Assembly (NCBI GenBank): GCA_937868015.1
Contig: CALMLW010000288.1
Span: 1-40,950, forward strand
Direction of reading: 5' to 3'
Source: an uncultured Synergistaceae bacterium
GTDB taxonomy: Bacteria > Synergistota > Synergistia > Synergistales > Aminiphilaceae
Length of the DNA stretch: 40,950 nt
Shown: one piece after another, positions 1-40,950 of the stretch
How positions within the stretch are numbered: the first letter of the stretch is position 1
Layout of the letters: each line of letters starts with the position of its first letter
Made by a program: the position numbers and the translations under genes
The notes under the pieces: model-generated
The model's database searches: none
The model's input: only the letters and a program-made list of their open reading frames with translations
Told to the model about the DNA's origin: nothing

Positions 1-32
1 CGGGGCCCGGGACGACTTAAGGAGGATCTCTC

Positions 33-473
33 ATGTGGACTCTTGAAGAAGGGCTGCAAACGCTAAAGGCTCAGGGAGCCAAGATCACCGCTCAGCGCAT
101 CGCCATACTGAAACGACTGGAGGGGCGCAAAGATCATCCGTCGGCGGAGATGCTCTACAAGGAGTTGCGAGCGACCTTCCCCACCATCTCCTTTGCCACC
201 ATCTACGGCACGGCGGAGCTCCTCGCCCGGGCCGGGCTCATATCCATCCTCACCATCGACGACCGTCATGTGATCTTTGATCCCAACGCCGCCTTCCACG
301 GACACTTCAAGTGTTCCCAATGCCAGGGCGTAGAAGATATCCCTCTGCCGGAAAAGGGCCTGCCCTCTTTTGGGGGAGACCGGCCTCATCGGGTGGACGA
401 GGTCCAGGTCTTTTTTTACGGAGTCTGCCCCTCCTGTTTGGCCTCCGCCCAGGAACGAGCAGGAAACGCCTGA
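33..473 (+). CDS. perR: PerR-like Fur-family metal-dependent repressor
   Basis: A 146-residue Fur-superfamily regulator: a winged-helix DNA-binding domain (about residues 1-80) followed by a dimerisation and metal domain. Two CxxC pairs (C94/C97 and C132/C135) form the structural zinc site. H35, D83, H89, H91 and D102 sit where the regulatory Fe/Mn ligands of Bacillus subtilis PerR lie (H37, D85, H91, H93, D104). The Asp at the last position, where Fur proteins usually have Glu, favours a peroxide-sensing PerR role; that is inferred from family knowledge. The ATG is preceded by AAGGAGG with good spacing. No target gene is adjacent; the gene ends in its own terminator. Fur or Zur specificity cannot be excluded. 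Confidence 0.88.
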   Translation: MWTLEEGLQTLKAQGAKITAQRIAILKRLEGRKDHPSAEMLYKELRATFPTISFATIYGTAELLARAGLISILTIDDRHVIFDPNAAFHGHFKCSQCQGVEDIPLPEKGLPSFGGDRPHRVDEVQVFFYGVCPSCLASAQERAGNA

Positions 474-496
474 TTTTCCTCGGCGCCGCATCTCCA

Positions 497-537
497 GACG
501 GTCCAGAACCAAAAAGGTTCTGGCCCGTCGTTTTTTT
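497..537 (+). terminator. Rho-independent terminator after perR
   Basis: A near-perfect stem pairs 497-501 with 525-529 and 503-510 with 516-523, with one T/C mismatch and an AAAAA loop. It is followed by seven T (531-537). It lies 23 bases after the perR stop codon. Confidence 0.88.
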
Positions 538-553
538 CCCCACAAAAACCTTC

Positions 554-900
554 CATGGTGTATTATTGGACGGAGCCCTGGGCTCCCACCCCGACGATGG
601 GACGGGGGTCTTTTTTGTGGGCCATTTCAGGGTCGGGCAAAAAGTAGGCTTCGGTCCCCTTCGGCGCCCCGCCGAGAAAGCCCTTCGCCAGCGAATCCCC
701 ATCGTCGATGGGGGGGATTGGTTGTTTTGTGGAAACGGGGCGGGAGACCTGGCAAGCAGCACGATCCCCCGAAAATAGGCGTGTCCCTCGGAAGGCTAAA
801 GGGACGTCCCTTCCTAGTTCCTCGAGCTTCTTCGAAGGGGTGTCGTCAAGTAAACGGGGCAGAAGCGGGGCACGACTTTTTCTAAAATGGGAGCGGAACC
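554..900 (+). other. Intergenic region with overlapping hairpins
   Basis: No convincing gene lies between the perR terminator and the CPBP gene. Visible are a TATTAT hexamer (561-566), a hairpin at 572-586, and a stem of 588-593 with 603-609 followed by a T-rich tract to 616 that resembles a second terminator or attenuator. The ten bases 592-601 are perfectly complementary to 698-707. Bases 694-703 also pair with 707-719, so the two foldings exclude each other. A further GGAAGG/CCTTCC stem spans 790-814. It may be a structured leader or a small RNA; I could not match it to a known family. Confidence 0.4.
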
Positions 901-1416
901 ATGGCGCGATTCGCCCTAGCGGCCTTCATGTTGTACGGCCCCTTTCTCTGGTGTGTCCTCCGCCGAGAATCCCCCCAGAGGTATGGCCTGACTTGGCGCT
1001 GGGATCCTGCCCTGGTGCGGTCGGTGCTCTTCTGGTGCGGGTTCACCCTGATCCCCCTCACGGGGGTGGCGTGGTTTTGGCCCACGGGGGGCATTCCTCG
1101 CACGATACCGTGGGGAGGGGTGGGACAACTTGTGATGGCGGGCACCACCGCCGCCATCGTGGAAGAGATCTTCTTTCGGGGTTGGGTCCAGTCTTCCCTC
1201 AGACCCTGGGTGGGAACGATGGGACGGGTGGTGTTGGTGTCGGCTCTTTTTGCCGCATCGCACATGATTTTCCAGAGTCGTCCCCTCTTCCTCGCCACAT
1301 TTTTCCCGGGGCTTATCATGGGGTATTTGCGAGAACGGCACGACACCGTGTCGGCTCCGCTTCTGTACCATGCCCTGTGTAACGTCTGGGCCGTATGGTT
1401 TTTCCCGAACCCATAA
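901..1416 (+). CDS. CPBP (CAAX/Abi) family intramembrane protease
   Basis: A 171-residue hydrophobic protein with the CPBP glutamic-protease signature: VEEIFFRG (the EExxxR motif), then SALFAASHMIFQ in the position of motif 2 and a C-terminal LYHALCNVWA segment matching the HxxxN motif. Family members are multi-spanning membrane proteases of the Rce1 type; in bacteria most substrates are unknown, with roles proposed in bacteriocin immunity and protein processing. The protein is short for the family (commonly 200-300 residues) and contains little beyond the catalytic core. The ATG has a GGAGCGG ribosome site. No bacteriocin or substrate gene is nearby, so the role is unassigned. Confidence 0.85.
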   Translation: MARFALAAFMLYGPFLWCVLRRESPQRYGLTWRWDPALVRSVLFWCGFTLIPLTGVAWFWPTGGIPRTIPWGGVGQLVMAGTTAAIVEEIFFRGWVQSSLRPWVGTMGRVVLVSALFAASHMIFQSRPLFLATFFPGLIMGYLRERHDTVSAPLLYHALCNVWAVWFFPNP

Positions 1417-1541
1417 CGTCCTTTTTGATATCCTCCGACCCCGTCAGTGGGAAATCTAAGCCCTAGTTCCCTTCGGTGCTCCCGGGACTTTTCGGCTGTT
1501 TCTCTGGGGCCTTTCGGGGATAATTTTCCGAGGAGGTTGCT

Positions 1542-1577
1542 ATGCCAAAAGTTCTTAGGAGCTCCGGTTACCCATGA
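1542..1577 (+). CDS. 11-codon upstream ORF coupled to response regulator
   Basis: An ATG at 1542 follows a strong AGGAGG (1531-1536) with five-base spacing. It encodes the peptide MPKVLRSSGYP. Its TGA (1575-1577) overlaps the ATG (1574-1576) of the response regulator in an ATGA arrangement typical of translational coupling. It could be a leader peptide, a translation enhancer, or the relic of a longer N-terminus after a frameshift. No homology can be claimed for so short a peptide. Confidence 0.5.
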   Translation: MPKVLRSSGYP

Positions 1578-2407
1578 TCTCCCCCGACGCCACCGTGGGC
1601 CTTGCCATCAAGGACCCCAAGGTGCGCATGGCCCTGGAAGGGCTCCTGCGCTCCCTGGGGTTGGCGTGCACGACCTGGGATGATCTGGGGGATGTGGTCA
1701 TGGGCGTGGATCACCTGGACGCCCCTCTGGAGGTCCTTTTTTTAGGCTGGGGGCAGACCCAGGAGGGAGAGGCCTCGCAGATCCAGGCGATCCGGCTCCA
1801 CGCAAGGGGTTCTAGTACCCAGTTCTTTGCCTTGTCGCCGGAGTGGAGCGACATCCGCGCCCGGATGCGCGCCCGGGTGGCGGGGTGCGACGATCTGCTG
1901 GCCCTTCCCCCGGACCCCAATCAAATCCGTCGAGCCCTGGGCTTTCCCGTGGAAGAAGTTTCCGCCCCGAGCCCTGCTCCCGCCCCCGTACCGGAAAAAA
2001 CGACGGTCTCTGAAGATACCCCCTTTCCTCCGGACTTTCGGGTCCTCGTGGTGGACGACGCCGCCGTGGTGCGGGTAGGACTCAGTCGTCTGTTGTCCAA
2101 GATGGGGTGTGTGGTGGTGGAGGCGGAAAATGGCCAGGACGCCCTAAGAAAGCTTCCTTCGGCCAACCCGCACGTGATCATCACCGACCTTCTCATGCCC
2201 TACATGGATGGCTTTGGATTCATGCAAAACCTTCGGGAAAAGACCCAGTGGGAGCACGTTCCCGTCATCGTGGTATCCGGGTATGGAGACAAGCCGCGCC
2301 TCATCCAGGCCCTGCGCCACGGGGCCGTCGATTTTATCGTCAAACCGTTCAAGCCCGAGGTCATCAGGCAAAAACTGCTTAACATGCTGCATCAAAAAAA
2401 AGACTGA
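1574..2407 (+). CDS. Response regulator, degenerate receiver plus receiver
   Basis: A 277-residue protein. Its C-terminal ~120 residues are a canonical receiver domain: VLVVDDAAVV (acidic pocket), IITDLLMPYMDG (phospho-acceptor Asp), VIVVSGYG (Ser at the switch position) and FIVKPF (conserved Lys). The N-terminal ~125 residues have a similar alternating pattern (VGLAIKDPKVRMALEGLL at the start) but no acceptor Asp, suggesting a pseudo-receiver; this is inference. A Pro/Ala-rich linker joins them. No DNA-binding or enzymatic output domain is present, so it probably works by protein contact. The start is supported by AGGAGC upstream and by the coupled upstream ORF. No histidine kinase is adjacent. 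Confidence 0.85.
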   Translation: MISPDATVGLAIKDPKVRMALEGLLRSLGLACTTWDDLGDVVMGVDHLDAPLEVLFLGWGQTQEGEASQIQAIRLHARGSSTQFFALSPEWSDIRARMRARVAGCDDLLALPPDPNQIRRALGFPVEEVSAPSPAPAPVPEKTTVSEDTPFPPDFRVLVVDDAAVVRVGLSRLLSKMGCVVVEAENGQDALRKLPSANPHVIITDLLMPYMDGFGFMQNLREKTQWEHVPVIVVSGYGDKPRLIQALRHGAVDFIVKPFKPEVIRQKLLNMLHQKKD

Positions 2408-2410
2408 TAT

Positions 2411-2554
2411 CCCCCCGAACTGCCGACCCCTTGGGGGGGAAAAGCCTCCGCCTTGAGAACAACGGGGCTCTGCAAAGGAGACCAAGTCGCACCCTGGCGT
2501 CGGCGCCAGGAGAGGCGCTAAGGCCCCCCGAAAGATCCCTTGGGGAGGGCCTTG
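2411..2554 (+). other. Hairpin-rich gap after response regulator
   Basis: There is no gene here. C2411-2416 can pair with G2433-2438, GCGCC/GGCGC pair at 2503-2518, and an imperfect GC-rich stem spans about 2519-2554. None has a T tract. They may stabilise the 3' end of the response-regulator message. Confidence 0.3.
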
Positions 2555-2570
2555 GCCGTGAGAGGTCCCA

Positions 2571-2611
2571 AGAGGTCAGACCTTACCTTCGGGGAAGGTC
2601 TGACCTCTTTT
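2571..2611. terminator. Bidirectional terminator between regulator and glmS
   Basis: A perfect 14-base inverted repeat pairs 2571-2584 with 2595-2608. The loop contains CC-TTCG-GG, and the plus-strand side is followed by a short T run. It lies between the convergent response-regulator and glmS genes, so it probably ends transcription from both sides. Confidence 0.85.
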
Positions 2612-2623
2612 ACTCCTTTACCC

Positions 2624-4459
2624 TTACTCCACCGTCACGCTTTTGGCCAGATTTCGGGGCTGGTCGATGGGGCATCCCCGCGAAAGCGCCACGTGATAGG
2701 CGAAAAGTTGCAGGGGGATGACGGTCAAAAAGGGCGTCAATTCCTCCTCCGCCCAGGGCACGGCGATAACCTGTTCCACGTGCGACGATAGGAGCGTATC
2801 CCCTTCGGTCCCCACCGCCAACACGGGGGCCTTCCGGGCCCGGGTCTCCTGAATGTTAGATATGGTTTTCTCGTACAAGCTATCCCGGGGGGCCACCACA
2901 AAGACGGGGAGCTCGGGCTCCAGGAGGGCGATGGGGCCGTGCTTCATTTCCCCGGCGGCGTAGGCCTCCGCATGCACGTAGGAGATCTCCTTGAGCTTCA
3001 GCGCCCCCTCCAGCGCCACGGGGTAGGAGTGACCCCGGCCGAGAAACAGGAAACTCCGCGCCCCCGCGTAGCGAGCGGCGAGCGCCCGCACCGAGGCGTC
3101 AAGCCGGGTGAGTAACGCCTCCACTCGGTAGGGCAGCTGTAAAAGCCCCTCGGAAAGTCTTTTAGCTTCGGCGGAAGACACCCCTCCCCGCTTCAGCCCA
3201 AGGTAGAGCGCCAGGGCATAGAGGGTACCCATCTGCCCCATGAAGGTTTTGGTGGCCGCCACTCCTATCTCGGGCCCCGCCCGAAGGAGCAGGGTGTCGT
3301 GCACCTCTCGGGCTAGAGTCGACCCTCGCACGTTGGTCACCGCCAGGCATCGAGCCCCTTCACTCCGGGCCTTCCGCAAAGCCGCCAGTGTGTCGGCCGT
3401 CTCTCCGGACTGCGATACGAAGATAGCCAGCGTGTCGGCGTCGGCCCGCAAGGGACGGTATCGGTACTCCGAGGCGATGTCGGCGAGCACCTCCAGGCCG
3501 GTCCAGCGCTCCAGGACCCTTTGTCCCACCAGAGAGGCGTAATGGGCCGTACCGCAAGCCACCACGTGAATTCGTTTCCAGGATCGTATGAGGGCGTCAT
3601 CCCAATCCAGCTCCCCCGAAAGATCTACCCCCCCGGGGAAGATCCGCCCCTTGAAGGCCGCCCGAAGCACGCCTCCCTGTTCGTGTATTTCTTTGAGCAT
3701 GTAGTGAGGGAAGCCGTCTTTTTCCGCCATGGTCACGTCCCAATCCACCATGGATCCGGGGCGATGGATCTCTTCCCCCGTAGCGTTCCACATCGTCGCC
3801 CCGCAGGGGCCCAGACGGGCCATATCTCCGTCTTCCAGGTAGATGACCTCCCGGGTATAGGGCAGAAGGGCGGAAACGTCCGAGGCACAAAAGGCTTCCC
3901 CTTTCCCCAGCCCCAGCACCAGCGGCGATCCCCGCCGCACACAGAAAAAATGGTCCGGATCCTCACCGTCCATGATGGCCAGGGCAAAGGATCCCTGGAG
4001 GCGTCCCTGGAGTTCCCTTAGGGCCTCCGGCATAGAAGCAATCTCTCCCATGATGCGAGCCAGAAGCTGCACCACCACTTCGCTGTCGGTCTCGGAGGAA
4101 AAAATGGCGCCCTGTTTTTCCAGTTCTTCCCGGAGTTCGCTGTAGTTTTCCACGATGCCATTATGGACCAAGGCGAAACGATGGCGGTCATCCGCATGGG
4201 GGTGGGCGTTGGCCTGGGTCACCCCCCCGTGGGTAGCCCAGCGGGTATGGCCAATGCCCCGAAATCCGTCGAATCCCGCTGCGCGCACCGCGTCGGCCAG
4301 CTCCGCCACCTTGCCCACTTCCTTGATGGTGCGTAATCCTTCGGCGGTCCATACTGCCAGCCCCGCAGAGTCGTACCCTCGGTACTCCAGCCGCCGCAGC
4401 CCCTCCAACAACACGTCACAGGCGTTGCGAGGTCCGACGTATCCCACGATACCACACAT
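2624..4459 (-). CDS. glmS: Glutamine--fructose-6-phosphate aminotransferase
   Basis: GlmS (611 residues) makes glucosamine-6-phosphate from fructose-6-phosphate and glutamine, the first committed step to UDP-GlcNAc. It begins MCGIVGYVGPRNA; after Met removal Cys1 is the N-terminal nucleophile of the class II glutaminase domain (to about residue 220). Two SIS sugar-isomerase domains follow, and the protein ends in the family's usual ...NLAKSVTVE tail. An upstream in-frame extension is possible on paper, but the glutaminase needs Cys1 and an AGAGGAG site precedes this ATG. A glmS ribozyme lies immediately upstream in the same transcript. It sits beside glmM, the next pathway enzyme. Confidence 0.97.
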   Translation of the reverse strand: MCGIVGYVGPRNACDVLLEGLRRLEYRGYDSAGLAVWTAEGLRTIKEVGKVAELADAVRAAGFDGFRGIGHTRWATHGGVTQANAHPHADDRHRFALVHNGIVENYSELREELEKQGAIFSSETDSEVVVQLLARIMGEIASMPEALRELQGRLQGSFALAIMDGEDPDHFFCVRRGSPLVLGLGKGEAFCASDVSALLPYTREVIYLEDGDMARLGPCGATMWNATGEEIHRPGSMVDWDVTMAEKDGFPHYMLKEIHEQGGVLRAAFKGRIFPGGVDLSGELDWDDALIRSWKRIHVVACGTAHYASLVGQRVLERWTGLEVLADIASEYRYRPLRADADTLAIFVSQSGETADTLAALRKARSEGARCLAVTNVRGSTLAREVHDTLLLRAGPEIGVAATKTFMGQMGTLYALALYLGLKRGGVSSAEAKRLSEGLLQLPYRVEALLTRLDASVRALAARYAGARSFLFLGRGHSYPVALEGALKLKEISYVHAEAYAAGEMKHGPIALLEPELPVFVVAPRDSLYEKTISNIQETRARKAPVLAVGTEGDTLLSSHVEQVIAVPWAEEELTPFLTVIPLQLFAYHVALSRGCPIDQPRNLAKSVTVE

Positions 4460-4490
4460 AAAAACTTTCTCCTCTCTAGCCGTCCGCAGA

Positions 4491-4662
4491 AGGTGGCACG
4501 GGCTTTGTTCCGGGATCACTCGCCGGAGTTTGTCCCTGCCTAGGAGCCCTTCCAGCTCCCTGGGGCATCCGCCGAAGGTTCGATACTCCCCAGACCTCGT
4601 CCACCGCCTCTTCTGTCCCGTCTTTTCGGGCGGGATCGAAGGACTCTGGCGGTTCTGGCGCT
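4491..4662 (-). ncRNA. glmS self-cleaving ribozyme-riboswitch
   Basis: On the minus strand the leader has the conserved glmS ribozyme core in order. The cleavage-site segment A|GCGCCAGAACC has the scissile bond between 4662 and 4661. A P1 stem (CCGCC/GGCGG) follows, then GACGAGG with GGGGAGTATCG, then TTCGGCGGATGCCCC, matching the core sequence known from Bacillus and Thermoanaerobacter. Downstream are a GGAGC/GCTCC hairpin (4543-4559) and nested ACTC/GAGT, GGGA/TCCC and GGCA/TGCC stems that fit P3-P4. In known members glucosamine-6-phosphate is the cofactor for cleavage, and the cleaved message is degraded, giving feedback on GlmS. Confidence 0.92.
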
Positions 4663-4738
4663 TAACCAAAACGCTAAAGTTTTTTTGACATGGACCACCC
4701 CCTCCTAGGGCCCCGGGCGGAAAAGAAGCCCTCCATCG

Positions 4739-4787
4739 AAAAAAAATTATCGGGGACCGTCGAGGGCTCTATCGCCAAAGGCGACGG
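4739..4787 (-). terminator. Rho-independent terminator after galU
   Basis: On the minus strand just past the galU stop, CCGTCG (complement of 4782-4787) pairs with CGACGG (complement of 4757-4762). An inner TCGCC-AAA-GGCGA hairpin overlaps it. Eight T follow (complement of 4739-4746). It separates galU from the glmS ribozyme transcript. Confidence 0.75.
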
Positions 4788-4789
4788 CC

Positions 4790-5662
4790 TTACGCTTCAT
4801 CCCCCAGGACCTCTTGAAGAATTCCCTTGAGTTCCGGATCCTCCCACGCCATGGTGATGGTGGCTCGGAGCCATCCCTGCTTAGTGCCGCAATCCAGGCG
4901 CTTTCCCCGGTACAGGTACCCCCAGATGGGTTCCCGGAGGAGGAGGGATCGCAGGGCGTCGGTGAGCTGGTACTCCCCCCCCGCTCCGGGGTTCAAGGAG
5001 CGGAGCTCTTCGAAGATCGTGGGGGACAAGACGTATCGCCCCATAATGGCGTAGCGGCTCGGAGCCCGACCCGCCACGGGCTTTTCCACCATATCCTTGA
5101 GGCGGAACACCCCGTTTCCCACATCGTCGGCGGCCACAATGCCGTAGCGGGAAGTGTCTTCCGGGGACACTTCCTCCAGGGCTATCACCGACCCCCCGTG
5201 GCACTCATGAACATCGATCAGCTGCTTCATCACCGGGGGATCTCCCCGCATGACGTCGTCGGGGAGGATGACGCCGAAGGGGCCATCTTGGCACATGAGT
5301 TCGCCGCAGAGCACGGCGTGCCCCAGCCCCAAGGGCTCGGATTGACGGACGTAGGAAAATCGCGCCATCTGGGTAATGTCGCGCACCAACCGGCACAAAT
5401 CGTCCTTACCGCGACGCTCCAACAAGTCCTCCAGCTCCCAAGAGCGGTCGAAATAGTCCTCGATGGAGCGCTTTCCCCGCCCCGTGACGAAGATCACGTC
5501 GCCACACCCCGAAGATACCGCCTCTTCCACACCGTAGTGGATGATGGGGCGGTCGATGAGGGGGAGCATTTCCTTTGGGGTTTCCTTCGTTGCGGGCAAA
5601 AACCGGGTTCCGAGGCCCGCCACGGGAAAAAGACACTTGGTGACCTTACGGGAAAAAGCCAT
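4790..5662 (-). CDS. galU: UTP--glucose-1-phosphate uridylyltransferase
   Basis: A 290-residue GalU that makes UDP-glucose from UTP and glucose-1-phosphate for envelope polysaccharides and glycosyl transfer. The nucleotidyltransferase signature lies near the N-terminus: FPVAGLGTRFLPATK, then KEMLPLIDRPIIHY. Downstream are GVILPDDV and EKPVAGRAPS, all usual for the family, as is the length. The ATG follows AAAGGAGATAG. It lies 21 bases after glmM, so it is probably the last gene of the cdaA-cdaR-glmM-galU unit and ends in a terminator. Confidence 0.96.
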   Translation of the reverse strand: MAFSRKVTKCLFPVAGLGTRFLPATKETPKEMLPLIDRPIIHYGVEEAVSSGCGDVIFVTGRGKRSIEDYFDRSWELEDLLERRGKDDLCRLVRDITQMARFSYVRQSEPLGLGHAVLCGELMCQDGPFGVILPDDVMRGDPPVMKQLIDVHECHGGSVIALEEVSPEDTSRYGIVAADDVGNGVFRLKDMVEKPVAGRAPSRYAIMGRYVLSPTIFEELRSLNPGAGGEYQLTDALRSLLLREPIWGYLYRGKRLDCGTKQGWLRATITMAWEDPELKGILQEVLGDEA

Positions 5663-5683
5663 CTCTATCTCCTTTAAAATTTT

Positions 5684-7054
5684 TTAATTTTCTGCGTTCA
5701 GAGCGCAGATTCGGGCCTCTAGATCGTCACTCACGGCCTGCACCAGCGTGGGATCTTTGGCTTCCACCAGGATGCGCACCAGGGGTTCGGTGCCGGAGGG
5801 GCGCACCAGAATACGACCCACCCCCTGCATCCGGGCCTCGGCTTGGTTCAGGAAGACCTGCCAATTATCATCCTCCAGGATGCGACGCTTGTCCTTCACG
5901 TGGAGGTTGCGCAAAATTTGAGGGTACCGGGCGAAGCGGTCCACCAGGGTGTCCACGTCCTCTCCCAACTCCCGGCAGGCCCTCAGGAAGAGCAGGGCCG
6001 AACAGAGCCCATCCCCCGTGGAGACGAACTCTCGGATGATGATGTGCCCCGATTGTTCCCCTCCCAACTGGCTTTCTTCTCGTTTCATGGTCTCAAGGAC
6101 GTAGCGATCTCCCACGGGGCACCGGAACACGGGGATGTGTTCTTCTCCCAGGTGCTCCTCAAGGGCCATGTTGCTCATCACCGTGGCCACCACCCCCGAC
6201 CCCAGGGTGCCGCGACGGCGCAGCCAGCGAGCCAGGACCCAGAGGAGCACGTCACCATCCAGGGTGCGACCCTGGCGATCCACGAAGAGCACGCGGTCCG
6301 CATCGCCGTCGAAGGCCACCCCTAGTTGTCCCCGGTGCTCCTTGACGCACCCCACCAGGTGGGACATGTGCATGACTCCCACGTCTTCGTTGATGTTGAG
6401 CCCGTCGGGGCGATCCCCTGTCACCACCGTATCCGCCCCCAGGAGGGCGAAAAGGGGGCCCGCCACTGGTACGGCCGCTCCGTGGGCGCAATCCACCACC
6501 AGGCGGCCGGGCCAAGTATGCTCCCCCGCCAGGCTTTCCAACCAATGCTGGTAGCGCTCCCTCAGGAAAGCCCCGTCTCCCACCACCCCCGTCGAGGCTC
6601 CGGTAGGGCGCCAGTCGTCCAGGAGATGGTCGTCCATGTATTCTTCTATGGAGGCTTCATCTTCGTCAGAGAGCTTGCATCCTTGGGAGTCGAAAAACTT
6701 AATGCCATTGTATTCCGCCGGGTTGTGGGAGGCGCTGATCACCACTCCCCCCGAGGCCCCCACGCTGCCAATGGCAAAGCTCACTCCCGGAGTGGGCAAC
6801 ACCCCCACCGTGAGGGCGTCGGCTCCGGCGGACATGAGCCCCGCCATCGTGGCCGCCTCCAACATGTCTCCGGAGCGACGGGTATCTCGCCCCACCACCA
6901 CCCGAGGCCGGGACACCCCGCGGCGCACGAGCCACCACACGAAGGCCCGGGCCAGATGAAGCGCCATTTCCGGCGTCAGCATCCCGCGATTGGCCACGTC
7001 CCGTACGCCATCGGTCCCAAAAAGACAACGAACCCTACCCGATCCCGTCAACAT
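5684..7054 (-). CDS. glmM: Phosphoglucosamine mutase
   Basis: GlmM (456 residues) converts glucosamine-6-phosphate to glucosamine-1-phosphate. The N-terminus has FGTDGVRD, the active-site serine lies in ISASHNP (Ser109, phosphorylated in the family), the metal loop is DGDADR, the sugar-recognition motif is GGEQSGH, and the C-terminal phosphate loop is VRPSGTEP. The start is unusually extended (MLTGSGRVRC before LFGTDG), but GGAGGA precedes this ATG. The gene follows cdaR by 36 bases in the conserved cdaA-cdaR-glmM order; in Firmicutes GlmM also binds and inhibits CdaA, so a second regulatory role is likely. Confidence 0.96.
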   Translation of the reverse strand: MLTGSGRVRCLFGTDGVRDVANRGMLTPEMALHLARAFVWWLVRRGVSRPRVVVGRDTRRSGDMLEAATMAGLMSAGADALTVGVLPTPGVSFAIGSVGASGGVVISASHNPAEYNGIKFFDSQGCKLSDEDEASIEEYMDDHLLDDWRPTGASTGVVGDGAFLRERYQHWLESLAGEHTWPGRLVVDCAHGAAVPVAGPLFALLGADTVVTGDRPDGLNINEDVGVMHMSHLVGCVKEHRGQLGVAFDGDADRVLFVDRQGRTLDGDVLLWVLARWLRRRGTLGSGVVATVMSNMALEEHLGEEHIPVFRCPVGDRYVLETMKREESQLGGEQSGHIIIREFVSTGDGLCSALLFLRACRELGEDVDTLVDRFARYPQILRNLHVKDKRRILEDDNWQVFLNQAEARMQGVGRILVRPSGTEPLVRILVEAKDPTLVQAVSDDLEARICALNAEN

Positions 7055-7090
7055 GACAATTCCTCCAGGCTTCTTCAGATTTCCCTTCTT

Positions 7091-8305
7091 TCATTCCACC
7101 AAAGCGTAAACCGTTACCATGGGAGGAGAGATCTCCACCACTTCCACATCGGCACTGCGTCCCCGGAGTCTCACCGGCACCGTTACCCGGCGGGATACGA
7201 GGTTTGTCACTTCCACGTAGGCCCGAGGGGCTCCGTCACCGCTCAAGACCCCCACGAGGCCCCGGAGGGTCACTTTCACCTTGTTGGGGTCCACCTTCCA
7301 TCGGGGGTAGATGCTCCTTCCTTCCACATCGACGGGGACCGACGAAAAGGTCCGGGAGATCAGCACCGGGCGCACCGTCGCCTGCACCTGTACCGTGGGA
7401 AAGGGATAGACCGTGAGCCCTTCTCCCGGAGACAGGATGTTGGCCGAGAAGGTGGCATTGCCTCTCAGCCCCGACACGTCCACGCTTTCTATGTCAAGAA
7501 AAGACACTCCGGCCAGCACGGAGGAGGGGCCCCAGACCGTGGCTGTGGGCGGACGCACCGTCACCATGGCCAAGGTGTAGTTGGGGTCCACGTCGCCAAA
7601 AACGTGGGCTCGCAGGGGCACCTGCTTCTGGGGGAGCTCTCGGGAAAGTTCGAACCGAAGTCTCACGTCCTTCGGTTCCATCCACACCCGATCGTCTCGG
7701 AGGCCGGAGAATTGGGCGCTGAGCGGCAGAGACATCACTCCGTCTCCGTCGTCCACCAAGTCCTGCGCCCGAGGGGCTGCCCAGACTTCCGAGATGCGCC
7801 CCAGCGAAGTGTCGGGCCCCTTCAGTAACACCTCGGGGGGATCCAGGCTGGCCGCCACCAGGGCGTACCCCTCGGGAAAGTCTCCCTGCACGCGCAAGGT
7901 GATGGGCATGGTTTTCTCCACGTTCCGGGAGATTTCCACCCGCACCGACGACGGGCTGACGGTCACCAGGGAAATACCGGAGGGCAAGACCGGCGTCACG
8001 GGTAACGTATATTTTCCCGGCCCCAGATCCCTTATGGCCACGAAACAGCTCAAGTTTTCTTGGGTCAGGCCGCGCAGGGGGGCCACTTTTCCCGTCACCT
8101 GCACGTCGACGAAGGACGAAGGGTTGTTAAGGGATAGCCCCGGCCCCAATCCCTGATACTCCAGAGGCAGGCGAAAGCTTTTAACCGTTTCCGATGTCCG
8201 ATCCCCCGCCACGTAGAACCACAGCAACATCGCCAACCCCACGGAAATGATCTGGAGGAAAAAGCGGGAATCCAAAATATTTTCATATCTACTGTTTTTT
8301 CTCAT
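7091..8305 (-). CDS. cdaR: YbbR-domain regulator of CdaA
   Basis: A 404-residue CdaR/YbbR protein. It has one N-terminal membrane helix (about residues 15-32) and then a long extracytoplasmic region of repeated YbbR beta domains, recognisable from repeated patterns such as PxxVxVxGP and LRG/VxG. In Firmicutes CdaR binds CdaA across the membrane and tunes c-di-AMP synthesis. Its start overlaps the end of cdaA by 17 bases, so the two are translationally linked, and glmM follows. The function is assigned by family and context, since YbbR domains have no catalytic motif to check. Confidence 0.9.
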   Translation of the reverse strand: MRKNSRYENILDSRFFLQIISVGLAMLLWFYVAGDRTSETVKSFRLPLEYQGLGPGLSLNNPSSFVDVQVTGKVAPLRGLTQENLSCFVAIRDLGPGKYTLPVTPVLPSGISLVTVSPSSVRVEISRNVEKTMPITLRVQGDFPEGYALVAASLDPPEVLLKGPDTSLGRISEVWAAPRAQDLVDDGDGVMSLPLSAQFSGLRDDRVWMEPKDVRLRFELSRELPQKQVPLRAHVFGDVDPNYTLAMVTVRPPTATVWGPSSVLAGVSFLDIESVDVSGLRGNATFSANILSPGEGLTVYPFPTVQVQATVRPVLISRTFSSVPVDVEGRSIYPRWKVDPNKVKVTLRGLVGVLSGDGAPRAYVEVTNLVSRRVTVPVRLRGRSADVEVVEISPPMVTVYALVE

Positions 8306-9131
8306 GCGCTTCTCCCTGCGGTTTGGGCGACGAAAAGAGACGTTTTACTTTCTCGAAAAAGGGCATCGTTTCCTGCTCGTTAGAAAAGTAAACCAGCAGC
8401 ATTTTCCTCAACTGGGCTTCTTTGAGATCTCGGGCCAGGTGCCCATTGGTGGCCAAAGAGATCTCTCCCCGCTCCTCGGAGACCACCACCGCCAAGGCGT
8501 CGGAGACCTCGGACACCCCCAGGGCGGCCCGGTGGCGGGTACCACAGGCCCGGGATAGGTTGACCGTGTCAGAGAGGGGGAGGTAGCACGCGGCCGCCAG
8601 AATCTTCTCCCGGTCAAAAACCGCCGCTCCGTCATGCAATGGGGTCCCGGGCCAAAAGATGGACACGATGACTTCCTGGGTGATCTCCGCGTCTAATTTG
8701 ACGCCGGAGCGCCACACGTCCCGTAGCCCCGTCTCTCGCTGTAAAACCAGCAGAGCTCCGATGCGCCGGGACTGAAGGTGGATCAACGCCCGCAACACCT
8801 CGTCCGCGAAGGACTCCGCCCTCTCTTGAACCAGGCGACGGCGCCAGATATTTCCCCGACCCAGCTCCTCCAATAGGCGCCGTAGCTCCGGTTGGAAGAT
8901 GACGGGGATCGTGAAGAGCAACACTCCCATGAGCTTCCCCACGACCCAGGAGAGGGCCTCCAGATGGGCCACCTTGGCCAGAAGGGCCGCCACCGCCAGC
9001 ACCATCATGCCCTTTACCAGCTGCATGGCCCGGGTGTCCACCAGGAGCAACAACAGCCTGTAGAGGATCAGGGCAATGATGGCGATATCAAGCACATCTT
9101 GCCATCGGATGTCCACAGCCATGGGCGTCAT
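8289..9131 (-). CDS. cdaA: Diadenylate cyclase CdaA
   Basis: A 280-residue membrane-bound diadenylate cyclase that makes c-di-AMP from two ATP. Three hydrophobic helices fill residues 12-80. The DAC domain follows, with the catalytic DGA (167-169 in PLHDGAAVF) and RHR (199-201 in GTRHRAALG) motifs intact. The C-terminal tail (about residue 235 on) is charged. The ATG follows GGGGGAT; a second in-frame ATG three codons in is an alternative start. It is first in cdaA-cdaR-glmM-galU and has its own promoter-like sequence. c-di-AMP usually controls K+ and osmolyte balance and cell-wall turgor. Confidence 0.96.
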   Translation of the reverse strand: MTPMAVDIRWQDVLDIAIIALILYRLLLLLVDTRAMQLVKGMMVLAVAALLAKVAHLEALSWVVGKLMGVLLFTIPVIFQPELRRLLEELGRGNIWRRRLVQERAESFADEVLRALIHLQSRRIGALLVLQRETGLRDVWRSGVKLDAEITQEVIVSIFWPGTPLHDGAAVFDREKILAAACYLPLSDTVNLSRACGTRHRAALGVSEVSDALAVVVSEERGEISLATNGHLARDLKEAQLRKMLLVYFSNEQETMPFFEKVKRLFSSPKPQGEAHEKKQ

Positions 9132-9173
9132 ACGATCCCCCCTTCCATCCCTAGGCTCGATCTTTTGGATACA

Positions 9174-9200
9174 CCCTCCGGTGGCGGGGCCCCCGGAGGG
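9174..9200 (-). promoter_or_regulatory. Hairpin in cdaA 5' leader or nfo terminator
   Basis: A perfect 8-base stem (9174-9181 with 9193-9200) with an 11-base loop. It would lie in the 5' leader of cdaA, just downstream of the predicted start point, and also 137 bases beyond the nfo stop. There is no T tract, so a role in message stability or leader control is as likely as termination. Confidence 0.4.
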
Positions 9201-9208
9201 CGGATCCC

Positions 9209-9237
9209 ATTCTACGGGGTTCCTTCACCCAGGGCAA
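9209..9237 (-). promoter_or_regulatory. Sigma-70-like promoter for cdaA operon
   Basis: On the minus strand TTGCCC (complement of 9232-9237) and TAGAAT (complement of 9209-9214) are separated by exactly 17 bases. They lie about 80 bases upstream of the cdaA start. Confidence 0.6.
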
Positions 9238-9337
9238 CCTCAAGCTCGACCGGCAGGGGCGTTTCGCCTTAAGGGAGGGCGTAAGGCCTCGGCCCTGGCG
9301 GGGGAGAAGAGGGGTATCTCAAGAGGTCCTCCGAGGA

Positions 9338-10180
9338 TCATTTCCCCGCCATCTTTCGGAGAACGGCCAAATTGCCCCCGTCCCCCGGCCCGTCTTTAGG
9401 GGTCTCTAAGATGCAGGGAACTTCATCCCAGCGATCATCCTGGAGCACCAGCCCGAAGGGGCCCGCGCCCATCTCCCCCTCCCCCACGTGGGCGTGGCGG
9501 TCGCGGCGGCTTCCTCGGGGGGTCTTGCTGTCGTTGAGATGCCAGCACCCCACTCGATCTTCGCCCACGGCCTTATTCACCGCTCCCATGAGGTGTTCGT
9601 AGGTGGCGGGGGTGCGAAAATCGTACCCCGCCGCCCAGAGGTGACACGTGTCCAGGCATACCCCGATGCGGGGGTGGTCTTCCACCATGTCCAGCGCGGC
9701 GGAAAAGTGCTCCAGTTTCCCCCCTAGGGTGTTTCCCGCCCCCGCCATGGTCTCCAGGAGCAGGCGCACCCGCGAGTCCTCGGTGGCATCCAGGGTCCGG
9801 CACAACGCATCCCCCAGGAGGGTCAACCCCTCGGCTTCACTCTCTCCCCGAAAGCTTCCGGGGTGCAGCACTAAAAGGTCAATGCCCAAGGCGTCGCATC
9901 GGCGAATTTCCCTCACCAAGGCGTCTAAACTCTTGCTCCGGAGCTCCGGGTCCCCCACTAAATTTATGAGATACGAGGCGTGGGAGACCACTTCCTTCAC
10001 GGAGCTCTGCCGCCACCGGCGAAAAAAGGCTTCGCTCTCCCCCAGGGAGACATCGGCCCCATGCCACTGTAGCTGGTTTCTGGTGAAGATCTGGATCGCC
10101 TCGCATCCCAAGGCCTCTCCTCGGTCAAAGGCGCGCCCGAGCCCTCCGGCCACGGAGACGTGGACTCCCAGGAGGCCCAT
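9338..10180 (-). CDS. nfo: Endonuclease IV (AP endonuclease)
   Basis: A 280-residue TIM-barrel AP endonuclease that cuts 5' of abasic sites in base excision repair. Metal-site motifs typical of Nfo are present: GVHVSVAGG at the N-terminus, LVLHPGSF, LLETMAG, GVCLDTCHLWAAGYD, HLNDSKTPRGSRRDRHAHVG and the late CILETP. The length is normal. The ATG follows AGAGGGGC. It lies 46 bases after pyk in the dnaX-dnaE-mtrB-pyk set and is probably its last gene. Confidence 0.96.
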   Translation of the reverse strand: MGLLGVHVSVAGGLGRAFDRGEALGCEAIQIFTRNQLQWHGADVSLGESEAFFRRWRQSSVKEVVSHASYLINLVGDPELRSKSLDALVREIRRCDALGIDLLVLHPGSFRGESEAEGLTLLGDALCRTLDATEDSRVRLLLETMAGAGNTLGGKLEHFSAALDMVEDHPRIGVCLDTCHLWAAGYDFRTPATYEHLMGAVNKAVGEDRVGCWHLNDSKTPRGSRRDRHAHVGEGEMGAGPFGLVLQDDRWDEVPCILETPKDGPGDGGNLAVLRKMAGK

Positions 10181-10226
10181 CAGGATTGCCCCTCTTTGTC
10201 CCGGGACCTCGAGGGGCGGGCCAGGA

Positions 10227-11978
10227 TCACCGTAATCTTACCTTTCCGCTGAACACGACCCCCCGGATCCCATCCACCGTGACCAACATCCCATCTTCTA
10301 GGATCCGCAGGGCATCCTCGGCGCTCACCACGCAAGGTATGCCCAGCTCCAGGGCCACGATGGCGGCATGGCTCGTGAGCCCCCCCTCTTCTGTGACGAG
10401 GGCCGACGCGCCTTGCATGGCCGGAAGAAAGCTTTGGTCCGTCTGAGGCGCCACCAGCACGTCTCCGGGGCGCATCTTCTCTCGGGCCTCCGAAGCCGTG
10501 GCAGCCCGACAGACCCGTCCCGAGGCCTCTTTCCGGATGAGGGATAGCCCCTTGAGCAGGATGCGCCCCACCGTGTGGACCTGCACCATGTTGGTGGTGC
10601 CTGGGATGCCCACGGGGACCCCCGCCGTGACCACCACCAGGTCTCCTTCGGAGACGAGGTGTCTCTCCAGCGAGGCGGCCAAGGCTCCCTCCAGGGCTTC
10701 CTCCGCTGTGGCGGCGTGGTCCTGAAGGATGGGATAAAGCCCCCACACCAGGGCGAGCTTCCGCCAGGTCCTCTTGATGGGGGTCCCCGCGAGGACGGGG
10801 CAAACCGGGCGGAACTTGCTCACCATGCTGGCGGTGCTGCCGCTTTCGGTGAGGGATATGATGACTCGGGCCTTCATCTCTTCGGCGATTCGCACCGCCG
10901 CATGGCTCACGGCGTCGGGGACCGTGGTGGCGGCGATGGGCACGGTGCATCCCCTCTGCCAACGGTCCCGTTCGCTCTCCACCCGAGTGACGATGCGTCC
11001 CATGGTCTCCACGGCCAACACGGGGTATTTGCCTTTGGCGGTCTCCCCCGAGAGCATCACCGCATCGGCGCCGTCCAAGATAGCGTTCGCCACGTCGTTG
11101 GCCTCCGCCCTGGTGGGACGGGGATTTCGTATCATGGAGTCCAGCATTTGGGTGGCCACGATGACGGGCTTCCCTTGGGAGCGGCATAGGTCAATGATGC
11201 GCTTTTGCACCAAGGGGACGTCTTCGGTGGGAATTTCCACCCCCAGGTCTCCCCGGGCCACCATCATACCGTCCACCACCTGGGAGATCTCCTTCAGGTT
11301 TTGCACCGCCAGCTTGGTCTCGATCTTGGCGATGATGCCCAAAGTCCCCCCAAAGTCTTCCAGGACCCGACGGACGTCCATCACATCCTCCCGGGTCCGA
11401 ACAAAGGAGACGGCGATGTACTCCATCTGGTGTTCCACGCCCCACCGGATGTCTTCCACATCCTTGGGGGTGAGGGCGGGCACGGACAGGATGGCGTCGG
11501 GGACGTTGATCCCCTTACGCTCCCCTAGCTCTCCCCCCACCAGCACCAAACAGGTGATCTCTTCGCCTTCGACGTGCTCCACCCGGAGGTGCAGGGTGCC
11601 ATCGTCAATGAAAACGTCCATCCCCGGGGAGAGCTCTTGGGAAAGGCGGTCGTAGCTCACGGAAACCCGGGCGGCATCTCCTTCTTCCTCCCGCGTGGTC
11701 AATACCAGGGTTTTCCCTTCCACCAACGTCACCGGGGCGCGTTCCTTCAAGGTTCCCGTACGAATTTCTGGGCCCTTCGTGTCCAGCAACGTGGCCAAAG
11801 GCCTCCCCATCTCCTGCTCCACGCGACGTACCTGCTCCAAGTTCAGGGCATGGGTCTCGTAAGACCCGTGGCTGAAGTTAAACCGCGCCACATCCATCCC
11901 CGCCGACGCCATGGCCCGAAGGGTATCGTAGTCACTACAGGCAGGACCCAGGGTACAGACGATCTTTCCTCTACGCAT
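10227..11978 (-). CDS. pyk: Pyruvate kinase with C-terminal phosphohistidine-like domain
   Basis: A 583-residue pyruvate kinase (PEP + ADP to pyruvate + ATP). The barrel begins KIVCTLGP, followed by [11 protein letters not shown], the catalytic segment [20 protein letters not shown], and [15 protein letters not shown]. The allosteric domain ends near residue 475. About 100 extra residues form a PEP-utiliser-like swivel domain with GGLTSHAAI (His near 537), as in Bacillus and Geobacillus enzymes; its role there is unsettled. This ATG was chosen over one 30 bases upstream because of GGGAGGGG before it and because pyruvate kinases start near KIVCTLGP. It overlaps the end of mtrB by 8 bases. Confidence 0.96.
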
Positions 11979-12243
11979 GGTCACCCCTCCCGCTCTCGGC
12001 CACCCCATGGCGCGTCAATACCCGAGCCTTCCCCCGAATTTTCATGGCAGAAGTGTGCTCGGTGAACTGAGAAATCCACACTTCGCCCCGGTCCAGCTTT
12101 TCCGTGTGCGTAAATCGGGTCTCGTGTCCTCGGGTCAGGCCAATCACCGTCACCCCGTCTTCTAAGGCCTGCACCACGATGAAATCTCCCAGGATAGACT
12201 CTCCCCCCGCCCCTAGCGCTTCGCGACCCTGTGATCCCGGCAT
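11971..12243 (-). CDS. mtrB: Tryptophan RNA-binding attenuation protein (TRAP)
   Basis: A 90-residue protein closely matching B. subtilis TRAP from [17 protein letters not shown] onward. It has about 12 extra N-terminal residues. TRAP forms an 11-subunit ring that, with tryptophan bound, wraps RNA carrying spaced GAG/UAG triplets and so shuts off trp genes. Tryptophan-pocket positions T37, T42, Q59 and S65 and RNA-contacting K49, K68 and R70 (T25, T30, Q47, S53, K37, K56 and R58 in Bacillus) are all kept. The ATG follows a purine-rich run with several GAG triplets. It lies between dnaE and pyk and overlaps pyk by 8 bases. No trp gene is in the window. Confidence 0.93.
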
Positions 12244-12248
12244 CTTCG

Positions 12249-12290
12249 CTCTCCTTCTCCTTCCGGCTCCTCCGGCTCCTCCTGCCCCTC
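12249..12290 (-). promoter_or_regulatory. GAG-rich leader overlapping the mtrB ribosome site
   Basis: Between the dnaE stop and the mtrB start the minus strand is a purine run. It holds GAG triplets starting at 12290, 12281, 12278, 12272, 12269, 12259, 12253 and 12251, several on a six-base period. TRAP binds (G/U)AG repeats spaced by 2-3 bases, so this could be an autoregulatory site covering the ribosome site. The repeat number and the G-rich spacers are not ideal, and a strong Shine-Dalgarno region alone could look similar. Confidence 0.35.
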
Positions 12291-15200
12291 AACACACCAA
12301 CTCCACCCGCCCCTGGGAAAGGTCTTTCAGCTTCTCGGGGGAAAGCACTCCCTTCTGAACTCGTAGGTCGCGCAATCGCAAGAGGGCCATCGTCGAGCCG
12401 TCCTGCACTTCCAAAAGCACGGGGCTCTTCCCGGGGAAATTCTTCAGCTCCCGTAAGACCTCTCGCACCACCTCCGATGAAATCCCCCGGCCATCCACCC
12501 GAAGCCGCACCTGGGGGACCTGATCTCTCTCCACGACCTCCAGGGGGATGATTTTTTCCGCCAGGAGCACTGTATCCCCCCGCTCCTGAACTCTTCCCGT
12601 CACCACCACCACATCGCCCACGGAAAAAATTCCCCTCATCTCCGCCCAGTTCCTAGGGAAGCAGACCACTTCCACCTTGGCGTCGGGGTCTTCCAGGATC
12701 AGGACCCCCATGGGATCGCCTTTTTTTGTGAGGGCCTCTCGACGCTCGGTGATCATGCCTCCCACCGATACCAGCGAATCCGGTGCCTTCCAAAAGGACA
12801 GATCGGCGATGACGCAGTTTGTAAAACGAAGCAGGCGATGGACGTAATCGTCCACCGGATGCCCCGAAAGATATAGCCCCAAGGTTTCTTTTTCCATCTC
12901 CAGTCGCTCGCGAGGAGTGGGTTCGGGCACGTCGGGCAGAGGAGGGCGTTCTTCTTCTTCGCTCCCCGAAGCCCCGAAGAGGGATCCCTGCCCTCCGTCG
13001 GAGGACCGCCGGGCCAACAGATCCGATAGGGATGGCAGGGCTTCCAATAGTTGCCTGGAATTGCCCCCCAGCCCATCAAATCCCCCGGACCGGATGAGGT
13101 TTTCCACCACTCCCCGATTCACCACTCGGGTATCGACGCGTTTCAGAAAATCCCAGAGGGACGAAAAGGGACCCTTTTTCCTCCTGGACGATAGGATGGC
13201 CTCCACCGCCGCGTCCCCCGCTTTAGATATGGCGCTGAGGCCGAAGCGAATCGCGTCACCCACCACGGTGAAGTCGGCGCCGGATTCGTTCACGTGAGGA
13301 GGTAAGACGGCGACCCCCGCATCCCGCACACTTCGCACGTAGCGCGCCAGGACGTCGATGCGAGAGCCGATCTGGCTGGACAAGACAGCGGCCAGGAACT
13401 CGGCATGATAGTGGGCCTTGAGATAGGCCGTCTGGTAGCTTATCATGGCGTAGGCCGCGCTGTGGGACTTGTTGAATCCGTACCCTGCGAACTTCTGGAT
13501 GACGTCGAAGATCTCCTCCGCCACCCTCTCTCCCACGCCGTTTTTCAGGCACCCGGCCACGAACTTACCCCGTTGTTCCCTCATTACCTCTTCTTTTTTC
13601 TTCCCCATGGCGCGCCGCAACAGGTCGGCCTCTCCAAGGGAAAACCCCGCCAGCACGGCGGCGATCTGCATGACCTGCTCCTGGTAAAGGATCACGCCAT
13701 AGGTCTCTCGGAGGACTTCCTGGAGCTTGGGATGGGGGTACTCCACCTCCCGGCGTCGATGCTTACACTCCACGTACTGGTCCACCATGCCGCTTTCCAG
13801 TGGACCCGGTCGGTAGAGCGCCAGCACCGCCACCAGGTCCTCAAAGGCATCGGGGGCCATCCGACGCAGGAGCTGCCTCATGCCCCCCGATTCGAGCTGG
13901 AAAACTCCCAGGGTGTCCGCCTGCTGCAAAAGGGCATAGGTCTTTTCGTCGTCCAGAGGGAGCTTCTCCAGGTCGGGGGGGATTTTCCCGTTGCTTTTTA
14001 TGTTGGCCAGCGTGTCTTCCACAAGGGATAGGGTCCGAAGGCCCAAAAAGTCCATTTTGACGAGGCCAAGCTTTTCCACGGGTTCCATGGCGAATTGGGT
14101 GACGACTTGGTTCTCTCCTATGCGACACACGGGAACGACGTCCGACACCGGGCAAGGGGCAATGACCACTCCGGCGGCGTGCTGCGAGGAGTGGCGAGCC
14201 AAGCCCTCGATGTGGGAGGCGATGTCCAAGACCTTTCGCGCCAGGGGATCGCTCTGGACGAGAGCCTGAAGATCGGGAGATTTCTCCTGGGCCTCCTGAA
14301 GGGATTTAACTCCGTCCGGCACCAATTTGGCCAGGTGATCCGCCTCCGCGTAGGGCATGTCCAAAGAGCGGGCCACGTCCCGCACCGCTCCTTTGCTCAT
14401 CATCCGGCCGAAAGTGATGATCTGAGACACGTTGTCCCGGCCGTACTTCTGGACGACGTAGTCCAACACCTCGCCCCGACGTTTGTCCGATAGATCAGTA
14501 TCAATATCGGGCATGCTGATTCGCTCGGGATTGAGGAACCTTTCGAAAAGCAGCTTATGATGTATGGGGTCCAGCTCGGTGATGCGGAGGGCGAAGGCCA
14601 CCAGAGACCCGGCGGCGGAACCTCGCCCGGGGCCCACGGGGATGCCTCTCGTTTTGGCCGCATTGATAAAATCGGCCACGATGAGAAAGTATCCAGCAAA
14701 GCCCATGCGATTGATGACTCCCAGCTCGTACTCCAGGCGCTCGATGTACTCCGGAGACGGCGCCCCGCCCATGCGATCCCTCAATCCTGCGCGGCTCAGG
14801 CGCTCCAGGTGGCTTTCCAGGGTCTCCCCCGGGGGGACGGCAAAGTGCGGCAGGCGGTATTCCCCAAAACAGAACTTGACGTTACAACGCTCCGCGATGG
14901 CCACCGTGGCGTCCAGGGCTTCGGAGACCTCAGCGCCGAAGAGCCGATCCATTTCTTCGGGGGAGCGGAAGTAGAAGTCCGCCGCCCCAAAGCGGTATCG
15001 CTTAGGGTCGCTCATGGTGCTTTTGGTCTGGACGCAGAGCAGGATTTCGTGCCAAGAGGCATCTTCGGCGTTAAGGTAGTGGGCATCGTTGGTGGCCACC
15101 AGAGGAATACCCGTCTCTCGGGAAAGGCCTATCAGGGCCTTGTTTACCCGGGCCTGTTCGGGGATGGCGTTGTGCTGGATCTCCAGGTAAAAATTCCCCT

Positions 15201-15699
15201 TGCCAAAAAGGTCGTTATAAAAACAAGCCCTCTGCCGAGCTCCCTCTTCGTTTCCCTCCAGGATCAAGGCGGGGATCTCGCCTCCCAGACAGGCGGACGA
15301 GGCAATGAGCCCCCGGGCGTAGCGGGCCAACAGGTCGTGGTCCACCCGGGGTTTGTAATAAAATCCGTCGGTGTTGGCAATGGAGACCAGTTTTACCAGA
15401 TTGGCATATCCCGCATCGTCTTCTGCCAGCAGAACCAAGTGGTTGTTCCGGGACCCCTTGTCCCGCCGGGTGTGCCCCTCGGGATCCACGTAGACTTCGC
15501 AGCCTAAGATGGGCTTCACTCCCGCCTGACAGCACTTTTCGTAAAACTCCACCGCGCCGTAGAGCACCCCATGATCCGTCATGGCCACGGCGGGCATACC
15601 ATACTCCGCCGCCTTACGAGCCAAGTCGCCGCAGCGGATGGCTCCGTCCAAAAGGCTGTATTCCGTGTGTACGTGAAGGTGCACGAAGGGTCGAGTCAT
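12289..15699 (-). CDS. dnaE: DNA polymerase III alpha subunit
   Basis: A 1136-residue DnaE-type replicative polymerase. The N-terminal PHP domain begins FVHLHVHTEYSLLDGA and continues with AMTDHGVLYGAVEFY. The polymerase core has GPGRGSAAGSLVAF and the catalytic PDIDTDLSD Asp pair, with the FNKSHSAAYA segment later. An OB-fold region (about 950-1060) carries GMITERREALTKKG, and the tail holds a tau-binding region. The start at 15699 overlaps the dnaX stop in an ATGA arrangement and follows GGGAGG; a much longer upstream extension in the same frame runs inside dnaX and is rejected. mtrB begins 45 bases downstream. Confidence 0.97.
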   Translation of the reverse strand: MTRPFVHLHVHTEYSLLDGAIRCGDLARKAAEYGMPAVAMTDHGVLYGAVEFYEKCCQAGVKPILGCEVYVDPEGHTRRDKGSRNNHLVLLAEDDAGYANLVKLVSIANTDGFYYKPRVDHDLLARYARGLIASSACLGGEIPALILEGNEEGARQRACFYNDLFGKGNFYLEIQHNAIPEQARVNKALIGLSRETGIPLVATNDAHYLNAEDASWHEILLCVQTKSTMSDPKRYRFGAADFYFRSPEEMDRLFGAEVSEALDATVAIAERCNVKFCFGEYRLPHFAVPPGETLESHLERLSRAGLRDRMGGAPSPEYIERLEYELGVINRMGFAGYFLIVADFINAAKTRGIPVGPGRGSAAGSLVAFALRITELDPIHHKLLFERFLNPERISMPDIDTDLSDKRRGEVLDYVVQKYGRDNVSQIITFGRMMSKGAVRDVARSLDMPYAEADHLAKLVPDGVKSLQEAQEKSPDLQALVQSDPLARKVLDIASHIEGLARHSSQHAAGVVIAPCPVSDVVPVCRIGENQVVTQFAMEPVEKLGLVKMDFLGLRTLSLVEDTLANIKSNGKIPPDLEKLPLDDEKTYALLQQADTLGVFQLESGGMRQLLRRMAPDAFEDLVAVLALYRPGPLESGMVDQYVECKHRRREVEYPHPKLQEVLRETYGVILYQEQVMQIAAVLAGFSLGEADLLRRAMGKKKEEVMREQRGKFVAGCLKNGVGERVAEEIFDVIQKFAGYGFNKSHSAAYAMISYQTAYLKAHYHAEFLAAVLSSQIGSRIDVLARYVRSVRDAGVAVLPPHVNESGADFTVVGDAIRFGLSAISKAGDAAVEAILSSRRKKGPFSSLWDFLKRVDTRVVNRGVVENLIRSGGFDGLGGNSRQLLEALPSLSDLLARRSSDGGQGSLFGASGSEEEERPPLPDVPEPTPRERLEMEKETLGLYLSGHPVDDYVHRLLRFTNCVIADLSFWKAPDSLVSVGGMITERREALTKKGDPMGVLILEDPDAKVEVVCFPRNWAEMRGIFSVGDVVVVTGRVQERGDTVLLAEKIIPLEVVERDQVPQVRLRVDGRGISSEVVREVLRELKNFPGKSPVLLEVQDGSTMALLRLRDLRVQKGVLSPEKLKDLSQGRVELVC

Positions 15700-17561
15700 T
15701 CTTCGTCCTCCCGATGTCCAGCGATCTCCGCGTCTTCTTCCTCCGACCCCAGCTCCCGACGCACCATCAACACCTCCGCCGGGGCACAGGAGAGGATCTG
15801 CTCCAACGCCGAAGGTTCCGAGGCTTTCGGGGTTGGCAGATTCTCCGGTCCACCGGAGGGCAAGATTTCCCGCACTCGATCCGGGATAAAGGATTGCCAG
15901 GAGGGGGTTTCCCCTTCTTTCTTTTCCTCTTGCTCTCTTTCGCCCTCCGTTCCACCGGGGAAGACGCGACGGTGATCCCTCCAGCGCAACTCCACACTCC
16001 GAAGGCCGAGAAAGAGATGGGCGGCTCGAACCAGGAGAAGACTCCCCTTCCCCCCTCCCAGGGCATGAAACACCAAGGGAAAATCCTCCGGGACATCTAG
16101 TATCAGCCGGTCTTCGTCCCGAAGGGCCCGGAGCCCCAAAAGGGCCGCCCCGATTCCCGGGTCTTGCCTTTCTAGGGCGGCCGCCATCCGCTTCCACCCC
16201 TCCGGAGAGGGGTCTGGCGTCGACGGAGCCTCGGGAAAGGCCTCGCGTTTTTCCTGGGCTGCGACCTCCGGAGTCCCTTCTGAAGGGGGGGGCATGCCCC
16301 CCCCAGGAGCCTCTTCCTGCGGGAGACGGAGGGGCTTTCGTCCCTCGCGCCCTTCGTCGCGGCCCGGGGGGGGTAGACCCTTATCGGATGCGGCGGAGGG
16401 CCTTTCGTTGGATTCTTCTTTTTCCGAAGGAAGCGGAGGACGAGGGGTGGGCCTCTCCTCGCCCTCCGGAGCCCCCCCTGACTCCATGGTGCCCACCAAA
16501 AGGCCCAGCACCACCTCTCCCCGGACCCCGGAGCGGAGACGGGGAAGCCAAGAGGCACAAAATTGCATACCCCTCCACAGGCGCCTCCGGTCCCAGTGGG
16601 GCGCTTCGGCCTCCACAAAGGCCCGCTCCCGGTCAGAAAGGCCCCCTCCTTCCAGGGCCTTCGCGGACCAGGAAGAGACCACCCATAGGTCTTTTAGTAG
16701 GAGAAAGTATCCGTCCAGGAGGCGCTCCAGGGAGGCCCCCCGAGAAAGCATGGCGTGAAACTTCGCCATGGATCCTGCGGGGTCTTTCCGAAGTACGACC
16801 AGAGCCTGTTCCAGCTCGCTGCGGCTCGCCCCCCCTAGAAGGTCATCCACCCCTTCCCGAGAAAGGTGCCCCCGCCCCAGGGCCAGGGCCTGCTCCAGCA
16901 GGGAGAGGGCATCCCGAGCCCCCCCATCGGCCTGGCGGGCGATCTCCCACAGAGCATCCTCATCCCCCGAGGCCCCTTCGGCCCGCAACACCTCCCGGAG
17001 CAGGGCCACCAAGGTATGGCCCTCAAGACGCCGCACGGGGATGTGCTGGCATCGGGACCGGATGGTCACCGGCACCTTGTGGGGTTCCGTGGTGGCCAAA
17101 AGAAACACCACGTGGGGAGGGGGTTCTTCCAAGGTTTTAAGGAGGGCGTTGAAGGCGGGCTCCGTCAACATGTGCACTTCGTCCACGATATAAATCTTAA
17201 ATTTACCAGAAAATGGGGCCAAGCCCACGTGGCTCTTAAGCTCTCGGATTTCGTCGATACCTCGGTTTGACGCCGCGTCGATCTCCAGCACGTCCATGCT
17301 TTCGCCGGAAACAATGGCATGACATTGGGAGCATGCCCCGCAAGGCTCTCCCCCTTCCTGGAGATCCAGACAGTTTAACGCCTTGGCCACTATGCGGGCC
17401 ACGCTGGTTTTGCCACATCCCCGAGGTCCCGAGAACAGGTAAGCGTGCCCCATGCGACGCTCTTCTACGGCGTGCCGCAACACGTCCACCGCTGCAGATT
17501 GGCCGACGACATCAGAGAAACGCTGGGGACGGTATTTTCGGTACAGGGTCAGATAACCCAC
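15696..17561 (-). CDS. dnaX: DNA polymerase III gamma/tau subunit
   Basis: A 621-residue clamp-loader ATPase. The AAA+ module has GPRGCGKTS (Walker A), the four-Cys zinc loop ending in CGACSQCH, VDEVHML (Walker B), LATTEPHKVP and TIRSRCQHI (sensor 1 and SRC motif). Domain III reaches about residue 360. A Pro/Glu-rich linker (about 360-470) leads to a tau-type C-terminal domain. Translation starts at GTG, with GGAGG eight bases upstream. No classical A-AAA-AAG slippage site for a gamma form was found. Its stop overlaps the dnaE start, coupling two partners of the same holoenzyme. Confidence 0.95.
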   Translation of the reverse strand: MGYLTLYRKYRPQRFSDVVGQSAAVDVLRHAVEERRMGHAYLFSGPRGCGKTSVARIVAKALNCLDLQEGGEPCGACSQCHAIVSGESMDVLEIDAASNRGIDEIRELKSHVGLAPFSGKFKIYIVDEVHMLTEPAFNALLKTLEEPPPHVVFLLATTEPHKVPVTIRSRCQHIPVRRLEGHTLVALLREVLRAEGASGDEDALWEIARQADGGARDALSLLEQALALGRGHLSREGVDDLLGGASRSELEQALVVLRKDPAGSMAKFHAMLSRGASLERLLDGYFLLLKDLWVVSSWSAKALEGGGLSDRERAFVEAEAPHWDRRRLWRGMQFCASWLPRLRSGVRGEVVLGLLVGTMESGGAPEGEERPTPRPPLPSEKEESNERPSAASDKGLPPPGRDEGREGRKPLRLPQEEAPGGGMPPPSEGTPEVAAQEKREAFPEAPSTPDPSPEGWKRMAAALERQDPGIGAALLGLRALRDEDRLILDVPEDFPLVFHALGGGKGSLLLVRAAHLFLGLRSVELRWRDHRRVFPGGTEGEREQEEKKEGETPSWQSFIPDRVREILPSGGPENLPTPKASEPSALEQILSCAPAEVLMVRRELGSEEEDAEIAGHREDEE

Positions 17562-17639
17562 GGCGTGGGCCTCCTTTGCGCCGCAAAAAAATAACCGGAA
17601 AGGGGTTCTCGGACTCCGGCCGATCTGCGACCTGGGGCC

Positions 17640-17668
17640 ATTATGGCAGGATACCCCTCGGGAAGCAA
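17640..17668 (-). promoter_or_regulatory. Promoter for the dnaX-dnaE-mtrB-pyk-nfo set
   Basis: On the minus strand TTGCTT (complement of 17663-17668) and CATAAT (complement of 17640-17645) are 17 bases apart. They lie about 80 bases before the dnaX GTG and just after the upstream gene's terminator. Confidence 0.65.
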
Positions 17669-17697
17669 TTTTCCCACGATGTTCTTCCCTTCAGCAC

Positions 17698-17730
17698 AAA
17701 AAAACCATGCCGAGCCCTTGCCCGGCATGG
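17698..17730 (-). terminator. Rho-independent terminator after M48 protease gene
   Basis: On the minus strand CCATGCCG (complement of 17723-17730) pairs with CGGCATGG (complement of 17705-17712) and is followed by seven T (17698-17704). It lies about 75 bases beyond the protease stop. Confidence 0.9.
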
Positions 17731-17805
17731 GAGCACAGTAGAAGGCAACTTTTAATCGCCATCCTCGCTCTCCCCGGAGATAGGGGGAGTCCTCCGGATG
17801 GAGAT

Positions 17806-18903
17806 CTATTTTAAGTACTGACCCAAGGGGTGTTTACGGCGGGCCCCGTCAAGGACTCGTACGATCGCCTGGCGAAAGTCCTTGAGCGACGAGCTCCCTG
17901 GCGGAAGGGGTTCGCCCAGCAGACGCACTTGACCGAGGCGCAAAAAGCTCCCCTGGGGATGGGAGACCACCTCTAGATCCGCCGGGGGAAGCTCTAGCTG
18001 CAGTGCTCCGTCCAGGGCGTCCGTCAGGGATCGTCGGTCGGCGGAGGACCACTCCTGGGCTGGACAACGCCACACCTCGTCTCCATCTACCCGCAGAATC
18101 CACCAGGTCCCTTCTTGTTCTCCCCGCACCCGCAGGAGGTTCAGAGGGCCCTTCCGGTGCAGGGGCCACCGGAGGTCTCTCATGGTCTCGATGATGTAGT
18201 TGACGCGATCCATGGTATCGGGGTGATCCTGGTAGACTCCGGGATCCAAATAGGGGTGTTTGAGGCGCTCTTCCTCCAGCCGTTCCAAGAGCGTCACCAT
18301 GGCCGCTGGATCGTACTCTCCCTTTCGGAGCAGGTCGAGTCCTTGGCGATCGGCCTCTTCTTCCAGGTCTTGGCTGTAGTTGCCCATGATGGCGACCTGA
18401 ACCAGGTTCGCCAAGACCATGGCGGCGACTTCTCCCCGGCTTGCCACCGCCACCAGGAGCGACAGCAAGGACAGCCGGGAGTTCCGGGCAGATTGGATCA
18501 TGCCATGCTTCCTGTCGGTGTGCACCAGCTCATGGGCCAAGACCCCCGCGAGCTCCGCGTCGCTACGGACGAAATCCAGCATGGACTCGGTGACGTAGAC
18601 GATACCCCCCGGAAGGGCGAAGGCATTGGGCCGCCGATCTCCGGAAAGGGAGATGCAACGGATCTCGAAGGGAAGGTCACGGGTCAAGAAGGGGGTGAGG
18701 CGCTTTCCCACCATCGCCAGCCTGGCGAGCACCGCTGGATTCCCCACACGCTGGCCCGAGGCGTCGACGGTCTCAGCGATCTTGCACCCGAAGGCAATCT
18801 CTTTTTCATCGTCGGAGGTGAGGGCCTCGGCCCACGACCCCCAAAGTAGGCAGAGCAAAAGGGCGGCCATGACCCGGCGGCCCCGGCCTCCCCATTTTCT
18901 CAA
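17806..18903 (-). CDS. Exported M48-family zinc metalloprotease
   Basis: A 365-residue protein with an N-terminal signal peptide (basic start, hydrophobic 11-25, cleavage near AEA). The zinc site is HELVH in VLAHELVHTDRKH, the third ligand lies in the EEEADRQGLDLL segment, and NAFALPGGIVYV precedes it, all typical of M48 peptidases such as BepA and LoiP that act in envelope protein quality control. The ~140-residue C-terminal part is unassigned. A TTG start at 18903 is used because it leaves a full signal peptide; an ATG at 18870 is an alternative, and neither has an ideal ribosome site. It is last in its set, after the FlgN-like gene. Confidence 0.85.
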   Translation of the reverse strand: MRKWGGRGRRVMAALLLCLLWGSWAEALTSDDEKEIAFGCKIAETVDASGQRVGNPAVLARLAMVGKRLTPFLTRDLPFEIRCISLSGDRRPNAFALPGGIVYVTESMLDFVRSDAELAGVLAHELVHTDRKHGMIQSARNSRLSLLSLLVAVASRGEVAAMVLANLVQVAIMGNYSQDLEEEADRQGLDLLRKGEYDPAAMVTLLERLEEERLKHPYLDPGVYQDHPDTMDRVNYIIETMRDLRWPLHRKGPLNLLRVRGEQEGTWWILRVDGDEVWRCPAQEWSSADRRSLTDALDGALQLELPPADLEVVSHPQGSFLRLGQVRLLGEPLPPGSSSLKDFRQAIVRVLDGARRKHPLGQYLK

Positions 18904-18930
18904 AACGACGCCCCCAAAAGATCGCCCTCT

Positions 18931-19401
18931 CTAGGGAGCAGAGCTCGCTCCCCCCGTCCGGGCATAGGTCTTAAAGGCTTCTTTCCCCTTCTGGAACTGG
19001 CGCATCCGGGCCCGCAGAGCCTCTAGGTGGGCTTCAAGGGTCGCCTGCACCGCCCTCTCTCGCTCCAGGGTCCTCCGGGCCACCTCTCGAAGGTTCTCCA
19101 CCAAAACGGAGATTTCCTGGTACGAATTATGTCCCATCTTCCGAGCCAGGGTGTCCCAGAACTCCGCACTCTCCCGTCCTCCGTCCACCTCCAGGAGCAC
19201 CGCACAGGACCTCCAGGACTCCTGAAGAGTCTCCTGCTCGGAAATGAGGGCTTGTTTTTCCTGCAACGCCCGCAACAGCCCCTCCCAGTCTTCCGTCTGG
19301 ATGGAGAGCTCTTCCTCGGCCACTTTGGACTCGAGCCGGTCGTAGAGGGCAAGCTCCCGGGTCAAGAGGCCTTTCAGGCGCTCTTTAAGATCAACCAGCA
19401 A
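18931..19401 (-). CDS. FlgN-like flagellar export chaperone
   Basis: A 156-residue, almost wholly helical, charged protein with the FlgN pattern: MLVDLKERLKGLLTREL followed by long amphipathic helices. FlgN chaperones the hook-filament junction proteins FlgK and FlgL. The assignment rests on length, helical pattern and its overlap with fliS; FlgN sequences are poorly conserved, so another coiled-coil export protein is possible. Its start lies within the last codons of fliS (4 codons overlap). Confidence 0.6.
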   Translation of the reverse strand: MLVDLKERLKGLLTRELALYDRLESKVAEEELSIQTEDWEGLLRALQEKQALISEQETLQESWRSCAVLLEVDGGRESAEFWDTLARKMGHNSYQEISVLVENLREVARRTLERERAVQATLEAHLEALRARMRQFQKGKEAFKTYARTGGASSAP

Positions 19402-19894
19402 CGTTCAACCCTCCGTGCAGCAAAGGACGTCCCCCTGCCGCCACCATGTTCACGGCCTTCGGCCCGGGGACCGCCTCCTGGGGTAACGCCATCGGTTCTT
19501 CTTCTTCGGCGTGAAGCTTATCGGCGACCTCCTGCCAGGTCTGACGCAACTCCTGTAACATGGTCCGCACGGTCACCAGGCGGTCCATATCTTTTTGTAC
19601 GTTGGCGTGAACGAGCTCGTAGTACAGGAAGTCATAGAGGTTCATGAGCTGCTTCGCCACGTCGCCTCCCACTTCCACGTTGAGGGTCACCATGAGCTCC
19701 CGCACCACCGACTGGGCCCGCTGAAGGGCCTCGTTGGTCTCCTCCACGTTCCCTCGCCTCATGGCCTCCTCGCCCATCTTACACGCCTGAATGCCGATAT
19801 CGTAGGTGATGAGGAGCAACTGCTCCCGGGACGCGGTTTTGATCTGGTTTATTCTATAGGTTTCCTGGGCATGCCGGACCTGTTTGTCGTCCAT
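19391..19894 (-). CDS. fliS: Flagellar protein FliS, flagellin chaperone
   Basis: FliS binds the flagellin C-terminus and prevents premature polymerisation. The four-helix core matches the family: YRINQIKTASREQLLLITYDIGIQ, then a helix rich in EALQRAQSVVREL and NLYDFLYYELVHANV. The ATG at 19894 is chosen over a GTG six codons earlier because GGAGGGG precedes it and FliS usually begins just before the YxxNQI region. At 167 residues it is longer than the usual ~130; the extra is a low-complexity Pro/Ala/Gly tail from about residue 130. It overlaps the FlgN-like gene; no other flagellar gene is in the window. Confidence 0.92.
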   Translation of the reverse strand: MDDKQVRHAQETYRINQIKTASREQLLLITYDIGIQACKMGEEAMRRGNVEETNEALQRAQSVVRELMVTLNVEVGGDVAKQLMNLYDFLYYELVHANVQKDMDRLVTVRTMLQELRQTWQEVADKLHAEEEEPMALPQEAVPGPKAVNMVAAGGRPLLHGGLNVAG

Positions 19895-19954
19895 ATTCTC
19901 CCCTCCCCCCACGCTCCAGTATCGGCACTCGGCCCCCGAGACATGATCTCCCGG

Positions 19955-20413
19955 TCAGCGGTCCTCTTCTTTTTCGCCGTCCGTCAGGATGCGTTTGAGA
20001 AGGTCCCCCCGGTTTACCGCCCCCACGAGCACTCCGTCTCGCACCACAGGGCTTCGCCGGGCATTTTTCGATATCATGGCCATGGCCACGGAAAAGTCGC
20101 TGTCATCTTCTTTGAAGACCGTCACGGCGGTGTTCATGTACTTCGACACGGGCTCTCGGCCGATGCGCCGGAGCCGCGCCTGGAATTGACCGATGTCGGG
20201 TATGGTCGAGGCATTGGAGAGATACTCAAAGTAGCCCGGCAAGGCCGCCCGGACGATGTCTTCTTCGCTCACGAAGCCCAGGACACGCCCTTCATCGTCC
20301 ACCACGGGCACCCCCGAAAGGCGATGACGAGTGAGGATCTCCACCACCACCCCCACCGCCATATCCCCCGTCACCGCCGTCAAATCCCGATCTATGACGT
20401 CTCCGATCTGCAT
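19955..20413 (-). CDS. Two-CBS-domain protein
   Basis: A 152-residue protein made of a tandem CBS pair (Bateman module). The first repeat has GVVVEILTRHRLSGVPVVDDEGRVLGFVSEEDIV, the second begins near YMNTAVTVFKEDDS and ends GAVNRGDLLKRIL. Such modules bind adenine nucleotides, SAM or c-di-AMP and act as sensors for partner proteins. There is no fused enzyme domain, so the partner is likely encoded nearby. It begins 23 bases after the PfkB-like gene and may act with it. The bound ligand cannot be read from the sequence. Confidence 0.88.
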   Translation of the reverse strand: MQIGDVIDRDLTAVTGDMAVGVVVEILTRHRLSGVPVVDDEGRVLGFVSEEDIVRAALPGYFEYLSNASTIPDIGQFQARLRRIGREPVSKYMNTAVTVFKEDDSDFSVAMAMISKNARRSPVVRDGVLVGAVNRGDLLKRILTDGEKEEDR

Positions 20414-20436
20414 GGATCACGCCCCCCCATCCGACT

Positions 20437-21372
20437 TCAGGCCAATTTTTCCAGGTGGACCTGGTCCATGATCGCCTCGACTTCTCGACGACCCCGAACG
20501 CCCTTTTCCACGTGGAAAGAGTCCTCTTGGGCACAGGCCATGGCAAAGCGCAGGGTCTCATCCACCGGCATACGCTCCGCCCGGGCCACCACCAGCCCCG
20601 CCATGAGGGCCTCGCTGGACCCAAAGAGGGACACCACGCCCTTGCGGTCCATCTCCGCGAGAAAGACCCCCTGGGGGGTGTGGAAGACGTAACCGTAGGT
20701 TCGATAGGAGGTCAGGGCGTAATCCACCCCCTTTTCATGGACCCGGGAGACGATCTCAATGATTTTGTCCAGGGAGGTGGTGGCGATACCTGCCACTCGG
20801 GACATGTACCGGTGATCCACTTTCACCACGGTGGGCACCGCCTCCAGCACCGCCATGAGGGCCGGGCCCTCGGCATCCACAAAGGTGGCGATGTTTCGAT
20901 CTTTGGCTCTATTGACCAGGTCTCGGTAGATATCCTGGGGCACTCCGGGGGGCAGCGACCCCCCCAAACATACCATGGAACAACGATGGAGCATGCGCTC
21001 GTAGTTGGAGAAAAAGCGAGCCAAGGCCTCTTCGGGGATGTAGGGGCCGAGTTCCGCCAGCCCAGTTTCGATATGTCCGATTTCATCCACGATATAAACG
21101 TTCGTACGGGTCTCCCCCGACACGTGGACGAAGTTCGTGGTGATGTGCGCCCGGCGGAGCGCGTCTCGGACGTACTCGCCGTTGAACCCCGCCAGAAAGC
21201 CCATGGCGGCGTTTTCGTAGCCCAGCTGCTGCAATGTCATGGATACGTTGATCCCCCGGCCTCCGGGGGTCCGTTCCACCCGTCGATCCGATCGGAACCA
21301 CCCGCCGGGATGGAATTCCGGCAGCAAATATCCTTCGTCCACGGCGGGATTAAGGGTTACGGTAACAATCAT
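20437..21372 (-). CDS. PfkB-family protein, probable pseudokinase
   Basis: A 311-residue ribokinase/PfkB fold protein closest in pattern to 1-phosphofructokinase and tagatose-6-phosphate kinase: MIVTVTLNPAVDEGY, PGGRGINVSMTLQQLG and LGGSLPPGVPQDIY. The catalytic GAGD motif reads GSSE (residues 251-254), so the base Asp is Glu. The usual KPNxxE magnesium segment reads KVDHRYM and has lost Asn and Glu. The sugar-binding face is kept while the ATP/Mg side is not, which suggests a sensor or structural protein; an altered kinase is possible. The ATG at 21372 is chosen because GGAGG lies eight bases upstream. Confidence 0.8.
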   Translation of the reverse strand: MIVTVTLNPAVDEGYLLPEFHPGGWFRSDRRVERTPGGRGINVSMTLQQLGYENAAMGFLAGFNGEYVRDALRRAHITTNFVHVSGETRTNVYIVDEIGHIETGLAELGPYIPEEALARFFSNYERMLHRCSMVCLGGSLPPGVPQDIYRDLVNRAKDRNIATFVDAEGPALMAVLEAVPTVVKVDHRYMSRVAGIATTSLDKIIEIVSRVHEKGVDYALTSYRTYGYVFHTPQGVFLAEMDRKGVVSLFGSSEALMAGLVVARAERMPVDETLRFAMACAQEDSFHVEKGVRGRREVEAIMDQVHLEKLA

Positions 21373-21445
21373 GGAGCCCACCTCCTCACGAAATCGACCA
21401 CGACCCTAGGAAGGGCGCGATCCCCCCCTCGGCCCCCAAAGGGTC

Positions 21446-21472
21446 GGGGGCGCTCCAAAAACAAGCGCCCCC
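21446..21472 (-). terminator. Hairpin after trxB
   Basis: A perfect 9-base GC-rich stem (21446-21454 with 21464-21472) with an A-rich 9-base loop. It lies directly after the trxB stop and before the PfkB-like gene. There is no T tract, so it may be a weak terminator or a 3'-end stabiliser. Confidence 0.5.
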
Positions 21473-21479
21473 TCAAGGG

Positions 21480-22664
21480 TTAGCAGAAATCCTGAACTTC
21501 TTTCAGGGAAGAGACCGCCGCTTTCTTTACCACCACACCCTTGTTAAGCTCCACCAGGGCCGGAAGGATGGCAAGTCCCAGGTGTTCCACCATGCGGGCG
21601 TTTTTGTAGCCATCCACCAGGGCGATCTTTTTCCCCGAGGTGGCGCACCACTCCTCCACGGCCCCCGTCAGGCGCACCTGAGGTTCGTCCACGCTCGAGG
21701 TGAAGAGGGCCACCACGCGCTCGGGGTCCAGCAAGGTGCTCCTCAGGTGGAGCTGCTCGGAGATATACCCGTAGGCGGCCATGGCGGCCACGGCGCCGTC
21801 GCTGGCGGCGGTGATGACCTGGCGCAGGAACTTATCCCGCACGTCCCCGGCGGCGAAGATCCCCTCTACGGAGGTCTCCATCCGGTCGTTGGTCTCGATC
21901 CACCCCGCTTTGTTCACCGCCACGAGGCCCTTGAGTGGTTCGTCGTTGGGGACGCTCCCCACGAAGACGAAGACCCCCGCCACGGGGAGTTCGCTCTTCT
22001 CCCCGGTTTTGACGTTTTTGATCACCAGCTTCTCCACCATGTCGCCGCCTTCGATGGCCTCCACCACGCTGTTCCACACGGGCTCAATCTTGGGGTTGGC
22101 GAGGGCCCTCTCCACCGCCACGCGGTCCGCCCGGAAGGAGTCTCGACGGTGCACGATATAGACTTTTTCGGCAAATTGGGTCAGATAGCAGGCCTCTTCC
22201 ACGGCGGAATTTCCGCCTCCGAGCACGGCGATGGTCTCCCCTTCAAAGAACGCCCCGTCGCACACCGCGCAGTAGCTCACCCCCCGGCCGGTGAATTCCG
22301 CCTCCCCAGGGCATCCCATCTTCTTGTAGCTCGCCCCCGTGGCCAGGATCACGGCCTCGGCCTCGATATCTCCCTCTTCGGTGACCACCACCTTGGCACC
22401 GTCGCGAAGCTCCACCTTTCGCACCGAGGAATCTCGGAATTCCGTGCCAAACTTGACCGCGTGCTTACGGAAGGTCTCCGCCAGCTCCGGGCCGCTGGCG
22501 TGTTCCACGCCGGGCCAGTTCTCGATCTCGTCGGTGACGTTGATCTGCCCCCCGGGGACTCCCTTCTCCAGGAGCAACACGTCCAACCCCGCCCGCTTGC
22601 CGTAAATCGCCGCCGTCAATCCCGCAGGCCCCGCGCCGATGATGACCAGTTGCCGTTTTTCCAC
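21480..22664 (-). CDS. trxB: Thioredoxin reductase with thioredoxin-like C-terminal domain
   Basis: A 394-residue FAD/NADPH disulfide reductase. The FAD loop is IIGAGPAGLTAA, the redox pair is CAVC (132-135), the NADPH site is LGGGNSAVEEA with HRRDSFRA, and the late FAD motif is GIFAAGDVRDK. Classical TrxB (about 310 residues) ends near residue 306. The remaining ~88 residues resemble a thioredoxin fold with a cis-Pro-like LPAL but no CxxC; the tail has one internal Cys (C340) and ends in a terminal Cys (C394). GTG at 22664 is chosen because AAGGAGG lies eight bases upstream. It follows prmC by 14 bases. Confidence 0.93.
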   Translation of the reverse strand: MEKRQLVIIGAGPAGLTAAIYGKRAGLDVLLLEKGVPGGQINVTDEIENWPGVEHASGPELAETFRKHAVKFGTEFRDSSVRKVELRDGAKVVVTEEGDIEAEAVILATGASYKKMGCPGEAEFTGRGVSYCAVCDGAFFEGETIAVLGGGNSAVEEACYLTQFAEKVYIVHRRDSFRADRVAVERALANPKIEPVWNSVVEAIEGGDMVEKLVIKNVKTGEKSELPVAGVFVFVGSVPNDEPLKGLVAVNKAGWIETNDRMETSVEGIFAAGDVRDKFLRQVITAASDGAVAAMAAYGYISEQLHLRSTLLDPERVVALFTSSVDEPQVRLTGAVEEWCATSGKKIALVDGYKNARMVEHLGLAILPALVELNKGVVVKKAAVSSLKEVQDFC

Positions 22665-22678
22665 TTCGTTTTCCTCCT

Positions 22679-23590
22679 TCACGTTCGACTCTCTCCGGCC
22701 CCCTGGAGCCGCAGGGAAGAGCTCCCGGGCCTATTGTACGCCACCGGGGAGGTTTTTTTCCACACCACTCCCCGCACCTCGCCTTTCAAATCGTAAAAGA
22801 AACGCTGCCACCGCAAAGATGCCCCCCCGTGGTCTCGCAGCCACGCCGCTTGGGCCTCGTCTCCCACTTCCACCGCCAGGTATCCTCCCTCCTTCAGCAC
22901 GGTGGAAGCCCAGGGGCAGATCATGCGGTAGAAATCCATTCCGTCGTCGCCCCCGTCCAGAGCTTCTGCGGGCTCGAAGCGCCCCACCTCGGGCATCAAT
23001 CCCGCCAGACGGAGGGAGGGGATGTACGGGGGGTTGCTCACCACCAGGTCCACAACCCCGGGGGCAAGGGAAAGATCCTCTGGCGCCTTCCCGTGGACCA
23101 GGTCGACCCGGCCGAGCACCCCCAGGGAACGCAGGTTCCGCCGCGCCCAAACCAGGGCCCGAGGCGAGGCCTCCACCGCCACCCCTCGACTGGCGGGACG
23201 CTCCAGGGCCAACGTGGCCGCAAGGCATCCGCTTCCCGTACCCCAATCGACGAAAAGGCCCCCGGGAAAGACCCCGAGGACCGTTTCCATGAGGGCCTCC
23301 GTGTCATCCCGAGGGATCAAGCATCCAGGGCCCACAGCAAAGTTCCGTCCCCAAAAGCCCTTCTCTCCCAGAATGTAGGCCATGGGCTCCCGGGAGGCCC
23401 GTCGGGACAGAAGCTCCCGAAAGCGATCCTCCTCCGAAGGAGATAGGAGCCCTTCCGGGTGCGCCAGGATATGGGCCCAGGGTCGGTAAAGCACCTCTTC
23501 CAGCAAAAGGTCCACGTCCCGCTGGGGGTCCACCACCCCGGCGGCGGCGAGGATCTCCGCCCCCCAGCGCCGTCCTTCGTCTACCCGCAC
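22679..23590 (-). CDS. prmC: Release factor glutamine methyltransferase
   Basis: A 303-residue PrmC/HemK that methylates the Gln of the GGQ motif in release factors using SAM. It has an N-terminal helical domain, REPMAYILGEKGFWG, the SAM loop FVDWGTGSGCLAATLA and the catalytic NPPY in VVSNPPYIPS. The start is GTG, seven bases beyond the prfA stop, with only a weak ribosome site, so translation probably depends on coupling. The C-terminal ~25 residues, rich in Ser and Arg, extend past the usual end and overlap the trxB ribosome site. The prfA-prmC order matches its substrate. Confidence 0.95.
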   Translation of the reverse strand: MRVDEGRRWGAEILAAAGVVDPQRDVDLLLEEVLYRPWAHILAHPEGLLSPSEEDRFRELLSRRASREPMAYILGEKGFWGRNFAVGPGCLIPRDDTEALMETVLGVFPGGLFVDWGTGSGCLAATLALERPASRGVAVEASPRALVWARRNLRSLGVLGRVDLVHGKAPEDLSLAPGVVDLVVSNPPYIPSLRLAGLMPEVGRFEPAEALDGGDDGMDFYRMICPWASTVLKEGGYLAVEVGDEAQAAWLRDHGGASLRWQRFFYDLKGEVRGVVWKKTSPVAYNRPGSSSLRLQGAGESRT

Positions 23591-23597
23591 GGCACCG

Positions 23598-24674
23598 TCA
23601 TTCCAGGGCGCTCTGCTGAAGCCGGGCGGCCTGGTCGGCCATGGTAAGGGCCTGGATCATCTCATCCAGATCGCCCTCTAGCAGCAGGTCCAACTTGTGT
23701 AACGTGAGCCCTATGCGATGGTCGCTGACCCGGTTCTGGGGAAAGTTATAGGTCCGGATGCGTTCCGACCGATCCCCCGTGCCCACCTGACCCCGGCGCT
23801 CCGCCGCCTGCTGGTTCTGTTGCTTCTGAAGCTCCAGATCGTAAAGCCGGGCCCGCAGGAGCTTCATGGCTTTTACTCGGTTTTTAAGCTGGGATCGCTC
23901 GTCCTGGCAGGTCACCACCAACCCCGTGGGCTCGTGGGTGATTCGCACGGCGGAGTCGGTCATGTTGACATACTGCCCTCCGGCCCCGCTGGCCCGGTAG
24001 GTATCTATTTTCAGGTCTTCGTTACGCACCTCCACCTCCACGTCGTCTACCTCAGGGAGCACCGCCACGGTGGCGGTGGAGGTGTGAATGCGTCCCGAGG
24101 CTTCGGTAACGGGAACCCGCTGAACTCGGTGCACCCCGCTCTCAAACTTGAGCTTGCTGTACGCCCCCAGGCCATCCATGCGAAAGATCGCTTCTTTCAT
24201 TCCGCCGATGCCCGTTTCGCTGAGCGTCATTACTTCCACCCTCCACCCCTGCCGTTCGGCAAAGCGGGTGTACATGCGGAACAAATCTCCGGCAAAGAGG
24301 GCCGCCTCGTCTCCCCCCGCCCCTCCTCGAATCTCCATGATGACGCTTTTTTCGTCGTTGGGGTCGCGGGGCAACAGGAGGCGCCGGAGCAGGTCCTCGT
24401 CCTGGATCAGAGCTTCTTCCAGCTCCTCGACATCCGACCGAGCCAGCTCTTCCATCTCCTCGTCCCCACAGGACGCCAACTGGCGGGACTCGGCGAGCCT
24501 CTTCTGGCGCCTTTGGTAGTCCCGAAAGGCATGAACCACCTCCTGGAGGTCGGAGTGCTTTTTTGCCAGTTGCTGCAACTCCTGGGGCGAAGCCTCCGCA
24601 GCGGAATCCGCCATGCGACGCTCCAAATCCTCGTAGAGAGCCACAATCTCTTCAAGTTTTTTTGTTATCTCCAT
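23598..24674 (-). CDS. prfA: Peptide chain release factor 1
   Basis: RF1 (358 residues) reads UAA and UAG. The codon-recognition tripeptide PVT is present in [17 protein letters not shown], marking RF1 rather than RF2. The GGQ catalytic loop reads [10 protein letters not shown], with Tyr where His is usual. A coiled-coil N-terminal domain covers residues 1-100. An in-frame extension upstream is rejected: the ATG at 24674 overlaps the DUF1385 stop (TGATG) and matches the usual RF1 N-terminus. Its Gln is the expected target of the adjacent PrmC. Confidence 0.97.
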
Positions 24675-25627
24675 CAGCGCTCTTCCCCTCCCGGCGGCGC
24701 CTCTCGCCCCGAGTCCTCCGAGGGAGGCTCTTCCAGAGCCGCCTGGAGTGACGCGATGCCCACCGCCAACTGGTCCCGATTCGGTTCTCGTGTGGTGAGA
24801 TACTGCAACGACAGGGCGGGCCCCATAACCAGGGACCCTACGCGGGGAGAACGACAACTCCACCGGATAAACTCATACGATAGGCCGATAACCAGGGGAA
24901 GGAGCACCACCCGGGAGGACAAGCGCCACCACAGGGGGCCATTTCCCGCCAAGGCAAAGACCACGATGCTCACCACCACCACCACCAATAGGAATGACGT
25001 GCCGCACCGGGGGTGAATTCGGGAGAACTTCTCCACGGAGTCCGGCGTCAGCGGCGCGTCGTTCTCGTAGGCGTTGATGGTCTTGTGCTCCGCCCCGTGG
25101 TAGGCGAATACCGTCCGGATGTCCCCCCACAGGCCAATGACCGCCAGATACCCGATAAATACCAGGGCCCGTAGCACCCCTTCCACCACGTGACGCACCA
25201 CAAGCGAAGGTCCCGTCCAGGGAGTCAGGAGATCCGCCCCCCACATGGGAAGGAGGAGGAAGAGTCCCACCACCCCTCCCAGAGCCACCAAAGCGGAGAG
25301 AGCCAGGTCTTTTCCCGTTAGTTTCTCCTCTTCTCCCAGGGCGATCTCCGCCGAGCGGGAGAGGGCTTTCATTCCGGTGGAAAGCATTTCTCCCATCACC
25401 GCCAGCCCCCGGCAGACGGGCCATTTCCACACTCCTCGGGCCGCCCAGGGGGCCAGCCCCCAAGAGGTATGCCAGATGTCTCCCTCCGGACGGCGCACCG
25501 CCAACCCCCATCGCCGGGGACCGCGCATCAGCACCCCCTCGATCACCGCTTGACCTCCCACGGGGATCTTTTCCACCCCCAGAGAAAAAAGGCCCCAGAA
25601 AAACGTCGTCAGATCAATCCACCGCAT
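24674..25627 (-). CDS. DUF1385 family integral membrane protein
   Basis: A 317-residue DUF1385 protein of unknown function. The hallmark segments are [18 protein letters not shown] near the N-terminus, [15 protein letters not shown] in the centre and HPRCGTSF shortly after; the last two His/Cys-rich segments suggest a metal or active site. Several hydrophobic segments flank them. It is commonly found beside rpmE, prfA and prmC, as here. The ATG at 25627 starts inside the end of thyX (14-base overlap); a GTG just before the VGGQ segment is an alternative start. The Glu/Pro-rich C-terminal tail is variable. Confidence 0.88.
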
Positions 25628-26318
25628 GGGCCAGCACATCCTCCGTATCCACAAAAGGCCTACCGCAGGGGCGATCTTCGCCGCAAGCCCCTGTCTCCAC
25701 ACAGCCGGGGCCCGCCACGGCAAAGAGGCCCGGCGCCACCTCCCGTACCAGCCTCAACATCTCCCGAGCCAGGTCCCGAATCTCCCATTGGGCCCGGCGG
25801 CAGAGGCGCAGCCGGAAGAAATGGAGTAGCTCTCGGGCGTTCATGGTAACCATCATGCGGGTTTCTCCCCCGTGGGGCAGAACATACCGGGCATCCTCCC
25901 GGGGAATGCCCAGGGCGCCGAGGCGGCCGTAGGCCAGAAGGGTTTGGGCAACGGCCTCTTCAAAGACCTCTCGGGCCCGGGGGTGCTCCCTTATACTTCG
26001 AGGCATCACCACTCCGGCCTTCTCCTGGGAGACATAGCGCTGGCTCTGCTGCGAGTAGCTCGCCAGCCGATGCCGCACCAACTGATGGGAGCACACCCGG
26101 CTTATGCCGTCCACCGCAAAGGAGAAAGACGCATGCTCGAAGGTGGAAAGATGGCCGCTACGGCGGAGCTTCTCCAGGAAAGGTCGAACGCGCCCTTCGT
26201 CAAGGAAAACTTCCGCCAGATCCCGGGCGGAAGCAGGACTATAGCAAAGGCGAGCCGCCGCCGCCACCAAACGGTCCGGATCCGGGGAGCAAGAGAGGAG
26301 CGACACCTGACACCCCAC
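25614..26318 (-). CDS. thyX: Flavin-dependent thymidylate synthase
   Basis: A 234-residue ThyX that makes dTMP from dUMP with FAD, NADPH and methylene-tetrahydrofolate. The ThyX signature is clear: VRHRLASYSQQSQRYV (RHR-x7-S form). Supporting segments are EHASFSFAVDGISRVCSHQ near the N-terminal third and MTMNARELLHFFRLRLCRRAQWEIR. The start is GTG with AAAGGAGG upstream. It sits between rpmE and DUF1385, an unusual guest in the otherwise common rpmE-DUF1385-prfA-prmC order. Confidence 0.95.
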   Translation of the reverse strand: MGCQVSLLSCSPDPDRLVAAAARLCYSPASARDLAEVFLDEGRVRPFLEKLRRSGHLSTFEHASFSFAVDGISRVCSHQLVRHRLASYSQQSQRYVSQEKAGVVMPRSIREHPRAREVFEEAVAQTLLAYGRLGALGIPREDARYVLPHGGETRMMVTMNARELLHFFRLRLCRRAQWEIRDLAREMLRLVREVAPGLFAVAGPGCVETGACGEDRPCGRPFVDTEDVLAHAVD

Positions 26319-26403
26319 GACACCCTCCTTTCTCGCAACCTCCCATCGGAGGACACGACAACAGAGGGGGAGCGTCGGCCCCCCCTCAACCCTGCACGGA
26401 AAG

Positions 26404-26631
26404 CTACTGCTGCTGCGCCTGTTGCTGACTGAAGGCGGCGTATTTCTTCTGGAACTTCTCCACGCGCCCCGCCTGTACCATCTTGCCCTTCTTACCCGTG
26501 TAGAAGGGATGGCACGCAGAGCAAACGCTTACCCGCATCTCGCCCTTATGGGTGGAAGAGGTCTCGAAGGCGTTGCCGCAGGCGCACTTCACCGCACACA
26601 CACCATACTTAGGATGGATATCTTTCTTCAT
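26404..26631 (-). CDS. rpmE: 50S ribosomal protein L31, zinc-binding type
   Basis: A 75-residue L31 beginning [10 protein letters not shown]. The zinc-binding form is shown by the cysteines in VKCACGN and [14 protein letters not shown] Gln-rich tail (QQQAQQQ) is unusual. The ATG has GGAGGT eight bases upstream; an apparent longer reading frame upstream lies between promoter and ATG and is rejected. It is first of the rpmE-thyX-DUF1385-prfA-prmC-trxB run. Zinc-type L31 genes are often controlled by Zur, but no Zur box was recognised here. Confidence 0.96.
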
Positions 26632-26678
26632 TTTTTTGCACCTCCATGGGAATGGCCCAAGCAAAAAGCACAAAGGGA

Positions 26679-26707
26679 ATAGTATCGGCTCCAGCCAAAG
26701 ACGTCAA
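26679..26707 (-). promoter_or_regulatory. Promoter for rpmE operon
   Basis: On the minus strand TTGACG (complement of 26702-26707) and TACTAT (complement of 26679-26684) have a 17-base spacer. They are placed about 50 bases upstream of the rpmE ATG. This is one of the best sigma-70-like matches in the window. Confidence 0.75.
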
Positions 26708-26869
26708 GGGCTTTCTGGCAGACCGGCAAAGATTTTTCCCTCCCCCCTCTTTCCCGAGGCGTTTTTCGCCGGGGGAGAGGCGTAGATCAAAAAGGCGAGC
26801 CCGTAGCAATCCAAAGGCATGGACGACCGGCCGAAGGATTTTATCGGCCGGGTGTGCTACCATAGGGCC

Positions 26870-26891
26870 GTGGGGGGAATAAATCCCCCCG
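26870..26891 (+). promoter_or_regulatory. Leader hairpin before deoxynucleoside kinase
   Basis: Bases 26871-26878 and 26884-26890 form a seven-pair GC-rich stem with an ATAAA loop, about 29 bases upstream of the GTG start. There is no T tract. It could affect translation or message stability. Confidence 0.35.
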
Positions 26892-26919
26892 CAGGTTGAC
26901 TAAAAACGAGGTGAGACGT

Positions 26920-27558
26920 GTGGGACAGGTACAAGTCATCGTGGAAGGCATCACCGCCAGCGGGAAAACCACCGTGGTAAAGCTCCTCACGGAACGTCTG
27001 GGGCTCCAGCAGATCGGCGAGGAGTTCCGGACGCAGTACGCCCTGCTAGAACGCTACGGGCGCGACCAGCGCTGGTCATTCCCCATGCAGCTCAATTTTC
27101 TCACCACCCGCTTTGCCCAATATCTCATGGCCTCGGAATCCCATGACTTTATCCTCGATCGTAGCATTTTTGGAGACATGAACTACGCCGATACCTACCA
27201 CAAACTCCGCTACTTCTCCGAAGGGCAGTATCAGATGTACGTCCAACTCTTCGAATTTCTTTCGAGCTACCTGGTTATGCCTCGGGTATTTATCTGGACC
27301 ACCTGCTCCTTCGGCACCATGATGAAGCGCATGGGGAAGGCCCCCGGTGCCTCGGAAGAACCCTCTGGAGAGGAATTCCTAGAGGAGCTCCACTCAGTCT
27401 ATTCCCGGTTCATCGCCAACCTTCCCCGGAATAAACGAATGCGGTCCTACATGGTGCTGGATACGGACACCCGGGACCTCGTTCACGACAACGTTGCCCG
27501 AGACCAGCTCGTGGAAGAAGTCCGTCGGTTCATCGCCCCGGAGGGGGAAAATCGCTAA
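26920..27558 (+). CDS. Deoxynucleoside kinase family protein
   Basis: A 212-residue P-loop kinase of the deoxyguanosine/deoxyadenosine kinase family, which phosphorylates deoxynucleosides for salvage. The P-loop is VEGITASGKTT, the family DRS motif is present in FILDRSIFGDMNY, and a lid-like basic segment contains MMKRMGK. GTG at 26920 is chosen because GAGGTGA (26908-26914) gives good spacing and the P-loop is then at the expected distance; a TTG at 26896 is the other option. With thyX it gives the window two dNTP-supply genes. The base specificity is not assignable. Confidence 0.88.
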   Translation: MGQVQVIVEGITASGKTTVVKLLTERLGLQQIGEEFRTQYALLERYGRDQRWSFPMQLNFLTTRFAQYLMASESHDFILDRSIFGDMNYADTYHKLRYFSEGQYQMYVQLFEFLSSYLVMPRVFIWTTCSFGTMMKRMGKAPGASEEPSGEEFLEELHSVYSRFIANLPRNKRMRSYMVLDTDTRDLVHDNVARDQLVEEVRRFIAPEGENR

Positions 27559-27718
27559 ATTCCCCTACCCAAAGCCTCCGTCGGGACGGTCCCGGCACCC
27601 CTGGATCGACGCCTTTCTAACACCCCCGCAAAGCCCATGCTCTTCCCTATCGAAAGGCACCCCTCGGGGCGCCGACGGCTTATCTAAAGGGTCCGCACCG
27701 CCGAAACTGACGAAGAGG

Positions 27719-27752
27719 CCGGGGTTTTCTTTCGGGGAACCCCGGTGCTTTT
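27719..27752 (+). terminator. Terminator-like hairpin after deoxynucleoside kinase
   Basis: CCGGGGTT (27719-27726) pairs with AACCCCGG (27738-27745), followed by TGCTTTT. It lies about 160 bases after the kinase stop and shortly before the next plus-strand gene, so that gene may rely on read-through or on its own promoter. The rest of the 27559-27718 gap shows nothing recognisable. Confidence 0.6.
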
Positions 27753-27777
27753 ACCCTGCGGAAAGGGGGCCTTTCCC

Positions 27778-28302
27778 ATGCGCGTTGACCCTAAAAACAT
27801 TCCCGTAGATCCGACGACCTGGCGCCCCATCGTGCCCAAGGAACCGGAAGACGTCACGCCGGAAACGCTCCGTCAGGCCTGGGAAAAGACCCAAGGGGCC
27901 GTCGCCCACGAGCGGGACCAAATTCTGGAGCGCCACGAGAGGATCGTCCAGGCCTCCCAGGAGCGCCAGCGAAAGGAACGCCAGAAAAAATTACTAGATC
28001 TGGAGAAAAAAGACCAGGCCGAGAGACGGCACGACCGTTTTGAGACCCTGGCTCAGGAGCAGCAGCTCTCCCGAGAAGCCCAGGACCGCCGGGGGGAGCG
28101 CCGGAGGGCCGAGGAAGACGCGGCCCTTCAAGAGTCGACCCCCCATCGCCCCTCCCTGATCACCCCCGGGAGGGAGGGGGAATCCGTCGAAGGAGACCAA
28201 CGGCGACGGCGGGCCCACCAAGAGGCCCGGGACGCAGCGGCGAAGGAAAGAGATCTTCCCGAGACCCCTCCGCGCAAGGGCCACCGCTTCTGGACCTTTT
28301 GA
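27778..28302 (+). CDS. Hypothetical charged coiled-coil protein
   Basis: A 174-residue protein I do not recognise. The first ~30 residues are Pro-rich (VDPKNIPVDPTTWRPIVPKE). Residues 35-110 are an uninterrupted Arg/Lys/Glu/Gln-rich helix of coiled-coil type (repeats of RQRKERQKK and LEKKDQAERR). The remainder is low-complexity, and it ends GHRFWTF, an aromatic tail that may be a docking motif. It has no signal peptide or membrane segment. Codon use is like its neighbours and the frame is open throughout, which supports a real gene. The ATG is preceded only by a weak GGGGG; an in-frame GTG at 27745 is the alternative. Confidence 0.6.
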   Translation: MRVDPKNIPVDPTTWRPIVPKEPEDVTPETLRQAWEKTQGAVAHERDQILERHERIVQASQERQRKERQKKLLDLEKKDQAERRHDRFETLAQEQQLSREAQDRRGERRRAEEDAALQESTPHRPSLITPGREGESVEGDQRRRRAHQEARDAAAKERDLPETPPRKGHRFWTF

Positions 28303-28477
28303 CCTGGGGCGGGGCCCCTATTTCTGCGACAAATCAGCGTATGGCGAAATCGAATGGTCGAAAGCTTTTGAACCGTCGCCGAATCTAAACCCTTATCGGG
28401 CTTTAGCGCCGCCCCCCATGGGCCCCTTCTGCGGCCTACTCCGCCCCGGGAGGACCTCCGGCAGGTTATACCACGAC
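28303..28477. other. Gap between convergent genes
   Basis: No gene, RNA or repeat is recognised between the coiled-coil gene and the TAXI-gene terminator. It has an AT-richer patch around 28320-28400. Confidence 0.3.
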
Positions 28478-28505
28478 GAAGGCCCCGGAGATCTCCGGGG
28501 CCTTC
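28478..28505. terminator. Strong hairpin between convergent genes
   Basis: GAAGGCCCCGGA (28478-28489) is perfectly complementary to 28494-28505, with a four-base GATC loop. It lies about 30 bases beyond the TAXI-protein stop and serves both directions. There is no T tract on either side, so termination strength is uncertain. Confidence 0.6.
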
Positions 28506-28537
28506 GCTTGGGCTCTCCGCTGGCCTATACGGGTAAC

Positions 28538-29500
28538 CTACTTAATTTCGGGGATGGCCATGCCCTTTTCGGCGTAGTACTTCGCCGCCCCGGGGTGGAG
28601 GGGGACGGAAAGGCCCTGCAGGGCGGTCTCCAGGGTGATGAGCTTGGCCTTGGCATGGACCTTATCCAGCTCCCGTACGTTCTCCCAGAACGCCTTAGTG
28701 AAGTTATACACGAGCTCCTCCGAGAGGTCTTCCCGGCAGATGAGCATGGCCATGACCTGGGGGGTCACCGTATCGTGGTCCACGCCGGAATAGGTGTTGG
28801 CGGGGATCACGCCCTTGGCGAAGAAGGGATACTTGGCGATCAGCTGATCCAGGAAGGCTTCGTCAAAGTTCACCAGGTCGATCTTGGCGGTGGTGGCCAG
28901 GTCCATGATGGACGCCACGGGGTACCCTCCCACCACGAAACCCGCATCCAGCTGCCCGTCCTTGAAGCGAGCGGTGGTATTGGCAAAGTCGAGGAAGTCG
29001 GCCTTCACGCTGTCGTAGGTCAGGCCCGCCACATCGAAGATCGCCCGCACGTCCCCTTCCACTCCGGAACCCGGGGCCCCGGCGGAAAGGCGCTTGCCTT
29101 TGATGTCTCCGAAGGCCTTTATGCCCGCGTCCTGGATGGAAATGAGGTGCACGTGCTCCGGATAGAGCACGGCCACGCCCCGTATGTTCGCATAGGGCTT
29201 GCCTTCAAACATGTTTTCGCCCTTCCATCCCCAGTAGGCGATGTCGTTCTGGGCGAAGGCCATTTCGATCTGGCCACTGCCAATGAGGTTGACGTTGGCC
29301 GCCGAAGCGTTGGCTGTCTCCGCCGTGACCTGCACGTCGGGCACGTGGCTGTTTATGATCTCCGCGATGCCGCCCCCCAGGGGATAGTAGGTCCCCGTGG
29401 TTCCGCCCGTGGCGATGGAGAAGAATTCCTTGGCTCCCGCCCCCGCCACCGTGCCCAACACCATAAGAACCACCAATACCGCGACTCCATAACGTTTCAT
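28538..29500 (-). CDS. TAXI-family TRAP transporter solute-binding protein
   Basis: A ~320-residue exported binding protein. It has a signal peptide (KRYGVAVLVVLMVLG core, cleavage near AGA/AGAK), then FSIATGGTTGTYYPLGGGIAEIIN, the TAXI hallmark, and later LSAGAPGSGVEGDVR and DAGFVVGGYPVASI. TAXI proteins deliver dicarboxylates, glutamate or similar solutes to a fused DctQM permease. No permease gene is in the window, so it is an orphan here. ATG at 29500 is preferred as the signal-peptide start; a GTG at 29506 has better spacing to AGGAGG. A strong promoter lies upstream. Confidence 0.93.
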   Translation of the reverse strand: MKRYGVAVLVVLMVLGTVAGAGAKEFFSIATGGTTGTYYPLGGGIAEIINSHVPDVQVTAETANASAANVNLIGSGQIEMAFAQNDIAYWGWKGENMFEGKPYANIRGVAVLYPEHVHLISIQDAGIKAFGDIKGKRLSAGAPGSGVEGDVRAIFDVAGLTYDSVKADFLDFANTTARFKDGQLDAGFVVGGYPVASIMDLATTAKIDLVNFDEAFLDQLIAKYPFFAKGVIPANTYSGVDHDTVTPQVMAMLICREDLSEELVYNFTKAFWENVRELDKVHAKAKLITLETALQGLSVPLHPGAAKYYAEKGMAIPEIK

Positions 29501-29589
29501 GAGCACAAACCCCTCCTTTGATGATATAGTCCCTTAGCTGACGCCTCTTCCCTCCGCCGCGCCGCTCCCCATGAGCCAGCGCCGCCTTT

Positions 29590-29618
29590 AGTATAATATG
29601 TCTCCGGCGCACAGGCAA
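29590..29618 (-). promoter_or_regulatory. Promoter for TAXI binding-protein gene
   Basis: On the minus strand TTGCCT (complement of 29613-29618) and TATACT (complement of 29590-29595) are separated by 17 bases. The start of the message would lie about 80 bases before the gene. Confidence 0.75.
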
Positions 29619-29718
29619 GGCGAAAGTGCTAAGACCAGATCTCTCGTCGTTCCAGAGGTTCTTCAGGTCGTCGAACTCCAAGAAACTTTAATACCCTTGA
29701 ACCCCCCGGAAGAATTGA

Positions 29719-30330
29719 TTAGGTTCTTATTATAATCTCTCCCCAGAGGGCCCATCCGGAGCCCCGTAGCTCAAAGAAGGCTTCGGGATCTCCGTCTTCT
29801 CGGCGCCACAGTAGGCAATCCCCCGGGGACAGAACAAAGGGCTCCCCTTCGAGAGAAGGTCCCCGCCCCCCCACCTCCCCCTGAGCGGCAAAGAGGATCC
29901 CCACGCTCTTTTTGCTTCGCAGAGTCCCTTCCTCGTCGAGGGAAACAAAGCGTAGCATCGCCTCACCTCGGGCCCGGTCCACCATCAAGTTGAAATCCCT
30001 ACAAGGAGATCCCAAGAGGATCCCTTCTGTGGGGACATCGCCGGGAAAGGATCCCACCCTCCCCCGAGGAGAAAGGCGCTCGGGCTCTTTTCCTTCCACC
30101 CGGAGCTCCAAATCCCCCCCGTCGAGGATCGCCAGCAGGCGGTCGTAGCCGGGAAAAATAGAGAAGGGGCCCGACGAGGCCACCGGGGCCGTACTAACGC
30201 GCCAGAGAATCCGCGAAGGTCCCTCCCATGACCCCCCCGGGGGATCCAGGGCGATCTCTTCCGTCACTCCCCCGCCGTTTTTCCAAGGCATTTTTCGGTA
30301 GTCTTCCGGATGGAGCTTCAACCAACGCAA
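29719..30330 (-). CDS. HutD/Ves family protein
   Basis: A 203-residue cupin-like HutD/Ves protein. The family N-terminus is clear: RKMPWKNGGGVTEEIALDP, followed by ILWRVSTAPVASSGPFSIFPGYDRLLAIL, the most conserved stretch. HutD proteins are linked to histidine use or cold response, but no biochemical activity is established and no hut gene is adjacent. The start is a TTG with AGGAGG six bases upstream; the long in-frame extension above it lies antisense-like within queA and is rejected. It begins 86 bases after queA. Confidence 0.85.
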   Translation of the reverse strand: MRWLKLHPEDYRKMPWKNGGGVTEEIALDPPGGSWEGPSRILWRVSTAPVASSGPFSIFPGYDRLLAILDGGDLELRVEGKEPERLSPRGRVGSFPGDVPTEGILLGSPCRDFNLMVDRARGEAMLRFVSLDEEGTLRSKKSVGILFAAQGEVGGRGPSLEGEPFVLSPGDCLLWRREDGDPEAFFELRGSGWALWGEIIIRT

Positions 30331-30416
30331 TTTTCTCCTCCTCCTCGGGTTATCTCTGGGCGTTTTATCAAAGAGATTCGTTTCGTTTGGAGAAAAAAGG
30401 GGTATGGGCCTCGATC

Positions 30417-31547
30417 CTAGGCGATAAACATGGCATCTCCGAAGGAAAAAAACCGGTACCGATCCTCCACGGCCTTCCGATAGGCCCCCATCACTCGATC
30501 GTATCCCGCGAAGGCGGAGACCAGCATGAGAAGGGTGCTCCGGGGGAGGTGAAAGTTGGTCACCAGGGCGTCCACCGCCCGAAATCGAAATCCCGGGGTG
30601 ATGAAAAGCCCCGTGTCCGCCGTCCCCGGCCGCAGGGTGCCATCGTCCGAGGCAAAGGTCTCCAGCGTCCTCACCACCGTGGTGCCCACCGCCACCACCC
30701 GCCCTCCCCGCGCCCGGGCGCGGGCCACGGCATCGGCGGTCCCCTCCGGCAGAAAGCAGCGTTCTTCGTGCATGACGTGGCGGCGGACATCGTCGCTTTC
30801 CACGGGGCGAAAGGTCCCCAACCCCACGTGAAGGGTGACGAAGGAGATCTCCACACCCCTTTCTTCCAGCCTCTCCAAGAGCCCTTCGGTGAAATGAAGC
30901 CCCGCTGTGGGGGCGGCGGCGGATCCCTCCTGCCGGGCGTACACGGTCTGGTATCGCCCCGGAGGGGCCTCCGTGGAACGGATGTACGGGGGAAGGGGGA
31001 CCCGGCCCTCCGCCGCCAGGACCTCTCGCACCGTCCCCGAGGTCAATTCGAAGCGCACCTCCCGCAGCCCTTCGCCCCGGCGCTCTCCCACCACGCCCCT
31101 TCCTCCTGGGATAATCACCTCCGCCCCAGGATTCAGGCGCCGCCCGGGACGCACCAAGGCCTCCCACAGGGTCTCTTCGGCGTCCAGGGGGCGTAGCAGG
31201 AGCAACTCCACCCGGGCCCCCGAGGGCTTGGCGCCCAGGAGCCGGGCGTGCCACACTCGGGTGTCGTTAAGGACCAGAAGGTCCCCGGGGCACAGCAAGG
31301 TGGGGAGGTCGGAAAAACGTCGGTGACCCAGCTCTCCTCCCTCCCGGGGGACCACCAGGAGTCGGGACGCATCCCGGGGCTCGGCGGGGTTCTGGGCGAT
31401 CAGCTCTTCCGGCAGGTCGTAGTCGTAGGACGCCGTGGCAAAGAGCTCCGCGTCACCGTCTGTCGCCGGAAGAGTTTCTCCCCGCCCCCGCCCTCTCTGG
31501 GCTTTAATAAGCGCTTCGAAGCTTGGTGCCTGGATAGTAGTGCCCAA
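30417..31547 (-). CDS. queA: tRNA preQ1(34) S-adenosylmethionine ribosyltransferase-isomerase
   Basis: QueA transfers and isomerises the ribosyl moiety of SAM onto preQ1 in tRNA to make epoxyqueuosine. Family segments are YDYDLPEELIAQNPAEPRD, LLVLNDTRV, GSAAAPTAGLHFT, TLHVGLGTFRPV and VAVGTTVVRTLE. The domain begins at about 31430, but no ATG, GTG or TTG occurs in frame from there up to 31547. The TTG at 31547 has GGAG seven bases upstream and adds about 30 residues not typical of QueA. It overlaps spoIID by 44 bases. A non-standard start (for example ATT at 31505) is the alternative. No tgt gene is in the window. Confidence 0.93.
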   Translation of the reverse strand: MGTTIQAPSFEALIKAQRGRGRGETLPATDGDAELFATASYDYDLPEELIAQNPAEPRDASRLLVVPREGGELGHRRFSDLPTLLCPGDLLVLNDTRVWHARLLGAKPSGARVELLLLRPLDAEETLWEALVRPGRRLNPGAEVIIPGGRGVVGERRGEGLREVRFELTSGTVREVLAAEGRVPLPPYIRSTEAPPGRYQTVYARQEGSAAAPTAGLHFTEGLLERLEERGVEISFVTLHVGLGTFRPVESDDVRRHVMHEERCFLPEGTADAVARARARGGRVVAVGTTVVRTLETFASDDGTLRPGTADTGLFITPGFRFRAVDALVTNFHLPRSTLLMLVSAFAGYDRVMGAYRKAVEDRYRFFSFGDAMFIA

Positions 31548-32892
31548 GGATTTTCTCCGCTTTCCATCCGCCGTCGGCCAGGGCCTTGGCTCCCCACTGG
31601 GACATGCCCACTCCGTGACCCCACCCCCGGCCTCGGAAGACAAAGCCCTTCCCTGGGGCCCTCCGGTCAGGAGCCTTGGAGGGAAGGGGGGGAGTTTTGG
31701 CGCCCCTCCCTCCCCGGGCCAGGGCCTCTGCCATATGCTGGGCCCGCGTCTCGGGATGCATGAGCATGTCCATGAGCTCCGCCGTGGTGAAGGCTCCCTG
31801 GCGCGTCATCGCAATGAGCAGATCCCCCTCTTCCACGCTCTCGGAGAAGTAGGAGGCCTCTTCTCCTTCGCCGGAAGGGGTTTCTTCCGGCATGGGGGCC
31901 CCAGAACTCTCGGTGGTGCCCGCAGTCAGCTCAAAGACCGTACTTCGCAGGACGGAGGCTCCCACGGCCATGCGAAACTTGTGGGACGACACTACGGCTT
32001 TTCCCCCCGTCCCGCAGATCTCCAGGCGTACCGCCCGGCCGAAGGGGTCCTTTTGCGCCACGGTCATTCCCGTTACCGTCCCCACGCGCACGTCGATCCT
32101 CCCCAGGGCCTCCTCCACCTGGGCCGGGGAAAGAACCAGTTGCCAGCTAGAATAGGGCGACGTGTAGGCCACGGGTTCGGCCTGGGCCTTGAGATAGGGC
32201 ACGCTCCCCCCCCAAACGTCTCCCACATTCGCCGTGGCCCCTCCGCTGTCCGAATGATAAGGAGTGGCGGCAAGCTCTTTTCCCACGGCAAGCACCATGC
32301 CTTGAGTGGCCTTTACGGCCTTGTCCGTATGGGGGTCCTCCGCATTGATCCCCCGATAAACCTGGCAATGGGTGGTGGCACAGAGGTCAAAGCCCTGGCT
32401 TCGATGACGCCCCAACCCCTTCATGGCGAAGGTTCGGGCCACGATGGCCTGGGCCCGGAGAGATTCCGGAGGCCAGGCGGGGTTTGTCTCCATCTTGAGC
32501 ACCCCCCGGAGGTAATCCTCCATCCCCAATACGTTGACCACATTACACCCTTTGGCGGCGGGGACTAGTTTCAAAACTCCCCGATAGGGGTGCTTATCCC
32601 AGATGATGGGGGCCGGGCCTTGGGCGGTCACGGGAAGGGTAAGGGAGCCCTTGGGGGTCTCCAGGCGACTTCCGGAGCACGTGAAGGTCGCCGATTTTCC
32701 CACGGAAACTTTTTTCCCCTTGGAGTCCTTAAGCACGAAGGGTTTTGTCGAGGATAAAACTCCCTGGGAAATCCCCACCCCCACTCCCACGGCGATGGGT
32801 TTTTCCGCCGCCTCCGAGGACACCCCCTCTCCAAAGAGGACTAAGATCATCCCTAATCCCAGGATAAGGCCTTTTTGCCAGCTATTTTTCAC
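31504..32892 (-). CDS. SpoIID/LytB-domain lytic transglycosylase
   Basis: A 462-residue exported protein with a signal peptide (hydrophobic 8-22, cleavage near SEA). The SpoIID domain shows VLGMEDYLRGVLKME, including the Glu equivalent to the catalytic acid, LRAQAIVARTFAM, TPYHSDSGG and the C-terminal GRGWGHGVGMSQWGAKALA. SpoIID cuts glycan strands stripped of stem peptides; outside spore-formers such proteins act in cell-wall remodelling. About 90 residues of acidic then basic low-similarity sequence are inserted before the C-terminal motif. The start is GTG with AAGGAT upstream. It lies between DUF2905 and queA. Confidence 0.9.
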   Translation of the reverse strand: MKNSWQKGLILGLGMILVLFGEGVSSEAAEKPIAVGVGVGISQGVLSSTKPFVLKDSKGKKVSVGKSATFTCSGSRLETPKGSLTLPVTAQGPAPIIWDKHPYRGVLKLVPAAKGCNVVNVLGMEDYLRGVLKMETNPAWPPESLRAQAIVARTFAMKGLGRHRSQGFDLCATTHCQVYRGINAEDPHTDKAVKATQGMVLAVGKELAATPYHSDSGGATANVGDVWGGSVPYLKAQAEPVAYTSPYSSWQLVLSPAQVEEALGRIDVRVGTVTGMTVAQKDPFGRAVRLEICGTGGKAVVSSHKFRMAVGASVLRSTVFELTAGTTESSGAPMPEETPSGEGEEASYFSESVEEGDLLIAMTRQGAFTTAELMDMLMHPETRAQHMAEALARGGRGAKTPPLPSKAPDRRAPGKGFVFRGRGWGHGVGMSQWGAKALADGGWKAEKILGHYYPGTKLRSAY

Positions 32893-32992
32893 GTTACTTC
32901 ATCCTTTCTTAGCCTTCCGTAGGCCCCTTAGCCGCCCTCTGGCGAAGGGGACAGGGGAGGGGCGCGTTACCGCTGCTTTCTGCCCTGGAGCC

Positions 32993-33217
32993 CTAGCGTC
33001 CCCAACGCTGCCACAGGTACAGAAGCAGGGTGCCCCCCAGGCTTAGGAGGACCATGCTCCCCAGGGGGAAAAACACCACTAGGTTCTTCCTCCGGAATAT
33101 CAAGTCTCCCGGCAAACGCCCCAGAGAGATCCCCCACCGTTCCAGCAGCATCAATCCGAGCCCCAGGGTCAATAGGGCCGCACCCAACCCCACCAGAATC
33201 TTCCCCAGCCCCCCCAT
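32993..33217 (-). CDS. DUF2905 family small membrane protein
   Basis: A 74-residue protein with two hydrophobic helices flanking the DUF2905 signature GRLPGDLIFRRKN. The function is unknown. The family is often found beside ruvB or queA, as here. The ATG at 33217 lies seven bases after the ruvB stop, with GGAG just upstream; a longer frame reaching back into ruvB is rejected. Confidence 0.88.
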   Translation of the reverse strand: MGGLGKILVGLGAALLTLGLGLMLLERWGISLGRLPGDLIFRRKNLVVFFPLGSMVLLSLGGTLLLYLWQRWGR

Positions 33218-33224
33218 GGCTCCA

Positions 33225-34280
33225 TTACTCTTCCTTTCCCTCGTCGCCCCGCCCCAACTCCAGTGTGAGCTGCTTCGGGCCAAAATCGGCTGGTACGGGG
33301 TGCCCCAGATATTCGAAGGCCCCCGCCGTAGCCCGGCGTCCCCGGGGAGTGCGCTCCAGGAGCCCTCGTTGGATTAGGAAGGGCTCGTAGATGTCTTCCA
33401 GGGTCTGGGCCTCTTCGTTCATCGCGGCGGCCAGAGTGGTCAATCCCACGGGGCCCCCGCCAAAGAGCTCCACCACCGTGCGCAAAAAGCGACGATCTCC
33501 TTCGTCGAGGCCGTCTTCGTCCACTCCCAACATTTCCAAGGCCCCCCGGGCGAGGGCTCGGGAGATGGAGGGATCCTGCCTCACCTGGGCCACGTCCCGG
33601 ACGCGCCGGAGGAGCCGCAGGGCCACCCGGGGGGTTCCCCGGGCCCGGCGCCCCATCTCCATCGCCGCATCTTCCTCCACGGAAACCCCCAGGGATCGGG
33701 CCCCCCGGAGCACGATCTGGGCCAATTCCTCCGCATCGTAAAGGGAAATCTGTTCCACGATGCCGAAGCGAGCCCTTAGGGGAGAGGTGAGGAGTCCCAG
33801 TCGCGTGGTGGCCCCCACCAGCGTAAAGGGGGGGAGGTTGAGCCGGAGGTTTCGTGCCATGGGTCCCTTGCCCACCACGATGTCGAGGGCAAAGTCCTCC
33901 ATCCCTGCGTAGAGGGTCTCCTCCACCGCTGCGGGCAGGCGGTGGATTTCGTCGATAAAGAGCACGTCCCGGGACTGAAGGTTGGAGAGGATGGCCGCCA
34001 GATCTCCGGAGCGCTCCAGGGCGGGCCCCGTGGTGATGCGAAGCTCCCCTCCCATTTCTCGGGCGATGATCCCCGCCAGCGTGGTCTTCCCCAGCCCCGG
34101 GGGGCCGTGGAACAAAATGTGGTCCAGGGGCTCACCTCGCAGCCTCGCCGCCGCGATGTATATGGTCAGTTTTTCCCGGAGGCTTTCTTGGCCAATAAAG
34201 TCTCCCAAGGCCTGAGGGCGAAGGGGCAAATCCTCTTCGTTTGTCCCCAGGGGGGCATGGACCAATCGGTCATCGGACAT
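33225..34280 (-). CDS. ruvB: Holliday junction DNA helicase RuvB
   Basis: A 351-residue AAA+ motor that drives branch migration with RuvA. It opens with [13 protein letters not shown], then [12 protein letters not shown] (Walker A), LFIDEIHRL (Walker B), [20 protein letters not shown] (sensor 1 and arginine finger region) and the C-terminal winged helix with [14 protein letters not shown] and [15 protein letters not shown]. Length and motifs are typical. It follows ruvA by 45 bases and precedes DUF2905. Confidence 0.97.
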
Positions 34281-34325
34281 GACCTCTTTCTCCTTTCCCG
34301 AAGCCCCACTCCTGCTCCGATCTCG

Positions 34326-34910
34326 TCATTTTCGCAAAGTCTTTAGGGCAGCCTGAAGGAGCTCTTCGTCCGTGGCGGGGGGAGGGGAGAACTCTGCGGT
34401 GCGACGCAGGGCTGCCACCGCCTCGCTCCGGGAAAATCCCAGGGACTCTAGGGCTTCCAGCACCAGAGCTCCCGGGAAATTCGCCGGGATCCCCGGTTCC
34501 CCTGCGGCATAGGATCCCAGCCGCTCCCGAAGCTCGAAGCAGAGGCGCTCCGCCGTTTTTCTCCCCACCCCCGGGGCAGAGGAGAGGGTCGCCAAGTCTC
34601 CGCTCAGTATGGACCGCACCAGGGTTTCTTCCTCCAGAGTTCCCAAAAGGGCCATGGCCACCTTCCCTCCCACGCCCTTCACGGAGGTCAGGCGCTGAAA
34701 GAGGGATCGCTCGCTCTCCCGCAAAAACCCAAAAAGGGCCACGCCGCTTTCCGAAACCTGGAGCGCGGTGAAAAGCCTAAGGCTTTCCCCCACAAGGGCC
34801 CGAGATCGGGCGGCCCGGGAAACCTGGAGTTCAAAACCCCAACCCTGGACATCCAGCACCACCAGGGGCCCTTCCACCGTTTCCACGGTGCCTTGAAGAT
34901 AGCGCAGCAT
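34326..34910 (-). CDS. ruvA: Holliday junction DNA helicase subunit RuvA
   Basis: A 194-residue RuvA. The N-terminal OB fold starts MLRYLQGTVETV, the two helix-hairpin-helix motifs include LTSVKGVGGKVAMALL and LSSAPGVGRKTAERLCFEL, and the C-terminal RuvB-contact domain contains EALESLGFSRSEAVAALR. It binds four-way junctions and loads RuvB. The ATG at 34910 has AGGAGG seven bases upstream; the frame extends eight codons farther but without support. Confidence 0.96.
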   Translation of the reverse strand: MLRYLQGTVETVEGPLVVLDVQGWGFELQVSRAARSRALVGESLRLFTALQVSESGVALFGFLRESERSLFQRLTSVKGVGGKVAMALLGTLEEETLVRSILSGDLATLSSAPGVGRKTAERLCFELRERLGSYAAGEPGIPANFPGALVLEALESLGFSRSEAVAALRRTAEFSPPPATDEELLQAALKTLRK

Positions 34911-34950
34911 ATCCTGTCCTCCTATCCGTTCCAAGCCGTATTAAAGGCCA

Positions 34951-35475
34951 TCACCGCGATCCGTCGCCGGAGGAGTCCTTCCGCGCTGATAGGGCGTCAT
35001 ACCGGTAGAGGGCAATCCCCGCCAGGGCGATACCCAGGGCATCGGCGGCGTCGTCTGGCCGGGGGAGATGATCCAGAGAAAGGATCCTTTGCACCATGCC
35101 TTGAACCTGGCCCTTGGTGGCGTTCCCGAAGCCCGTGACTCCCATCTTTACCTCGTTGGGAGTCACTTCCTGCAGAGGGATTCCCCGACGGGCCCCCAGA
35201 AGAAGGACCACCCCCCGAGCCTGCCAGACCATCTCCGCCGTGGTGGCGTTTCGGCCAAAGAAGAGCTTTTCCACCGCCACCACATCGGGGGTCGTACGGT
35301 CCATCACCCGATCCAGGTCGGAGAAAAGCCGGAGAAGGCGTTGGGGCAACGCCTCCCCCGGCGGGGTTTCCAGACATCCGTAGGTTTCGGCGGTGAGGGA
35401 GGAATCTCGCTGAACCACCAGGCCAAAACCCAACCTCCCGAGCCCCGGGTCGATGCCGAGACAGCGTAGGGGCAT
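34951..35475 (-). CDS. ruvC: Holliday junction resolvase RuvC
   Basis: A 174-residue resolvase with the RNase H-like fold: LGIDPGLGRLGFGLV (catalytic Asp), VVAVEKLFFGRN (Glu), and the C-terminal DDAADALGIAL pair of acidic residues. It cuts junctions moved by RuvAB. Its ATG overlaps the yebC stop (TGATG), and it precedes ruvA by 40 bases, giving yebC-ruvC-ruvA-ruvB. Confidence 0.96.
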   Translation of the reverse strand: MPLRCLGIDPGLGRLGFGLVVQRDSSLTAETYGCLETPPGEALPQRLLRLFSDLDRVMDRTTPDVVAVEKLFFGRNATTAEMVWQARGVVLLLGARRGIPLQEVTPNEVKMGVTGFGNATKGQVQGMVQRILSLDHLPRPDDAADALGIALAGIALYRYDALSARKDSSGDGSR

Positions 35476-36224
35476 CAGTCTGCCAGGGCCTCCAAAATGT
35501 CATCGGGGATGTCGGCGTTACACGCCACGCTCTGGACATCGTCGTGCTCCTCCAGGGCGTCGACAAGTTTGAGAATCTTTCCCGCCATATCCTTGGCATT
35601 GATATCCACGGGGGTCTTGGCCACAAAGCGAACTTCGCTGTCCACCACCACGTATCCAGCCTTTTTCAGAGCCTCCAGCACCCCGTCCAGCTCCGCCGGA
35701 GCCGTGGTCACCGTGAAGCTCTCTCCGTCCTCTTCCACGTCATCGCCCCCCGCCTCCGCCACGGACAGGAGCAGTTCGTCGGGATCCACCCCACCCTCCA
35801 CCGTGATGAGCCCTCGCCGCTCGAAGTTCCACGCCACGGAGCCCCCTTCGCCCAAGGTTCCTCCGTTCCGGGTCAAGAGCGCCCGGATCTCCGGCGTAGT
35901 GCGGTTTTTATTGTCCGTGGTGGCCTCCACGATGAGGGCCACCCCGCCGGGGCCGTACACCTCGTAGACCACTTCCTCGTAGACCGCCCCTTCGATCTCT
36001 CCCGTGCCGCGCTTGATGGCCCGATCGATGTTGTCCGACGGCACGGAAACGGCCTTGGCTCGCTCTATGGCGGTCTTCAGGCGCATGTTCATGGCGGGGT
36101 CTCCGCCCCCCTCTTTGGCCGCGATGATGATAGCCCTCAGAAGCCTCTGGAAGGCCGCCCCCCGCTTGGCGTCCTGGGCTGCCTTACGGTGTTTGATATT
36201 TGCCCACTTAGAATGTCCCGACAT
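35475..36224 (-). CDS. yebC: YebC/PmpR family translation or DNA-binding factor
   Basis: A 249-residue YebC protein starting MSGHSKWANIKHRKAAQDAKRG, the most conserved segment of the family, followed by AIERAKAVSVPSDNIDRAIKRGTGE and EVYGPGGVALIVEATTDNKNRT. Family members have been described as transcription regulators and, more recently, as factors that help ribosomes through proline stretches; which applies here is open. Its end overlaps ruvC, the standard yebC-ruvC arrangement. The upstream 36240-36340 stretch is notably AT-rich and probably holds its promoter. Confidence 0.95.
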   Translation of the reverse strand: MSGHSKWANIKHRKAAQDAKRGAAFQRLLRAIIIAAKEGGGDPAMNMRLKTAIERAKAVSVPSDNIDRAIKRGTGEIEGAVYEEVVYEVYGPGGVALIVEATTDNKNRTTPEIRALLTRNGGTLGEGGSVAWNFERRGLITVEGGVDPDELLLSVAEAGGDDVEEDGESFTVTTAPAELDGVLEALKKAGYVVVDSEVRFVAKTPVDINAKDMAGKILKLVDALEEHDDVQSVACNADIPDDILEALAD

Positions 36225-36439
36225 GCTCTTTCACCTCATCGCAAAATGTCTTTAAAATTCAACAAAACCGCCTCGCGACAGCTCTAGCTATCCTTATAAA
36301 TCTTCTCATATACTTTATTTTATGCCGATTCTTGCCTCATCCCGCCCTGTAGTTCCTGGAAAATAACACCTCACGCCGCTTTATCGATGGGCTCTTCGGG
36401 CGAAGGGTCGCTCCGCCGCCGCAGGCCTAAAAGAGTGGT

Positions 36440-37177
36440 TCACGAGGGGATGGGGCACACGGGGGGCATGTGGCGCTTGTGCTCGGACTGGCTCCGGGCA
36501 CGGGCCACAAAGTTTTTAGCGGCCTCATCCCCCTCTCCCGTCAGGATGACTTCATCGAGCTCGTCATACCGCACGCCCATTTCCCCTTCATCCGTCTGTC
36601 CCGGCCACAACCCCGCCGTGGGGGGCTTTTCGACGATGCGACGGGGAACCCCCAGGAGGGTCGCCAGGGCCCGCACCTCCCCCTTCACCAAATCCCCCAT
36701 GGGGAGTAGGTCTACCCCCGAGTCTCCGTGTTTGGTAAAATATCCCACCACCCATTCGTCCTTGTTAGAAGCTCCGCAGACCAAAAAGCGGCGATCCCTC
36801 GCCAGGGCGTACAAGACCGTCATCCTCATCCGGGGCTTGACGTTGGCCAAGGCCAGGGATGACAATGGACCTTCGATTTCTAGGGCCCTCGTCAGAGCGT
36901 CGTAGGGGGCCGAAAGGTCCACCTTGGCCCATGGGAGGGCAAGGGCTTCCGCCACCAATCGGGCGTCTTCCTCGTCCTGGGGGTCGCTGTGGCAAGGCAA
37001 CATCACCGCCAGCATGGCGTCGCCGAAGGCGATCTTCAAAAGCGCCGCCAACACAGCGGAATCGACGCCGCCGCTCAGCCCCACGATACCCCCCGCCATA
37101 CCACAGGCGGCCGCCCTTTCTCGAAGCCAGGACACCACCGTATCTCTCACCAACGCCGCTTCCCGGAGACTCGCCAC
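36440..37177 (-). CDS. nadE: NH3-dependent NAD+ synthetase
   Basis: A 245-residue NadE that amidates deamido-NAD with ATP and ammonia. The PP-loop is GIVGLSGGVDSAVLA, then KPRMRMTVLYALARDRRFLVCGASNKDEW and VGYFTKHGDSGVDLLPMGDLVKGEVRALA. There is no glutaminase domain. The GTG at 37177 is chosen: a TACAAT element at 37217-37222 suggests that transcription starts inside the longer reading frame. The C-terminus ends in a short CPIPS tail. Confidence 0.93.
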   Translation of the reverse strand: MASLREAALVRDTVVSWLRERAAACGMAGGIVGLSGGVDSAVLAALLKIAFGDAMLAVMLPCHSDPQDEEDARLVAEALALPWAKVDLSAPYDALTRALEIEGPLSSLALANVKPRMRMTVLYALARDRRFLVCGASNKDEWVVGYFTKHGDSGVDLLPMGDLVKGEVRALATLLGVPRRIVEKPPTAGLWPGQTDEGEMGVRYDELDEVILTGEGDEAAKNFVARARSQSEHKRHMPPVCPIPS

Positions 37178-37216
37178 GTCCCCACCCCTCTCTCTCGGAG
37201 ATCGGCACGACAACAC

Positions 37217-37227
37217 ATTGTATCACA
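37217..37227 (-). promoter_or_regulatory. Extended -10 promoter for nadE
   Basis: On the minus strand TGTGATACAAT gives a TACAAT hexamer (complement of 37217-37222) preceded by TG. No good -35 hexamer was found, consistent with an extended -10 promoter. Confidence 0.45.
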
Positions 37228-37282
37228 TCTGCCTTTAGGGCAAAGGCCCCTTCCAAGGGCCGCCATTCCATTTAGGAAGGCT

Positions 37283-37363
37283 GACTCCCTAGGAGTAAAA
37301 GGGCCCACGGGGGGCCGAAGCCTCACTCCCCGCCGCCGGGCCCTTGGTTGGGGTTAGGGAGTC
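37283..37363 (+). promoter_or_regulatory. Structured leader before radical SAM gene
   Basis: Nested stems enclose one another. GACTCCCTA (37283-37291) pairs with TAGGGAGTC (37355-37363), GGGCCC (37301-37306) with GGGCCC (37338-37343), CGGGG (37308-37312) with CCCCG (37328-37332), and a small GG/CC apex lies inside. The element ends about 30 bases before the ribosome site of the next gene. There is no T tract, so it is more likely a translational or stability element than a terminator. It matches no riboswitch consensus I know. Confidence 0.45.
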
Positions 37364-37405
37364 CCGTGGCAGAGGCAAATTCAATTATCAATAAGGAGAG
37401 AGACC

Positions 37406-39082
37406 ATGCCCTTGGCCCTGGTAATGGATGGATACGTGGACGAGCCCGCCTGCTTCGGCGTTCCCCCCTACATATCTCCCTACGTGCGCTACGCCTTTGG
37501 GGCCCTAGCCCTGGCGGGGTTGGATGTGACCTATCTCACCTGCGATACCTGGCGCCGAACCCCCCTGGAAGACCTGTGGCGTGAGGCGGTCCTGGTGGTC
37601 GTCATATCGGGTCTCACAGTCCCCGGACGCTACCGAGGGGGTAGCCCCCTCACCCTCCGGGAGCTTGAGGCCTTGAGCTCCCTGCCTCGAAGTGGCCCTT
37701 TGGTGCTGGGAGGGCCCATCCGCCATGGTTACGCCCTCCAGGGAGGAGTTCGCGCCCGAGACCTGCCTCCTCTGGCCGTGGATTGCCTCTGCACAGGGGA
37801 CCCCGAGGCCGTTTTGGCCCACTGGGGGCGCACGGGCCAGCTTGTGCCCGGACTCACCCGCACCTATGAGGAACTGCGCCCTTGGGCCATCGCCGGGGCG
37901 GCGCTGGCGCCCCAACACCCCGATTTCCCTTGGGTTATGGCGGAGATGGAGCTTTCCCGGGGGTGCGACCGCTCAGAGGGACAGTGCAGTTTTTGCACCG
38001 AACGGTCCCCCGGAACCCATGAAGAACGTCCCCCGGAGGACGTGCTAGAAGAGGCCGAGGCCCTGGACCACGTAGGCGTATCGGCCTTTCGCCTGGGGCG
38101 CTGCGCGAACATCCTGGGATATGGGGGGAGTTTCACCCCCGAGGGGCGCCGTCCCGGCCCCGAAAGGCTCCGAGCCCTCTACGAGGGCTTTCGAGAGCGC
38201 TGCCCCCGCCTTTCGGTGCTCCACACGGACAACGCCAACCCCCTGACCATCACCCGCTTTCCCGACGCCGCCGCCGAGGCCATGGAAATCATCGTCCGGC
38301 ACAACACCGCCGGGGACGGCCTCTCCTTCGGGCTGGAAAACGTCTCCGCCCGGGTGAAAAACCGGAATCATCTTAAGGTCTCCGCCGAGGAGGCCCTTTT
38401 TGCCGTCCGCATGGTCAACGAGATCGGCGGAAAGCCCAAGGGGCCCCGGCTTCTCCCGGCGTTGCTCCCGGGGCTGAACTTCCTCGTGGGGTTGGCCGAT
38501 GACGGGGACGACTCCCTGGAGGAAAATCGTCGCTTTTTGGAAACGCTGCTGGAGGAAGGACTCCTCGTCCGAAGGATCAACATCCGCCGATGCATGGTCT
38601 TCCCCGAGGCCCCCCTGGCATCCCTCTTGGAACGATACCCCTCCCGGGTGCGGGAGCGAAGTTATCGCCGGTGGAAAGAGTGGATCCGTAACGAGGCCGA
38701 TCCGGTCTTTCTCTCCGGGGTGGCCCCCGTGGGCACCGTGATTCGAAACGTGCGGGTGGAGGAGCGCCGGGGACACATGGCCTTCGGTCGATCCCTGGGA
38801 AGCTATCCCCCCCTGGTAGGAATAGGGGCGGATGACCTCCGGGAAGGGGATCGACGGGACGTGGCGGTATGCAGCCACGGGGGGCGTTCCCTCACCGCCG
38901 TCCCCTACCCCGTGGACCTAAATCGGTGCGACCCCATAACCCTCCAGACCCTCCCGGGCATCGGCAAGGCCCGGGCCTCCCGAATTATACAAAGGCGCCC
39001 CATCGACACCCTGGAGGAGCTTCCCGATCTGTTGGACGCCCCCGCCGCCATCGTCGAAGCCCTGAGACCTTTTTTATCGTGA
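37406..39082 (+). CDS. Radical SAM protein with C-terminal helix-hairpin-helix
   Basis: A 558-residue protein of unknown reaction that resembles the archaeal/thermophile group of radical SAM enzymes with a C-terminal HhH. The N-terminal ~170 residues (start MPLALVMDGYVDEPACFG) look like a B12-binding-type Rossmann domain without the usual cobalamin DxHxxG. The cluster motif is CDRSEGQCSFC, a CX6CX2C spacing rather than the classic CX3CX2C. The barrel runs to about residue 430 (LSFGLENVSARVKNRNHL). The C-terminus ends with a HhH pair (LQTLPGIGKARASRIIQ), suggesting nucleic-acid binding. The ATG follows AAGGAGAG. Its stop overlaps the convergent nitrilase gene. Confidence 0.82.
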   Translation: MPLALVMDGYVDEPACFGVPPYISPYVRYAFGALALAGLDVTYLTCDTWRRTPLEDLWREAVLVVVISGLTVPGRYRGGSPLTLRELEALSSLPRSGPLVLGGPIRHGYALQGGVRARDLPPLAVDCLCTGDPEAVLAHWGRTGQLVPGLTRTYEELRPWAIAGAALAPQHPDFPWVMAEMELSRGCDRSEGQCSFCTERSPGTHEERPPEDVLEEAEALDHVGVSAFRLGRCANILGYGGSFTPEGRRPGPERLRALYEGFRERCPRLSVLHTDNANPLTITRFPDAAAEAMEIIVRHNTAGDGLSFGLENVSARVKNRNHLKVSAEEALFAVRMVNEIGGKPKGPRLLPALLPGLNFLVGLADDGDDSLEENRRFLETLLEEGLLVRRINIRRCMVFPEAPLASLLERYPSRVRERSYRRWKEWIRNEADPVFLSGVAPVGTVIRNVRVEERRGHMAFGRSLGSYPPLVGIGADDLREGDRRDVAVCSHGGRSLTAVPYPVDLNRCDPITLQTLPGIGKARASRIIQRRPIDTLEELPDLLDAPAAIVEALRPFLS

Positions 39083-39898
39083 GCTCTCCGGAGAGGAGGC
39101 CTCGGGATGTTCCATGGCCCTCACTGCTTCGTAGAGCTCCCGACGCCGATGGTCCCACATGGGCAGGGCGCGACGCATGTCCCGCACCTTTCGAAGTTCC
39201 AGGTCCACCACCAGGAGCTCCTCCCCATCGCCTCCCTCGGCAAGCACCGTGCCGTCGGGGGCCACCACCATGGAATGCCCCCCCCAGACCTCCCCGCCTC
39301 CCTCGCCGCATCGGTTGCACGCCAGCACGTAGATCTGATTCTCTATGGCCCGGGCCTGGACCAGGGTACGCCAGGCCAAAAGGCGCGACCGGGGCCACTC
39401 CGCCACCACCGCCAGGACGTCGATGCCCCCCAGGGCCAGCGCCCTGATATATTCGGGGAATCGGATGTCATAGCAGATGGCACTGCCCCAGGAGAAGCCG
39501 TCCACGTCGAAAAAAAATGGCACCGATCCGGGAAGAAAGACCCGATCTTCGTCCAGAAGGGGAAAAAGATGGGTTTTATCGTAAAACCCCACGGGGCTTC
39601 CCGTGTCGTTTAACAGCCAAGTGCGGTTCACCATTCCCCCATCGACGGGCCAAGGAAGGCTCCCCGCCAGGACCCCACTTCTCCGGTCCCGGGCCCAGGC
39701 AGCCAACGCGTCCAGAAGGCCCGGGCTTTCCTTCGCGTGGTGTTCCATGCGGGGGTTGTCGTAGGAGCAACTCCATAGCTCTGGCAAAAGCACCATCCTG
39801 GTCGAGGGGGGAACTTGAGAAAGGCTCTGGAGCACCGCCTGGCCACTGCCTTTCGCATCGCCCCACAGGGGGGCGGTTTGGGCCAAAACAACCTTCAT
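39074..39898 (-). CDS. Carbon-nitrogen hydrolase (nitrilase superfamily)
   Basis: A 274-residue amidohydrolase with the Glu-Lys-Cys triad: VLLPELW (Glu), FYDKTHLFP (Lys) and SAICYDIRFPEY (Cys). The CYDIRFP form and the length resemble omega-amidase/YafV-type members that deamidate small keto-acid amides, but the substrate cannot be fixed from sequence. The ATG at 39898 begins MKVVLAQTAPLWG, the usual family start; GGAG lies upstream. It is divergent from nikR across a 152-base gap and convergent with the radical SAM gene, with a 9-base overlap. Confidence 0.9.
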   Translation of the reverse strand: MKVVLAQTAPLWGDAKGSGQAVLQSLSQVPPSTRMVLLPELWSCSYDNPRMEHHAKESPGLLDALAAWARDRRSGVLAGSLPWPVDGGMVNRTWLLNDTGSPVGFYDKTHLFPLLDEDRVFLPGSVPFFFDVDGFSWGSAICYDIRFPEYIRALALGGIDVLAVVAEWPRSRLLAWRTLVQARAIENQIYVLACNRCGEGGGEVWGGHSMVVAPDGTVLAEGGDGEELLVVDLELRKVRDMRRALPMWDHRRRELYEAVRAMEHPEASSPESSR

Positions 39899-40003
39899 CT
39901 TTTCTTCACTCCTTTGATCCGATCGCGAAAACACGCTGGGGCGCCTTTTTGCGTTTCGTACCGCCGCTCCCCAAAGGAGGCTCTCCTAAACGCCCCCCCA
40001 TGG

Positions 40004-40016
40004 GGTATAGTATACC
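40004..40016. promoter_or_regulatory. Perfect palindrome in nikR/nitrilase divergent region
   Basis: GGTATAGTATACC is a perfect 6-1-6 inverted repeat located 34 bases before nikR. It also presents TATA-like hexamers to both strands. It may be an operator overlapping divergent -10 elements. It is unlike the E. coli NikR operator, whose half-sites are 16 bases apart. Confidence 0.5.
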
Positions 40017-40050
40017 AACAACGCCCATGCCACGGAAGGAGAGGACACGC

Positions 40051-40458
40051 ATGGAATCTGTGGTGCGTTTCAGCGTTTCCATGGGACAATCCCTGCTGGA
40101 TGAGTTGGACGAGTGGATCGTCCGCAAGGGCATTCCCAACCGATCGGAGGCCCTTCGTCAACTGGTGCGCACCTTCGTGGCCGATTCTCGGTGGGAGGAG
40201 GGGCATGGAGACGTTTGCGGCAGCATCACCGTGACCTATGCCCACATGGCCCACGACGCCTGTACGGAGCTGACCCACGTCCAGCATCATTTCGGCGACG
40301 TCATCCTCTGCGCCTCCCACGCCCACATGGACGAAGATCACTGTCTGGAAGTCATCCTGGTGCGGGGGGGCGTGGGGCGAGTGCGACGGTTGGTGGAAGG
40401 GGTGTCGGGGATCAAGGGGCTGCGCAGCGTCCAGCCCTGCCTCACTTCTTTGGTATGA
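40051..40458 (+). CDS. nikR: Nickel-responsive regulator NikR
   Basis: A 135-residue NikR: a ribbon-helix-helix domain (residues 1-45, VVRFSVSMGQSLLDELD and RSEALRQLVRTF) and an ACT-like nickel domain. The square-planar nickel ligands are present as H79, H90, H92 and C98, matching E. coli H76, H87, H89 and C95. It represses nickel uptake or activates nickel enzymes depending on the species. No nickel transporter or hydrogenase gene is in the window. The ATG follows AAGGAGAGG. A longer frame upstream overlaps the promoter region and is rejected. Confidence 0.95.
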   Translation: MESVVRFSVSMGQSLLDELDEWIVRKGIPNRSEALRQLVRTFVADSRWEEGHGDVCGSITVTYAHMAHDACTELTHVQHHFGDVILCASHAHMDEDHCLEVILVRGGVGRVRRLVEGVSGIKGLRSVQPCLTSLV

Positions 40459-40560
40459 GCCCCGCCGGATAAGAGGCATCATCGCCACTAGGGAAGGCCC
40501 GCCCCCTTAGGAGTCCAGGAGAAAATCGGCTCCTTGTGTTGATCTTTTGGTTTTGGGGAC

Positions 40561-40590
40561 AAAAAAAAGGGGTCCCTTTTGGGGGCCCCT
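40561..40590 (-). terminator. rRNA operon terminator
   Basis: On the minus strand AGGGG (complement of 40586-40590) pairs with CCCCT (40568-40572) and CCC with GGG inside, closing an AAAA-containing loop. Eight T follow (40561-40568). It lies 30 bases beyond the 5S gene and faces nikR, whose own stop is about 100 bases away. Confidence 0.85.
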
Positions 40591-40619
40591 AAAGCGCAAA
40601 AAATAAGAGAAGGAAAAAG

Positions 40620-40738
40620 TTTCCGGCAACGACCTACTCTCCCACGGGTACCCCCCGCAGTACCATCGGCGCTGGAGGGCTTAACTGCCGGGTTCGGCAT
40701 GGAACCGGGTGTGTCCCCTCCGCTATGATCACCGAAAA
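40620..40738 (-). rRNA. rrf: 5S ribosomal RNA
   Basis: The minus strand gives a complete ~119-base 5S RNA: the 5' strand TTTTCGGTGATCATAGCG, the conserved ACACCCGGTTCCATGCCGAAC loop region split around 40690-40712, CAGCGCCGATGGTACTGCGG in the middle, and GGGAGAGTAGGTCGTTGCC near the 3' end. The ten terminal bases of each end pair to form helix I, which fixes the boundaries within a base or two. Confidence 0.95.
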
Positions 40739-40873
40739 CTTCCTTCCTTCTCCTAAAGCCACCGAAAACAAACGACCCATCTGACCACAAAGGACAGATC
40801 AGCACGATCATTTCCGGCAAAAACTTACCTAGCACACGGATAGTAACAAAAACGAAGAGATCGTCACCCGTGC

Positions 40874-40896
40874 CCCCTAGTACCTAAATACTGGGG
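40874..40896 (-). other. Hairpin in the 23S-5S spacer
   Basis: CCCC-T-AGTA (40874-40882) pairs with TACT-GGGG (40889-40896), with one bulged T, in the spacer between 23S and 5S. It may be part of pre-rRNA processing. The 40739-40907 spacer shows no tRNA gene. Confidence 0.4.
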
Positions 40897-40907
40897 AACA
40901 CCTGTAT

Positions 40908-40950
40908 GAGGTCAAGGCCTCGGTGTATTAGTACCGGTCGGCTCAACGCC
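40908..40950 (-). rRNA. rrl: 23S ribosomal RNA, 3' end only
   Basis: The minus strand at the right edge reads GTTGAGCCGACCGGTACTAAT and then a segment ending CTTGACC, the conserved 3' terminus of bacterial 23S RNA. The gene continues beyond the window. The mature 3' end is placed approximately. Confidence 0.9.

Follow-up and report, generated by a model that had tools for sequence, protein, structure and literature searches.

A genuine glmS ribozyme (RF00234) very probably occupies the glmS leader in the DNA analysed here, a 40,950-nucleotide stretch from an uncultured Synergistaceae bacterium (hereafter, the window), where, by homology, it would cleave itself in response to glucosamine-6-phosphate (GlcN6P), the cut message then being degraded by RNase J. 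The identification is supported by the covariance score, the conserved core, pseudoknot covariation and the gene context. It is an ordinary representative of a class already known, and the ribozyme is common in this phylum.

Detection of the ribozyme in the glmS leader

The Rfam covariance search of the window gave two matches, a 5S rRNA and RF00234. The latter lies on the minus strand at 4673-4485 and scores 70.3 bits (E 2.6e-14), against a gathering cut-off of 37 bits, and it covers the full length of the model (positions 1-167 of 167). The genome holds no second copy of the glmS ribozyme. An independent covariance model, built on an alignment of 30 relatives from which the window was left out, also recovers the element (96.7 bits, E 9e-27). 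The original prediction had called a glmS ribozyme and proposed the Rfam covariance model as its check; the score, well above the threshold, the intact core and the covariation of the P3.1 pseudoknot bear out that call.

The motifs on which the original prediction relied are all found on the minus strand where it had placed them: GCGCCAGAAC at the cleavage site (A(-1) at 4662 and G1 at 4661), GACGAGG at 4601-4595, TATCG at 4585-4581 and TTCGGCGGATG at 4576-4566. The conserved cleavage site and core are thus complete, with A-1 G1, CGCC, GACGAGG, UCGA and UCGGCGGAUG all present. The 3' end of the ribozyme is 25 nt before the glmS ATG (4459), and a Shine-Dalgarno-like GGAG is located at 4472-4469; this is a 5' leader position, immediately upstream of glmS as had been claimed. 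The interval first proposed, 4491-4662, was right in its location and too short in its extent, since the Rfam match is longer and an end at 4491 cuts the 3' strand of P3.1.

The assembly is fragmented (354 contigs, 84% complete, 3.6% contamination), which raises the question of whether the match could be due to chance or to faulty assembly. As far as the entire element is concerned, this is refuted by the E-value of the Rfam match, by a gene order that is the same as in relatives, and by the GlmS tree, where the protein nests with its own family (G017), and the probability of such an explanation is negligible.

Secondary structure, pseudoknots and conservation

The helices of the ribozyme can be placed on the minus strand of the window. 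P2 (4593-4560) is formed by CUGGGG (4593-4588) and CCCCAG (4565-4560), following the Rfam alignment and with covariation in relatives, and encloses the core strands of P2.1 and P2.2. The pair assignments of these two pseudoknots were taken from the published core map, in which P2.2 comprises the pairs C2-G56 to C5-G53 (PMC7125110). In the window, P2.1 pairs the CGA of GACGAGG (4599-4597) with UCG (4583-4581), with all bases kept, and P2.2 pairs CGCC (4660-4657) with GGCG (4573-4570), where four of four pairs are complementary; the bulged A6 of the P2.2 region is at 4656. The P2.1 and P2.2 columns are invariant in relatives, so that covariation is uninformative for them, and it is the presence and complementarity of the strands in the window that count. 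The predicted self-cleavage site falls between A(-1) at 4662 and G1 at 4661, both of which are conserved among the 63 relatives; by homology, the cut had been correctly positioned in the original prediction.

P3 (4559-4543) is seen both in the Rfam match and by direct reading, with GGAGC (4559-4555) pairing with GCUCC (4547-4543) around a loop at 4554-4548. Part of this loop, GAAGG (4552-4548), is complementary to CCUUC in the 3' tail (4493-4489), forming the P3.1 pseudoknot. Nested covariance models, the Rfam search included, cannot score P3.1. This pairing was nevertheless picked unprompted by RNAalifold from the 30 relatives aligned without the window, where it has changes on both sides at six of six pairs. 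The P4 domain (4540-4495), placed by the Rfam match and by conservation, contains the internal loop IL4 (ACAAA/ACAAAG), P4.1 and a GUGA (GNRA) L4 tetraloop at 4519-4516; in the same 30 relatives, both-sided changes are found at 8 of 8 pairs of P4 and 7 of 7 pairs of P4.1. Docking of a GNRA L4 on a G-C pair in P1, together with the IL4 purines, has been described (PMC11602151). The tetraloop, its receptor pair in P1 (C4652-G4604) and the IL4 purines are all present in the window, and the docking itself is predicted. The stems first described as nested and P3/P4-like therefore exist, although that description omitted P1, P2, P4.1 and the pseudoknots P2.1, P2.2 and P3.1.

With the pseudoknots included, 89.1% of cells are paired in the 30 relatives, compared with 72.0% after shuffling and 38-56% in slid registers, and the covariation score of the whole structure is 0.514, compared with 0.196 and 0.117-0.192, respectively; the slid control is flattering because part of the structure came from the very alignment being scored, while the window stood outside that alignment. 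Fifty-one columns are conserved in 57 or more of the 63 members, and the window differs at two of them, a J3/4 adenine and one position of P4, the latter probably a knock-on shift of the alignment. Folded in full, the RNA reaches a minimum energy only modestly better than that of shuffled sequences (z -1.8), a scoring that leaves the pseudoknots outside.

Local peculiarities of the P1 arm and J3/4

As had been remarked, the peripheral stems have a high GC content and depart from the Bacillus form, yet this is ordinary; the real peculiarities are an extended P1 arm and a shortened J3/4 linker. Folding places P1 at 4653-4603, and the usual short hairpin is replaced by a base stem (A4653-C4648 with G4608-U4603), an internal loop and an inner hairpin (4635-4616). 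In isolation this arm folds to -22.4 kcal/mol (z -3.0 against shuffles) in a shifted register, and the canonical register, at -21.2 kcal/mol, is 1.2 kcal/mol away, which is within the error of nearest-neighbour folding. In the family relative G017, P1 is likewise extended and holds an inner hairpin, while members of genus g14 (G039, G042 and G043) have a P1 insertion that differs from that of the window. Direct reading shows an A4654.G4602 mismatch at the base of P1. The J3/4 linker consists of 2 nt (UA, 4542-4541), shorter than in any of the other 62 aligned members, and lacks the near-invariant adenine before P4, although adenines at this place are a supporting rather than a class-defining trait. 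A gap of 2 nt in J3/4 could, on its own, be an assembly error.

Among the 63 Synergistota matches, just one has a lower Rfam score (70.2) than that of the window, which fits the extended P1, the A-G mismatch and the short J3/4. These peculiarities leave slight doubt over full activity. A decayed homologue, which would fold partially and cleave slowly or not at all owing to damage in J3/4 and at the P1 base, could be read from the unique J3/4 truncation, the mismatch and the low score. Such decay is very unlikely, given that the bases of the active site, P2.1, P2.2, the L4 receptor and IL4 are all kept, that P3.1 is intact, that the A-G mismatch is shared by the relative G023, and that catalysis by the Thermoanaerobacter tengcongensis core is little affected by mispairs at the base of P1 (PMC7125110). 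It is also improbable, if slightly less so, that the extended P1 and the 2-nt J3/4 represent an adapted periphery, where an altered packing of P3 and P4 would change the cleavage rate or the ligand dependence; if true, the window would hold a functional sub-variant of the glmS ribozyme.

Gene neighbourhood and host

The ribozyme sits within a run of five genes on the minus strand. Downstream is glmS (4459-2627; Pfam SIS and GATase_6), the product of which begins with MCGIVGY and is 59-68% identical to its closest relatives, all of them Synergistota, and about 50% identical to GlmS of other phyla; the assignment to a Synergistota-like host thus stands. Upstream are a galU-like nucleotidyltransferase gene (5662-4790; PF00483), glmM (7054-5684; PGM_PMM domains), ybbR/cdaR (8305-7091; PF07949) and cdaA (9131-8289; PF02457 DAC and CdaA_N), and the Pfam domains confirm both the glmM and the cdaA that had been noted alongside. 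Profile searches of the genome found LpxC (251 bits) and Omp85 (137 bits), in line with the diderm envelope that had been proposed. An RNase J gene is also encoded (TIGR00649, 584.5 bits, over the cut-off; G000:C30:4583-6214).

A consensus scan for promoters and terminators found no promoter-like or terminator-like site in the gap between galU and glmS, and this spacer folds no better than shuffled sequences. Together with the five genes on one strand, this raises the possibility of an added layer of regulation, one that leaves the identity of the ribozyme as it is: a cut in a five-gene transcript would split the cdaA-ybbR-glmM-galU mRNA from glmS and alter the stability of both halves. This is conceivable but rather unlikely. 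Consensus scans carry little weight as evidence, and the ribozyme-glmS pair of Acetomicrobium does not lie downstream of galU, which indicates that the pair works apart from the operon.

Elsewhere in the window, a protein with a C-terminal receiver domain (1574-2404, plus strand) has no Pfam match at 1e-5 in its N-terminal half, and a 511-aa protein (29722-31254, minus strand) has a HutD domain in its C-terminal third only, the remainder being without a Pfam match. A SpoIID-domain protein is encoded near ruvB (31507-32892, minus strand), in a diderm phylum, and the 5S rRNA gene (40621-40736, minus strand; 105 bits) lies at the contig end.

Proposed mechanism of GlmS control

The sequence, structure, conservation and gene context are matters of observation, as is the RNase J gene; the ligand, the cleavage, the decay and the regulatory effect in this host are inferred by homology. 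In Bacillus, cleavage of the glmS ribozyme followed by RNase J1 decay is a known mechanism (PMC7125110), and with RNase J encoded in the host, GlcN6P-triggered self-cleavage and RNase J decay form the best mechanism. The RNA would fold into the double-pseudoknot core of P2, P2.1 and P2.2, stabilised by P3/P3.1 and by the docking of P4 on P1. At high levels of GlcN6P, the product of GlmS, this compound would bind as the catalytic cofactor, and the RNA would undergo self-cleavage between A4662 and G4661. RNase J would destroy the downstream fragment, which would have a 5'-hydroxyl end, and GlmS would be lowered. That GlmS is controlled by feedback from its product is the natural inference.

The find puts a textbook RNA feedback switch into a phylum of lipopolysaccharide-type diderms, in which both peptidoglycan and, through LpxC, lipid A draw on GlcN6P. 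What is understood of the ribozyme class stays the same.

Distribution and evolution in Synergistota

Matches to RF00234, all of them above the threshold, occur in 63 of 188 Synergistota genomes, spread over 26 of 63 genera. GlmS is encoded in 164 of the 188 genomes, and thus most genomes without the ribozyme still have glmS. The order ybbR-glmM-galU-ribozyme-glmS is conserved in most ribozyme-bearing Synergistota; in Acetomicrobium, galU is not adjacent to the ribozyme-glmS pair. The ribozyme is also carried by Negativicutes (Megasphaera, Veillonella and Anaerospora) and, among the control genomes, by Deinobacterium. Negativicutes and Deinococcota have a diderm or atypical envelope. The rarity in diderms and Synergistota that the original prediction implied is not supported by these counts, and diderm hosts of the glmS ribozyme are not new. 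A literature search of papers other than the main glmS-ribozyme survey found none naming the ribozyme with Synergistetes, and an earlier listing is possible.

In GlmS trees, the ribozyme-bearing Synergistota genes group together with one well-supported ribozyme-less clade, which reads as one loss of the ribozyme. The native-type genes of this clade (L174-L198 except L186, L207-L209 and L211) also lack galU in the 600 bases that precede them, as though glmS had parted from its leader and operon. A second ribozyme-less set (L200-L205, L210, L212 and L213, as opposed to L144-L173) sits among Firmicutes GlmS and reads as gene replacement: in many Synergistaceae, genus g16 among them, a Firmicutes-like glmS without the ribozyme apparently replaced the native ribozyme-bearing gene. 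Some Firmicutes-like GlmS proteins may be paralogues; one genome (G156) encodes GlmS twice. When 40 ribozyme-less Synergistota loci were searched without filters, the scores were at chance level and no ribozyme remnant emerged, and a hidden ribozyme before glmS was rejected there, the best match (11.2 bits) lying inside coding sequence. Recent transfer of glmS and its ribozyme from Firmicutes into the lineage of the window was likewise rejected, because its GlmS nests inside the Synergistota clade.

The deep genome G005 has the ribozyme and G002 does not. In the latter, which belongs to a family outside the order, galU and the glmS directly after it (L186) are separated by about 12 nt. The presence and absence of the ribozyme across Synergistota provide a natural setting in which to compare glmS genes that carry the switch with those that lack it.

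Comparison with known glmS ribozymes

The ribozymes of Bacillus subtilis, B. anthracis and T. tengcongensis share with that of the window the cleavage site, the core double pseudoknot, P3.1, IL4, the GNRA L4 and its P1 receptor, as well as the position before glmS and the glmM/ybbR/cdaA context. The window differs from them in the extra internal loop and hairpin of P1, a J3/4 of 2 nt, GC-rich stems and the galU-like gene between glmM and the ribozyme. With the 62 further Synergistota ribozymes it has the location and core in common, and mostly the neighbours, whereas its J3/4 is shorter than in all of them. The ribozymes of Negativicutes and Deinobacterium likewise occur outside the classical monoderm Gram-positives, but their GlmS lineage differs from that of the window, and the Synergistota model gives those of Negativicutes lower scores (55-70 bits).
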